Source: Mariniphaga sp.
GTDB lineage: Bacteria > Bacteroidota > Bacteroidia > Bacteroidales > Prolixibacteraceae
DNA: 64,000 nucleotides
Reading direction: 5' to 3'
Assembly (NCBI GenBank): GCA_010906965.1
Contig: JAAFHB010000002.1
Location: 1 to 64,000 of the forward strand
In this document: positions 1 to 64,000 of the stretch, piece by piece
Position numbering within the stretch: the first letter of the stretch is position 1
Layout of the letters: each line of letters opens with the position of its first letter
Program-made: the position numbers and the translations under genes
Notes under the pieces: model-generated
Seen by the model: the letters and a program-made list of their open reading frames with translations, nothing else
Told to the model about the DNA's origin: nothing
The model's database searches: none

Positions 1-985
<985 letters not shown>

Positions 986-1148
986 TTAAATTGTAATAAA
1001 AATTAATGTTGCTGTCGTAATAACAGTTTGATACAAAAAATAGTTTTGAAATCGTTAAACCATACAAATATAAACATTCCGGAAATCATAAACTTGTCAA
1101 ACTCCGGAAAGGCTGTTAAAAAGTGGTTAAATCTTAGAGGCGATGTGA

Positions 1149-1203
1149 AATAATCAGCATGAAAAACCCCGGAAGAATTCCAGGGTTTTTCATGCTGATT
1201 ATT
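1149..1203 (-). terminator. Long perfect hairpin (21-bp stem), probable terminator of the 1253..2560 gene
   Basis: AATAATCAGCATGAAAAACCC (1149-1169) is the exact reverse complement of GGGTTTTTCATGCTGATTATT (1183-1203); located just downstream of the minus-strand gene ending at 1253. Confidence 0.65.
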
Positions 1204-1252
1204 TGGAACGAACATCGAACATCAAATTCCATCTTCGTTAGAGGACGATATT

Positions 1253-2560
1253 TTACATCTTATTCTTTTCAAGTTTCTTTTGAATTTTTTTGATGGCCGT
1301 TTCAATCGGCTTTTCAGGTTCAATTACATTGTATTCTCCCCAAAACTCACGATCTGCAAATCCTGAAATCTCATCGGTCATCACAACACTGGTTTTCATT
1401 CGATCGGCCATTTTCACCGGTTTATCAGCTGTCTTTTCCCAGTCAGTAACTGCCATTTCGATAGTTGATTCATAAACAGTATTGAACAACCGTTTATTCC
1501 AATCTACCTTGAAAGTAATCTGGCCTCTTGAATAGCCATAGTACCATTTGCCGTCTTTTTCGCGGTAATCGATGTGGTAGGCGGCCATTGTAGGATAAAC
1601 TTTGGCACCAGCTGGTTTCTTTTTGATAAACATATCGCTGACCAACATTTTGTTTTCGACATTAAGGTTGAATGTGGCGCTTGTAATAGCCAGACTTTCA
1701 GTATCAATAAATAGTTTTCCAAAATAGAGCGGTTCCGCAATGTGTGAACGTTGTTTGAACGACAGGACGTAAATCAGACGATCGTTAATCTTCGTAATGT
1801 TTTCGAGGCTGAACTCATAATTACCGATCATATCTTCCGTAAAAATCATTTCAGGATTCTTCATAATATCAAGATACAAAGTTGTATATGGCCCTCCCTG
1901 AAGTTTAAATGTCAATGTGTCCAATTTGGTGTAATCGGTGCTTTTCCTGGCTTTGAAGAGTTGAGCAACATCACTTCGCGACGACATGTAAGGCTGTTTA
2001 TGTATTTCGACAACTGCTTCAGAAAGTGACACATAAGTCCTTTTCTTTTTGATTGTTTCACGATAGAAGGCAGACATTAAGGTTTGATCATTGAAATAGT
2101 TCTCTGCCCTCTTATTCATCACTGCACGGATCAGCAACTCGGGATCTTTTGGAAAAACGCGGACCTCATTTAAGGTAATAACCAACAATTCAAGTTCGAT
2201 CTTTGTTTTTTCGGGTTTAAATTCCGAAAGATTCATATTTTTGTTTTTGTACCCAATAAACGATACCGTTACTTTTCCTTCCGTCAGATTTTTAGGAACT
2301 TTAAGCGAAAATTCACCTTCTGAATTTGTGACAGTTGCTACATTCGTTCCATTCAATGTTAATGCAGCAAAAGCAAGAGGTGATCGTGACTCCTGATCTG
2401 TTACCGATCCTTTATACTGGACGTACGTCAGCGTATCGGGCTGGTTTGACTTTGGGATAGCCGGAGAAGCAAGCGCTGCTCTTGAAAATCCCATTACAAT
2501 CAAAATAATAGCTGCTATTATTGTTGATCTTTTAACGAAGAAGAAAGTTTGTGTTTTCAT
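1253..2560 (-). CDS. Carboxypeptidase-like regulatory domain protein (DUF5686-like architecture)
   Basis: N-terminal signal peptide, then YKGSVTDQESRSPLAFAALTLNGTNVATVTNSEGEFSLKVP (CarboxypepD_reg-like). Confidence 0.75.
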   Translation of the reverse strand: MKTQTFFFVKRSTIIAAIILIVMGFSRAALASPAIPKSNQPDTLTYVQYKGSVTDQESRSPLAFAALTLNGTNVATVTNSEGEFSLKVPKNLTEGKVTVSFIGYKNKNMNLSEFKPEKTKIELELLVITLNEVRVFPKDPELLIRAVMNKRAENYFNDQTLMSAFYRETIKKKRTYVSLSEAVVEIHKQPYMSSRSDVAQLFKARKSTDYTKLDTLTFKLQGGPYTTLYLDIMKNPEMIFTEDMIGNYEFSLENITKINDRLIYVLSFKQRSHIAEPLYFGKLFIDTESLAITSATFNLNVENKMLVSDMFIKKKPAGAKVYPTMAAYHIDYREKDGKWYYGYSRGQITFKVDWNKRLFNTVYESTIEMAVTDWEKTADKPVKMADRMKTSVVMTDEISGFADREFWGEYNVIEPEKPIETAIKKIQKKLEKNKM

Positions 2561-2762
2561 GGCTTAAATTTTAAAAAATTGAACTTTATACTCATGAGAC
2601 AGCCAGTCGTTAAAACACCCTTATACAGGAACCCTCTTTTTTAAATAAATGTGGTCAAACATTTAGAATCAGGTTTATTAAACTGCACAAAGACCAAATA
2701 TTCAGAGATTTTAATTATTTTGGCAGTGAAATCTGAGTAAGGTTTTTTTAATTGATAAAATT

Positions 2763-4946
2763 GTGAAGCGAAAGATAATTATTGCACTTTTAATGGCATT
2801 TTCACTTTTTGGCCATGCAGAAGGATCATCAAAAAGGCCAAAAATTGGCCTGGTTCTTTCAGGTGGAGGCGCCAAAGGATTTGCTCACGTTGGTGCGCTT
2901 AAGGTGATTGAGGAGGCTGGAATACCGGTTGATTTTATTACCGGAACTAGTGTCGGCAGTATTGTGGGTGGACTTTATGCCGTTGGTTACGATGCGACCA
3001 TGCTTGAAAATATCATCCAAAGCCAGAATTGGCAGGAGCTATTAAGCAACAGTTTTAAAAGGGAATATACCCCTGCAATTATCAAAGAGGAGCAATCACG
3101 CTATCTTATTTCACTTCCAATAGAAACACGAAAAATCAGTATTCCAATCGGTTTGCTCAACGGACAGAATGTAATGGAATTTTTCACCTATCTTACCTAT
3201 GGCTACCATGATGTAATAGATTTTTCGAAGTTGCCAATTCCATTTGAGTGTATTGCGGCCGATATATCTACGGGCGAAGAGGTCGTTCTAAAAAAAGGAT
3301 GCCTTCCCAAAGCAATCAGGGCAAGTATGGCAGTACCGGCAGCTATTGCAGCTTGCGAGATCGATGGACGGATGCTTGTTGACGGCGGAATTGTGAATAA
3401 TTTTCCGGTCGATCGTTGTCGCGAAATGGGGGCAGATATTATCATTGGCATTGATATACAGGACGAATTATTGACAAAAGATAAAATCAAATCCATTCCT
3501 GATGTGATTTCCCAGTTAACCAGCCTGATGTCGATCGAGCGGAGTGAAAAGAATCGTAAGAATGTCGATATTTTAATAAAACCCGATATATCAGGATATT
3601 CTGCTTCAAGCTTTGATACCGAATCGGCAATCGCTTTGATGAAACGTGGAGAGGAGGCTGCCCGGAAAATATTGCCTCAACTCATCAGGATGCGCGATTC
3701 GCTTGGCATTGTACCCGTAGTAAAAAAGACGCGGGAGTTGCCTGATGAAAACGTAATTGTTAATGTAAGTAAGATAGAAGTTGAAGGAACCGAAAAAACG
3801 AATATCGTTTCTTTTTTGGGCAAAATGGGAATTGGAAAAGACAAGAAGGTTACCTTAGCACATATACGTCAGAGTGTTTCAAGAATTTATGCTGCCGGAA
3901 ATTACGAAAGAGTTGATTTCAGAATATCGGGCGATGCTCAAAAAACAATCTACATAATTGTGAAAGAAAGTTCAACACAACGGTTAAATATTGGTTTGCA
4001 TTACGATACAGATCTTAAAGCTTCAGCGCTTATCAATACAACGGTCTACAGCGACCGCATCAGCGGTTCGAATATCTCACTTGATGCAAAGTTGTCGTCA
4101 TTTCCGATGTTTTCAGCAAGGTATTCGCTCGACAGAGGTTGGAAGCCCGGCTTTACCGGAGCAGGTTCATTTACCGCCGACAGAATATGGGGATACGAAA
4201 ATGGTCGAAAGACATCCGAAATAAATGTTCAGCTGATCAATTTCCAGGTAGCCACCCAAGCTGTTATCTCCGATGCATTTAGAATCTCAATTGGCGCTTC
4301 CCTCGAACATTTTCGATTTGGTACAATTATTGGCACACAAGACTATGCAGCGTTGAAGAATGAAATTTTTTATAATTACTTTGCAAAGTTTAAGCTTGAT
4401 GAATTAGATCATCCTTATTTTCCAACAAATGGTTGGGCAATGGATGGAATCTTTAAACTTGTTACGGACAATGGCTGGACTTACACCGGAAAGTCGCCGG
4501 TAGTAATGACGGGGCTCACGTTTAAAGGAGCGAAACGGATTTCAGATCGACTGACACTCCTCCCGGCGTTTTTCTCACAATTTACACTTGCAACAACCGC
4601 CCCGGTATATTATAAATCATATATTGGTGGTTATCAACGAACTAATTATTTTGGCGTTTACATCCCTTTTGCCGGATTAAGAAGGATGGAACTGGTAGCA
4701 GATAATGTGGTATTGGCGCGTTTAGACCTTCGTTTGCGGTTGTGGCAAAAAGTTTTTGTTTCTGTAAACCCGAACATCGGATTGTATGGTAACAATACCG
4801 CCCCATTTATTGAAGGAAATTTTATGGTAGGTGGAGGTTTTTCTATTGCATACGATAGTATGGTGGGACCAATTGAGTTTAATGTAAGTAGTTCAAATAT
4901 AAACAATAAAGTAACTGCGTTTTTCTCTTTAGGATACTGCTTTTAA
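2763..4946 (+). CDS. Patatin-like phospholipase fused to POTRA/BamA-type beta barrel
   Basis: GLVLSGGGAKGFAHVGAL and GTSVGS (GXSXG) plus DGGIVNNFPVD (catalytic Asp); C-terminal barrel ending in aromatic residue. Confidence 0.92.
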   Translation: MKRKIIIALLMAFSLFGHAEGSSKRPKIGLVLSGGGAKGFAHVGALKVIEEAGIPVDFITGTSVGSIVGGLYAVGYDATMLENIIQSQNWQELLSNSFKREYTPAIIKEEQSRYLISLPIETRKISIPIGLLNGQNVMEFFTYLTYGYHDVIDFSKLPIPFECIAADISTGEEVVLKKGCLPKAIRASMAVPAAIAACEIDGRMLVDGGIVNNFPVDRCREMGADIIIGIDIQDELLTKDKIKSIPDVISQLTSLMSIERSEKNRKNVDILIKPDISGYSASSFDTESAIALMKRGEEAARKILPQLIRMRDSLGIVPVVKKTRELPDENVIVNVSKIEVEGTEKTNIVSFLGKMGIGKDKKVTLAHIRQSVSRIYAAGNYERVDFRISGDAQKTIYIIVKESSTQRLNIGLHYDTDLKASALINTTVYSDRISGSNISLDAKLSSFPMFSARYSLDRGWKPGFTGAGSFTADRIWGYENGRKTSEINVQLINFQVATQAVISDAFRISIGASLEHFRFGTIIGTQDYAALKNEIFYNYFAKFKLDELDHPYFPTNGWAMDGIFKLVTDNGWTYTGKSPVVMTGLTFKGAKRISDRLTLLPAFFSQFTLATTAPVYYKSYIGGYQRTNYFGVYIPFAGLRRMELVADNVVLARLDLRLRLWQKVFVSVNPNIGLYGNNTAPFIEGNFMVGGGFSIAYDSMVGPIEFNVSSSNINNKVTAFFSLGYCF

Positions 4947-4967
4947 GGGAAGCGAAGAGAATGCATC

Positions 4968-6476
4968 GTGAAAAAAGAGAAAATGAGACCGTATAAAAAC
5001 GCACACAGATGTTATAGAATTGGAATGAAGCATTTATTACTTTCGATATTGGGATGCGTCTTCTTCCAGACAATTTTTGCTCAATCCAGATTAGGACTTA
5101 AAGGCAAAGCACTACAAAATGCAGGTTATTCCGCTTATGTTATTGATGCAGTGAATGGCAACGTTTTATACAAGACTTCTCAGGTAAGTCTGGTTCCTGC
5201 CTCAGTAATGAAAATTGTTACCACAGCCACAGCATTAGAAATTTTAGGAGCCGATTTTGCATTCCATACGCAATTAGGTATTTCAGGCAAAGTGAATACA
5301 GAGACCGGTTTATTGGCTGGAAATCTCATTTTCAAAGGTGGTTGCGACCCTGCATTCTACTCCGAATATTTTCCCGAGCATTACAGGGGAACCTATGAAG
5401 CTTGGGCAGAAGCCCTTTCAAAAGCCGGGGTAAAAAGAATTCAGGGCGATTTTATCGTCGATTTGTCTCAAATGAGCGGCTCATCCATACCCGGCGGCTG
5501 GTTATGGGAAGATATTGGGAACTACTATGGCGCAGGCGTTTCGGCACTCACTTATTCCGATAACTACTACAAAATTCATTTTTCCTCCCCTTCGGAGTCT
5601 GGCAAACCGGTAACTATTAATAGAACAGATCCGCAGATCGACAGTTTAAACCTCACGAACAAGGTTGTTTCTTCCGAAGTAAACCGTGATCTGGCATTTA
5701 TTTACGGTGCTCCCGGCTCTTTTTCTCAACTCGTTGAAGGATCAATTCCGGGCGGTCGTTCCGATTTTGTTGTGAAAGCCTCAATGCCCGATCCTGCCCG
5801 AATTGCAGCAAATGAATTCATTAAGATATTGAAATATAACAAAATAGACATATCTGGGAAAGTCCTATTTGTCAATTCCCCAAAAAATGAACCGTTTACA
5901 CTGATCGCAGAAAAAATGTCACCTCCACTTCATGATCTGATCGTCCCGCTTAATAAGGAGAGCATCAATCTGTTTGCCGAACATTTGCTGCGCGAAATTG
6001 GACGTGCCCGAAAAGGGTCTTCTTCATTGGATAAAAGTATTGAAGCAATTAATGAATTTTGGATTGAAAAGGGTGTTTTTCTAAACGGGTATTACCCAAC
6101 TGATGGAAGCGGTCTTTCGCGTTCGAATGGAATTTGTCCGCGCACATTGGTAGAAGTACTTCGCCATATGTATCTTAGCCCAAATCGTGAAAATTTTATC
6201 AACTCGCTCCCAGTAGCCGGGCAAAGCGGAACACTTCAATCGGCTTTTAAAGGGTCGAGACTTGAAAATAACCTAAGGGCGAAAACCGGTTCAATGACAA
6301 GGGTCAGAAGTATGGCCGGAATTTTCACTAATCAAAAAGGTAAAAAGGTGATATTCTCAATTATCACAAATAATTTTGATGGAACACAAGCTTTGGCCGG
6401 ACATTCAATTGAAGATTTTCTGAATGTAATTTATTTGATGGATTCAACCCCAGTTAAAAAACAAGTAGCTCATTGA
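4968..6476 (+). CDS. dacB: D-alanyl-D-alanine carboxypeptidase/endopeptidase (PBP4 family)
   Basis: SxxK motif (PASVMKIVTTA), DGSGLSR, KTGS (RAKTGSMTRVRS); signal peptide. Confidence 0.9.
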   Translation: MKKEKMRPYKNAHRCYRIGMKHLLLSILGCVFFQTIFAQSRLGLKGKALQNAGYSAYVIDAVNGNVLYKTSQVSLVPASVMKIVTTATALEILGADFAFHTQLGISGKVNTETGLLAGNLIFKGGCDPAFYSEYFPEHYRGTYEAWAEALSKAGVKRIQGDFIVDLSQMSGSSIPGGWLWEDIGNYYGAGVSALTYSDNYYKIHFSSPSESGKPVTINRTDPQIDSLNLTNKVVSSEVNRDLAFIYGAPGSFSQLVEGSIPGGRSDFVVKASMPDPARIAANEFIKILKYNKIDISGKVLFVNSPKNEPFTLIAEKMSPPLHDLIVPLNKESINLFAEHLLREIGRARKGSSSLDKSIEAINEFWIEKGVFLNGYYPTDGSGLSRSNGICPRTLVEVLRHMYLSPNRENFINSLPVAGQSGTLQSAFKGSRLENNLRAKTGSMTRVRSMAGIFTNQKGKKVIFSIITNNFDGTQALAGHSIEDFLNVIYLMDSTPVKKQVAH

Positions 6477-6688
6477 ATTTTATTAAAACATTTGGTCATT
6501 TTCTTTTAAAATTCTCAAATATTACCAAAATCGCCATTAAAATATCGAATTGCATTAATTAATTGTAAATTGCTTACGATTTTATTTTGAGATGAAAGTT
6601 TTATTAGTAGTTTTGCCCCGAAGTTTATTGAAAAGCATTAGCCGGAAAATTTGGTTAAACAAAAACAAAAGTTCAATTGTTGTTTTAT

Positions 6689-6696
6689 TAGATTTG
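6689..6696 (+). promoter_or_regulatory. Candidate Bacteroidota -7 promoter element TAGATTTG upstream of ilv leader
   Basis: Matches TAnnTTTG; the -33 element is not convincing. Confidence 0.35.
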
Positions 6697-6710
6697 TATT
6701 TTTAGAAATT

Positions 6711-6776
6711 ATGAAGAATTTAAATTTATATAGCCTTCTACTCGTGGTCATTCTTATTCTCGTCGATAACGGGTGA
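6711..6776 (+). CDS. ilv operon leader peptide MKNLNLYSLLLVVILILVDNG (attenuator)
   Basis: Short ORF with 12 of 21 residues Leu/Val/Ile (7 L, 3 V, 2 I), immediately followed by antiterminator and terminator segments upstream of ilvD. Confidence 0.85.
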   Translation: MKNLNLYSLLLVVILILVDNG

Positions 6777-6842
6777 GGAGGGTTATATATTGTATGATAA
6801 AACATATAAGAGCCTTTCTCGAAATGAGAAAGGCTTTTTTTT
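6732..6842 (+). promoter_or_regulatory. Transcription attenuator RNA (segments 1-4) for the ilv-leu operon
   Basis: Segment 1 AGCCTTCTACTC (6732-6743), 2 GAGGAGGGTT (6775-6784), 3 AGCCTTTCTC (6811-6820), 4 GAGAAAGGCT (6826-6835); 2 can pair with 1 or 3, and 3 pairs perfectly with 4. Confidence 0.82.
6811..6842 (+). terminator. Intrinsic terminator of the ilv attenuator
   Basis: AGCCTTTCTC-gaaat-GAGAAAGGCT followed by a run of T. Confidence 0.92.
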
Positions 6843-6860
6843 AAACAAAACTTTGCCATC

Positions 6861-8693
6861 ATGAAAAATATACTTAGGAGCAATACAACAACAATGGGCC
6901 GCAGGATGGCTGGTGCACGTAGCTTATGGAGAGCAAATGGCATGAAGGAGGAGCAATTTGGTAAACCTTTAATTGCGGTGGTTAACTCCTTTACCCAATT
7001 TGTTCCCGGACACGCTCATCTTCATGAGATTGGGCAAATGGTGAAAAAACTGATTGAAGATGAAGGGTGTTTTGCCGCAGAGTTTAATACAATCGCAATT
7101 GACGACGGTATTGCAATGGGACACGACGGAATGTTATACTCGCTCCCTTCGCGCGACCTGATAGCCGATAGTGTTGAGTACATGATCAATGCGCACAAGG
7201 CAGATGCCATGATCTGCATCTCGAATTGCGATAAGATAACACCCGGAATGCTGATGGCAGCCATGAGACTGAATATTCCATGCATCTTTGTTTCAGGTGG
7301 TCCGATGGAAGCTGGTGTGGTTGCCGATAAAAAATACGACCTGGTCGATGCGATGGTAATGGCAGCCGATCCCTCGGTTGACGAAAAATTACTTTCAGAA
7401 GTTGAGCAAAAAGCCTGTCCCACATGCGGTTCCTGTTCGGGAATGTTCACCGCTAATTCGATGAACTGTTTAACAGAGGCCTTAGGTCTTTCACTTCCTG
7501 GTAACGGCACAATCGTTGCAACGCATTTAAACCGTAAGAAACTGTTCGAAAAAGCGGCCAAACGGTTGGTAGAAATCACCTGGGATTATTACCGTGATGG
7601 AAATGAAAAAGTTTTGCCGCGAAACATCGCGTCGCGCGAAGCATTTATGAACGCCATGACGCTCGATATCGCAATGGGTGGATCGACCAATACTGTATTG
7701 CATTTATTGGCAGTTGCCCACGAAGCCGAAGTCAATTTTACGATGCAGGACATCGACGCACTTTCGCGAAAAGTTCCATGCATTTGTAAAGTGTCGCCTA
7801 ATTCGCATTACCATATTCAGGATGTTAACCGTGCCGGTGGCATCATGGGAATTCTGGGGGAACTCGAAAAAGGAGGATTATTAAATACTTCAGTTTCACG
7901 TGTCACCGATGGAACTTTGGGTGCTGCCATTAACAAATGGGATATCCAAAGAACTTCATCCGACGTTGATGCCCGGAAACTGTATACTTCTGCTCCCGGA
8001 AATATTGGCCGGAACCTGACATTGGGTTCGCAGGATACCTATTATTCTGAATTAGATGTTGACCGGAAGCGAGGGTGCATCCGCGATGTAGAAAATGCCT
8101 ATATGAAAGAGGGTGGTTTGGCGATTCTTTATGGAAATATTGCCGTTGATGGATGTATTGTAAAAACGGCTGGTGTCGATCCATCTGTTTTCCATTTTAA
8201 TGGTGTTGCCCGGGTTTATGAATCACAGGACGACGCATGTGAAGGTATTTTGAAACGTGAGGTGATTCCCGGTGAAGTAGTGATCATCCGTTACGAAGGT
8301 CCCAAAGGTGGTCCGGGCATGCAGGAGATGCTTTACCCAACTTCTTATCTGAAAGCATCTAAGCTTGACAAAGTTTGTGCATTACTAACCGACGGACGAT
8401 TTTCGGGTGGAACTTCAGGACTCTCGATCGGCCACGTATCACCCGAAGCTGCTGCCGGAGGAGCAATTGCGCTTGTAAAAGATGGTGACCGAATTGAGAT
8501 CGATATACCGCAACGCAGAATTGAATTGATGATTTCTAATGAGGAATTTGAAATCCGGAAAAAAGCACAGGATGCACGTGGGAAGATGGCTTATCAACCC
8601 GAAAAAAGAACAAGAATTATCAGCAAAGCACTAAAAGCATATGCAAGCCTTGTTGCCTCGGCAGACAAGGGAGCGGTAAGAGTTATTGAATAA
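6861..8693 (+). CDS. ilvD: Dihydroxy-acid dehydratase
   Basis: [73 protein letters not shown]. Confidence 0.97.
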
Positions 8694-8710
8694 TTTAAAA
8701 TCAACTAGTT

Positions 8711-10453
8711 ATGACATCCATATCAAACGACAATATTCTTGATCAGGAGCCGGAAGAAATCACGGGCTCCGAAGCGGTTTGCCGCTCACTGATTGCCGAA
8801 GGTGTTGATACAATCTTTGGATATCCGGGTGGTGCCATTATGCCGGTTTATGATGCGTTACACGATCACCATCATCACCTTAAACATGTTCTTACGCGCC
8901 ATGAGCAGGGAGCCGTTCATGCAGCGCAGGGTTATGCACGCGTTTCAGGCAAAGTAGGGGTTTGTCTGGCGACTTCGGGTCCGGGTGCAACAAATTTAAT
9001 AACAGGCATTGCCGATGCACTTATTGATTCCACGCCACTCGTTTGTATTACCGGGCAAGTTACTTCCGGGTTATTGGGTACCGACGCATTTCAGGAATCG
9101 GATGTGATTGGCATTACAATGCCGGTCACCAAGTGGAATTATCAGATTACCAGTGCAGAAGAGATTCCGGAAGCGATATCGCGCGCATTTTATATTGCGG
9201 CAAGTGGCCGTCCGGGTCCGGTGGTATTAGACATTACGAAGGATGCACAGTTTGCGAAAGTCAAATATTCCTACTCAAAATGCATTAAAATCCGTTCGTA
9301 TGTTCCCGAATATCCTGCTGACAAATTGCTGATAAAGAAAGCTGCCGATTTAATTAACAATGCAAAAAAACCTTTTTTGCTTTACGGTCAGGGTGTGATG
9401 TTATCTGGAGGTGAGAAAGAACTCGTCAGTTTTATTGAAAAAACCGGAATCCCTGCCGCTGGAACTTTGCTGGGATTATCAGCAATTCCTACCGATCATC
9501 CTTTAAATATGGGAATGCTGGGAATGCATGGAAACTACGGACCAAATATTAAAACCAACGAATGTGATGTTTTAATTGCTGTTGGAATGCGATTCGACGA
9601 CCGGGTCACAGGTAGCACATCAACTTATGCAAAACAAGCCAAAGTAATTCATATTGAGATCGATCCGGCAGAAATTGATAAAAATGTCAAAACAGAAGTA
9701 GCACTGATTGGAGATGCAAAACATACTTTAAGATTGCTTTCGAAGTTAGCTAACGAAAAGCAGCACCCGGAATGGATTGCAGAGTTTGAGGATGCTGAAA
9801 ATATTGAAAAACAAAAGGTTATAAATAATGACCTTGCACCGAAAAAACCAGGACTGACAATGGCCGAAGTGGTTCGGATGGTTTCGGACCTCACGGATAA
9901 TAGAGCCATTGTAATCACAGATGTTGGACAAAACCAAATGGCGGCTGCCCGTTATTCAAAATTTGTCGATTCACGCAGTTGGGTAACATCCGGTGGATTA
10001 GGAACTATGGGTTTTGGATTACCTGCAGCGATGGGCGCGAAATTCGGTGCTCCCGATCGCGAAGTCGTGGTCTTTACAGGCGACGGTGGAATGCAGATGA
10101 CTATCCAAGAATTGGGTACGATTGCCCAGGAAAAACTGGCTGTTAAAATTGTGATTCTGAATAATCATTTCCTTGGAATGGTGAGGCAATGGCAAGAACT
10201 GTTCTTCGAAAAACGTTACTCTTTCACCGAAATCCTAAGTCCGGATTTTGTAAAAGTAGCTGATGCTTATGGCATTCCAGGCTGTGCAGTACATAGCCGG
10301 AACGAACTCGAAGGTGCGATGAAGAAAATGATTGATCACGACGGGCCTTATTTGCTCGAAGTGATGATTGAAAAAGAAGACAATATCTTTCCGATGGTTC
10401 CAGCCGGAAAATCGGTTTCGCAAATTATTCTTAGTGCAGACGAACTGAATTAA
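8711..10453 (+). CDS. ilvB: Acetolactate synthase large subunit
   Basis: TPP-dependent: [46 protein letters not shown]. Confidence 0.97.
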
Positions 10454-10463
10454 AATCAATAAG

Positions 10464-11021
10464 ATGAAACAGGAATATATCATAACAGCCTACAGCGAAA
10501 ATCACATTGGTTTGCTGAACCGGATAACCATCATTTTTACACGGCGCAAAGTAAATATCGAAAGCCTCACAGTCTCCGAATCTGCACTGCAAGGGATCAG
10601 CAAATTTACGATTGTTGTCAACGAAGAGAAAGAGAAGGTGGTCAATATTGTCAAGCAGATCGACAAGCAGATTGAGGTGTTGAAAGCTTTCTATTACACC
10701 AATGATGAGATGATTTTCCAGGAAATCGCCCTCTATAAAGTTCCAACTACTGCATTGATGGAGAGCGATCAGATCGAAAAACTGATTAGAAAGCACAATG
10801 CCCGGATATTGGAGATCACGCACGAATATACTGTAATCGAAAAGACGGGTCATAAAGAAGAAACACAGGAACTTTTCGAAGGATTGAACTCTTTCGGCGT
10901 TTTACAGTTTATACGATCGGGAAGAGTGGCAATTACCCGCTCCCCAATCGAAAAATTATCGGTATTTCTGAAAGAACGGGATTCTCTTTTCGAAAAACTG
11001 GAAGCAAAGAAAAAAGTATAA
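10464..11021 (+). CDS. ilvN: Acetolactate synthase small subunit (ACT domain)
   Basis: YIITAYSENHIGLLNRITIIFTRRKVNIESLTVSES; adjacent to ilvB. Confidence 0.93.
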   Translation: MKQEYIITAYSENHIGLLNRITIIFTRRKVNIESLTVSESALQGISKFTIVVNEEKEKVVNIVKQIDKQIEVLKAFYYTNDEMIFQEIALYKVPTTALMESDQIEKLIRKHNARILEITHEYTVIEKTGHKEETQELFEGLNSFGVLQFIRSGRVAITRSPIEKLSVFLKERDSLFEKLEAKKKV

Positions 11022-11053
11022 TCGCCTGAAATTTTTAAATAAAAATAATAGTT

Positions 11054-12574
11054 ATGGATAATAATCGCGTATATATTTTCGACACAACACTGCGTGATGG
11101 CGAGCAGGTTCCTGGATGTCAACTGAATACAATCGAGAAGGTTGAAGTTGCCAAAGTTCTTGAGCAATTGGGTGTTGATGTTATCGAAGCAGGATTTCCA
11201 ATCTCAAGCCCCGGTGATTTTAAATCGGTTGTCGAAATCTCGAAAGCGGTAACATGGCCGACAATCTGCGCGCTTACCCGTGCAGTCGAAAAAGATATTG
11301 ATGTAGCTGCCGAATCGCTGAAATACGCCAAACATGGCCGTATTCATACTGGGATCGGCACCTCACCCTATCATATCCAGTACAAACTGAATTCGAATCC
11401 CGACGAAATTCTTGCGAGAGCTGTTGCCGCTGTAAAATATGCAAAAAAATATGTCGAGGATGTTGAGTTCTATGCCGAAGATGCGGGTCGTTCCGATAAT
11501 GTTTACCTGGCAAGGGTCATCGAGGCGGTCATCAAAGCGGGTGCAACGGTTGTAAATATTCCGGATACAACAGGATATTGTTTGCCCAGCGAATTTGGAG
11601 AGAAGATCAAATTCCTGATCGACAATGTTCCGAATATCCACAAAGCGATCATTTCCACGCACTGCCACAACGATTTGGGGATGGCGACTGCCAACTCAAT
11701 TGCCGGTGTGATGAATGGCGCACGCCAGGTAGAAGTGACAATTAACGGAATTGGTGAACGTGCTGGAAATACAGCACTTGAAGAAGTGGTAATGATCCTC
11801 CGTTCCCACAAAGAGTTGAATCTTTATACGAATGTCAACTCAAAAAATATTTACAAGACAAGTCGCCTGATTTCAAGTCTGATGAATATGCCGGTTCAAC
11901 CCAATAAAGCCATTGTGGGAAGAAATGCATTCTCTCATTCAAGTGGTATCCATCAGGATGGCGTTTTGAAAAACCGTGAAAACTACGAAATCATCGATCC
12001 TGTTGAAGTTGGTATCAGCGAATCTTCGATTGTTCTGACTGCGAGAAGTGGCCGCGCCGCATTAAAGCACCGGCTTGATTTACTTGGAATCACACTTGAA
12101 AAAGAAAAGCTTGACGAAGTTTACGAGGAATTCCTGCTGTTGGCCGATAAGAAGAAAGACATAAAAGAAGACGATCTGCTGATGCTTGTGGGCGAGAAGG
12201 TAAAAAGCGAGCACCGCATTAAACTCGACTTTCTGCAAGTGGTCACCGGGAAGAACATGGTTCCGATGGCAACAATCAGGCTCGATATTGCTGGTGAAAA
12301 ATTCACAGCCACAGAGTCTGGAAATGGGCCGGTTGATGCAGCCATCAAAGCGGTGAAATGTATTATTCACCGGAAAGTTACGTTACAGGAGTTTTTGATC
12401 CAGGCCATTAATAAAGGAAGCGACGACATTGGTAAAGTTCATATGCAGGTTGAGTACGATGAGAACATCTACAACGGGTTTGGCGCAAATACCGATATTA
12501 TAACTGCTTCAGTTGAGGCTTTTATCGATGCTATTAATAAGATCGGAAACGCAGAAATAGCTGCTGCTAAATGA
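11054..12574 (+). CDS. leuA: 2-isopropylmalate synthase
   Basis: [70 protein letters not shown]. Confidence 0.95.
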
Positions 12575-12619
12575 ACAATTGCCAATTTTGAATTGTAATA
12601 ATTCAGTAATAAAAAAAAT

Positions 12620-14023
12620 ATGATTTTGGAACCAAAAACGCTTTTTGATAAAATCTGGGACGCCCATGTGGTTAAACAAGTAAAAGACGGCCCCGATGTA
12701 TTGTACATCGACAGGCACTTTATTCATGAAGTCACAAGTCCTGTTGCTTTTTTAGGTTTGGAAAAACGGGGAATGAAAGTATACAGTCCGCAAAATACAA
12801 TTGCAACTCCCGACCATAATGTTCCCACCATCGATCAGCACCTTCCTATTAAAGAAGAACTTTCGAGAATTCAGGTACAGGCACTTAAAGATAACTGTGC
12901 CAAAAACGGCATTAAACTTTACGGTCTCGATCATCAGTATCATGGAATCGTCCATATTATCGGGCCGGAGTTGGGGATTACACAACCTGGAATGACGATT
13001 GTTTGCGGCGACAGCCACACCTCCACGCACGGCGCTTTCGGCAGCATCGCTTTCGGAATCGGAACAAGTGAGGTTGAGATGGTTTTTGCAAGTCAGTGTA
13101 TCCTTCAGCCAAAGCCTAAAAAAATGAGGATCAGCGTTGAAGGGAAATTGCAAAAGGATGTCACTGCAAAAGATATTGCGCTTTACGTAATTTCAAAAAT
13201 CTCAACTTCCGGTGGTACTGGTCACTTCATCGAATTTGCCGGTTCTGCAATACAGAGCTTGTCAATGGAAGGTCGAATGACATTGTGCAACATGAGTATC
13301 GAATGTGGCGCCCGCGGCGGGATGATTGCTCCGGATGAAGCAACTTTCGAATACATCAAAGGACGCGAATTTGCACCGAAAGGTGAAGATTGGAACAAAA
13401 AACTGGCTCTTTGGAAACAATTAAAATCTGATGACAAGGCTGTTTTTGATACTGAATATCAGTATGATGCTTCAGATATTGAACCCATGATCACCTATGG
13501 CACAAATCCAGGAATGGGAATTGGGGTCAGTGGAAATATCCCGACTGGTGAAAACCTGACAGGCTCCGACCGTATTACTTTTGATAAGTCACTGGAATAT
13601 ATGGGTTTCAAACCCGGAGAGAAAATCAAAGGTAAAAAAGTCGATTATGTCTTTATCGGAAGTTGTACAAATGGACGAATTGAAGATTTCAGACTCTTTG
13701 CCAACTTTGTGAAAGGGAAAAAGAAAGCCGCTTCAGTGATTGCATGGATTGTTCCTGGTTCTAAAAAGGTGGAGCAGCAAATCAGGGAAGAAGGGTTGGT
13801 CGAAATATTTGAAGCTGCCGGTTTTGCATTGCGTCAGCCTGGCTGTTCGGCATGTCTGGCAATGAATGATGACAAAATCCCGGCAGGAAAATATTCAGTC
13901 TCAACATCGAACCGCAACTTCGAAGGTCGTCAGGGTCCAGGAGCACGCACGATGCTTGCCAGCCCTTTAATGGCTGCTGCTGCTGCAATTTCGGGAGTTG
14001 TTTCCGATCCGAGAGAGATGTAA
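12620..14023 (+). CDS. leuC: 3-isopropylmalate dehydratase large subunit
   Basis: [74 protein letters not shown]. Confidence 0.97.
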
Positions 14024-14141
14024 TCAATTATGAATTTTAAATTACGAATTGTGAATTGAATCCCGGCGTTAGCCAATTAAAGTTCGTCATTCGTTATCTA
14101 TAATTCGTAAATCAAAATTCGCAATTCATAAATTATAAAAA

Positions 14142-14729
14142 ATGTCTATAGAAAAATTCCAGAAACTGGTCAGTACAGTTGTTCCGCTTCCAATCGAGAA
14201 TGTGGACACCGACCAGATCATCCCTGCGCGATTCCTCAAAGCGGTGGAGCGTAAAGGATTTGGAGATAACCTATTCAGAGACTGGCGATACAAAAAAGAT
14301 GGCACACCAAATCCTGATTTTGTATTGAACAATCCCCGCTATTCAGGTCAGATTTTAGTTGCCGGAAAGAATTTTGGCAGCGGATCAAGTCGTGAACATG
14401 CTGCATGGGCCGTGTATGATGCAGGATTCAGAGTGGTCGTTTCGAGTTTCTTTGCCGATATATTTAAAAGCAATGTTTTAAACAACGGATTGTTGCCTGT
14501 TCAGGTTCCCGAAGCGTTCCTTGACGAAATTTTCCAGATTGTTGAAATCGATCCGACTGCCAAATTTGAGGTTGATCTTGAGAGTCAAACCATCACAATT
14601 CTGAAAGCAGGAATAAGCGTTAATTTCGATATTAATCCTTATAAAAAAGAGTGCCTTCTGAATGGCTATGACGATATTGATTTCCTGTTAAGTCTTAAAG
14701 AGGAGATCAGCGCGTTTGAACAAGCTTAA
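14142..14729 (+). CDS. leuD: 3-isopropylmalate dehydratase small subunit
   Basis: [30 protein letters not shown]. Confidence 0.96.
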
Positions 14730-16287
14730 TTATACAGTTTCAACCGTGAACACAAATAAAGAGCATATGGTTTATATAATGGATACGACCCTGAGAGATG
14801 GTGAACAGACCTCAGGCGTCTCCTTTTCCGAACTGGAAAAGCTGAACATTGCAAAGATTCTTCTCGATGAACTTCGGATCGATTATATTGAAGTGGCCTC
14901 AGCACGTGTTTCAGACGGAGAGTTAAGGGGAGCCAAAAAAGTGCTCGATTGGGCGAAACAGGCAGGTTATCTCGAACGGATTGAGATTCTTGGTTTTGTG
15001 GATGGAAAAATATCGCTCGAATGGATTTCGCGTGTCGGTGGAAAAGTAATGAACCTGTTAGCCAAGGGATCGCTTCGGCATGTCACCCAGCAGTTAAAGA
15101 AAACACCAGAGGAACACCTTGCCAACATTAAAAGTTCGCTGCAACTGGCCGAGTCGATGGGAATAAGGGTCAACATCTACCTCGAAGACTGGTCGAATGG
15201 AATGCGGCATTCTCCAGAATATGTTGATTTTATGCTCGAAGGTCTCAAATCCGAAAAAATAGGACGCGTAATGTTACCCGATACTTTGGGAATATTAAAT
15301 CCGTCCGAAACTTTCGATTTCTGTTCATCGATCATTCACAAATTCCCCGATCTTCGGTTCGATTTCCATGCCCATAACGATTACGACCTGGCAATTGCCA
15401 ATGTCGATGCGGCTATTCGGGCAGGAATAACAACTGTCCATACAACTGTGAATGGTTTGGGTGAACGGGCAGGCAATGCGCCACTTTCGAGTGTAATAGC
15501 CTTGCTGAACGACCAGCTTAAAATTCCAAATTCGGTGAATGAACGAAAATTAAGTTTGGCCAGCCGGCTTGTCGAAAATTTTTCGGGGGTTCGTATTGCG
15601 GGTAATAAGCCAATAATTGGCGAAAACGTCTTTACGCAATGCAGCGGAATACATGCTGATGGAGATAATAAAGACCAGCTATATTTCAATGATTTACTTC
15701 CAGAACGGTTTGGCAGAATACGGAAATATGCATTGGGCAAGACCTCAGGAAAGGCGAACATTGCCAAAAACCTCGAGGATATCGGCATACGTCTCGATCC
15801 TGAAGATTTGAAAAGGGTTACAGACAAGGTAATTGAATTGGCCGATAAGAAAGAATCGGTTACTTCAGATGATCTTCCTTATATCCTTTCGGATGTTTTA
15901 AAGAGTGAAACCGTTATCGAGAAAATCAGGTTACGGAATTATGCAATCTCTCATGCACTCGGACTCCGGCCAATGGCAACTGTAGCAATTGAAGTCGACG
16001 GTGAACTATTTGAAGAAGCCTCATCAGGCGATGGCCAGTACGACGCATTTATGAATGCCCTCCGAAAAATCTATCATAAACAGAATAAATCATTCCCATT
16101 ACTGATCGATTACATCGTTACAATTCCTCCCGGAGGAAAGACAGATGCTCTGGTCGAAACTTTGATTACCTGGAAAATGGGACGTGAATTTAAAACTCGT
16201 GGTCTTGACCCTGACCAGACAACCGCCGCCATCAAAGCAACGATGAAAATGCTGAACATTGTTGAAAACGACACCCAGATGTTCTAG
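14716..16287 (+). CDS. 2-isopropylmalate/citramalate synthase family protein with LeuA regulatory domain (candidate CimA)
   Basis: [61 protein letters not shown]-terminal allosteric-like domain; overlaps leuD by 14 nt. Confidence 0.85.
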
Positions 16288-16383
16288 CTTCTGGCAACTG
16301 GGAGCGGACATGAGAAGATGAGAGGGTGAGAAAAATAATATATAGTCTCTTAACCTTAACAATTTATTGAATGTCATCATAAT

Positions 16384-16442
16384 ACCCTGAAAGGGTTATA
16401 TATGAATAACCCCGGGTAAGGAAGTATGACGCAACCCGGGGT
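16384..16442. repeat. Paired palindromes upstream of leuB
   Basis: ACCCT-GAA-AGGGT (16384-16396) and ACCCCGGGT-N16-ACCCGGGGT (16409-16442). Confidence 0.6.
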
Positions 16443-16572
16443 GAGAAAAAAACAACAACCCATGGTGCATCTGAAAAAGTCAAAAGAAACTTGACATCTG
16501 TATGCAACACAAATTGAAACTTCAGAAAATATAGAAACCGGTAATTTACAATTTTATAAATCCCATCAAATA

Positions 16573-17643
16573 ATGAAGCTTAACATTGCAGTATTGGCCG
16601 GAGACGGAATCGGCCCTGAAATTATTGAACAGGCGCTCCGCGTCACCAAAGTTGTTTGTCGGAAATTCGGTCACGAGCTGATTACAAGAACCGCCCTTGT
16701 TGGAGCTGTCGCTATCGATGAAGTCGGCAATCCTTATCCCGATGAGACACACAACCTTTGTATGAACTCCGATGCAGTTCTTTTTGGAGCAATTGGTCAC
16801 CCACGTTACGACAACGACCCGTCTGCAAAAGTTCGTCCCGAACAAGGTTTGTTGGCCATGCGTAAGAAGCTTGGGTTGTATGCCAATATTCGTCCCGTAA
16901 CTATCTTTGAATCATTGCTCGACAAATCACCATTGAAGCGAGATCGTGTTGAAGGTGTTGATTTTGTGGCAATCCGCGAACTGACTGGAGGAATCTACTT
17001 TGGTCAACCACAGGGTCGTTCCGAAGATGGAAATACGGCTTACGACTCATCCGTTTATACACGAGTGGAAGTTGAGCGCATACTTGAACTCGCTTTCCAG
17101 TTTGCGATGAAACGCAGTAAAAGGCTCACCGTTGTCGATAAAGCCAATGTGCTTGCCACATCAAGATTATGGCGCCAGGTTGCGAAAGAGATGGAGCCCC
17201 ATTTCCCCGAAGTGGTTGTCGATTATATGTTTGTCGATAATGCCGCGATGCAGCTAATTCAATGGCCCAAGAAGTTTGATGTGATGGTTACTGAAAATAT
17301 GTTTGGTGATATCCTGACTGATGAAGCAAGTGTGATCACAGGTTCAATGGGACTTCTGCCATCGGCTTCAATCGGAACCCACACTTCAGTATTTGAGCCA
17401 ATCCACGGATCATATCCTCAGGCAGCAGGTAAAAACATTGCCAATCCTTGCGCAACGATTCTTTCCGCTGCAATGATGTTCGAATATGCATTCTCGTTGA
17501 TAGAAGAGGGCGCCATGATCCGCAAAGCGGTCGAAGCCGCTATTGTTGCAGGCGCTGTTACGGAAGATCTGTGCGAAGATAAATCAAAAGCACTTAGCAC
17601 TTCAGCTGTTGGAGATTGGATTGTGGATTATCTTAGCAAATAA
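16573..17643 (+). CDS. leuB: 3-isopropylmalate dehydrogenase
   Basis: [58 protein letters not shown]. Confidence 0.96.
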
Positions 17644-17657
17644 TCTATCTTCAAAAC

Positions 17658-17694
17658 TTGTATAGAGACAAGGCAATACCTTGTCTCCATACAA
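17658..17694. terminator. Hairpin terminator between leuB and the convergent TA pair
   Basis: TTGTATaGAGACAAGG-caata-CCTTGTCTCcATACAA, one mismatch; T-rich tract follows on + strand. Confidence 0.75.
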
Positions 17695-18009
17695 TCAATT
17701 TCTTTCTGTTTTTACTTCCCAAATTTTTGGGCTCCTGTGAGTACTAATAACGGCTAACACTTCTACAAATCCCAGTTTTTCATTAATATAAAAATGAACC
17801 ATGTACGGAAATTTCTTTACCAACATACAGCGGATTTCGTTGTAGTGGATTGCATAAGAATTTGGGGCTTTGGCAAGTTTACTGATTTGTTTAATGGTTG
17901 TATCCTGAAAACTTTTACCGAGCATTTTCTGCTTTTGGTTATACCAAATAGTTATTTTCTGAATATCAGCAATGGCCATGGGATCAATCCTAATCCCGAA
18001 ATTTTTCAT
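17695..18009 (-). CDS. RelE/ParE-family toxin (ORF-track start at 18042 is probably too long)
   Basis: MKNFGIRIDPMAIADIQKITIWYNQKQKMLGKSFQDTTIKQI...IHYNEIRCMLVKKFPYMVHFYI; ATGA overlap with antitoxin stop. Confidence 0.82.
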   Translation of the reverse strand: MKNFGIRIDPMAIADIQKITIWYNQKQKMLGKSFQDTTIKQISKLAKAPNSYAIHYNEIRCMLVKKFPYMVHFYINEKLGFVEVLAVISTHRSPKIWEVKTERN

Positions 18010-18242
18010 TTCGTTCCCAGGCTTTTCTTGGCTTCCTCCCAATCCAAAAGCCGCTCAGGATTTTTTCTTATCTCGTCAAAGCGCTCCATAACTAATTTCT
18101 GGTGATCTTCGGGAATATCATAGCTTTCCTTTTCTTTCTTTGCTGCATATTCAAGCAAACTTTTAATAGCGCTTATCAGATTTACATCATTTACTTTTTT
18201 AAATTGTTCGATGATAATTGCTTTCTCTGCTTGTATATTCAT
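18006..18242 (-). CDS. Putative antitoxin of the RelE/ParE pair
   Basis: 79-aa-class small acidic/helical protein with EDHQKLVMERFDEIRKNPERLLDWEEAKKSL, directly upstream of and overlapping the toxin. Confidence 0.78.
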   Translation of the reverse strand: MNIQAEKAIIIEQFKKVNDVNLISAIKSLLEYAAKKEKESYDIPEDHQKLVMERFDEIRKNPERLLDWEEAKKSLGTK

Positions 18243-18381
18243 AGTGATTGATTTTAAAAGGTTTAAACATCCAAAATTATTTGCAATATTTAAGAATTAA
18301 ACAAAAATAAGCATAAAATGATAATTTCGAAAGCCAATTAAGTTTGTACTTTCGTACGCAACCCGAAATTCATTCATCTCT

Positions 18382-19269
18382 ATGAAGCCATCAGCCGAAC
18401 AATTACCCGTTTATAGTCTGGAAAATTTCAGCTCTCCCGAACGGAAAAGCCAGCAATTTCAGGTGGAGGTGTTTGATGCCAACCGGCATTTCGGCGTGAA
18501 ATATCCGCACCGGCACGATTTTTTTGAAGTATTGTACTTGCAGAAAGGCTCAGGTTACCATGTGATCGATGACAATAAATACGAGATTAAGCCGCCCTGC
18601 GTGTTTTTTATGTCTCCCGGACAGGCGCACAAACTCGAACTCTCCCACGACATTGAAGGATATATCTTTATATTCACATCCGATTTTTACCTGCTGAATC
18701 GCAGCAATCAGGATAGTCTGATTGAATTCCCCTTCTTTTACACGATACATCAGGATAATCCGCCACTGTTGCTTAATAACGAAAGCGATGTTTGCTTCCT
18801 GGAAACATTGTTCAGGCAAGGTATTGCTGAAATTGAACAGTCGGGCGATCATATTCCTGAAATGCTCCGATCGATACTTGATCTTATACTTACAACTTGT
18901 GCCGCACGCTATCCAGTGAATGAAAACCTTCTGAATAAAGGGAAAGGCCAATTTCTTGTAAAACGCTTCTTTCACCTGATTGAAGAAAACAATCAGAAAA
19001 ATCTTTCGCTGAGCGATTATGCAAATCTGATTGGAGTTACAGCCAATCATCTGACCCAGAACGTTAAAGTACTGACAGGTAAAACATCCCTGCAAATCAT
19101 CAAGGCCAAACAATTGCTCGAAATAAAACGATTGCTGGTTCATACAAACCTGAATATTTCCGAAATTGCCAATCAGTTAAACTTCGATGATCAATCGTAT
19201 TTTTCCAAATTCTTTAAACGCGAAACTGGTCTGACACCGCTTCAGTATCGTGGCAATGCGCTGATGTAA
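18382..19269 (+). CDS. AraC-family transcriptional regulator with N-terminal cupin
   Basis: HRHDFFEVLYLQKGSGYHVIDDNKYEI cupin; C-terminal HTH LNISEIANQLNFDDQSYFSKFFKRETGLTPLQYR. Confidence 0.94.
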   Translation: MKPSAEQLPVYSLENFSSPERKSQQFQVEVFDANRHFGVKYPHRHDFFEVLYLQKGSGYHVIDDNKYEIKPPCVFFMSPGQAHKLELSHDIEGYIFIFTSDFYLLNRSNQDSLIEFPFFYTIHQDNPPLLLNNESDVCFLETLFRQGIAEIEQSGDHIPEMLRSILDLILTTCAARYPVNENLLNKGKGQFLVKRFFHLIEENNQKNLSLSDYANLIGVTANHLTQNVKVLTGKTSLQIIKAKQLLEIKRLLVHTNLNISEIANQLNFDDQSYFSKFFKRETGLTPLQYRGNALM

Positions 19270-19558
19270 CCTGTAAAATTACCAATTGAACTTTGGACTT
19301 AACTCACTGTTATTTAGTAAATTTATTGGGTTCTTACGTTTTATTGAAACACGCATCCATGAAAAGTGCCTAAAATAAATGGTTTTCTACAGTTTTCTTT
19401 GCTGAATATTCCTTTGCTTTGTATTGCTGAAAATTAGTCCGTGCAATACGGATCCAATTTGCAGCTAGCGGCTGCCAAAAGACAGCCAGAAGCCAGTAGC
19501 GAGTCGCTGAATATTGAAACGTTCAACTATAATTATTTATCATATAAACATCATTGAC

Positions 19559-21034
19559 ATGGGAAATTATTTCAACACACTGCCGCTTCGCCTTCAATTG
19601 GCTCAATTGGGAACCTGCGAATTTATGGATCGTTCGGAGTTTGCTGACGGTGTAGATAAGCTCGAAGACAAAAAAATCGTGATTATTGGTTGCGGTGCAC
19701 AGGGATTAAACCAGGGACTAAACCTGCGTGATTCAGGACTTGATGTCTCCTACACCCTTCGTGCCGAAGCGATTAAAGAAAAACGTCCATCTTATAAAAA
19801 TGCAATCGAAAACGGATTTAAAGTTGGAACTTACGAAGAAATGATTCCGACTGCCGACCTTGTTATCAACCTTACCCCCGATAAACAGCATTCCGATGTT
19901 ATCAAAACCGTAATGCCGTTGATAAAAAAAGGTGCGACCCTCTCCTATTCTCACGGTTTTAACATCGTCGAAGAAGGAATGCAAATCCGCAAAGACATTA
20001 CCGTAATTATGGTGGCTCCTAAATCACCAGGTTCTGAAGTTCGTGCCGAATACCTGCGTGGTTTTGGCGTTCCAACGTTGATTGCTGTTCATCCCGAAAA
20101 CGACCCGCATGGTGATGGTTTCGAAATCGCCAAAGCATATTGTGTGGGCACCGGTGGACACAAGGCCGGCGTCCTCAAATCATCGTTTGTTGCCGAAGTA
20201 AAATCGGATCTGATGGGCGAGCAGACCATCTTATGTGGTTTGCTGCAAACCGGCGCGATCCTGTCGTTCAATAAAATGGTCGAAAAAGGAATCGACAAAG
20301 GTTACGCTTCCAAATTGGTACAATATGGTATTGAAGTAATCACCGAGGCATTGAAACACGGTGGCATCACAAATATGATGGATCGGTTATCAAATCCTGC
20401 CAAAATCAAAGCTTTCGAACTTTCGGAAGAACTAAAAGAGATCATGCGTCCGTTGTTCTGGAAGCATATGGATGATATCATGTCGGGTGAGTTCTCGAAT
20501 ACAATGATGGAAGACTGGGCTAACAACGATAAAAACCTGTTGACCTGGAGAGCCGAAACAGGCGAAACAGCCTTCGAGAAGACACCTGCCGGCAGCATGA
20601 AAATTACCGAACAGGAATATTTCGACAATGGAACCCTGATGGTTGCCTTCATCAAATCGGGCGTTGAACTTGCTTTCGAAACAATGACTCAGGCTGGTAT
20701 CAAAGCAGAGTCGGCGTATTATGAATCATTGCATGAAACGCCACTGATTGCTAACACCATTGCACGTAAGAAATTGTTTGAAATGAACCGTGTGATTTCC
20801 GATACTGCGGAGTATGGTTGTTACCTGTTCGATCACGCCTGCAAACCATTACTGGCCGGCTTCATGTCGAAAATCGATACGAATGTAATCGGTAAAAATT
20901 TCAATGCCGGAATCGATGCACATGTCGATAACAGGGAATTGATTCAGGTCAATGCTGCGATCCGTTACCACGAAGTTGAGGTTATCGGCGAAGAATTGCG
21001 TGAAGCAATGGACGCGATGAAAGCAATTATCTAA
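19559..21034 (+). CDS. ilvC: Ketol-acid reductoisomerase (class II, long form)
   Basis: [87 protein letters not shown] start at 19559 preferred over 19514. Confidence 0.96.
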
Positions 21035-21060
21035 GTGATATAATATTGAATTACAAATGA

Positions 21061-21092
21061 AAAGCCCTGTCGGAAGATAGGGCCTTTTTTTG
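21061..21092 (+). terminator. Intrinsic terminator downstream of ilvC
   Basis: GCCCT-N10-AGGGC followed by CCTTTTTTT. Confidence 0.8.
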
Positions 21093-21110
21093 TTAATCCT
21101 CACTTCACCC

Positions 21111-21192
21111 TCACTTCACCCTCGCCCCCACTCTTACAATCGAGCTATCCGCTTCAATCTTTAGCGGAAAGGCAAAAACCTCGAAGTTAGTT
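21111..21192. repeat. Direct repeat copy A: duplicated 3' end of the cyclase gene
   Basis: TCACTTCACCCTCGCCCCCACTCTTACAATCGAGCTATCCGCTTCAATCTTTAGCGGAAAGGCAAAAACCTC... matches 22171-22252 with about 5 differences in 80 nt. Confidence 0.92.
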
Positions 21193-21249
21193 TAACCTAG
21201 CAGTTCGCCGAAGCGCTTAATTTTCCTCGATCATAATTGGAAAATTTGA

Positions 21250-21257
21250 TATCTTTG
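21250..21257 (+). promoter_or_regulatory. Candidate -7 element TATCTTTG upstream of HEPN gene
   Basis: Matches TAnnTTTG; about 25 nt upstream of the preferred ATG at 21282; no clear -33 box. Confidence 0.35.
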
Positions 21258-21281
21258 TATCTGTTCTATGAATTTAGTTGC

Positions 21282-21680
21282 ATGAATAAAGAAATTAATT
21301 CGGAGCGTATTATAATTCACTGGATTGAAAGTTCTGATCACGATTTCAAAACAATGAATGACTTATATCAAACTCAAAATAATAATTGGGCTTTGTTTAT
21401 GGGTCATCTTGTGATTGAAAAATTGCTCAAAGCATTATTCATTAAATTGAAAGACGAATTTCCTCCAATGATTCATGATTTGAGAAGACTTTGCGAAAAG
21501 GCCGATATTGACCTTGATGATTCAAGGAAGATTCTTTTAGACAGTATCTCGCGGTTCAATATTAATGCAAGGTATGATGATTACAAACAAAGCTTTTATC
21601 AGCTATGTACGGAAAGCTTTACCGCAGAATGGATTGATAAAATTAAAGACTGTCGATTATGGATAAAAGAGATGCTTTAA
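21282..21680 (+). CDS. HEPN-domain protein (HEPN/MNT toxin-antitoxin family)
   Basis: MNKEINSERIIIHWIESSDHDFKTMNDLYQTQNNNWALFMGHLVIEKLLKALFIK...; followed by an overlapping MNT gene. Confidence 0.85.
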   Translation: MNKEINSERIIIHWIESSDHDFKTMNDLYQTQNNNWALFMGHLVIEKLLKALFIKLKDEFPPMIHDLRRLCEKADIDLDDSRKILLDSISRFNINARYDDYKQSFYQLCTESFTAEWIDKIKDCRLWIKEML

Positions 21681-21973
21681 TAATAAGTAAAAGTTATTTG
21701 GAAAGAGTAAAATCATCTGATTTGGAGTTTTCAGAGGCTTGGTTATTTGGATCCTACGCAAAAGGAAATCAGCATGATAATAGCGATATTGATATAGCAA
21801 TCGTGCTTAAAGACAATGTTAATCATACTTTTGAAACCGAAGTTAAATTAATGGTTATTCGCAAGGGTGATGAAACCTTAATTGAACCTCATGCCTTTAC
21901 AAAAGATGAGTTTGATTGTAAAGTGCCAATTGTAAGCCAAATAATTAAATACGGTGAAAGAATAGAGATATAG
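21659..21973 (+). CDS. MNT-type nucleotidyltransferase domain protein
   Basis: GSYAKGNQHDNSDIDIAIVLKD (GS-X-DxD motif); overlaps HEPN gene by 22 nt. Confidence 0.9.
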   Translation: MDKRDALIISKSYLERVKSSDLEFSEAWLFGSYAKGNQHDNSDIDIAIVLKDNVNHTFETEVKLMVIRKGDETLIEPHAFTKDEFDCKVPIVSQIIKYGERIEI

Positions 21974-21983
21974 GCTTTTAATT

Positions 21984-22142
21984 GTGAAAACGACAATAGT
22001 TGAAATAGGCTTAGTAAAGAAAATGCGTGAAATACGCTATAAATTAAACCTTGAAATAATGGATATGACTTTTGAGTAAGAAAAAGAACATATTAAAAAT
22101 CAACTGACTGAATTGAAATTAAAAAAACAAAACAACAATTGA
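21984..22142 (+). pseudogene. Small antitoxin-like ORF interrupted by an in-frame stop
   Basis: VKTTIVEIGLVKKMREIRYKLNLEIMDMTFE*EKEHIKNQLTELKLKKQNNN; TAA at 22077-22079, same frame then runs to TGA. Confidence 0.5.
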
Positions 22143-22170
22143 GCAAGCTTTGCTGAGCTTTTACGTTATA

Positions 22171-22252
22171 TCACTTCACCCTCGCCACCACTCTTACAAT
22201 CGAGCTATCCGCTTCGATCTTTAGCGGAAAGGCAAAAACCTCTAAGTCGGTT
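22171..22252. repeat. Direct repeat copy B, within the 3' end of the cyclase gene
   Basis: See copy A at 21111-21192, offset 1060 bp. Confidence 0.92.
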
Positions 22253-22788
22253 GCGTTCAACAATTGATCAAGATTAATAAGGTTTTCAAGAATCAAAACA
22301 TTGCTTTTGAATAGGATATCGTGTATCGGATAAGGTTCATGATCGGGCGAAACCCAATCGAGTCCGACGATTTTAACGTGTTGATCAGCAAGGTAGCGAG
22401 CCAATTCTTCGGTAATATCGGGATAATCTGTGAAATATTGTGGCGTGCCAAAAAGGTTGTCTAATCCGGAATAGAATAATACAATATCACCAAGCTGAAT
22501 ACTTGTCCGGAACGATTCCCTAAATTCAATCTTCTCCTCTCCTCTCACATCAATCAGCACACCTTTGCCTGTAAACATTTCAAGCGGAAGATCGGCCATC
22601 AACCGGGTATCCGAAGTCATGTGTTTTGGCCCGTCGATATGAGTGCCTACATGCATTCCGGTTGAAAGCCTGAAGTTATTAAATCCATCGCATTCAAGCG
22701 TTCTGATTTGATCAAGCTGAATTGGATCATCACCAGGGAAAACAGCGATATTACGATGGATAGTGTGGGTTAGATCGATTAGTTTCAT
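22171..22788 (-). CDS. Cyclase-family protein (kynurenine formamidase-like)
   Basis: GMHVGTHIDGPKHM metal-binding motif; SxFPGDDP N-terminus. Confidence 0.88.
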   Translation of the reverse strand: MKLIDLTHTIHRNIAVFPGDDPIQLDQIRTLECDGFNNFRLSTGMHVGTHIDGPKHMTSDTRLMADLPLEMFTGKGVLIDVRGEEKIEFRESFRTSIQLGDIVLFYSGLDNLFGTPQYFTDYPDITEELARYLADQHVKIVGLDWVSPDHEPYPIHDILFKSNVLILENLINLDQLLNATDLEVFAFPLKIEADSSIVRVVARVK

Positions 22789-22903
22789 TTGGAATTACGA
22801 ATTATGAAATTAATAATTACGAATTAAAGAAAGATTGAAGGTATTAGAATTATCAAATTACAAAGAACTTAATCATAATTGATAATTCGTAATTCGTAAT
22901 TAA

Positions 22904-23677
22904 TTAGATCCTTATCATTGACTCTTCCTTCACCCAACCTTTATTGCCATCGGGCAGACTAATATTGACCCAATCACCAAGTTTATCAGTAAGTTGAACA
23001 GTAACTCCTTCGTGGACAATGAATAATTCGGTACCGGTCTCGCTGGGAGAGGCTTTCACCTTCACGCTACGGTCAGTAATGACAGCCGACTTGTGGTTAA
23101 CCATCTTCGACTTCATCGATGTTCCAAAAGTAAATGTAATTGCGGATATGGAAATTGCAGCTATCGAAAACCAAAATGCAAGTCGTTTGATCCGAAATGT
23201 TCTGGATAAGAGGAACAATCCAAACAGGAAGAGGAAAGTGAAGAATGTGGCAATGCTTAATATCCCCCAAAAATTAATTGACTTCGAACTGACCAATTGC
23301 TTCGACCAGCGCAGGAATCCGCCATCGGGTAACGAAACTACATTGTCGACAATCAGTGTACGCGCCAGCTCAAGATTATAACGAACATCGTCGTCGTTAG
23401 GTGCCAGTTTTTTTGCCCGCTCGTAATTGAGAATCGCATAGGTCGCATTTCCCATTTTATAGAAGGCATTTCCGAGGTTGAAATACAATTCCGAAGATTC
23501 GAAACCCTGTGCGAGTACATACTGGTATTTCCGGATTGCGTCCTGATATTTAGCAGTATTGTATAGCTGATTAGCAGACGAAACCGAATCTTTCACTGCC
23601 CCCGATTGTCCCTGTGAAACCAAACAAGAAACGACAATCAGCAGGAGTAAACTATATCTTTTAATTGCGTTTTTCAT
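22904..23677 (-). CDS. batE: TPR plus SH3-like protein, BatE-type
   Basis: TPR (YNTAKYQDAIRKYQYVLAQGFESSELYFNLGNAFYKMGN), two TM segments, SH3-like C-terminus; position in Bat operon. Confidence 0.82.
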   Translation of the reverse strand: MKNAIKRYSLLLLIVVSCLVSQGQSGAVKDSVSSANQLYNTAKYQDAIRKYQYVLAQGFESSELYFNLGNAFYKMGNATYAILNYERAKKLAPNDDDVRYNLELARTLIVDNVVSLPDGGFLRWSKQLVSSKSINFWGILSIATFFTFLFLFGLFLLSRTFRIKRLAFWFSIAAISISAITFTFGTSMKSKMVNHKSAVITDRSVKVKASPSETGTELFIVHEGVTVQLTDKLGDWVNISLPDGNKGWVKEESMIRI

Positions 23678-23704
23678 AATTCGTAATTCATAATTTGTAA
23701 TTGG

Positions 23705-25525
23705 CTAATTGATCTCCTTTTCCATCTGACTCATCACATCGCAGGCTTCGTCGTAGATTTCATGCATCTTTTTGTTGCCTCCGCCCGGAGCAAACCTTTC
23801 ATATTCGCATGTATCCAATATCTGAATAAACCGTGTGACAACACCTTCCGAAGCTTTGTGATTCACTAATTCAGCAGCAGCCCGATCTTTGGTTAGTTCA
23901 GCCACGGGAATAGTCATTTTGTCGCTCAGGTAACCCCAGAATGCACGTTCAACTGATTCGTAGAACTTCTCAGTGGCTCCGCTGATTAAATGTCCGTTTG
24001 CCTCCTTCAACCGCCGAAGTGCTACCTTGCTTGCTTTTTTGTTTTTCATGCGGGCAACGTTTGCATTTTCGCGGATCCGTTTCTGATAGAAGAGATAGAG
24101 TGCCAACAACCCCAATGCTCCAATTGTGTAAATCAGGTAGAAGAGAAAGCTTCCGAAGAAAATTTCCCCTTTTGGATTCAATTCAATATTGCTCTTAATG
24201 AACCGGATATCTTTGCCAAGGTATTTCACATCTTCCTTTGCAAAAACACTTCTTACATTGGCAGATTGTGATCCATCACCTTTGTCTACATGGATTTTAA
24301 ACTCCTGCGACGACTTGGTCACATATTTTCCAATCCCTGCATCGAAATAAATAAAATTTACGGGTGGGATTGTATAATTTCCAGCGAATCGTGGAAGGAA
24401 AAGGTATTCGAATGAAATATTTCCGTTGAGACCTTCAGCAGTAGCTGTATAATTGCTTTGTGTTTTTGGATCGTAAACCTCAAAATCGGCAGGTAACTTT
24501 AATTTCGGCGCATTGATCAGTTTAATATTCCCGCTTCCGGTTACATCAATGCGTAACGTTATGGCGTCGTTTTCCTTAACACTTGTTGAAGTGATAGACG
24601 AATTAAGATCAAAACGTCCGACGGCACCTGAAAAATCGGTTGGTCCAATCGGCAGCGGATTGACAGTCATGATGACAGGATCACTTGTGACTGTAGCTCG
24701 CACGTTGGCGAAATTATCGAAGAAGTCGTCGAAGAAGCCTTTAGGTTTGTTCACTCGCTGTTGTACGACACAATCAATCTTCACTTTCCCGATTGTAATA
24801 ACGCCTGTTTGCTGCGGGAATAACAATGTTTTCTTTAAGGTGCCTACATTGTAAATTTCGCCGTTATAGGTTTCGCGCTGAAGCGAAATCTGCTGTGGCA
24901 AAACAACATCCTGCGACCAGAAGCCATCAAAATTGGGGAGTGATATATCTTCAAATCCGTTCAGGTTAACCTTCGAATAGATTTTTATGGTTGCCATTGC
25001 ATGATCGCCCTTGTAAATACTTTTACGATCGAGAATCAGTTTTACAAAAAGATCAGATTTTGGTACCGACCCGGGAGTTGCGGTTGGCTGATCGACCCCT
25101 CCGCCTGAAGGTTTAGCTGAACCTTTTACAACTTCGATTAAGGTGGTATTTGATGTGTAGATTGTACCATTCACATTGATCGAAGCAGCGCCAATCGTGA
25201 ACCTTCCCTCTTTCTTTGCTGTCAATACAAATAAATAGGAGAAAGATACCGATTGTGAACTAACACCATTGATAATCTGGTAGGAACTGCTTTGAGATGT
25301 TGATGGTCCCATGAGGATATCAAAATCGGAGAGTTCCGGTAACTTTAGGTTCTGACCTTTGGCATTCAATGTGAAAGCAAGTCTAAACTGTTCGTCAAGT
25401 TCCACTATTTTAGGTGCTTCCATCGTAAAGCTGACCTGTTGGGTGAACCCGGACAAACTTATTAGCAAGACACAAACTAAAAGATAGAGTTGCTTTATCC
25501 TCATAGTGTTCTTATAATATTTCAT
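23705..25525 (-). CDS. batD: BatD-family protein (oxygen tolerance)
   Basis: QVSFTMEAPKIVELDEQFRLAFTLNAKGQNLKLPELSDFDILMGPSTSQSSSYQIINGVSSQS; operon context. Confidence 0.88.
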   Translation of the reverse strand: MKYYKNTMRIKQLYLLVCVLLISLSGFTQQVSFTMEAPKIVELDEQFRLAFTLNAKGQNLKLPELSDFDILMGPSTSQSSSYQIINGVSSQSVSFSYLFVLTAKKEGRFTIGAASINVNGTIYTSNTTLIEVVKGSAKPSGGGVDQPTATPGSVPKSDLFVKLILDRKSIYKGDHAMATIKIYSKVNLNGFEDISLPNFDGFWSQDVVLPQQISLQRETYNGEIYNVGTLKKTLLFPQQTGVITIGKVKIDCVVQQRVNKPKGFFDDFFDNFANVRATVTSDPVIMTVNPLPIGPTDFSGAVGRFDLNSSITSTSVKENDAITLRIDVTGSGNIKLINAPKLKLPADFEVYDPKTQSNYTATAEGLNGNISFEYLFLPRFAGNYTIPPVNFIYFDAGIGKYVTKSSQEFKIHVDKGDGSQSANVRSVFAKEDVKYLGKDIRFIKSNIELNPKGEIFFGSFLFYLIYTIGALGLLALYLFYQKRIRENANVARMKNKKASKVALRRLKEANGHLISGATEKFYESVERAFWGYLSDKMTIPVAELTKDRAAAELVNHKASEGVVTRFIQILDTCEYERFAPGGGNKKMHEIYDEACDVMSQMEKEIN

Positions 25526-25558
25526 TTATTAATCAATATCATTCAAAAATAGTCATTC

Positions 25559-26311
25559 TTACCAGTTTTTCTCCACTTTCGTCCGCTCAGCTTTCAATGC
25601 CTGTGCTTTTTTCACCTTTTCCTGCGTTTGCTTTTCATCATTTTCAAGGGCTTGTAACATCTGCTCGGCACTTTGTTTCGAAATTTTATTCTGTTGTGGC
25701 TGCTGCTGTTGCTGCTGATCCTTATTCTGGTCCTTCTTATCTTTGTTCTGATCCTTTTTGTCCTGATCTTTATTCTGATCCTTCTTGTCCTTATCCTTGT
25801 CTTTGTCCTTATCTTTATCCTTGTCCTTATCCTTCTGCTCTTTGTCTTTCTTTTTCATCTTCATCGCGTAAGCAAGATTATACTTCGTTTCAGGATCATT
25901 AGGCGTGATACGTAAAGCCTTTTTATAAGCGTCAATGCTTGGATCGAACTTCTTTTGCGCAAGCAACGAATTCCCAAGATTGTGATAAACCATTGATTTC
26001 TCGGCCGGTTCTGTCGCCTTCTCAGCGAGTTTCTCATATTCAGTTGCAGCCTGTTCGCCTTTATTCTGTTTGTAAATAGAATTTGCCAGGTTAAACTGCC
26101 AGTGGAAATCCTCTGGTTTGATCTCTAACGCCCGGCGATAAGCGACTTCTGCCTTACCAAAAGTGATTGTATCCAGCTTAGTAGTATCCTTCAGCCCGTC
26201 ATTATAAAACGCGTTCCCTTCGCGGACAAACTTCCGTTCTTTCTGGGCAAACACAGTAGTTGTGATGACAAAAGCCAGTAATATCAATAATAATTTCTTC
26301 ATAATGCTCAT
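25559..26311 (-). CDS. batC: TPR protein BatC-type with K/D/Q low-complexity tract
   Basis: Two TPR blocks then (KD)n/QNKD repeats; overlaps BatB by 4 nt. Confidence 0.82.
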   Translation of the reverse strand: MSIMKKLLLILLAFVITTTVFAQKERKFVREGNAFYNDGLKDTTKLDTITFGKAEVAYRRALEIKPEDFHWQFNLANSIYKQNKGEQAATEYEKLAEKATEPAEKSMVYHNLGNSLLAQKKFDPSIDAYKKALRITPNDPETKYNLAYAMKMKKKDKEQKDKDKDKDKDKDKDKDKKDQNKDQDKKDQNKDKKDQNKDQQQQQQPQQNKISKQSAEQMLQALENDEKQTQEKVKKAQALKAERTKVEKNW

Positions 26312-27345
26312 TTTTGATTGCCAAATAACCTGAAGTTACGAAGCCATTTATTTTTCCGGTCGAGGATCATAAAATCGAGCAAAATCATGGCCAGGGCAAG
26401 CGATAGAAATAGCGGGAACTGATCGTTGTATTCAGAATATTGGCGTGAATCCATCTCAGTTTTCTGCATTTTTTCGATTTCGTTGAAAAGGTTGTTCAAC
26501 CCGACTTCGGCATTATTGGCCCTGATGTATGTTCCACCACCAGCTGTAGCAATCTGCGTTAACATGTTTTCATCCAGCTTTGTTACAACAACTTTACCTT
26601 CCCTGTCCTTCAGAAAATCACTGCTTCCTGTTCCAATGGGAATAGGAGCTCCCTGCGGAAGTCCCATACCGATTGTATGAACGATAATTTTTTTATCCAT
26701 CGCCTCTTTGGCTGCTCCGACTGCATCGTCTTCGTGATTCTCACCATCAGTAATTACGATAATGGCTTTACTTCCTACAAAATTGGGGGAAAATGATTTG
26801 GTTGCCATATTAATGGCTGCACCAATTGCAGTTCCCTGAACTGGTACGATGCTCGTATTGATGGCATCGAGAAACAGTTTAGCAGAAACATAGTCGGTCG
26901 TGATAGGAAGCTGGACATACGCCTGACCTGCAAATACAATCAGCCCTAACTTATCGTCGCGAAGACGTTCAGTCAGTTTGGCGATTGCTCTTTTAGCCCG
27001 CTCGAGCCGGTTTGGTTTGATATCTTGAGCCAACATACTGTTCGAAACGTCCAGCGCGATAATCAATTCAACGCCTTTACGTTTTGAAGTCAATAACTTC
27101 GAACCAAACTGTGGTTGTGCAAGCGATGTGATAATAAAACCAAGAGCCAACATCCAAATGATAAATTTGATGATGGGCCGTGCTGCTGAAACGCTGGGCA
27201 TTAATTGCTCTATCAAAGCGTGATCGCCAAACATCCGTAACGAACGGCGCCTGTTGATTCGCGACAGGATAAAAAATACCGTGAATACCGGGATGACCAG
27301 CAGAAAATAGAAATATTCGGGATGTGCAAATCTAAACGATTCCAT
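26308..27345 (-). CDS. batB: VWA-domain membrane protein BatB
   Basis: VELIIALDVSNSMLAQDIKPNRLERAK (MIDAS DxSxS), ITDGENHEDDA. Confidence 0.9.
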   Translation of the reverse strand: MESFRFAHPEYFYFLLVIPVFTVFFILSRINRRRSLRMFGDHALIEQLMPSVSAARPIIKFIIWMLALGFIITSLAQPQFGSKLLTSKRKGVELIIALDVSNSMLAQDIKPNRLERAKRAIAKLTERLRDDKLGLIVFAGQAYVQLPITTDYVSAKLFLDAINTSIVPVQGTAIGAAINMATKSFSPNFVGSKAIIVITDGENHEDDAVGAAKEAMDKKIIVHTIGMGLPQGAPIPIGTGSSDFLKDREGKVVVTKLDENMLTQIATAGGGTYIRANNAEVGLNNLFNEIEKMQKTEMDSRQYSEYNDQFPLFLSLALAMILLDFMILDRKNKWLRNFRLFGNQK

Positions 27346-27368
27346 AACTCATTATTTTTCTGATTCCT

Positions 27369-28361
27369 CTACGGAATATGCCTGAATACTACAAATTGCA
27401 GAATCATAGCCAATAGTGCAAGAACAAGAGCGCCGATCGCATACTTGCGGTACTCTTCATTCTTTTTGCTGAATTCTTTGTTTTCAATTTTGGTTCTTTC
27501 GAGCCGATCGATCTCTTTGTAAATGGCGATCAATGTTTTATTGTCTGTAGCCCGGAAATATTTCCCATCAGTGATTGTGGCAATCTCCTGCAATGTTTTT
27601 TCATCAATTTTCACTTCTACATCGCGAATCTGGACCCCAAATGGAGTTTGAATCGGATAAGGTGCCATTCCTATCGTGCCAACACCAATCGTGTAAACCC
27701 TGATTCCATATGTCTTGGCGATTTCGGCAGCCGTGATCGGTGCAATTTCTCCGCGATTGTTTTCACCATCGGTAAGAAGGATCACAACTTTACTTTTCGC
27801 TTCACTGTCTTTTAACCGCGAAACGGCATTGGCTAACCCAAGCCCGATGGCTGTTCCGTCTTCGAGCAATCCTGGTTCTAAATTGTTGAACAGATTTATC
27901 AAAACAGCACGGTCGGTTGTAAGCGGACATTGCGTAAAGCTTTCGGCGGAAAAGACAACCAATCCGATGCGGTCGAACATACGGCCCGATACAAATTCAA
28001 TTGCCACTGATTTAGCAGCACCTAATCTGTCGGGTTGAAAATCGCGCGCAAGCATCGAACTCGACATATCGAGTGCAATCATGATATCGATCCCTTCAAC
28101 GGTTTGATTCTGCCAGCTATTCGATGATTGCGGACGTGCCAGACAAGTAATGATAAGTGAAAGCACTGCAAGTTGTAAGAGAAAAGCAGCATGTCGCAAA
28201 GAGTGTTTCCATGTTAGCGGTACTTTCTTAAGCGATTCAATTGTACTGATCTGAATACTTGCTTTCGACTTTCTCTGCTGAAGTACGTACCAAACAATCA
28301 TGGGGATTAAACCCAACAAAAGGTAAAACAGTTCAGGTTTGGCAAATGTGATTGTATTCAT
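27369..28361 (-). CDS. batA: VWA-domain membrane protein BatA
   Basis: IDIMIALDMSSSMLARDFQPDRL, LTDGENNRGEI. Confidence 0.9.
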   Translation of the reverse strand: MNTITFAKPELFYLLLGLIPMIVWYVLQQRKSKASIQISTIESLKKVPLTWKHSLRHAAFLLQLAVLSLIITCLARPQSSNSWQNQTVEGIDIMIALDMSSSMLARDFQPDRLGAAKSVAIEFVSGRMFDRIGLVVFSAESFTQCPLTTDRAVLINLFNNLEPGLLEDGTAIGLGLANAVSRLKDSEAKSKVVILLTDGENNRGEIAPITAAEIAKTYGIRVYTIGVGTIGMAPYPIQTPFGVQIRDVEVKIDEKTLQEIATITDGKYFRATDNKTLIAIYKEIDRLERTKIENKEFSKKNEEYRKYAIGALVLALLAMILQFVVFRHIP

Positions 28362-29383
28362 AATATACCCTCCCCTTTTTTATCACTTAAATCGACTTTT
28401 ATCGCTTCCTTCACTTTTACTTCAGCGGGTTTCGGTACTTCAGTAACCACTTCAACGGTTGTTTCTTTCACGAAAAGATAAGCATTCGAAAGCATCTTGT
28501 GATTCTCATCCGCAAGCGGTGTGAATTTTGCAAACTTTACAAGGTCTGCCACTACGAGAATCTCTTTTAATTCACCTACAGACTTGGAATCAACCTGCGA
28601 TTCCTTTGCCTTAAAGCTCGTGAGTATCTCAAATGATGTCTGTTCCATCGCAGCAATTGCAAACCGCTCTTCGATGTAAACCCTCACAATATCGGTAAGA
28701 CGTGTATAATAATCTTTCACCTTCTCGTGCTGCCACAACTCTTCACCTTTCAATTTATCAAGATCTTGCAAAGCAATTAAATGCGCAGGTATTTTGGGTT
28801 TTGGTGGCCGCTGGAACAACGGTTTGTTTTTATTTCGGCGGCTGATCGCATAAATGATCAGAAACACAATGGCGCCAATCAGGATAATTCCCAGTATCCA
28901 CGGTGCAATCTCTTTAAATGTGACAGGCGCAGCAAATGGTTTTTTAATATCGACTGGTCCCTTCTTCAAATCGACCGGAGGCATCTTTACAAACAGCGTC
29001 AGGCTATTGCTTTTGAGCGAATCGATACTCCCTTCTTTTCTTACTTTAAAAACGAATGGAGGAATAACATGCGCGCCACTATCGAAACAGGTTACCAGAT
29101 AGGTCTGCTTCAATTGGATTTTATTACCATCCAATTTTGAGGTATCGATCTTCGATTTGTTAAGAATTTCAACCTTGAGAATGGAATCGGGTAATTGTGG
29201 AAATTCAATTTTCGTTCCGGCCGATTGTTCGACAACAATCAGTAATTTAATCTGATCGCCGAGCCATATCGAGTCGCGTTCGAGGGCAGTCTTCAGTTTA
29301 ATCTCCTGTCCGTTCACAAGTAAGAGTGACATAAAGAAGACTGAAAACAAGAATATATACTTTAATTGAAACGATCTTCTCAT
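28358..29383 (-). CDS. Bat-operon membrane protein, function unassigned
   Basis: Signal peptide, Ig-like N-terminal region, TM helix WILGIILIGAIVFLIIYAI; overlaps both neighbours by 4 nt. Confidence 0.7.
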   Translation of the reverse strand: MRRSFQLKYIFLFSVFFMSLLLVNGQEIKLKTALERDSIWLGDQIKLLIVVEQSAGTKIEFPQLPDSILKVEILNKSKIDTSKLDGNKIQLKQTYLVTCFDSGAHVIPPFVFKVRKEGSIDSLKSNSLTLFVKMPPVDLKKGPVDIKKPFAAPVTFKEIAPWILGIILIGAIVFLIIYAISRRNKNKPLFQRPPKPKIPAHLIALQDLDKLKGEELWQHEKVKDYYTRLTDIVRVYIEERFAIAAMEQTSFEILTSFKAKESQVDSKSVGELKEILVVADLVKFAKFTPLADENHKMLSNAYLFVKETTVEVVTEVPKPAEVKVKEAIKVDLSDKKGEGIL

Positions 29384-30261
29384 AATTTGTGTTCCCTTTT
29401 CTTGAAAAGCGCAACAAGTGACTTCACGTAATCTTCACGCGTACTGATATTTACATAGTCTAAACCTGTCTTTTTCAGCAAGCTATCCAATTGCTTGTTT
29501 TTTTCTGTCCAATTGCGACTGTATGTTTCCCTTACGCGGCTGCTTGACGAATCGACCCAAAGGTATTCACCCGTTTCGGCATCTTTGAGTTTGATCATCC
29601 CAACTGACGGAAGCCACGACTCACGTTCGTCGTAAATACGCAGGCCCACCATGTCGTGTTTATTATTGGCGATCGAAAGGGCTTGCTCCAATGGCGGGAG
29701 TTTGTCCATAAAGTCGGAGATTATAAATGCTGTAACCCTCCGTTTCATCGCATTGGTAAGGTAACGCAAAGCCATCGCAATATCTGTCTTTCGCGAAATC
29801 GGTTCGAATTCGATCAGTTCGCGAATGATACGCAATGTATGCGTACGCCCTTTTTGCGGCGGAATAAATTTCTCGATGCGGTCGGAGAAAAAAATGACAC
29901 CTATTTTATCATTGTTCGAAATAGCCGAGAAAGAAAGAATTGCAGCAATTTCAACGATCACATTTTTCTTCATCCGTTCGACGGTACCGAAATCGCGCGA
30001 GCCGCTCACGTCAACAAGCAGCATAACGGTCAGTTCCCGCTCTTCTTCAAATATCTTGATAAAAGGGTGGCCATACCGTGCTGTAACGTTCCAGTCGATG
30101 TTACGGATATCGTCGCCAAACTGGTATTCACGCACTTCGCTGAAGGCCATACCACGGCCCTTAAACGCGCTGTGGTATTCTCCTGCGAAGATATTTCGGG
30201 AAAGCCCTTTCGTTTTTATCTCAATTTTCCGAACTTTTTTTAACAGTTCCGATGCTTCCAC
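29380..30261 (-). CDS. DUF58 domain protein
   Basis: FSEVREYQFGDDIRNIDWNVTARYGHPFIKIFEEERELTVMLLVDVSGS. Confidence 0.92.
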   Translation of the reverse strand: MEASELLKKVRKIEIKTKGLSRNIFAGEYHSAFKGRGMAFSEVREYQFGDDIRNIDWNVTARYGHPFIKIFEEERELTVMLLVDVSGSRDFGTVERMKKNVIVEIAAILSFSAISNNDKIGVIFFSDRIEKFIPPQKGRTHTLRIIRELIEFEPISRKTDIAMALRYLTNAMKRRVTAFIISDFMDKLPPLEQALSIANNKHDMVGLRIYDERESWLPSVGMIKLKDAETGEYLWVDSSSSRVRETYSRNWTEKNKQLDSLLKKTGLDYVNISTREDYVKSLVALFKKREHKL

Positions 30262-30396
30262 TTATTCTTTGAATTACTAATCAAAAACTCATCTATAACT
30301 TAATTTCAGCTTCCTTCAGACAGAAGGGGAAAAATTACGAATTAAGAATTACAAATTATGATTCAGACTGAAATTCATAATTCATAATTCATATTA

Positions 30397-31392
30397 CTAA
30401 GGTACCTCGATTGTATTCAATATTTCGCTGATGATCTCTTCGGTGGAAAGATTGTTCGCTTCAGCTTCGTAACTTAAACCGATACGGTGGCGCAAGACGT
30501 CGTGACATACGGCCCGGATATCTTCAGGAATCACGTAACCACGTCGTTTGATAAATGCATACGCTTTGGCTGCCTGTGCAAGACTGATCGAGGCACGAGG
30601 TGAAGCACCATAGGTGATCATCTCCTCGAATTTTGCCAGTCCGGCTTCTTTCGGTTCGCGTGTCGCAAATACAATATCCACAATATATTTTTGGATCTTC
30701 TCGTCCATGTAAACTTCTTTCACAATGTCCCTTGCCCTGACAATATCTTCGGGTTTTAGTACCGTTTTGGCTTTCGGGAACTCTTTCAGAAGGTTCATCT
30801 GGATGATTAATTTCTCTTCTTCCTTTTTAGGGTAGTTCAACACAACTTTCAACATAAAACGGTCGACCTGTGCTTCTGGTAAACGGTAGGTTCCTTCCTG
30901 TTCGATCGGATTCTGGGTGGCCATTACAAGAAATGGATTCTCAAGCTTATAAGTATTTGCACCGATCGTAACCTGTCGTTCCTGCATCGCCTCCAAAAGC
31001 GCTGATTGTACTTTTGCCGGCGCACGGTTGATTTCATCTGCCAATACAAAATTGGTGAAGATGGGCCCTTTTCGAACCACAAACTCCTCATTCTTCTGAC
31101 TATAGATCATTGTACCGATTAAGTCGGCAGGCAGAAGGTCGGGGGTAAACTGGATGCGGGCAAATTTGGCATCGATTGTGTTCGCAAGTGTATTGATTGC
31201 CAAGGTCTTTGCCAAACCTGGCACACCTTCGAGGAGAATATGCCCATCGGACAGCAATCCGATCAACAAGCTCTCAACCAGATGTTTCTGTCCAACAATT
31301 ACTTTATTCATTTCCATGGAAATAAGATCCACAAATGAACTTTCACGTTGAATTCGTTCGTTAAGTTCTCTAATGTCCAATGTCTGATTCAT
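30397..31392 (-). CDS. MoxR-family AAA+ ATPase
   Basis: ILLEGVPGLAKTLAINTLA Walker A, FVLADEINRAPAKVQSALLEAMQERQVTI Walker B. Confidence 0.95.
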   Translation of the reverse strand: MNQTLDIRELNERIQRESSFVDLISMEMNKVIVGQKHLVESLLIGLLSDGHILLEGVPGLAKTLAINTLANTIDAKFARIQFTPDLLPADLIGTMIYSQKNEEFVVRKGPIFTNFVLADEINRAPAKVQSALLEAMQERQVTIGANTYKLENPFLVMATQNPIEQEGTYRLPEAQVDRFMLKVVLNYPKKEEEKLIIQMNLLKEFPKAKTVLKPEDIVRARDIVKEVYMDEKIQKYIVDIVFATREPKEAGLAKFEEMITYGASPRASISLAQAAKAYAFIKRRGYVIPEDIRAVCHDVLRHRIGLSYEAEANNLSTEEIISEILNTIEVP

Positions 31393-31561
31393 AATCCAAT
31401 AGATAATTAAATGTTGTGCTTTAAAAACGGTTACGAAAATAGTGTTTTGTATTGTTTCAAGAGGTATGATTTAATTAAAAAATGTTAAGGCTTCACTAAA
31501 ACATAACAGACAGTCATTGATTGCGCTTAAAGTTTAAGGATTAACCCGTTTGCATACCTGA

Positions 31562-31673
31562 TTGCAGAACCTGCTTTACAGCATAAATGCACACCTTTTT
31601 TGGTTGCAGAACCTGCTTTACAGCATGAATGCACACCAATATGATTGTCGAACCTGCTTTACTGCAAAAATCC
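31562..31673. repeat. Three tandem ~42-bp-period repeats upstream of moxR
   Basis: TTGCAGAACCTGCTTTACAGCATAAATGCACACC (31562), TTGCAGAACCTGCTTTACAGCATGAATGCACACC (31604), TTGTCGAACCTGCTTTACTGCAAAAATCC (31645). Confidence 0.9.
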
Positions 31674-31834
31674 TGATCATTTTCGTTGAAAACGGCTGTT
31701 GTATGGAATAGAAATGGCACTTATATAGAGGCGGATAGATTGTGACGCAGTTCCTATTTCCATTAGTGCAACAAATAAAATATTAAAGATGTCCATTGGT
31801 TTACGAATACTATTCCAATCTCCCCAATTAAAAA

Positions 31835-32428
31835 TTAATTCTTCCAGAAAGTCGTTGAAACAGTAAAAGTGATGGTCCTGTTTTTTGATTGAATCATCTG
31901 GTAACCGGAATTCGCTTCGCTTAAGCCGTGCTGATAAATCAGGTTAAACCTCATATTCTTCATCTTGTAAAAGAATCCTGCGTCAAGCGCTATATCATCC
32001 TTACTCGCATGATTCCCCGATTGCCGGTCACTCAGACCAAACCGGTATGCAGCTCCTGCCAAAGCGCCCCATCGTTCATTAATTTGACATTTAAGATGAA
32101 ATGGAACCGATAAATAATTGGCATTCGACCTCGATAAAGTACCATAATTCACGGGATTACTATTTCCAGCAGTTATACTTAGTGTACTGATTCCTGCTCC
32201 AATGTTTTCGAATTCGAGCCCCGATTGAAATGAAAATATTGAATTGTCGAAATAATAGGTTTGCTCAAGGCCCGCGGTTGCTCCGATATATACCCGATTA
32301 CCTGAGGAAGAAACGTCGCGACTCAGGAACGAACAGTTGATACCGGCTTTAAACGTTGTTTCCCAGTTTTCCTGACTATATAAATTGAAAGAGAGCAGCA
32401 AAAAGGGTAGAAATAGTAGTTTCTTCAT
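31835..32428 (-). CDS. Outer-membrane beta-barrel (porin-like) protein
   Basis: Signal peptide KKLLFLPFLLLSFNLYSQ; barrel-like amphipathic repeats, TFKAGINCSF, ending FWKN. Confidence 0.65.
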   Translation of the reverse strand: MKKLLFLPFLLLSFNLYSQENWETTFKAGINCSFLSRDVSSSGNRVYIGATAGLEQTYYFDNSIFSFQSGLEFENIGAGISTLSITAGNSNPVNYGTLSRSNANYLSVPFHLKCQINERWGALAGAAYRFGLSDRQSGNHASKDDIALDAGFFYKMKNMRFNLIYQHGLSEANSGYQMIQSKNRTITFTVSTTFWKN

Positions 32429-32650
32429 AATTGTTAATTGTCTTTAGTGCTAATAAGACGTTCAATTGCGTTTATTCGTTGCATTGGACATTCATTTTAT
32501 AATCATAAGCAAACATAGTGTTATTATGTGGAATATATCAGGGATTGTTTGCCACAGGAAATGGAGTTAAGTCAGTCACTCCTGCGGTATTTGATTGGTT
32601 TGAATATAAGGGGATTTAGGAAAAGCAGACAATTCAGGATTTAGTACAAC

Positions 32651-32694
32651 AAAAAATCCCGGACATTTCCACTAAAGGTACGTGCCCGGGATTT
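32651..32694 (-). terminator. Terminator of the SusCD locus
   Basis: AAATCCCGG/CCGGGATTT stem with A-run at 32651-32656 (T-run on minus strand). Confidence 0.72.
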
Positions 32695-32719
32695 GTATTA
32701 TTGTGACTTTCAAATTGAA

Positions 32720-33700
32720 TCAATAATTGGCTGGGTTCTCATCCTGCCATTCATTCACACCATCGCGCATGCGATTACGGAAGGTCAACGTATCCTGAGC
32801 ATGGCACCAGTTGCCGGCGGCATCCTGGTACTTATATTTCAGAAATATTTTACGATTCTGAAGCAATTTGGCCTGGTTAAAGGTACTTGCACCATCCGGC
32901 TGAACAGCATATTTCCCGGTTGCTGATGAGCTTACAGTTACATTTGCCCCGTTTAAAGTCAGAACAAATTCTGCCGCTGTAGAAGCTGACACATCACTAT
33001 ACCCGTTAGTAGCAAGTGCATTTACAGCAACGCTTTTCAACGCCCAGGTTTTCACGTCCGAAACAGGGATTTGCGTAAAGTAATTGACCGTATTCACCAC
33101 TGCAGCGTCGGCCGGATCTTTGATAATTGTAACCCCGCCATGCCAATAGTTTCCGAAGAGCATATTCTCAAATTTAACACCAATCACTGCGGTTTTTTTA
33201 TTGTAGATCAACGAGTCAGCATCAGCGCTCAGAACTCTTATGCCAATAGCATAGGTAGGACTTATCGTTGCTGCATCAGCCAAAAATTTGACAGAATCGG
33301 GCTTAACGGTTATCTTACCAACATGCTCACCGCTTTTAATTACAAACTGACTTGAATTGCTCAATGTGTAGTAGTTTGTTGGCAATGGAAGCAGCGTTGT
33401 TACTGGTCCGACAGCAGCACTGATGTAGGCTGCGCCACCCTTTAACTGAGCCAATGCAGCAGGTGTAATCAAACTGTTATCTACCTGGTAGGTGACGATC
33501 CGGTCTTTGCTGTTATCTCTTACGCCGCCCAGCTCAACACCTATGTCAAATTTCATCCCTTCGCCAACCACAAAAGTCCTCACATCCAATTGCAGCGGAA
33601 CGTAGATGGAACTATAATCGAAATCCTTAATATAATCCTTATAGCATGAGACAAATGTCGCAGCTAACAAAAGTGATACTAATATTTTTTTCATATACAT
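32720..33700 (-). CDS. DUF1735/BT_3987-like surface lipoprotein
   Basis: Lipoprotein signal (LLAATFVSCYKD), DUF1735-like VVGEGMKFDIGVELGGVRDNSKDRIVTYQVDNSLI, SusD-adjacent. Confidence 0.75.
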   Translation of the reverse strand: MYMKKILVSLLLAATFVSCYKDYIKDFDYSSIYVPLQLDVRTFVVGEGMKFDIGVELGGVRDNSKDRIVTYQVDNSLITPAALAQLKGGAAYISAAVGPVTTLLPLPTNYYTLSNSSQFVIKSGEHVGKITVKPDSVKFLADAATISPTYAIGIRVLSADADSLIYNKKTAVIGVKFENMLFGNYWHGGVTIIKDPADAAVVNTVNYFTQIPVSDVKTWALKSVAVNALATNGYSDVSASTAAEFVLTLNGANVTVSSSATGKYAVQPDGASTFNQAKLLQNRKIFLKYKYQDAAGNWCHAQDTLTFRNRMRDGVNEWQDENPANY

Positions 33701-33773
33701 ATTTGTTTTTTTATTGCCTTATGGTACTCGTCCCTATCAATTGGAAAAAGTACCGTAATAATTGAATTTTTTA

Positions 33774-35627
33774 CTATTTCCATTTATCCCAGCCTTCGTT
33801 CTGAACCAATTTGTTCATGCGAAGGATTTCATCATATGGCAATGGCATATAGGCTGAATTATAAGCTCTGGTCTCGACTTCCCAGGTTAGATCATAAACA
33901 AAACCAGTCCCGTTTTTGATCGTTTTAATACCGTGAACAGGCTTATTATATAAAGAAGCAAATTCTGCGTCGTTGGTCCAGCGAACCATGTCATGGAAAC
34001 GTTCACCTTCAAAGCATAACTCGATACGCCGTTCGTTCTTGATCAGGTCATAAAAAGCTTCCTTCCCTGCAGTTGCGACACTTGCCAAATAAGGGTCAGC
34101 AGCCGGTATGCCTGTTTTATCTTCGTAAGTCTTCATCGAACGCAATGTACCTATGACGGTTTTTGGTGAATAGCCGTAAAGTGTACCATTTGGACCAACG
34201 ATTTGGTTGGCAGCTTCAGCAAATGCCAAAGCCATATGTGCATACCGGATATTAAACCGGCATCGTGGTCTCCTCTGAAAACCGGATTGTTTCCAGTTGA
34301 TTCCATATAGGAATTTTTTCACATAAATATTCGTTCTGACGTTATTCCCATTACCTGCCCTGTCTTTACCGCCATTTAACCCTTGTGCATCCGGCTCCCA
34401 TGTTTCAAAAGTGAAGATGGAGGTGCTGGATCCATAAGCAGGGATATAAGTCCTGCTGTTATAGTTAATAATGGAATAGAAGCGCGGATCGCGGTTGTCA
34501 AATGGTTTGGCTCCGTCATAAACAGTACTGCTACTGATCGGATAACCGTTTTTATCTCCAAAAGCATCGACCAGCTCACGTGTTGCGCCGATATCGCCGT
34601 AAGGGGCAAATCCGTTTCCGCTTGCAGCTGCAGGGAAAAAGACTTGTTCCATTGTAATGTCATTCTCTGCCAACCTTGAAGACCAAATGATACTCTTATC
34701 GTAAACATCGGTGAAATCGACCTTTTTTGTAGGATCGTAACTATCGCCGTTTGGTGAGGCAGTCGTCTTAAATGTCATTACTTTAGCTGCATATTTTGCA
34801 GCAGAATCCCAGCGGGCAGGTTCGTTTGACGGATTAAACCGTTTGCTGGCCCACGATAAATATGTCATTGCTTTAATGGCATACATTGTTGCCCCATCAA
34901 CACGATTCCAGTTTACAGATCCAAGAAATTCTTTTTTATCTTTCAGATAATCGGCATCATAGACATAATCACGATGAGCGATTGGCAGATATTTCAAAGC
35001 TGAATCGCAATCCTGCATGATCTGTTTGACACAAGCATCATAGGTATTCCGTTCCATATTGATATCCTTAGATGCATCCAAAGGTTCCGTTACAATCGGA
35101 AAACCTAACAGACGGGTACCTCCCAGCTCTTTGCCACCGAATTTTTTCAATAAATCACGCTCAGCCCAGGCGCGCAAGCCAAAAGCTTCACCCTGTAATC
35201 TGCGAACAACCAGTGCATTTAAATCGGGTTTAATCAATACCGTTGCTTTAATGCCTCTGTTGTCTTTCAGAAACAGGTTTAATAAGAAGATTGCGTCATA
35301 ATCCCTTTTCCAGAAATCTCGCGTAAAGGACTGACCACCGGTTGTGAGCTCACCTTTGGCAAACTGTACAATCGGATCAGTGGTAGACCTTCTTACAGCA
35401 TTGTCGGTAGCACATTCGAGGTAAGCCGTTTCGTTACTATTATAGTTTTTCCCCGAGTAGTCACTTCCCAAATAGTCGTAACTCCTGCCGATTAATCCCT
35501 GGACACTTTCCTGATACGCAAATACGTCATCTCTTGTCTTGTCCCCATTTGGATAGGCATCCAGGAATTTGCTGCATGCTCCTGCTATCAATGCGACTAA
35601 AATTATTAATAGATATTTATATTTCAT
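33774..35627 (-). CDS. SusD/RagB-family nutrient-binding lipoprotein
   Basis: GACSKFLDAYPNGDKTRDDVFAYQESVQGLIGRSYDYL; C-terminal NERRIELCFEGERFHDMVRW. Confidence 0.93.
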   Translation of the reverse strand: MKYKYLLIILVALIAGACSKFLDAYPNGDKTRDDVFAYQESVQGLIGRSYDYLGSDYSGKNYNSNETAYLECATDNAVRRSTTDPIVQFAKGELTTGGQSFTRDFWKRDYDAIFLLNLFLKDNRGIKATVLIKPDLNALVVRRLQGEAFGLRAWAERDLLKKFGGKELGGTRLLGFPIVTEPLDASKDINMERNTYDACVKQIMQDCDSALKYLPIAHRDYVYDADYLKDKKEFLGSVNWNRVDGATMYAIKAMTYLSWASKRFNPSNEPARWDSAAKYAAKVMTFKTTASPNGDSYDPTKKVDFTDVYDKSIIWSSRLAENDITMEQVFFPAAASGNGFAPYGDIGATRELVDAFGDKNGYPISSSTVYDGAKPFDNRDPRFYSIINYNSRTYIPAYGSSTSIFTFETWEPDAQGLNGGKDRAGNGNNVRTNIYVKKFLYGINWKQSGFQRRPRCRFNIRYAHMALAFAEAANQIVGPNGTLYGYSPKTVIGTLRSMKTYEDKTGIPAADPYLASVATAGKEAFYDLIKNERRIELCFEGERFHDMVRWTNDAEFASLYNKPVHGIKTIKNGTGFVYDLTWEVETRAYNSAYMPLPYDEILRMNKLVQNEGWDKWK

Positions 35628-35638
35628 TTTCCTTAAGT

Positions 35639-38600
35639 TTAAAAGGTTAATTTAACGCCGCCGGTCAATGTGATATTCAACGGATAGTTGGTGACCCCGG
35701 CATTGATGTTCTCGGGTTCTACATCTTTTTCTTTCAGTTTATCAAGGGTATAAACATTTGCTCCACGTGCGAATATTCTGAATCCTCTCACCCCTTTCAT
35801 CCAGTCGAATTTCTGAACCGGCAGGTTCCATGCTATTTCGACATTCTGAATTTTGAAGAAACTATTTTCAACCAATCTAAAACTGGATGTTTTAAAGTTA
35901 TTTGATATCTGGTAATACGTCAGCTTAGGATATGCACCGCCCAAACCATTCTCGTCAATGTTATCCAAAACAAATTTCGAATAGACGTTATCACCGGATC
36001 CACTGGTATAGTATTTACTATTCAACATCTGGTCAGAGAATGCACGGCCGACACCCGTTACAGTCAGGTCAAACTCCTTGTAGGTAACGTTCAAATTGAT
36101 TGCATAATACAATTTCGGAGTTGAATGCCCAATATACTGTGCATCATTATCGTCCACTACCCCATCATTATTTGCGTCCTCATATTTCAAATCTCCGGCA
36201 TGAAGGTTTTCTCCAAACTGAGGAATAACATTTGCTTCGGCATCTGTTGCAAAACGTCCAAGGTATTTTAATCCACGAATTGCATCAGACGGACCACCAG
36301 CAGTTAGTTGATAAGCGTTCCTGAAATTAGTTTCATCAACCTGTTCAACGGTTGGTTTCTGCGTGAAAGCATTTCCACCGATCATATAACGTAAATCGCC
36401 GACCTTATCCCTGAATTTCAGTCCAAGCTCAAATCCTTTATATGAATAGGAATTATAGTTTACAGCAGGAAGCGTACTGGTCGTACCCGAAAGAATTGGG
36501 GTCGTATTCGATCTGTTTGTAATTACATCGTATCTTAAGATGTCGTAATAGTTGAACTCCAGAGACAGCTTATTTTTAAGCAATTCAGCATCTATACCAA
36601 CGTTAAGTTCCTTCCGTTGTTCAAGACCGATGTCTGGGTTTCCGATGCGACTTGGATAGGCACGGTAGTTGTTTGCGGACTGTTTGTAGGTTCCAATCCA
36701 GTTTCCAGTATTACTGTAATAAGTTCCGAATTTATCCGTATTCCCTGTGTAGGTATCGAGATTCCAGCGATCACGATAGGCAAAAGGCCCTCTGAAAGCA
36801 TCAACACTAGTTAATCCGTATTCTCCGCGAACCTTAAGGTAGTTAAGAAAATGCTGGTTTTTCATAAAATTCTCCTCCGATACGATCCAACTTACACCAA
36901 CAGATGGCGAGGTTGAATAAACATGACCTGGGGCCATGCCGCTTGTTCCGCCATAGTTCAATACTCCCTGGATAGTAATTCTATCCTGATAGGAATAAAG
37001 GGCAGTTACAATTCCGGCCTGCTCACGCTGTGGCTCTTCAAATCCGTTTCTCTTGATGGAAGACATCCGGTAGGTGGCTGATCCCAAAAAATAGTGGTCT
37101 CCGAATTTTCTGTCGTAGCTTAAGTTTTCGTAGGCAGCATAATTCTGAAAATAAAAGTCGTGCAGATTGTTTCGGCCTGTTGCGTCAAAACCATCCGAAT
37201 TTTTAGTTAATGATGCGATTCCTAAAGTAGGATTGTAGGTTCTCGGATCAATTTTATAAGAGGTATAATTCTCAGATTTCCCGATTCTCAAAAGGTAGAA
37301 GGTATTAAAATCAATAAAGGTACGCGATTTCAACCCAGGTATGATGTTGCTCATATTCCACTCAAACAGCGAACTGATCGCACCATTCCGACCCGACTCA
37401 TTGTAGTATCCGTTCTTCACAAGATTTCCTACCGGGTTTGTTCCATAGTTAGATGATATCCCATACCACGGTGATTTCAGGGAAGGATCGTTATTAACAT
37501 ATACAGGAAATGCAATTGGAGGCGTGTTCGTGATATCATTCAATAAACTGGGCATTTCTGTTAACCCCATTGCTCCACCACCTTCGGTAATGGTAGTGTT
37601 GTATCCATAGTTGGGTGAATCTCTTAACGATATTCCGGCTGAGAAATTCAATTGAACTTTTAAATACTCATTGATCCTGATATCAAGATTCGATCGCGCA
37701 TTAATTCGTTGATAACCTGCTTTGGGCCCTATTTTAAAATTGTCACCCTCACCATTATAACCAACATAGGCACTGTATTGCATGGCATCTGTTCCTCCGG
37801 ATGTTGACACACTTGCCCTGGTAAAACTTCGGTTGTCCTTAATCATCAGATCGCGATAATTTACACTTGGATGATTCATATCGTACGGGTCATTTTTAGC
37901 ATAAGCCGCAATATCATCTTCACTATATAATCCAGTTGTAATTCCACTGTTCTTCTTAGCCAGGTTGTTTAGCCGAGCATAATCAGCGCCTGAAACCCAT
38001 TCCGGCATTCGGTCGATGATACTTACTCCCTGCTCGAAGTTGACGTTCAGTAAGCGCTCATTCTTTTTGCCGCGTTTGGTTTTTATAAAAACAATTCCGT
38101 TTGCAGCAGCAGGGCCGTACATTGTTTTTGATACAATATCACGGACCAGTGATACCGATTCAATTTCATTTGGATCGAGGGGCATTTCGGTGATATCCAT
38201 ACGGACATCATCAATAATGTACATCAAACTACTTCCTCTGGAGTAAAGTCCTACCTTTTCGGCAGCTCCGTACGATCCCAGCTTTTCTTCTGCGCTCATG
38301 CCGGGAGAACCATCTCTTTCATAAACTTCCATGCCGGTTACCAGACCCGTCAATGCATTGCGAATATCGGTTGAAGGATACTTATCGAGAACATTGGCAT
38401 CCAGAACACTTGTACTTCCGGTTAGATGCCGCTTTTTAATCGTCATATAAGGCAACGGTACATCATCAGCAGTCGTCATAAATAACTTCGACCGCACCAA
38501 CTTAATACTTGGATTGGTAATCAGGTCGTTAACCAATAAAACCTGAGGTTCGTAACCTGGTGATGCTATTGTAACAAACTCGTTGTCGCTCTGGATTGTA

Positions 38601-38836
38601 AAACTAACCGTACCCGTCTTATCTGTTTGTGTATGGAGCAGGCCTTCTCCAAGTACAATTCGAGCACCGGAAATTACATCACCTTTTTCGTCGGACACTT
38701 TTAGTGTCAGTACAATCGCTTTTTGTTTCTTAACTTCCGTCTTATTCTGAGCCTTCAGGTTTACGGCTGATAAAAGCATCAGAAACGCAACGAGAAGCAG
38801 ACCGTACCTGAAATATCTATTTTTATTTAGTTTCAT
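35639..38836 (-). CDS. SusC/RagA-family TonB-linked outer membrane protein
   Basis: TonB plug (SSLMYIIDDVRMD...PNEIESVSLVRD...MYGPAAANGIVFIKTKRGK) and large barrel. Confidence 0.92.
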   Translation of the reverse strand: MKLNKNRYFRYGLLLVAFLMLLSAVNLKAQNKTEVKKQKAIVLTLKVSDEKGDVISGARIVLGEGLLHTQTDKTGTVSFTIQSDNEFVTIASPGYEPQVLLVNDLITNPSIKLVRSKLFMTTADDVPLPYMTIKKRHLTGSTSVLDANVLDKYPSTDIRNALTGLVTGMEVYERDGSPGMSAEEKLGSYGAAEKVGLYSRGSSLMYIIDDVRMDITEMPLDPNEIESVSLVRDIVSKTMYGPAAANGIVFIKTKRGKKNERLLNVNFEQGVSIIDRMPEWVSGADYARLNNLAKKNSGITTGLYSEDDIAAYAKNDPYDMNHPSVNYRDLMIKDNRSFTRASVSTSGGTDAMQYSAYVGYNGEGDNFKIGPKAGYQRINARSNLDIRINEYLKVQLNFSAGISLRDSPNYGYNTTITEGGGAMGLTEMPSLLNDITNTPPIAFPVYVNNDPSLKSPWYGISSNYGTNPVGNLVKNGYYNESGRNGAISSLFEWNMSNIIPGLKSRTFIDFNTFYLLRIGKSENYTSYKIDPRTYNPTLGIASLTKNSDGFDATGRNNLHDFYFQNYAAYENLSYDRKFGDHYFLGSATYRMSSIKRNGFEEPQREQAGIVTALYSYQDRITIQGVLNYGGTSGMAPGHVYSTSPSVGVSWIVSEENFMKNQHFLNYLKVRGEYGLTSVDAFRGPFAYRDRWNLDTYTGNTDKFGTYYSNTGNWIGTYKQSANNYRAYPSRIGNPDIGLEQRKELNVGIDAELLKNKLSLEFNYYDILRYDVITNRSNTTPILSGTTSTLPAVNYNSYSYKGFELGLKFRDKVGDLRYMIGGNAFTQKPTVEQVDETNFRNAYQLTAGGPSDAIRGLKYLGRFATDAEANVIPQFGENLHAGDLKYEDANNDGVVDDNDAQYIGHSTPKLYYAINLNVTYKEFDLTVTGVGRAFSDQMLNSKYYTSGSGDNVYSKFVLDNIDENGLGGAYPKLTYYQISNNFKTSSFRLVENSFFKIQNVEIAWNLPVQKFDWMKGVRGFRIFARGANVYTLDKLKEKDVEPENINAGVTNYPLNITLTGGVKLTF

Positions 38837-38857
38837 ATGATCATTAATTTGTATGAA

Positions 38858-40708
38858 TTACCAAATCGGATTAGGTGAAAAATTACGCATCTTGTAGTTG
38901 TCTTCGGTTGTGAATGGGAAGGTATACATCTCATCTTTCCACATCGACTGGCGGTCGGCCGGCAAAGGCACGCGCAGATACTTGAACCCTTTCGGATAGG
39001 TGGTTGAAACGGGTACTTTCTCAATGTCTATGCCATAAAGTACTTGTCCCATTGTTACAGGTGCGTCTAACCAACGGCGGATATCAAAATAGTAGTGCCC
39101 CTCGAAACACAATTCAATAACCCGTTCATTTTTTACTCGTTGCAAAAATATTGTTGGAGATAATCCTGTTGGCAGATTAGGCATTCCCACCCTCGTTCTT
39201 ACGAGGTTTACAGCCTGAGCCGCACTCAGCGAAGCCCCTGGTGCAGTGCCTGCTTCGCCGCCGTAACCTTGTGCTGCAGCTTCGGCATAATTTAGGTACA
39301 ATTCGGCCACACGAATTATTGGATCTGTAAGATTATAACTTGTTGTCACTTTAGTGTTTGAATCGTAAATAGATTTGCGCTGATAATAACCAGTACGGGT
39401 TACGCCAAGAAAAGCAGCAAAATTTAATAATTCACTGAACATCTGTTTTCCACCGATGGTTTCATAATAAATATTTGCAGGATTGTAACCCGCCACTTCG
39501 GAGGTCTGATTATAAATGATACCCCATGCAAAGCGTGGATCCCTGTTTGAATATGGATCCTGATCGTTGTAATGGCCAAGTGCTGTAGCAGCAGCCCTGT
39601 CAGCAGGAGTATTCAGAGGTTCACCCCATTTTGTTTCAAACTTATCCACTAGATTTTGAGTTGGATTCTCACCCGACATTGCAGTGGCTGCTTGTGCAAA
39701 TACCCCGTTTGTCAACGATTGCATAGTCGACAATCCAACACTCTGATATTGATTTACAGAATAAGACCATAATTGTTCGTTGGTTCGAGTTACATTCATG
39801 AAATTATTTTTGTAAGCCTGTTTTAGGTTACCACTTGCCTGAGAAGCGGTCTGCATGGCAAATCCATAAAATTTACTGGAATCAATGGCTGTCATACATG
39901 CTTTTGCTGCATCCTGCCAATCGGTAACACCGTTTTTGTTGTTTTGAGGACTGGCGGCATATAGCAAAGCACGGGCTTTCATCCCGAGTGCTGCAACTCC
40001 TGCAGGACGGAACTGCATTGGACTACTTAATTGCAAATCGGCATCACGGCGCATAATTCCGGCTTTCCTAAAATAAACATAAGCCGTATCAAAATCTTGC
40101 GCAATCTTTTTACAGGTTTCATTTCTTGACAAACGTGTAAGGTCAAATTCATCACCTGGTGTTAATACCTTCGTAATAAATGGCATAGGACCCCAAATCC
40201 GGAAGAGGGCAAAATGAGCATAAGCACGAATGAAGTGTGCTTGTCCAATCAAGTCATCAATATCCACCTGCTGGGCATCCTGCAACATTCCGACATTTTT
40301 CAATGTCATGTTACATATTCTGATGCACTCAAACATCGAAGGTAGGATGGGCAAATTCTTTGCCGAAACTGGTCCGGCAAATTTATCGACAGTTCCACCC
40401 ATCTGACCTCCTTTGATCGATTGTGATTCATACTGACGTCCATTATCACTCATGTCGGTCATTGCATCCCATGAATACTCCATCCGAAGAGAGAAATATA
40501 ATGGGTGTGCACACTTGATATTGTAATCATTTCCATGAATTCCGTCGTACACACCATCAAAGAATTTCGTGATATTGTTATATTTTGAGAAAACAACATC
40601 AGTAGTTAATCCGGCATCAGGTGCTTCGCTCAGATAGCTTTCCAAACATGATGGAAGAATTAACCCAAGTATTACTGCAAGTGTTATTATTTTAAAATAT
40701 TTTTTCAT
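38858..40708 (-). CDS. SusD/RagB-family nutrient-binding lipoprotein
   Basis: LPSCLESYLSEAPDAGLTTDVVFSKYNNITKFFDGVYDGI; KNERVIELCFEGHYYFDIRRW. Confidence 0.93.
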   Translation of the reverse strand: MKKYFKIITLAVILGLILPSCLESYLSEAPDAGLTTDVVFSKYNNITKFFDGVYDGIHGNDYNIKCAHPLYFSLRMEYSWDAMTDMSDNGRQYESQSIKGGQMGGTVDKFAGPVSAKNLPILPSMFECIRICNMTLKNVGMLQDAQQVDIDDLIGQAHFIRAYAHFALFRIWGPMPFITKVLTPGDEFDLTRLSRNETCKKIAQDFDTAYVYFRKAGIMRRDADLQLSSPMQFRPAGVAALGMKARALLYAASPQNNKNGVTDWQDAAKACMTAIDSSKFYGFAMQTASQASGNLKQAYKNNFMNVTRTNEQLWSYSVNQYQSVGLSTMQSLTNGVFAQAATAMSGENPTQNLVDKFETKWGEPLNTPADRAAATALGHYNDQDPYSNRDPRFAWGIIYNQTSEVAGYNPANIYYETIGGKQMFSELLNFAAFLGVTRTGYYQRKSIYDSNTKVTTSYNLTDPIIRVAELYLNYAEAAAQGYGGEAGTAPGASLSAAQAVNLVRTRVGMPNLPTGLSPTIFLQRVKNERVIELCFEGHYYFDIRRWLDAPVTMGQVLYGIDIEKVPVSTTYPKGFKYLRVPLPADRQSMWKDEMYTFPFTTEDNYKMRNFSPNPIW

Positions 40709-40728
40709 CGCTTTCTATTTTGTCAGGG

Positions 40729-43700
40729 TTAAAATCCAATTTTTAGTCCAAATTTAATGCTCGACAATTGCGGGTAAAAACCTTGCGTAAAATCCTTACG
40801 TTCAGGGTCTCCCTCGATCAGATTTGTTAAGGTCCAAAGGTTGTTACCTGTAATATAGGTCGTCATATTCGTTATTCCAATGGCCCTTTTAAGGAATCCA
40901 GGCTTGAAATTATATCCAAAATATATTTCCTTTAATCTCAGGTAATCGGCTTTTCGCCACAGTCTGTCCTGAATTGCTGTTTCATATCCGCCAAAGTAAG
41001 ACGAACCTCCACCCCAAACAAGGTTTGGCAGGTTGGCATCTCCGACAAAGTGAATCGTTGAATGGTTGGCATCCGGATTTGTCGGCGTCCAATAATCTAA
41101 CTGAGAAGCATGGATACGGTAGTTGCCATTCGGGAACTCAATCTCGTAAGCCTGATTGAATGCAACATATTTCCCCTGGTTTCCTTGTAAGTTAAAGTTA
41201 AAATCAAAGTTTTTAAAACTAAACCCTCCTCCAAGGGAGAAAGTAATAGGTGGATACATTGATCCTGGGATTGGATAACGGTCTCTGATTGAGATTTTTC
41301 CATCAGCATAGTAATCCAAGAATTTATAATCACCAACGTTTAAAGCGCCTACGGGAATTGGTGCAGTAGTGATATGAATGTCATCGACCGAAGTGAAATA
41401 ACCTGATCCAATCAGTTGTGCGCCTCTGATCTGAGCGCCTAAAGCTTTCCCTTCCTCTTTGGCGTAATCGGGGGCGTATTTTGGGTCATCCTTATATATA
41501 ATCCGGTTCTCATTAAACCCAAAAATACCTTTCACATAGAAGCTCATATTATCAGTCAATTTCCGATTATATTCAATATCAAGATCAAACCCATGCTTTT
41601 TCATTGACCCGAGGTTTTGATCTTTGAAGCTATTTCCCACAGTAAAAGGGATTCTGGGGGGAAGCAACATATTCGTACGATACTCATCGAAGAAATCGAC
41701 GTTGATCATCAGGTCATTGTTCAGCAAACCAAGCTCAAGCCCAAGATCCTTTTTACGTGCATTTTCCCATTGTGCCACAGGATTAGCTGCCGGATCTTCT
41801 TTGATATATCCTCTTGAATCGGTATAATAGTTACTTAGAAACAGCCATCTGGCTGAAGCATTGTCGCTGCCGACAATTCCGTCGGAATAGCGTAATTTCA
41901 GTTTGCTTACAAAAGGTACCGCCGATTTGAAGAATCGTTCTTCAGAAACAACCCAACCAAATGCACCCGATGGGAAAAATCCAAATTTCTTGCCAGGTGC
42001 AAATCGCTCCGATCCGGTATAGCCGATATTGACCTCTAATAAATACTTATGAGAATAATCATAGGTGGCCCTTCCAACAAGTGCTTCATTTTTAAAGGCA
42101 TAATCGGTATCCTTCTGCTTTTTCTGTCTGTTAAACAAAGCTAAAGCTGAAACACTATGATTGCCAAATGTATTGGCATAATTCACCGAACCTTCGTAAT
42201 AAAGATCACGGTAATAACCCGACTCCATTCCTCCAACATTAATATCCAGTGGATTAAGGTTGTATTTATAATAGCCTGTCTGGCCATTTCTATACCAAGG
42301 ATTTACCCCTGGTTTGCCAACATCTGCCCAGTTAATTTTATACTCTGGACGCGTGTAATCAGCATATAATGTTCTCGTATTGTAATAAGTACTAAAAGCG
42401 ACCTTACCCTTAAAGGATAAACCCTTGGTAATAAAATCGAGCTTTTGATCGAAAACAATATCTGTAAATAATGTGGAATTCAGATATTTATTAAAGTTTC
42501 CCTGAGTAAGTTGGGTATACGGATTGGTTGTAAAACCATTTAGCTTAAGTGCCAGGCGTTCTCCTGTTGCATCCGGATAATCAATATCAGGTATACCATT
42601 CACCTTATCGTCGAGCAACCATGCCGGCCATGAAGCGGGAAAAGAGGCAGGAGTTGTAGCATAAAGACTTCTCCATGGTGAAGTTGTTGGCTGATTTTTA
42701 ATACCCGTTTCACCTCCGATATTAAATGACAAGGTGCTAGTGGGCGTTAAGTTAAAATCGAGATTGGTTCTGTAGTTAAACCGATCGTATTTATAACGTG
42801 TATCCTGATAGCCATTTTTATATCCAACGAATAATGTTTGCTCATTGTAATATCCCAATGTTCCGAAATATTTTACAAACTTAGTTCCCCCTGATATATT
42901 GAAATTGGCATCAATTGTTGGTGAGAAGGGAAGCGTCATCTCCTTAAACCAGTCGACGTTTGGATATTGCAAAGCTTTTAAAGGAGAAGATGGATTTTGG
43001 TATTGATTTAAGTCGCTTTGTGGGATTAATTTGTCAAATTGAGCCCCATTCATTAACCCCATGTTCAAAGCAGACATGGTTGTATATGAATCAATGAATT
43101 GCGGAATTCGGGTAGCTTTTTGCATCCCGTAAGATGCGGAAAAGTTCATAACCGGAGCCCCAAGATTTCCACGTTTAGTAGTAACAATAATAACCCCATT
43201 TGCCCCTTTCGCCCCGAATACTGCCGTCGCACTGGCATCTTTTAAGACCGAAATTGACCCAACTTCATTCGGATCCAGATCGGTAAAACTTCTTTCTACC
43301 CCATCAACAAGTACCAATGGTTGAGATCCATTCCAGCTTGATACGCCACGGATTACAATTTCCGAACTATTAGCACCCGGTTCGCCAGCTTGCTGCATGG
43401 TTAATACGCCCGACATTTTGCCGGCTAAAGCATTGGTCACATTTGAGTTTCCTGAGCGCATCAATGATTCGCTTCCTATCTGAACAACCGCTCCTACAAC
43501 GCTTTCTTTCTTTTGAACGCCATACCCAACAACAACAACTTCATCAATACCAACGGCGCTTTCTGCAAGGGTAATATTATATACGCTACTATTGCCAATC
43601 GGTATCTCTTTGGTTAACATCCCTACAAAACTAATAACCAATACCTTCGCGGTATTAGGAACAACAAGCGAATATTTTCCTTCATAATCTGAAGTTATCC

Positions 43701-44235
43701 CAATAGTTGTTCCTTTGACTAAAACCGTTGCTCCAGGAATAGGGACCCCTTTTTCATCCCTCACGATGCCTGATAATTCCTTTTTCTGTTCAGCAGTCCC
43801 AGTTGTCGGTAAACCGCTTAAAGCTAACGGATCTAAGACCTCTACTTTCTTAATAATGATTGCTTTGTGTACGACTTCATAGGTTAAGTCGGTTCCGCTT
43901 AAACAAAAATCAAGTACATCCTCAGCTGTAACATCCTTCATCTCGACATCAAGCCCCTTTACGGACCTGACTTCATCAGTCGAATAGAAAAAATTAAACT
44001 GTGATTGCTTTTTCATGGTCCAAATAACGAGCTCAAGATCAGCCTTGTCTAAATGAAGATTCATTTTTACAGACTGTGAGTAAGTGACATTGGTTCCTGC
44101 GCTAACCTGCAACACGGAGGCCATGATAATAATCCAAACTACTTTCATAATCCTAAGACACTTCGAAAGCGCCCTCACTAAATGAGAGTGCTTTGCAAAT
44201 TTTTTTTTCATAAATTTGACGTTTAGTTTATACAC
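40729..44235 (-). CDS. SusC/RagA-family TonB-linked outer membrane protein with STN domain
   Basis: STN-like N-terminus, GIVRDEKGVPIPGATVLVKGTTIGITSDYEGKYSL, DEVVVVGYGVQKKESVVGAV, GANGVIIVTTKRG. Confidence 0.95.
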   Translation of the reverse strand: MYKLNVKFMKKKFAKHSHLVRALSKCLRIMKVVWIIIMASVLQVSAGTNVTYSQSVKMNLHLDKADLELVIWTMKKQSQFNFFYSTDEVRSVKGLDVEMKDVTAEDVLDFCLSGTDLTYEVVHKAIIIKKVEVLDPLALSGLPTTGTAEQKKELSGIVRDEKGVPIPGATVLVKGTTIGITSDYEGKYSLVVPNTAKVLVISFVGMLTKEIPIGNSSVYNITLAESAVGIDEVVVVGYGVQKKESVVGAVVQIGSESLMRSGNSNVTNALAGKMSGVLTMQQAGEPGANSSEIVIRGVSSWNGSQPLVLVDGVERSFTDLDPNEVGSISVLKDASATAVFGAKGANGVIIVTTKRGNLGAPVMNFSASYGMQKATRIPQFIDSYTTMSALNMGLMNGAQFDKLIPQSDLNQYQNPSSPLKALQYPNVDWFKEMTLPFSPTIDANFNISGGTKFVKYFGTLGYYNEQTLFVGYKNGYQDTRYKYDRFNYRTNLDFNLTPTSTLSFNIGGETGIKNQPTTSPWRSLYATTPASFPASWPAWLLDDKVNGIPDIDYPDATGERLALKLNGFTTNPYTQLTQGNFNKYLNSTLFTDIVFDQKLDFITKGLSFKGKVAFSTYYNTRTLYADYTRPEYKINWADVGKPGVNPWYRNGQTGYYKYNLNPLDINVGGMESGYYRDLYYEGSVNYANTFGNHSVSALALFNRQKKQKDTDYAFKNEALVGRATYDYSHKYLLEVNIGYTGSERFAPGKKFGFFPSGAFGWVVSEERFFKSAVPFVSKLKLRYSDGIVGSDNASARWLFLSNYYTDSRGYIKEDPAANPVAQWENARKKDLGLELGLLNNDLMINVDFFDEYRTNMLLPPRIPFTVGNSFKDQNLGSMKKHGFDLDIEYNRKLTDNMSFYVKGIFGFNENRIIYKDDPKYAPDYAKEEGKALGAQIRGAQLIGSGYFTSVDDIHITTAPIPVGALNVGDYKFLDYYADGKISIRDRYPIPGSMYPPITFSLGGGFSFKNFDFNFNLQGNQGKYVAFNQAYEIEFPNGNYRIHASQLDYWTPTNPDANHSTIHFVGDANLPNLVWGGGSSYFGGYETAIQDRLWRKADYLRLKEIYFGYNFKPGFLKRAIGITNMTTYITGNNLWTLTNLIEGDPERKDFTQGFYPQLSSIKFGLKIGF

Positions 44236-44299
44236 TAAAAATGTCCTGCTAATGCAGGGTTATCGGGCAGGAGATGTTGCAAGCATTTCCTGCTTTTTT

Positions 44300-45493
44300 T
44301 TACTTCTTTTCGCTAAAAAGAATTGTATTTTTCTTGATTTCAACATTAATTTTTCCGGTAGATCTAATAATATCAAGTATCTGACTTACATCTCCATACC
44401 GGTTTAAATTTCCACTAAACCGTAAATTTCTGACAGATTCTTCACTGTAAAGAACTTCAGCCGAATACCACCTGGTTAATGTGGTCATAATATCTTCGAG
44501 ACGTGAATCGTAAAAAATCAGATTTCCATCTTTCCAGGCTGTATAAAGGTTCACGTCCACCTTTTTAATATCGGTCTGGCCATTTTTTGTATAAAATGTA
44601 GCCTGTTCTTCCGGCACCAATAACCTGCTGTCATTACTATTATGCGAATTAATCTTTACGCGGCCCTCAACAAGGGTTGTTACAATTTTTTCGGTATTCT
44701 CATAGGCATTTAAATTAAAAGATGTTCCTAAAACTTCGATGCTTATAGCTGAGGTTCTGATAATAAATGGCCAGTCCTCATCCTTTTTTACTTCAAAATA
44801 TGCCTCTCCTGTCAACTCAACCTCACGTGATTGGCCCGAAAACGTTACCGGGTATTTGAAACTGCTCATCGCATTTAGATATACCCGTGTGCCATCTGCC
44901 AGAACAATGTTATATTCTCCGCCTCTGGGAATATTAATGGTATTAAAAATGGGGTGCGTCGTTTCTTCAGCCGATTGATTTGTATAGTTCAGCTTGCCAT
45001 CACTTTTCTCAATTAATGTCCCATCTTTTTCCCTGATAGACAAATTGCTGGCTGAATCGAGCAGTACAGTTTTACCATCATTCAAAATCAATACAGCCTT
45101 TGTCGAACCCGGATGGATTTTACAAGTAGGGGCAATATTACGATGATGATGATCTGACCCCCAACTGGTATAAAAATAAATTCCGCCAACAATTATAAGA
45201 GGAAGTAGAATTGCGGCTGCAAATTTTATCATTTTTCTTTCAATAACAAGCTTTCGTCTCTTTTCAATTAAAGAAGCAATAGACTTCCAACCAACCAGAA
45301 TATCAATTTTTTGATATTCAAGATTCCGTTTGTTAAAATTCGTTGATTTTTTTACGTTCGAATAGAGCCTGTAATTTTCAGGAGATTCATCAATCCATTC
45401 CTTGAGCTTCATGGCATCATCAGCGTTCAACTCTTCGCTCACTTCCAAGGCAATCAATCTCACAATTTCGTTATAATGCTGATATTCGAACAT
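44300..45493 (-). CDS. FecR-family anti-sigma factor
   Basis: TINIPRGGEYNIVLADGTRVYLNAMSSFKYPVTFSGQSREVELTGEAYFEV. Confidence 0.93.
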   Translation of the reverse strand: MFEYQHYNEIVRLIALEVSEELNADDAMKLKEWIDESPENYRLYSNVKKSTNFNKRNLEYQKIDILVGWKSIASLIEKRRKLVIERKMIKFAAAILLPLIIVGGIYFYTSWGSDHHHRNIAPTCKIHPGSTKAVLILNDGKTVLLDSASNLSIREKDGTLIEKSDGKLNYTNQSAEETTHPIFNTINIPRGGEYNIVLADGTRVYLNAMSSFKYPVTFSGQSREVELTGEAYFEVKKDEDWPFIIRTSAISIEVLGTSFNLNAYENTEKIVTTLVEGRVKINSHNSNDSRLLVPEEQATFYTKNGQTDIKKVDVNLYTAWKDGNLIFYDSRLEDIMTTLTRWYSAEVLYSEESVRNLRFSGNLNRYGDVSQILDIIRSTGKINVEIKKNTILFSEKK

Positions 45494-45592
45494 TTTTTAC
45501 TAATGATTTATCTTTAGTAGTTGTATCCAGGTTTTGTAGTAAAACACGTAAACTCGAAAACCGGGTGACAAAATTTTTATTTTTTAAAAAAA

Positions 45593-46177
45593 TTAATTGG
45601 ACTTTGCAGCGCAAAGAAGCATGAAAAGCATGAAAACATTCTCCTTCAACTCCTTTCGCATCGATTTAAAAGCCCTCAATTTTATCGTTTTTATGGTATT
45701 TACCGTAACATTAAGCTGTTCTGCAATTGCCTGGTTTTTTAAACCGTCAAGAGCTAATTCAATCACCCTTTGACCCTGGGCAGGAAGATTCCGTACCGCT
45801 TCATATATGATCTGATAGGTTTCCTCTTCGATCAGATTGTCCCTGAAAAAAATTTCAGAATTAAGTTGTTCAAAGTTCAGACATTTCCGCTGTTTCTGAT
45901 CCCGCAAATAATTCAGACTTCTGTTTTTTACATATTTAAAAAGGTATCCTTTTGCAGAATCTATTGAATGGACATCTTTCCTTATATTCCAAATGGATAT
46001 AAAAGCATCCTGAACAATATCGAGGGACTCATCCGAATTCTTCAGGTATTTATTGGCAAACAGACACAACGAAGGGTAAAAGCTTTCAAAAAACTGTTTA
46101 AAGGCATTCACATTTCCTTTCTTAATATCTAGTATTAATTGGTCAGAATCCATCATATTTAAGCCAATTTTCTTCAT
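45593..46177 (-). CDS. ECF RNA polymerase sigma-70 factor
   Basis: FESFYPSLCLFANKYLKNSDESLDIVQDAFISIWN; region 4 QAIAEQLNVTVNTIKTIKLRA. Confidence 0.93.
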   Translation of the reverse strand: MKKIGLNMMDSDQLILDIKKGNVNAFKQFFESFYPSLCLFANKYLKNSDESLDIVQDAFISIWNIRKDVHSIDSAKGYLFKYVKNRSLNYLRDQKQRKCLNFEQLNSEIFFRDNLIEEETYQIIYEAVRNLPAQGQRVIELALDGLKNQAIAEQLNVTVNTIKTIKLRAFKSMRKELKENVFMLFMLLCAAKSN

Positions 46178-46763
46178 TGTAAATTTTATTCAATATCAAA
46201 AATGAAAATAGATCGGAGAAATAAAAAAGGGATTACTTCTGATGAAAAGTGCATATATACTTCTCGTATTAAAAACATGAATAGGTTAGAATTCCTTGAG
46301 TTTCCCTTCCGATATTCCGAAGGCAAATATGCACACAATTGCGCACCCTTGCAAAGATGTCAGTAAAATAAATAATCAGCATTGACGATTATTTTCCAAT
46401 GAAAGTTGATACAAATCCTTCCGTATCAGTTTTCGAGTGAAGTAACATTCATACCATCAAGTGATTTCGCAAAACAAAGAATACCCTCATTGCGTGATTT
46501 TTCAGATCGTACTGATTCAATCTCTATCTATGTGTGACCAGACCCCTTTTGAATTTCAACATTGCGAAGTCAGATTTATTTGATTTTTAGCCGTTTTTTT
46601 TATGTTGAAGAACAAGAATTTCTCTATCAAATATCAGTATTTTATTGAGAAATGTTTTTTATATTTGAACTCATTACCAAACTGGTTAAGCATCAATCGC
46701 ATTACAACATACCAACGATCTCATCAATATATTCTGATAATCTAATTTTAAGGAGGACGGGAA

Positions 46764-47264
46764 ATGATCACCAAAGATGAAGTTTGCAATGTTCATGCAA
46801 TGACAGAGGAGGCTAAATACAACCTTCTGAAGGAAGTAATAACCGATTACGACCGAAAAGAGAGTAACCTGATTCAGATTTTGCACATGGCACAGGCCAT
46901 ATTTGGCTATGTTCCAGCTGAGGTACAGCATTTTATTGCCGATCAGATGGAGTTGTCCTTGTCGAAGGTTAACAGCGTTTTAACCTTTTATTCTTTTTTC
47001 TCAACACAACCAAAAGGTAAATACACGGTTTCAATTTGCCTGGGAACTGCCTGCTATGTACGTGGGGGCAAGGAAGTGCTGAACAAACTAAAATCGGTGC
47101 TTGGCATCGATGTCGGGGCCACTACAGAAGACAAAATATTCTCGCTTAGCGTCATGCGTTGCATCGGAGCATGTGGATTAGCGCCCGCAATGACGATTAA
47201 CAACAAAGTCTACAAGCAGGTGAATCCCAATAAAATTCCACGCATTCTTGGAATGCTGAAATAG
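46764..47264 (+). CDS. NuoE/HydC-like [2Fe-2S] thioredoxin-fold hydrogenase subunit
   Basis: LLKEVITDYDRKESNLIQILHMAQAIFGYVP, CLGTACYVRGGKEVL, CIGACGLAPAMTINNKVY. Confidence 0.92.
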   Translation: MITKDEVCNVHAMTEEAKYNLLKEVITDYDRKESNLIQILHMAQAIFGYVPAEVQHFIADQMELSLSKVNSVLTFYSFFSTQPKGKYTVSICLGTACYVRGGKEVLNKLKSVLGIDVGATTEDKIFSLSVMRCIGACGLAPAMTINNKVYKQVNPNKIPRILGMLK

Positions 47265-47337
47265 CGATCATGCTCATTCTATCTTAATTCGTCCCATTCT
47301 ATCATCGGTTGACCTCACATAATTACGCTAAAATGCC

Positions 47338-50300
47338 ATGAAAATTAATAGTATCAATGATCTGGAAGCGATCAGGAACGAGTATCTGGCTCAGGAGAAA
47401 GAATTTCAGTACACCGCTCATATTTGCTATGCTGCCGGTTGTATTTCGTCCGACTGCAAGGATTTCAAAGAGGCCTTTGCGCAGGCATTGGAGCATGAAA
47501 ACCTTCAGTCAAAAGTCAGAATAAAATTGACGGGATGTATGGGCGCTTGTACCCTTGGACCCACTTTAATTATAAACCCCGGCAGCATCCTATATTGTAA
47601 TGTTAATCCGGCGAGTGCTGTCACGATCGTGAATCAGCATATCAGAAAAGGGAAAATTGCCGAAAAATTTTGCTACAAAGATCCCGACACAGGTGAGATC
47701 ATTCCCAATCTGCACAACATCCCATTTTTCAAACATCAGAAAAAGATCGTTCTTCAGAACTGCGGTGTCATTGACTACGCATCCATCAATGAATATATAG
47801 CCCATGACGGTTATTTTGCCCTGGGGAAAGTTCTCAGTTCGATGACGGCCCTTGAGGTGATCGACGAAATAAAAAAATCGGGATTGCGCGGCCGTGGCGG
47901 CGGCGGCTTCCCTACGGGTTTCAAATGGGCGATGGCGAATGCGGCAAAAGCAGATCAGAAATATATTATCTGCAACGCCGACGAGGGTGATCCTGGCGCC
48001 TTTATGGATCGGAGTTTGCTCGAAGGTGATTCCCATACGGTGATTGAAGGAATGATGATTGGTGGTTATGCGATTGGAGCTTCCAAAGGGATCGTTTATA
48101 TCAGAGCAGAATATCCGATTGCAGTTGAAAGACTTACCATGGCCATCAAAGCGGCCAGAGAACAAGGACTTTTGGGCGAAAATATTTTGGGGAGCGATTT
48201 TAGTTTTGATATTGACATCAGGATCGGCGCGGGTGCATTTGTATGCGGCGAAGAGACCGCATTGATGAATTCAGTGGAGGGGAAAAGGGGCGAACCCCGA
48301 CAGAAACCTCCATTTCCTACACAAAGTGGTTTATTTGGAAAACCAACCGTGATTAATAATGTCGAAACGCTTGGCAATATTGCCCCCATCATCTTAAAAG
48401 GTGGTGCATGGTTCTCCTCCATCGGTACAGAGAAAAGCAAAGGGACCAAAGTATTTGCCCTTGCCGGTGATATCGTTCACAAGGGATTGATTGAAGTTCC
48501 AATGGGGATCACATTAGGCGAAATCATTTATGATGTCGGTGGCGGAATTCCAAAAGGGAAGACCTTTAAAGTAGCGCAGACAGGTGGTCCTTCCGGCGGT
48601 TGCCTTACCCCGGGGCACCTCAACGTCGCGATTGACTATGATTCATTGATTCAGCATGGCGCCATTATGGGGTCGGGTGGATTAATCTGCGCCGACGAAG
48701 ACACCTGCATGGTGGATATGGCCCGGTTTTTTATGGATTTTGTCCAGGATGAGTCGTGTGGGAAATGTATTCCTTGTCGCATCGGGACAAAACGAATGCT
48801 CGAAATTCTCGAGAGAATAACAGTTGGGGAAGGGAAAGAGGGTGATGTAGAATTACTCATTGAGTTGGGCGATTCAATAAAAGATTCCGCGATTTGTGGT
48901 TTAGGTCAAACAGCCCCCAACCCGGTTCTAAGCACCATTAAATATTTCAGGCACGAATATGACGAGCATATCCGGCATAAGTACTGTCGTTCCGGAGTTT
49001 GCAGCAATCTTTTCATCTCTCCTTGTCAGAATGCCTGTCCAGCCGGAGTGAATGTCCCAGGATACATTGCCCTTATTGCTGCCGGACGTGTGCGTGATGC
49101 ATATAACCTGATCCGTCAGGAGAATCCTTTTCCATCCATCTGCGGTAGGGTTTGTACACATCCATGCGAAAGTAAATGTCGGCGTGCACAGATCGACGAA
49201 CCAATAGCGATTGCTGATCTGAAACGCTATGCAGCTGATTATGTACTGAATTCGGGAGAGCCATTTATGAGCTTGATCTTCCAGAAAAACGGAAAGTCTG
49301 TTGGAATTATCGGAGCCGGTCCTTCGGGATTGACCTGCGGTTATTATTTGGCACGGCTTGGCTATACGGTTGATATTTATGAAGAGAAAAGTGTTGCGGG
49401 AGGAATTCTGGCATACGGAATACCCGAATACCGGCTGCCCAAGGAGGAATTGAGTAAAGAGATCGACTCAATCACAAGGGCTGGAATCAATATCATCTAT
49501 AATTCAAAGATCGGAACCGACATAACATTTAATGAGTTAAAAGCAAAATACAATGCCATTTATATTGCCACGGGAACCCAGCTTTCGCGGAAAATAGGAA
49601 TCAAAGGGGAAGAGAAAACAGGTGTTTATCACGGGCTTGATTTCCTGCGGGATATAAATCTGAAAAAGGATGTGGAAGTAAAGGGAATCGTTGCAGTAAT
49701 TGGTGGCGGAAGCACTGCTATAGATGCAGCAAGATCGGCTCTTCGCCTTGGTGCTCAAAAGGTGCATCTACTTTATCGCAGAACCAAGGAAGAGATGCCA
49801 GCCGATAAACGTGAGGTTGATGATGCCATTGAAGAAGGTGTAATTCTGCATGAACTGGTTGCTCCGGTTCGCTTTATCGGAAATGGAGCCGTCACCCATA
49901 TTGAATGTATAAAAATGAAACCCGGTAGTTTTGGGAAAGATGGCCGGCGCGTGCCGATGGCTGTTCCTAATTCCAACTTTTTGATGGAGATCGACCTGGC
50001 AATTCCTGCTGTAAGCCAATATTCCGATTTCCCGTTTATTACTAAAGCTGATGTGGGGATTACCGATTGGGGAACCTTCATTGTCGATCCGGATACGCAA
50101 ATGACAACGCAGCCTGGAATTTTTGCAGGCGGAGATGTGGCACGCGGATCGGATGTTGTAATCACAGCTATTGCAGATGGGAAGAATGCGGCAAAATCAA
50201 TCGATAAATTCCTCGGAGGGAAAGGCAAATTAAATACCGGAGAACCGATTGAGCTTCCTGCCAGAGGGCCAGAGGAGGGGAATTCAGTTGAACATGAGCG

Positions 50301-50424
50301 CTTTCAAATGCGATACCTCGATCTTGAAGAGCGGAAAGGAAACTTTAATGAAGTTCCACTTGGCTTCCATAAGCTGAATGCCATTGCTGAAGCGATGAGA
50401 TGTTTACAATGTTCCAAACGTTAA
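47338..50424 (+). CDS. NuoF/HydB-like NADH-binding hydrogenase subunit fused to a GltD-like FAD/NAD(P)H oxidoreductase
   Basis: SGLRGRGGGGFPTGFKWAMA, CGKCIPCRIGTKRML, then CPAGVNVPGYIALIAAGRVRDAYNLIRQENPFPSICGRVCTHPCESKC, GIIGAGPSGLTCGYYLA, AVIGGGSTAIDAARSALRLGAQKV. Confidence 0.93.
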   Translation: MKINSINDLEAIRNEYLAQEKEFQYTAHICYAAGCISSDCKDFKEAFAQALEHENLQSKVRIKLTGCMGACTLGPTLIINPGSILYCNVNPASAVTIVNQHIRKGKIAEKFCYKDPDTGEIIPNLHNIPFFKHQKKIVLQNCGVIDYASINEYIAHDGYFALGKVLSSMTALEVIDEIKKSGLRGRGGGGFPTGFKWAMANAAKADQKYIICNADEGDPGAFMDRSLLEGDSHTVIEGMMIGGYAIGASKGIVYIRAEYPIAVERLTMAIKAAREQGLLGENILGSDFSFDIDIRIGAGAFVCGEETALMNSVEGKRGEPRQKPPFPTQSGLFGKPTVINNVETLGNIAPIILKGGAWFSSIGTEKSKGTKVFALAGDIVHKGLIEVPMGITLGEIIYDVGGGIPKGKTFKVAQTGGPSGGCLTPGHLNVAIDYDSLIQHGAIMGSGGLICADEDTCMVDMARFFMDFVQDESCGKCIPCRIGTKRMLEILERITVGEGKEGDVELLIELGDSIKDSAICGLGQTAPNPVLSTIKYFRHEYDEHIRHKYCRSGVCSNLFISPCQNACPAGVNVPGYIALIAAGRVRDAYNLIRQENPFPSICGRVCTHPCESKCRRAQIDEPIAIADLKRYAADYVLNSGEPFMSLIFQKNGKSVGIIGAGPSGLTCGYYLARLGYTVDIYEEKSVAGGILAYGIPEYRLPKEELSKEIDSITRAGINIIYNSKIGTDITFNELKAKYNAIYIATGTQLSRKIGIKGEEKTGVYHGLDFLRDINLKKDVEVKGIVAVIGGGSTAIDAARSALRLGAQKVHLLYRRTKEEMPADKREVDDAIEEGVILHELVAPVRFIGNGAVTHIECIKMKPGSFGKDGRRVPMAVPNSNFLMEIDLAIPAVSQYSDFPFITKADVGITDWGTFIVDPDTQMTTQPGIFAGGDVARGSDVVITAIADGKNAAKSIDKFLGGKGKLNTGEPIELPARGPEEGNSVEHERFQMRYLDLEERKGNFNEVPLGFHKLNAIAEAMRCLQCSKR

Positions 50425-50445
50425 ACTGCCTAAATCCAAATTGCC

Positions 50446-52221
50446 ATGATAAATCTTACCATCAATAATAAAGCGATTCAGGTCGAAGAAGGGACGACTA
50501 TTTTTGAAGCTGCCAAACATCACAATATTTTAATCCCTCACCTTTGTTACATGGAAAACGTTCACCAGATTGGTTCATGCCGGATTTGCGTAGTCGAAGT
50601 GGAAGGGGGGAAAACCCTGATGGCGTCTTGCGTCACAGAAGCGAAAGACGGGATGATTGTCCATACTAATTCCGAACGGGTTCGAAATGTCCGAAAAGTG
50701 ATTTACGAGTTGATGCTTTCTGATCATCCCAAAGAGTGCCTTCGTTGCTGGAGAAATCAAAACTGTGAATTGCAGGATCTGGGGAATCTAATTCAAATCA
50801 AGGAATTCAGGTACGAAGGTGCTAAATCGAAAGACATTATCGACAGTTCGAGTCCATCGATTGTGCGCGACAGTTCAAAATGTATTCTCTGCCGCCGATG
50901 TGTAACAGTATGCAACGATATTCAGGGCGTTGCACTGATGAATCCGCACCATCGCGGTTTTTCCACCTTTATCGGCCCATCGGAGGACGAACTCTTAGGA
51001 GAATCTATTTGTACCAATTGCGGGCAGTGTGTGCTGGTTTGCCCGGTTGGAGCATTAAAAGAAAAAGATTCAACTTCAATAGTTTGGGAAGCACTCTACG
51101 ACAAGTCGAAAACGGTTGTAGTACAGACAGCGCCTGCAGTAAGAGCCGCGCTCGGAGAAATTTTTGATTATGAACCTGGCACTTTAGTCACTGGCAAAAT
51201 GGCTTCAGCATTGCACGAACTGGGTTTTAATTACGTTTTCGATACTAATTTTGCAGCCGATCTTACAATCATGGAAGAGGGCTCCGAGTTTCTTGAAAGA
51301 GTAAAAAATGCTTTTACAGCACCTGCTGAAAATGCAGTTCTTCCAATGATTACAAGTTGCAGCCCTGGTTGGATAAAATTCATGGAACACCAGTATCCCG
51401 ATCAGTTAGCCCATCTTTCGAGTTGTAAATCACCACACATGATGCTTGGCGCGCTTTCTAAATCGTACTTTGCTGAGAAGATCAATATTGATCCCGCAAA
51501 TATTTTTGTTGTTTCAGTAATGCCATGTACCGCCAAAAAGTTTGAGATTTTACGCCCGGAAATGTATAATAACGGACATGCCAATGTTGACGCAGTTATT
51601 ACAACACGCGAACTCGGACGCATGATTAAGGATGGAGGAATTGACTTCAGGAACCTCCCGGATGGTGAATTTGACAGTCCTTTGGGACTCTCATCAGGAG
51701 CTGCAGATATCTTCGGAACAACCGGCGGCGTGATGGAAGCAGCATTACGCACGGTTTATGAATTGGTGACTGGGCGTGAACTTCCTACAGGCAATCTTCA
51801 CATTATGCCCCTCGAAGGATTGGACAGAATTAAAACCGCTGAATTGAAAATCGAAAATCCATTGGAAGCATTTAGTTTTTTAGCCGGAGTAACTGTAAAA
51901 GTCGCTGTCACAAGTGGATTAAAAGGTGCGGCCATTCTTCTTGATGAGATTAAAGAGGGAAAAAGCCCTTACCACTTTATTGAAATAATGGGGTGCCCTG
52001 GTGGCTGTATCAGTGGCGGAGGACAACCCCGGCCCGTAAATGATACGATCAGGACATTGCGACTTGAAGCAATCTACAGAGAGGATGAGGGGAAAAAATT
52101 AAGAAAATCGCACGAAAATCAGGATATCATGATGCTGTACCGCGACTTCTTAGGAATACCCCTTGGACATAAATCGCATGAATTGCTTCATACGGTTTAT
52201 ACCAAAAGGTCGAAGACCTAA
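50446..52221 (+). CDS. hydA: [FeFe]-hydrogenase catalytic subunit (group A, NADH-linked type)
   Basis: H-cluster motifs TSCSPGW, MPCTAKKFE, MGCPGGCISGGGQP; N-terminal [2Fe-2S], HPKECLRCWRNQNC, two [4Fe-4S]. Confidence 0.95.
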   Translation: MINLTINNKAIQVEEGTTIFEAAKHHNILIPHLCYMENVHQIGSCRICVVEVEGGKTLMASCVTEAKDGMIVHTNSERVRNVRKVIYELMLSDHPKECLRCWRNQNCELQDLGNLIQIKEFRYEGAKSKDIIDSSSPSIVRDSSKCILCRRCVTVCNDIQGVALMNPHHRGFSTFIGPSEDELLGESICTNCGQCVLVCPVGALKEKDSTSIVWEALYDKSKTVVVQTAPAVRAALGEIFDYEPGTLVTGKMASALHELGFNYVFDTNFAADLTIMEEGSEFLERVKNAFTAPAENAVLPMITSCSPGWIKFMEHQYPDQLAHLSSCKSPHMMLGALSKSYFAEKINIDPANIFVVSVMPCTAKKFEILRPEMYNNGHANVDAVITTRELGRMIKDGGIDFRNLPDGEFDSPLGLSSGAADIFGTTGGVMEAALRTVYELVTGRELPTGNLHIMPLEGLDRIKTAELKIENPLEAFSFLAGVTVKVAVTSGLKGAAILLDEIKEGKSPYHFIEIMGCPGGCISGGGQPRPVNDTIRTLRLEAIYREDEGKKLRKSHENQDIMMLYRDFLGIPLGHKSHELLHTVYTKRSKT

Positions 52222-52263
52222 TTTGAATATCGCATCCAGTAATTACATGTAGGAGTGAAAAGA

Positions 52264-52647
52264 ATGATCGACCTTAAAGTCAGACGATTTTAATCTCTAA
52301 ATTATTTTCGAAAGATCCCGGTATATGACTTATTTATTACCCGGCAGACCAAAGCAAAAAGGTGATAGACTCGATTATTTTAGGTCAGTCAAATTATCAT
52401 TTTATTGAGTTTATGACTTGTCCCGAAGGATGTTTGGGCGGCGGCGGTAATCCGGATACCAACCAATCCCGAGCTTCGGCGTAAACGGACCAAAGCCATT
52501 TATGCCGAAGATGAAGGGATGCCGCTTCGGAAATCGCATCAGAATCCGGAAATCATTAAAATTTACAAGGATTTTCTGGGGAAACCGCTTGGAGAAAAAT
52601 CGCATCATTTATTACACACAAAATACACGGCAAGGAAAAGATATTAA
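52264..52647 (+). pseudogene. Remnant of a second [FeFe]-hydrogenase gene (internally deleted, frameshifted)
   Basis: DSIILGQSNYHFIEFMTCPEGCLGGGGNP in one frame, then RRKRTKAIYAEDEGMPLRKSHQNPEIIKIYKDFLGKPLGEKSHHLLHTKYTARKRY* in another; parallels the HydA C-terminus. Possible N-terminal stub MIDLKV at 52264. Confidence 0.85.
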
Positions 52648-53441
52648 AAGGCTTTAAAAACATCGTACCCATACCTGATAATCATGATCGTAACGATGAT
52701 CAGGAAAAAGATCCGGATGAACCCGTTTCCTTTTTTGAGTGCCATCTTACTTCCGATGATACTTCCTGCGATATTGAAAATTGCCAGTAATAGTGCGATT
52801 CCAAGGATGTAGTTTCCCTGACGGATAAAAACGATCAGTGCTGATATGTTTGTCATGCAATTGACAATTTTTGCATAGGCAGATGCCTGAACAAATTCAA
52901 AACCAAGTATAATTACAAATGCAAGCACAAAAAAACTGCCTGTTCCTGGCCCAAAAAATCCGTCATAGAATCCAATAACTAATCCGATTGCAGCCCCAAG
53001 TATCATCTGACGAGTCAAGGAAAGTTGTTTGGACTGGATTTTCCCAAGATCTTTTTTGATAAAAGTATAAACCGCAATCGCAATTAGTATTATGAGAATG
53101 ATTGGCTTTAATGTGGCCGGATTGATAATACTTACGATTCTTGCGCCAAAATAGGATGCTATAAACGATGCAAATGAGATCGTGATCAACAGTTTCACAT
53201 TAAACCGGATGCGTTTGGCGTATTGAAATGCAGCCATCGAAGTTCCTGAAAGCGCTGCAATCTTATTCGTTCCAAAGATGGTCGGAAGTGAGGCATTTGG
53301 CAGCGTAACGAGTAATGCGGGAAGTTGAATCAGTCCGCCGCCGCCAACAACCGCATCAATAAAGCCGGCCATAAATGCCAAGGCAGATAATATCAATAAA
53401 GTGAACAGACTGTAATCTGAAAAAATGCCGGAAATATCCAT
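52644..53441 (-). CDS. TSUP (TauE/SafE) family membrane transporter
   Basis: FMAGFIDAVVGGGGLIQLPALLVTLPNASLPTIFGTNKIAAL; GFYDGFFGPGTGSFF. Confidence 0.93.
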   Translation of the reverse strand: MDISGIFSDYSLFTLLILSALAFMAGFIDAVVGGGGLIQLPALLVTLPNASLPTIFGTNKIAALSGTSMAAFQYAKRIRFNVKLLITISFASFIASYFGARIVSIINPATLKPIILIILIAIAVYTFIKKDLGKIQSKQLSLTRQMILGAAIGLVIGFYDGFFGPGTGSFFVLAFVIILGFEFVQASAYAKIVNCMTNISALIVFIRQGNYILGIALLLAIFNIAGSIIGSKMALKKGNGFIRIFFLIIVTIMIIRYGYDVFKAF

Positions 53442-53518
53442 TCGCAGGGAACACTTAAAAATTAGTCAGGTGACAAAGCTAACCTATCTTTTTGCAACCG
53501 TTTTCTTTTTGCAGAAAT

Positions 53519-53854
53519 TTATTTGCAGGCAGGAACAGTCTGAATCTCTTTCTTTTTGGCATTAAAGTCTTCCCAGCCTTTGCTATCCCAGTTAGGCCGG
53601 TTACCCTGCTCATCGAAAAGCTGACAATACATACACGACCACAGACCCGCATAAATATTGTAATATTTCTTCCCGTTGTATTCAATAATAGTAACGTCAG
53701 TTATATTGCAAATACTAAATGGCGTAATGAGTTCCGTGATTTTTAACTGAAGCCATACCGGGAATTCTTCGGAACCTGTGATTAAATCTTTTTTATGACA
53801 GGAAAGAAAGCTTATCATTAGAATAATAGTGGCGCAAAGGATCAAACGTCTCAT
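53519..53854 (-). CDS. Small hypothetical lipoprotein
   Basis: Lipobox-like LCATIILMISFLSCHKKD. Confidence 0.55.
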   Translation of the reverse strand: MRRLILCATIILMISFLSCHKKDLITGSEEFPVWLQLKITELITPFSICNITDVTIIEYNGKKYYNIYAGLWSCMYCQLFDEQGNRPNWDSKGWEDFNAKKKEIQTVPACK

Positions 53855-53958
53855 AAGGTTAATTTTAGCTCAAATATACGCAATAGAAATTAAACAAAAA
53901 AGACGTAACTCCATTTGTTGGATTACGTCTTCCTGTTAAATGACAGCTAAAAGGATAA

Positions 53959-56374
53959 TTACATTTCAGAGCTTGGTTTACTTTCGTTCGTGATTATTGA
54001 TTTAGAACTCTTTGAATTGCCTTTCGCACCAAAAGAATAAGAGATGGTAAAATAGAGAACCTGGGTTTCGGTTTTGCGCCAGTTATCAGCTGTAAAATTT
54101 GATCCCCACGAGGTGTAGCTGTTTTTAAGTGTGTTAAATACATCTGAGGCCCGAAGCGTCAGCGACAACTTATTCTTCAGAAGATCTTTCTTTACGGCAA
54201 AATCCATTGAATACTGGGGTTCCATTCTGGAATAAACACCCACTATCGGACCCGCATAATTTGCAATAAGCTGAAAGGAAAGGCTCTTCGAAGGAGTCCA
54301 GCTTGAATTGATGCGACCCAGGTAGGAATAATTGCTGGCAGAATTATCTTGTACGTCGTCCTTAATAAGATTTCTGAAGAAGCTCGCATTTCCATTTATT
54401 TTCCACCAATTATAAATGGAATGTTCGAAAGTAAATTCCAATCCATAATTCTGACTGGTTGACATATTCTGGGGTGCCATATGCGATATCCCATTATCAT
54501 CGAGCAATGTCACCGAATTAATCGGGTTAGCAATGTGCTTGTAGAAAGCGGTAAAACCTAATACCGTTTTATCCCAGTTGCCATTGTATCCAAGCTCAAC
54601 GGTGTTTATATATTCAGGCTTTAAATTCGGATTTCCGCTGCGGAAAACTTCAAGATTTGACCGGTCAATAAATGGATTAATCATCCGGGCAGAAGGCCTT
54701 TTAATTGTGCGACTGTAACTAAGCTGCAGCTCGTTATTTTCGTTCAGCGGATGTATGAAACTGAGTGAAGGATAAAAATTGAAATAGTTTTGGCTGATTT
54801 TCTCATTGTTAACATCCTGCTTCCCATCAATAAGTGTTTGTTCAATCCGCAGTCCTGACTGAATGGAGGTTCCTCCTAATTTACCGGACCAAAGGCTGTA
54901 AATTGCGTGAATTTGTTCATTATAGGCAAATAAGTTCTTTTGGGTGAGATCTTCAACAAGCGTTCCGTCGATGGAATTGTACAGGTGGAAATTACTTTCG
55001 TTGCCCCTGACAATGCTGTGAATCCCACTTTCAAGTTTCGAACCATTCTCAAAAGGCAAAACCCAATTCATTTGCAGGTTTGAATTGTAACTATCGGAAC
55101 CCGAAGTTATTTCCTTCAATTCAGTTTTTGCTGCAAACTGATAAATCTGGGGTTGATTGATAGAAGCCGATGTAGTAGATAAAGTATAATCGACGGTCAG
55201 TTCTTCCCCTTTTTTATCAAATAATTTCCGGTAAGCAAGCAGGTAATCGTTCGAAGTTTCTTTTTCGACCTCTTTATTGATCACATAAACACTTCCGGTT
55301 TTATTCATCGACCGATCGAAATATTGCGAAAGCGTCATATCCGCATCCGTCATACGCGATGGATTGTACGCATAACTCATTGTCAGTTTGTTTTGAGAAT
55401 TAAAATTGAAGTTTGAACCAATTGTGAAACTGTTTTTATTGATATCGAGATTTGTTTTGGCATCCTGCTGTAAGAAGTGGACAGAGTCAGAATCAAATGC
55501 TTCCCTGAGTAAATAACGCGAGGTAACAGCCATCTTGTTCATTCCGCTGTACGAAGCAAATAAATTGATTTTTCCAAGGTTGTAATTGAGGTTTAACGAC
55601 TCGTTGTATTTTTCCCCGGTCCCCGCGGTAACCATCGCATTTCCGCTAAAGCCCGCTTTTTTTACCTGTTTCATTTTGATGTTAATGATTCCGCTTTTAC
55701 CTTCCGGATTATATTTTGCAGAAGGATTGTTAATGATCTCGAGGCTTTCGATATCTGCTGCCGGAATCTGATCGAGTCTGGTTGCATCAATTGAAGTTGG
55801 CCGACCGTCAATCAGGATACTTACGCCGGAATTACCACGCAGATTCACAACTCCATCGGCATCAACCGCTAAACCTGGCACATTCTTTATCAAATCAATG
55901 GCAGTCCCCTCCGGTTGAATTAATATCTTTTGAAACATTGATTACCTTTTTGTCAATTTTTGATTGGTAAGTCTTCTGAACGCCAACAACCGAAACTTCT
56001 CCGATGGCAGTTGCAACTTTATTAAAATTAATGATTCCAAGATCTAACGTAAAACCCGGTTTATTGAATACAACCCGCTGCATTTTTTTATCTTCATAAC
56101 CTACGAAAGTAATAGCGAGGTCGTACTCTCCCTGTGGAATTTTCGACAATTCGAATGCACCTTTATCGCCTGAAATCGACCATGTCACAACAACCGTTTT
56201 ATTCAACGCGTACAATACAACATTTGCAAATTCCACGGGAACCTGATCATCTGCATCAACTAAAACTCCTTTAATCTTGCAGTTTGAATCAACTGGAACT
56301 GACTGTTGGGCATGTGCTCCTTGCAGGAATACAAATAATAAGATGACAGAAATAATGACCTTTATTGTTTTCAT
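53959..56374 (-). pseudogene. TonB-dependent receptor-like outer membrane protein, split by a +1 frameshift (ORFs 55895..56374 and 53959..55938)
   Basis: ORF1 ends KKVINVSKDINSTGGdch*, ORF2 frame continues GTAIDLIKNVPGLAVDADGVVNLRGNSGVSILIDGRPT; the junction is a G4 run (CCCC at 55906-55909 on + strand). Confidence 0.82.
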
Positions 56375-56721
56375 AGCTTAACCCTCCAAAATTGAATTTT
56401 CATTTTTTATGAAACGAAAGTAGCCTCAGCGGGAAAGGAAAATTCAATAAAGGAAATGAAGCTGTAAAACCGGGTGGCGAAATGACCTATTGAGGTGGTG
56501 AGCTTTGGTTGGAATAATTGCCATCGCCGGGGATTAGGGAAAAGCGGATATCATGGAATCCCGTTATGTTGTGTTAATCAACTTTAGTGTCAGTTGATTA
56601 AAAGGGAATACGATGATTCTAAGTGAAGTTGGATGATCTTTTCTTAATTTGAAAACCCACGCGAAAGTCAGTATCGGGAATATTCCCAGTGCAAATCCCA
56701 TGTAGGTAAGGACCTGCAAAA

Positions 56722-57480
56722 TCAGCCCTGACTGAACCACAATTTAAAATCAGTAATCCGCGCCTTGCTGACCAATACCTTTTCTGGTGCTGTTGGTTTT
56801 AAATTGATGGAAAGCCGGTTATTGAACCACAAATCGATGTCCTTAATTGCTTTCCGTGCAATGACAAACTGGCGGTTTGCCTTATAAAAATCTTTTGGAT
56901 TGAGCATGGCTGACAGTTCATCCATTGTATATTGCATTACAAATGCCTTTTCTTCAAAAGTCACTGCTTTTACGATATTCAGATCAATAAAAATATATGC
57001 GATATCATTGGCAATCAACGGAACAAGTTTATCACCCTTTTGGCTGACAAGAAAATGGGTTTTGTAATCGTTACTGGGTTTAAGTATGGATAAAATCCTT
57101 TTCAACTCATCAGAAGTGACATTGCCTTTCGTGATATTTTTAAGTTTACTAAGCGCTTTCTTTACGGCGGCTGCATCAATTGGCTTCAGCAAATAGTCGA
57201 TGCTGTTTACCTTAAATGCCTGCAATGCATAAGCATCATAAGCCGTTGTGAAAATTACCGGACAATTGATATCAATGAGTTTAAATATTTCGAAAGCAGA
57301 ACCATCAGCCAGGTGGATATCCATAAAGACCAAATCGGGATCTTCATTGTTCCCGAACCATTCTACCGTATCGGCAATACTCTCAAGCACTGCAACCGGT
57401 GTAACATCGCCTATCTCTTTGAATATGCTTGCGAGGTTGCGGACTGCCAACTCCTCATCTTCAATTATTAGTACATTCAT
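56722..57480 (-). CDS. LytTR-family response regulator
   Basis: NVLIIEDEELAVRNLASIF, DLVFMDIHLADGSAFEIF, TTAYDAYALQAFKVNSIDYLLKPI; LytTR C-terminus. Confidence 0.94.
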   Translation of the reverse strand: MNVLIIEDEELAVRNLASIFKEIGDVTPVAVLESIADTVEWFGNNEDPDLVFMDIHLADGSAFEIFKLIDINCPVIFTTAYDAYALQAFKVNSIDYLLKPIDAAAVKKALSKLKNITKGNVTSDELKRILSILKPSNDYKTHFLVSQKGDKLVPLIANDIAYIFIDLNIVKAVTFEEKAFVMQYTMDELSAMLNPKDFYKANRQFVIARKAIKDIDLWFNNRLSINLKPTAPEKVLVSKARITDFKLWFSQG

Positions 57481-58520
57481 GGCTTTAAAAGAGGTATTTC
57501 CACTACAAAGTTACTTCCATCATTTTTAATCAGAACCTCTTTCCCTGCAAGAATCCGGTATTGGTTCGACAAATTAACCAATCCTAACCCGGTTCCGGTT
57601 TCAGGGGAAAACTTTTTATTGATATTGTTCTTTACAACAAGAGTATCATCAGTAGTTGACACTGATATTTCCAAAGGATTCCGTTTACTGATCTCATTGT
57701 GCTTTATTGCGTTTTCGATAAGTATTTGCAAAGCCAGCGGTGGAATTCTATATTCCATCAGTTTGTTACTGATATTTTGAAACAATGAAATATTTTTATT
57801 AAAACGTAATTTGATCAAAAAGAAGTATGACTCAACAAACAGTAATTCATCGTTTAAACTTACCAGTTTGTTTTCGTTTGCCTGAAGTGTGTAACGCAGA
57901 ACCGATGATAAATGATTCAGGTATTCCTGTGCTACTTCAGGAGCTTCCCTTATCAGTGTTTTCAAAGAATTGAGCGAATTGAATAAAAAATGGGGACTTA
58001 CCTGGTTTTTGAGCGCATCAAATTGCCGCTGAAGGTTTTCAATTCTCAAATCCTGTATTTCCAACCTGTTTTGCTGGTTCTGATAAATAACCTTGATTAC
58101 ATAAATACAAATGATTACAACCAGGGCAACAAAAAAATCTTTAAACACGAACGCACCTTCATGTCTGACAGCCTCTACTCTTGGGAACATAAGCCCTTTT
58201 AACTGAAACAGATAATGACTAAGTATCAGAACGATTGAAAATGAGACCAGCAAAGCAATGATGATTGTAACAGGTTTGTGTGTTTTATTGGTTTGAAGCG
58301 GCTTCAGAATGTAAAAATTTATAAGGAATAGCAGTGAACAAATAACGAAGGTTATCAGTAGTTCAGATAAAATATTGCAAACAAAATAAATTGTTGAGCT
58401 CTGAATTGAGGAATGTGAAATTGTCTCATCGAATACCCGGCTGAAATGCACCAATATGCTGATGGATAATGAAAGCCATATCGTTAAGACAATGTATTTC
58501 CTGGTGATTTTATGATCCAT
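57477..58520 (-). CDS. LytS/YehU-type sensor histidine kinase
   Basis: LKNQVSPHFLFNSLNSLKTLI phospho-acceptor, PPLALQILIENAIKHN, GTGLGLVNLSNQYRILAG. Confidence 0.94.
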   Translation of the reverse strand: MDHKITRKYIVLTIWLSLSISILVHFSRVFDETISHSSIQSSTIYFVCNILSELLITFVICSLLFLINFYILKPLQTNKTHKPVTIIIALLVSFSIVLILSHYLFQLKGLMFPRVEAVRHEGAFVFKDFFVALVVIICIYVIKVIYQNQQNRLEIQDLRIENLQRQFDALKNQVSPHFLFNSLNSLKTLIREAPEVAQEYLNHLSSVLRYTLQANENKLVSLNDELLFVESYFFLIKLRFNKNISLFQNISNKLMEYRIPPLALQILIENAIKHNEISKRNPLEISVSTTDDTLVVKNNINKKFSPETGTGLGLVNLSNQYRILAGKEVLIKNDGSNFVVEIPLLKP

Positions 58521-58599
58521 CCGGCTAAATTTTTATAGAATGAAGATCTGAATAGGCTTCTATTTGAAAGACACGATAAAGATAAAATTAAAAGGGAAT

Positions 58600-59640
58600 C
58601 TAATTGGCGTAAAACTTACGTTTGAAATAAAAAGCCACATTCACCAATGCAATCATCACCGGCACTTCCACCAATGGACCTATAACTGCGGCAAAAGCCT
58701 CACCCGAATTGATACCAAAGACCGCAATAGCAACAGCAATGGCCAATTCAAAGTTATTACTGGCGGCGGTAAATGACAATGTTGCAGATTGTTCATAATT
58801 GGCTCCGGCCTTTTTACTCATCCAGAATGAAAGGACAAACATCACTACGAAATAGATCAGTAAGGGTATTGCAATTCTGACAACATCAAGCGGAATTTTA
58901 ATAATATATTCTCCTTTCAACGAGAACATCACCACAATTGTGAAGAGCAATGCAATCAATGTTAACGGACTGATCTTTGGAATAAATTTGGTATGGTACC
59001 AGACTTTACTCTTGACGCGGATCAGAATAAATCTTGTCAGAAATCCGGCAATAAATGGGATTCCCAGGTAAATAAATACGCTTTTGGCGATCTCTCCAAT
59101 GGTGATATTTGAAACTGCATCGTTGACGGGTAATCCAAACCAGCCCGGAAGAACTGCAATAAAGAACCAGGCGTAAACAGAGAAAAACAATACCTGAAAA
59201 ATAGAGTTAAAAGCCACAAGTCCAGCGGCATATTGAGTATCTCCTTTTGCAAGATCGTTCCATACAATGACCATCGCAATACATCGGGCGAGTCCGATCA
59301 ATATCAGTCCGTACATATAATCGATGTTGAACTGCAGAAAGACAACGGCGAGGGCGAACATCAATACTGGTCCGATAATCCAGTTTTGCACAAGCGAAAG
59401 ACCCAGAATTTTATAATTTCGGAATACTTCACCCAGTTCTTCATATTTTACTTTTGCCATTGGAGGATATATCATTACAATCAAGCCAATGGCGATGGGA
59501 ATATTCGTAGAGCCCGATGACATACTGTTCCAGAAATCAGCTACTCCAGGTGAACTCCATCCGGCAGCAACTCCGACAAACATGGCAAGAAAGATCCACA
59601 GGGTAAGAAAGCGATCGAAAAATTTTAAGCGGGTTTTCAT
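58600..59640 (-). CDS. ACR3-family arsenite efflux transporter
   Basis: [64 protein letters not shown]. Confidence 0.95.
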
Positions 59641-59684
59641 ATATCAAATTTTAAAATCGATTCAGTTGAAATTTATAAGCAACT

Positions 59685-62063
59685 TCAGTTCTTAATTAAT
59701 TCACAGCATTGCATCTTCAGGCAAATTCTTCGATGAGTTGCTTCGTGCGCTTCTTTTAAGATCGGGAATCCAAGCAGATCCAATAGCTTTTCATTTAACC
59801 GTCGGTTTTTTCCCTTGAACGGATGACAGTGAATATGAATGGCAGGATTGAAATTCAATTCAATAATCGCATAATTATCATCGGTTGCTTCTTGTTTATA
59901 GTCAGGAATAATCATATCGAGTCCTGTGATTTTCACATCCAGCGCTTGTGCAGCCCTTACTGCAATTTGTTTATACGAATCTGGAATCTCATCTGTAAAA
60001 TCGATGCTGTCGCCTCCTGTACTGATATTCGAGTTTTCACGCAGAAATATCGTTACATCTTTACCCGGAATAGATTCAAAATCTTTGTCCTGAGCTTTTA
60101 AAAACATCAGTTCTGCTTCACCCATTTGTATCTTTTCCAACGGCGTATGGTAACCTTTACCCCGCAAAGGATCTTTGTTTTTCTCGATAACCAGTTCGTG
60201 TATCGTGTTGATGCCATTACCGGTCACATTTGCCGGAACACGGTGCAGAATACCAACTACTTCGTCAGCCATCACAAAAATCCGGAACTCTTTTCCTTCG
60301 ATAAATTCCTCGATCAAAATACCTGAATCGAAGTTAAAAGCAATATCAACGGCTCTTTCAAAAATGGCTGCGTCTGAATTGGTTTTCAGAATGGTAATGC
60401 CTAATCCGAAATTGGTAAGTTTTGGTTTTATCACAACCGCCTTATCCCTGAAATACTGAAAACCGGCTTTTGCACTGATTTGATCCGTATAATCCAATCC
60501 TTTCGGAATCCTGATGCCATGTTCTTCAAGAATTTGTTTGGTGATCACCTTGTTCTCCATCGCTAATATGCTGGCATAATTATCAAGCGAAGTTTTGGTT
60601 GCCTGACGCACATATTGGATATTCTGATCGCGCTTCAGGCGAATGAAATTCTCGCCCCTGTCGAGAATATCAAATGCAATCCCCCGGCGAACGGCTTCGC
60701 GAAGCAGCAGTTGGGTCGAGAGCTCCATATCTTCCAGTCCTTTGAAATTGAAGCTGTTTTGTTTGCTTTGCTGTAAGTATCGTTTTGCTTTCTCAAGATG
60801 AAAAGGAATAAATCCTTTCACATCCGTTTCTTTCAGTATTTGGTGAACGATTCTACGGTCAGGATGATTCACCATTTCCTGCACATACGTCAACGAATTT
60901 GAATAGTCGCTGTTATCAATTCCTAATGATGCATATAAATCGAGCATTTCCCCGATCACCCGTTTGGCTTCGTATAAGGCATTTATAGCAGCGCCATTTT
61001 CAGTTTTAACCTCAACATTGGTATTTAAGCCATACAATGAAATATGTCCATGGTTTGAATTCGCAATGGTTTGAAATTCGGCAGCGAAATCATTCTGCTC
61101 ATCGGTAAGAAGTCCATAAATCGCCAGCCAATGAATAAAATGAAGCATGTCCGGCGTAATTCCAGTCTTGCTCAACGGATTAATATCAGGAAACCTGACT
61201 TCAACATAAGAAATCGATTCGGAATTATTAATGAATTTAGGTCTTACAGAAGCGTAAAGTTCTTTCGTTGCTGTGAGCGTTCCGTTTTTCACCATTTGCT
61301 CAATGCTTCTAAGGTAACCGTTTGCTGTGCCATAATCGGGAAATAAATCTACCAGATTTCCATACCCGAAACAGCTGTTGCGAATCGATAACCCGCGTGT
61401 TTTAGCATTGAAATAGAGCGGGAGATCGCAGCATTTTAATTCATAGGTTGGATCGACAATGGGGCTGCTTCCAAAAATCAACACATAAAGCCAGCGGTAA
61501 CGCAAGAGCTGTCGCGTGATTTTCAAATAAACCTCATCCTTAAATTCTTCAGCAGAAATTGTTTGCGAAGAGCTTTGATAAAGCATCTCCAACAACGTTT
61601 CATCCAACGAAATATTAAAATGAATACCCGAGATGGCCTGTTTTTTTCTGCCATATTTCAATGCAAGCTTATTCCGGTACTCCTGTTCTTTGCGGCCACC
61701 TTTTGCATATTTCGCAATCGGAATCTGATCCTCATCAGGCAAAATGGGAGGTATACTTTGCGGCCAGAGATATTCATCTTCGAGTTCAAGACTCACAATA
61801 TCATGAATCGTTTCGAGGAAACCCAATGCTTGTTCAATGGATGGCAATGGCGGCGTAATCATTTCAACCTGGCTTTCAGAAAAGTCGGTGGTGATGTACG
61901 AATGATTCAGTTTGTCGCCGAAAATCTCCGGATGAGGTGTTTGCGCAATTACACCATGCCGGTCAACACGAATATTTTCCTTCTCAACGCCAAATAAACC
62001 GTTGAGCCAGGCATTACCCTTTAATTGCGAGCTATTTATTTTAAACGGATTTTTCGTTTTCAT
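59685..62063 (-). CDS. gshF: Bifunctional glutamate-cysteine ligase/glutathione synthetase (start trimmed to MKTKNPFK)
   Basis: GVEKENIRVDRHGVIAQTPHPEIFG...ITTDFSESQVEMITPP; C-terminal ATP-grasp FGLGITILKTNSDAAIFERAVDIAFNFDSGILIEEFIEGKEFRIFV. Confidence 0.93.
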   Translation of the reverse strand: MKTKNPFKINSSQLKGNAWLNGLFGVEKENIRVDRHGVIAQTPHPEIFGDKLNHSYITTDFSESQVEMITPPLPSIEQALGFLETIHDIVSLELEDEYLWPQSIPPILPDEDQIPIAKYAKGGRKEQEYRNKLALKYGRKKQAISGIHFNISLDETLLEMLYQSSSQTISAEEFKDEVYLKITRQLLRYRWLYVLIFGSSPIVDPTYELKCCDLPLYFNAKTRGLSIRNSCFGYGNLVDLFPDYGTANGYLRSIEQMVKNGTLTATKELYASVRPKFINNSESISYVEVRFPDINPLSKTGITPDMLHFIHWLAIYGLLTDEQNDFAAEFQTIANSNHGHISLYGLNTNVEVKTENGAAINALYEAKRVIGEMLDLYASLGIDNSDYSNSLTYVQEMVNHPDRRIVHQILKETDVKGFIPFHLEKAKRYLQQSKQNSFNFKGLEDMELSTQLLLREAVRRGIAFDILDRGENFIRLKRDQNIQYVRQATKTSLDNYASILAMENKVITKQILEEHGIRIPKGLDYTDQISAKAGFQYFRDKAVVIKPKLTNFGLGITILKTNSDAAIFERAVDIAFNFDSGILIEEFIEGKEFRIFVMADEVVGILHRVPANVTGNGINTIHELVIEKNKDPLRGKGYHTPLEKIQMGEAELMFLKAQDKDFESIPGKDVTIFLRENSNISTGGDSIDFTDEIPDSYKQIAVRAAQALDVKITGLDMIIPDYKQEATDDNYAIIELNFNPAIHIHCHPFKGKNRRLNEKLLDLLGFPILKEAHEATHRRICLKMQCCELIKN

Positions 62064-62118
62064 GAGACATTTAATGTGACGATTAGACAATTCGGCAATG
62101 AAACAATGTGGCAATGTG

Positions 62119-62172
62119 ACGATTCGGCAATGAAACAATATTTGAAGCATTGTCCCAATTGTCGAATTAACA
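62119..62172. repeat. Intergenic repeat family B, copy 1 core
   Basis: ACGATTCGGCAATGAAACAATATTTGAAGCATTGTCCCAATTGTCGAATTAACA; one mismatch to 62631-62684. Confidence 0.92.
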
Positions 62173-62586
62173 CATTAATTCCTTCTTATAGAACTTATAA
62201 AATTGTTCCCTGATCTCATCCCTCACCCGGATAAACTCACCACGGATAAATTCATCTGTTCCAACAGCATGTGAAGGATCATCGAAACCAATATGCAGAC
62301 GGTGCTTTACTTTCCCTGTAAAGGCAGGACATGTTTCGTTGGCACCGCCACAAACCGTAATCACGTAATCCCATTCTTCGCCCAGGTACAAATCAACTGA
62401 GTCGGAGGTATGGTGACTGATATCAATACCCGCTTCTTTCATAACGGCAACTGCTTTTGGATTGAGTTTACCCGAAGCTTCTGTTCCTGCTGAGCGAACA
62501 ATAATATTCGGATCAAATGATTGTAAAAAGCCATGTCCCATCTGGCTTCGGCAACTGTTTCCTGTGCAAAGAATTAATACTTTCAT
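62167..62586 (-). CDS. arsC: Arsenate reductase, LMW-phosphatase family (start trimmed to MKVLILCTGNS)
   Basis: VLILCTGNSCRSQMGHGFL (CX5R loop), VITVCGGANETCPAFTG, DDPSHAVG. Confidence 0.92.
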   Translation of the reverse strand: MKVLILCTGNSCRSQMGHGFLQSFDPNIIVRSAGTEASGKLNPKAVAVMKEAGIDISHHTSDSVDLYLGEEWDYVITVCGGANETCPAFTGKVKHRLHIGFDDPSHAVGTDEFIRGEFIRVRDEIREQFYKFYKKELMC

Positions 62587-62630
62587 ATAAAGAATGTGAC
62601 AATTAGGCAATGTGACGATTAGACAATGTA

Positions 62631-62684
62631 ACGATTCGGCAATGAAACAATATTTGAAGCAATGTCCCAATTGTCGAATTAACA
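62631..62684. repeat. Intergenic repeat family B, copy 2 core
   Basis: ACGATTCGGCAATGAAACAATATTTGAAGCAATGTCCCAATTGTCGAATTAACA, flanked by more CTAATTGACTAATTG-type units to about 62745. Confidence 0.92.
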
Positions 62685-62743
62685 AATCGACTAATTGACT
62701 AATTCAATACATTGTCTAATTGACTAATTGTCAAATCGTCTAA

Positions 62744-63085
62744 TTAATCTGGTTTACAACAAAAGTTTTCCGGAAACTCGATCTCATCGAAAAAGCCGGA
62801 GAGAATTTTTTTCATTTCATCCACTTTTGTGTAATCGAGACAATAATTTGTTTTTACCCCTTCGACAGTTCCCCTGATCAGTCCTGCATTTTTCAATTCT
62901 TTCAGATGCTGATTGACTGTAGTGCGGCTCAATGGTAATTCTTCTGAAATATCTCCTGAAATACAGGTTTTAGTTTGAGCCAGAAACTGCAGGATCTGAA
63001 GTCGTGCAGGGTGAGCAAGGGCTTTGAACAGGTTAGCCCGCTCCTGGAGCACATCGTCGAAAAGTTCCGTTTTTGAGACTACCAT
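62744..63085 (-). CDS. arsR: ArsR-family metalloregulator
   Basis: RANLFKALAHPARLQILQFLAQTKTCISGDISEELPLSRTTVNQHLKELKNAGLI. Confidence 0.94.
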   Translation of the reverse strand: MVVSKTELFDDVLQERANLFKALAHPARLQILQFLAQTKTCISGDISEELPLSRTTVNQHLKELKNAGLIRGTVEGVKTNYCLDYTKVDEMKKILSGFFDEIEFPENFCCKPD

Positions 63086-63168
63086 CTTTGTTGTTTATAA
63101 TTACGGCGTAAATATACGTCATATTTAAATACGACGTATAATTACGACATTAAATTTCAATAAAATTT

Positions 63169-63633
63169 TTATTTTTTTGTTTCGTGCGGGATCAGGTCAT
63201 AAACAATGGCTGTCGAATCGGCGATCACCTTCCGGCAGATCAACCGGTGATGGACCCGCCGGGCTACTTCATCCTCAGTGGCATGATTATTCAACAATTC
63301 GGCGCAAACACTTGTACCATTTATCGCTTCAAACTGACGGTTCAATTCCTGCACTTTATTGTAGGCTGCCAATTTGGTATCCATATCTTTCGGATCGGTA
63401 TTGCCATAGGCCAGTCCAAGTACCATAAAACCACCTGTTACTGCGCCGCACTTCTCACGTAATCGTCCCATTCCACCTCCAAAAGTTGACGAAATTAACT
63501 TGGCTGCATTTTCGTCGAGTCCGAACTGACCCGAATAGGCCAATAAAACCGATTGTGAACAGGCATATCCTTCATCGAAAAAACGAAGAGCTTTATCGAT
63601 CAATTCCTGTTTTGTACTCAAAGGTAATTTCAT
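63169..63633 (-). CDS. C_GCAxxG_C_C family probable redox protein
   Basis: GYACSQSVLLAYSGQFG...FGGGMGRLREKCGAVTGGFMVLGLAYG. Confidence 0.88.
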   Translation of the reverse strand: MKLPLSTKQELIDKALRFFDEGYACSQSVLLAYSGQFGLDENAAKLISSTFGGGMGRLREKCGAVTGGFMVLGLAYGNTDPKDMDTKLAAYNKVQELNRQFEAINGTSVCAELLNNHATEDEVARRVHHRLICRKVIADSTAIVYDLIPHETKK

Positions 63634-63870
63634 AAGTGTTTATGCATGATGATTAAACTTATTTCCCCACCACATCCTTTAAAGTCTGTCGCAGGATTTT
63701 CACTTCCATTTCCAGTTCCTTAATACGTTCTTCATAACCATTGGCAGCAATTGCCATCGACTTAATAAGTAGTGCAGACGGTTCTGCATAAGGCAATAAA
63801 TCGGCCAACTTTAAATGGAATGAAAAATGATTAAACAAGTGAGATGAACAAGGATGTTAAGATATCTCAT

Positions 63871-64000
63871 TCAATTTTCAGCCTTTTTATGGGCAAGATA
63901 TTTTGTGGAATGCACTGACTTGAATGAAAAACTCTAAGTACTTCAACACGATCTTCTTCAATGCCGATAGATAATAAGATAAGAGCCAAGGATGATATTT
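63871..64000 (-). pseudogene. C-terminal remnant of a RelE/ParE-like toxin, frameshifted and cut by window edge
   Basis: Frame 2 NIILGSYLIIYR then frame 3 IEEDRVEVLRVFHSSQ...; one extra G in TATCGGCATTGAAGAAGAT. Confidence 0.6.

Follow-up and report, generated by a model that had tools for sequence, protein, structure and literature searches.

The window, by which is meant the whole stretch of 64,000 nucleotides of Mariniphaga DNA that was analysed, raises the question of how its ilv-leu operon is controlled, and in particular whether the region in front of ilvD holds a complete ribosome-mediated attenuator, as an earlier note on this DNA had proposed. The operon, on the forward strand like all features described below, begins with ilvD for dihydroxy-acid dehydratase (6861-8693, ATG at 6861; NCBIfam NF009103 and TIGR00110, above cut-off) and has the order ilvD-ilvB-ilvN-leuA-leuC-leuD-cimA-leuB. 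Matches above cut-off identified ilvB (acetolactate synthase large subunit, 8711-10453, TIGR00118), leuA (2-isopropylmalate synthase, 11054-12574, TIGR00973), leuC (12620-14023, TIGR00170), leuD (14142-14729, TIGR00171) and leuB (16573-17643, TIGR00169). The name ilvN (10464-11021) is putative, assigning the acetolactate synthase small subunit from the position of the gene between ilvB and leuA, and no NCBIfam match was found for its product at E<=1e-60. The gene written as cimA (14716-16287) is citramalate-synthase-like, or a leuA paralogue, its best NCBIfam match, CimA (NF042433), having a score of 661 bits that lies below the 950-bit cut-off.

Upstream of ilvD, a short ORF runs from an ATG at 6711 to a TGA at 6774-6776 (6711-6776) and is predicted to encode the 21-residue leader peptide MKNLNLYSLLLVVILILVDNG, with Ile/Leu/Val-rich orthologous leaders in relatives. 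Twelve of its 21 codons specify Leu, Val or Ile, the same coordinates and count as in the earlier note, and these control codons lie between codons 4 and 18 (6720-6764). When the leader of the window was shuffled, an ORF equally rich in the three residues at the same position was obtained once in 100 shuffles, and the fold of the whole leader (-43.8 kcal/mol, z = -5.9) was matched in stability by none of 200 dinucleotide shuffles. A scan for sigma-70-type promoters gave little above chance, as is expected for Bacteroidota, and the motif TAnnTTTG, which we take to be the -7 promoter element of this phylum, was used instead. A match, TAGATTTG, is found at 6689-6696 and is the predicted promoter, from which we infer a transcript start about 8-10 nt 5' of the leader ATG. 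Among 56 non-redundant leaders, 36 have the same motif in the 70 nt that precede the leader ATG, usually 21-44 nt away from it, where shuffles would give 2.95.

Between the leader ORF and ilvD, 18 nt 5' of the latter, lies a terminator hairpin (6811-6835) in which segment 3 (AGCCTTTCTC, 6811-6820) and segment 4 (GAGAAAGGCT, 6826-6835) form a perfect 10-bp stem, and a run of T8 after segment 4 (6835-6843) completes the intrinsic terminator. Segment 2 (GAGGAGGGTT, 6775-6784), the 5' arm of the antiterminator, overlaps the leader stop codon and can form ten consecutive pairs with segment 3, three of them G-U, to the exclusion of the 3:4 stem. The coordinates and pairings given in the earlier note are correct. 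A further segment, segment 1 (AGCCTTCT, 6732-6739), lies within the leader codons and pairs with segment 2 in a long hairpin (fold of 6727-6790, -22.9 kcal/mol).

This element is very probably a classical ribosome-mediated transcription attenuator of the ilv-leu operon, responding to the charging of tRNA-Leu, tRNA-Ile and tRNA-Val. RNA polymerase would start some 8-10 nt before the leader ATG, followed by a ribosome. With charged tRNA-Leu, -Val and -Ile plentiful, the ribosome would reach the stop codon at 6774 and its footprint, extending to about 6786, would cover segment 2; segment 3 would then pair with segment 4, and transcription would terminate before ilvD. If any of the three tRNAs were uncharged, the ribosome would stall on a control codon (6720-6764) with its leading edge no further than about 6774-6776, leaving segment 2 free to pair with nascent segment 3; the terminator could not form, and transcription would proceed through ilvD and the genes after it. 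Without translation the 1:2 hairpin would form in this genome, making termination the default.

The geometry and the folding of ribosome-bound states, both calculated with an assumed footprint of E. coli size, are consistent with this course of events. The control codons end at 6764, the stop codon begins at 6774 and segment 2 occupies 6775-6784, so placed that it is masked by a ribosome at the stop and free when the ribosome stands on the control codons. A ribosome at the stop leaves the 3:4 helix as the one structure that can form (-20.7 kcal/mol), whereas stalling at any of the tested A-sites from 6735 to 6762 lets the nascent RNA adopt the 2:3 fold (-15.9 to -19.3 kcal/mol) ahead of the synthesis of segment 4. 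At equilibrium, when both arms have been made, 3:4 is favoured over 2:3 (-20.7 vs -16.5 kcal/mol), and the switch must therefore be kinetic, decided by timing. In enterobacterial attenuators the outcome is likewise decided by timing.

Conservation was examined by collecting IlvD relatives from named genomes and from the genus, family, order, class and phylum of the window and inspecting the region 5' of ilvD. A strong terminator-like hairpin was found at 79 of 149 loci, 61 of them remaining after removal of near-duplicates; the 149 include loci without upstream sequence, with ilvD inside an operon, or from outside the class or phylum, and loci labelled Spirochaetes are absent from the terminator-bearing set. 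Leader ORFs, defined by an ATG start, 12-30 codons, an end at most 60 nt from the hairpin and at least 50% Ile/Leu/Val, precede the terminator in 69% of the 61 non-redundant leaders, as compared with 1.1% of dinucleotide shuffles. The leader codons, whose conservation had been put forward as a check on the proposal, are thus kept across families of Bacteroidales.

Beyond its Ile/Leu/Val content, the sequence of the leader peptide varies freely between families, which bears on the alternative that attenuation is accompanied by a role in trans of the released peptide or RNA, or that the element mainly senses the general rate of translation. There is a precedent in peTrpL of Sinorhizobium meliloti, a leader peptide acting in trans (PMC7298713). 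Such freedom suits codon reading, however, and nothing in the analysis points to a role in trans, so that this alternative is improbable.

The position of segment 2 was compared in 56 leaders: relative to the first base of the stop codon, its start ranges from 12 nt upstream to 7 nt downstream. At least eight pairs with terminator arm 3 are possible in 48 of the 56; fewer than eight were counted in the other 8, the case of locus L113 being an artefact of automatic ORF choice. At eight loci (L008, L009, L086, L092, L102, L104, L106 and L107) segment 2 comes before the stop codon and is still behind the codon run. The 2:3 duplex formed with the leader's own arm averages -12.8 kcal/mol, vs -8.3 kcal/mol with arms taken from other sequence classes.

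An alignment of 30 leaders, evaluated against shuffled and slid controls, disclosed compensatory changes in both helices, as had been called for in the earlier note. Of the cells of helix 2:3, 90.3% are paired, and of those of helix 3:4, 98.0%; both helices contain five pairs in which the two sides have changed, and each surpasses both kinds of control. The most telling covariation is in a single column of arm 3, where most leaders have U and a minority have A (GCCTTTCTC vs GCCATTCTC), with the partners in segment 2 and segment 4 changing together with it. In flavobacterial relatives the layout is kept with a different stem, CTGTATCA (CCTGTATCA), and the region of the leader stop reads TGATATAG or TGATGCAG, complementary to that stem.

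For segment 1 the outcome was mixed: its pairing is real in this genus and strong in the window (-22.9 kcal/mol), but general conservation was rejected, 1:2 pairing across 48 leaders being hardly better than in shuffles (mean z -0.67; 9 of 48 at p<=0.05). As 2:3 and 3:4 co-vary and 1:2 stays near the shuffles, 2:3:4 is therefore the conserved switch and 1:2 an optional part.

In a blind search of 147 genomes from the order, a covariance model built from the alignment matched 52. Thirty of the sites were fetched, and every one is upstream of a branched-chain gene, 26 before ilvD, three before leuA and one before ilvB. The attenuator is widely conserved in the order, and the earlier reading of it as an ilv-leu attenuator is borne out by the leader codons, the covariation of 2:3 and 3:4, and the occurrence of model sites only before branched-chain genes among the 30 inspected, segment 1 being the exception among the comparative tests.

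In the leuA-associated members (L262, L282 and L283) Leu and Ile codons abound and Val is scarce or absent, as would fit their pathway, three cases being too few to conclude. Pairs of branched-chain leader-terminator units in tandem, separated by a few tens of nt, were also seen before ilvD or ilvB in several genomes (L114; L127 in G058; L270 in G467; L279 in G474; L280 in G433; L275 in G391; and G475:C140), and from such serial units a tighter or broader response would be expected.

Upstream regions of his, trp, hom/thrA and pheA genes were gathered via family searches. In the same genome, hisG (L163, G000:C467) is preceded by a His attenuator that is conserved in the genus, composed of the leader MTKISIHTGLHHHLP, a segment 2 overlapping its stop codon and the terminator GGCTTACCT..AGGTAAGCC-T6. 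The trpE gene of this genome (L168, G000:C150) is preceded by two full leader-terminator units in series, the first with leader MKTFKSIWLWWGNTFLC and terminator CCGGCTTACC..GGTAAGCCGG-T6, the second with leader MKYLTLNNRAWRWQDYFLQT and terminator ACGGCTTATC..GATAAGCCGT-T8; the 2:3 helix of the first unit is the stronger one, at -14.2 kcal/mol vs -7.2 kcal/mol in the second. No convincing leader was found in the window's genus 5' of the PDT gene or of the aspartokinase/homoserine dehydrogenase gene.

The tandem trp layout was also observed in other genomes of the genus and at L172 (G042). Phe/Tyr-rich leader ORFs with terminators occur before prephenate dehydratase (pheA-like) genes in other Bacteroidales families (L203, L217 and L219).

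Riboswitches and protein-controlled attenuators share terminator/antiterminator layouts of this kind, and the hairpins of the window could accordingly belong to an attenuator that senses a metabolite or is bound by a regulator of the leader RNA, the ORF being incidental. This reading is very improbable, for the leader codons track the operon, with Ile/Leu/Val before ilv genes, His before hisG, Trp before trpE and Phe/Tyr before pheA, and conservation is seen in the codon run, in the placing of segment 2 at the stop codon and in the pairing rather than in an aptamer-like core. No Rfam family reaches its gathering score, and the Rfam matches up to E=5 within 6400-7000 include no T-box or riboswitch. 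That the hairpin does no more than terminate transcription of the dacB-like gene before it (4968-6476), as is ordinary between two genes on the same strand, and the ORF a chance frame in AT-rich DNA, which yields many Ile and Leu codons, is scarcely credible, since the hairpin lies 334 nt beyond the stop codon of that gene, with a promoter-like box and the ORF in between, since Ile/Leu/Val-rich ORFs are about 60 times commoner than in shuffles, since segment 2 co-varies with the terminator arm, and since the element accompanies ilvD, leuA or ilvB in other genomes.

Divergent forms were observed 5' of ilvD elsewhere in the phylum. In other classes (L147-L151 and L244-L254) the leader ORFs are mostly of 50-73 residues with an Ile/Leu/Val-rich run at the end, and past the stop codon there is a conserved block resembling GGTCAATCCC, which is complementary to one resembling GGGGTTGACC close to ilvD (2:3 z as low as -6.9). 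No U run directly 3' of the downstream hairpin was found at these loci, and the long-leader form looks like a different, terminator-less control, translational or Rho-dependent. Several of the genomes represented by L235-L243, from one family of the phylum (f42), have leader ORFs with Val/Ile-rich ends, such as ..VVPVLSVVQVVIPVS at L235, their leader content and pairing being less clear.

As for known RNA families, Rfam 15 holds none for the ilv element, and no amino acid leader was matched at the gathering threshold. The best Rfam match to the window, Thr_leader (RF00506), has a similar layout of leader and terminator, and membership was rejected at 25.7 bits vs a gathering score of 55. The literature search found no description of this ilv element; an earlier prediction is possible in Lopatovskaya et al. 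2010 (cited in PMC4833913), which may cover Bacteroidota.

The enterobacterial trp, his, leu and ilv attenuators resemble the element of the window in having a short ORF of control codons, mutually exclusive 2:3 and 3:4 helices, an intrinsic terminator and a ribosome that masks segment 2 from the stop codon. They differ from it in sequence, which is unrelated, and the element is further set apart by a segment 2 that overlaps or directly follows the stop, a very short predicted 5' end behind a TAnnTTTG promoter and a weakly conserved segment 1 pairing. The ilvBNC leader of Corynebacterium (PMC10272879, PMC11857589) likewise places a branched-chain leader or uORF with alternative hairpins before an ilv operon, but in a different phylum and with a different gene order and sequence. 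For Flavobacterium psychrophilum, which belongs to the same phylum and class, 'strong clues' of leader-peptide attenuation before amino acid operons have been reported (PMC9723704), with the same proposed mechanism; the section of that paper on attenuation gives neither anatomy nor covariation for ilv. The element of the window is from Bacteroidales, and its stem sequence differs from those of the flavobacterial ilvD leaders analysed here. As of 2010, leader-peptide systems were, by one group's own statement, known to it only in Proteobacteria and Actinobacteria, and the group extended the list to Firmicutes (PMC2965389). Salmonella mgtCBR offers a precedent for transcription attenuators that contain short ORFs and stand in tandem (PMC3641672); the literature searched gave no report of amino acid leader attenuators so arranged, which does not prove that there are none. 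The earlier note had emphasized the occurrence of such a system in a Bacteroidota-type genome: the instance is real and well supported, but the weight laid on novelty was somewhat high, the mechanism being a textbook one with clues already reported for Flavobacterium psychrophilum (PMC9723704). The finding is real, with unusually good support from the comparative evidence and an ordinary, already known mechanism.

The element supplies an RNA family that is missing from Rfam and offers an entry to attenuators throughout the phylum, including the tandem and the apparently terminator-less forms. It further suggests by what means major bacteria of the gut and the environment sense the supply of branched-chain amino acids. 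A ribosome-mediated attenuator works only with coupling of transcription and translation, and to our knowledge tight coupling in Bacteroidota has not been established; an attenuator that depends on it, widely conserved in the order and occurring several times in this one genome (ilv, his and tandem trp), would be a direct genetic readout of coupling. There is about an even chance that, throughout Bacteroidota, ribosome-mediated attenuation is a standard way of controlling amino acid operons and has been elaborated repeatedly, to include tandem units and, in other classes, a form with a long leader and no U-run terminator. If this is true, close coupling must hold throughout a phylum in which translation starts without Shine-Dalgarno sequences (PMC6847099).
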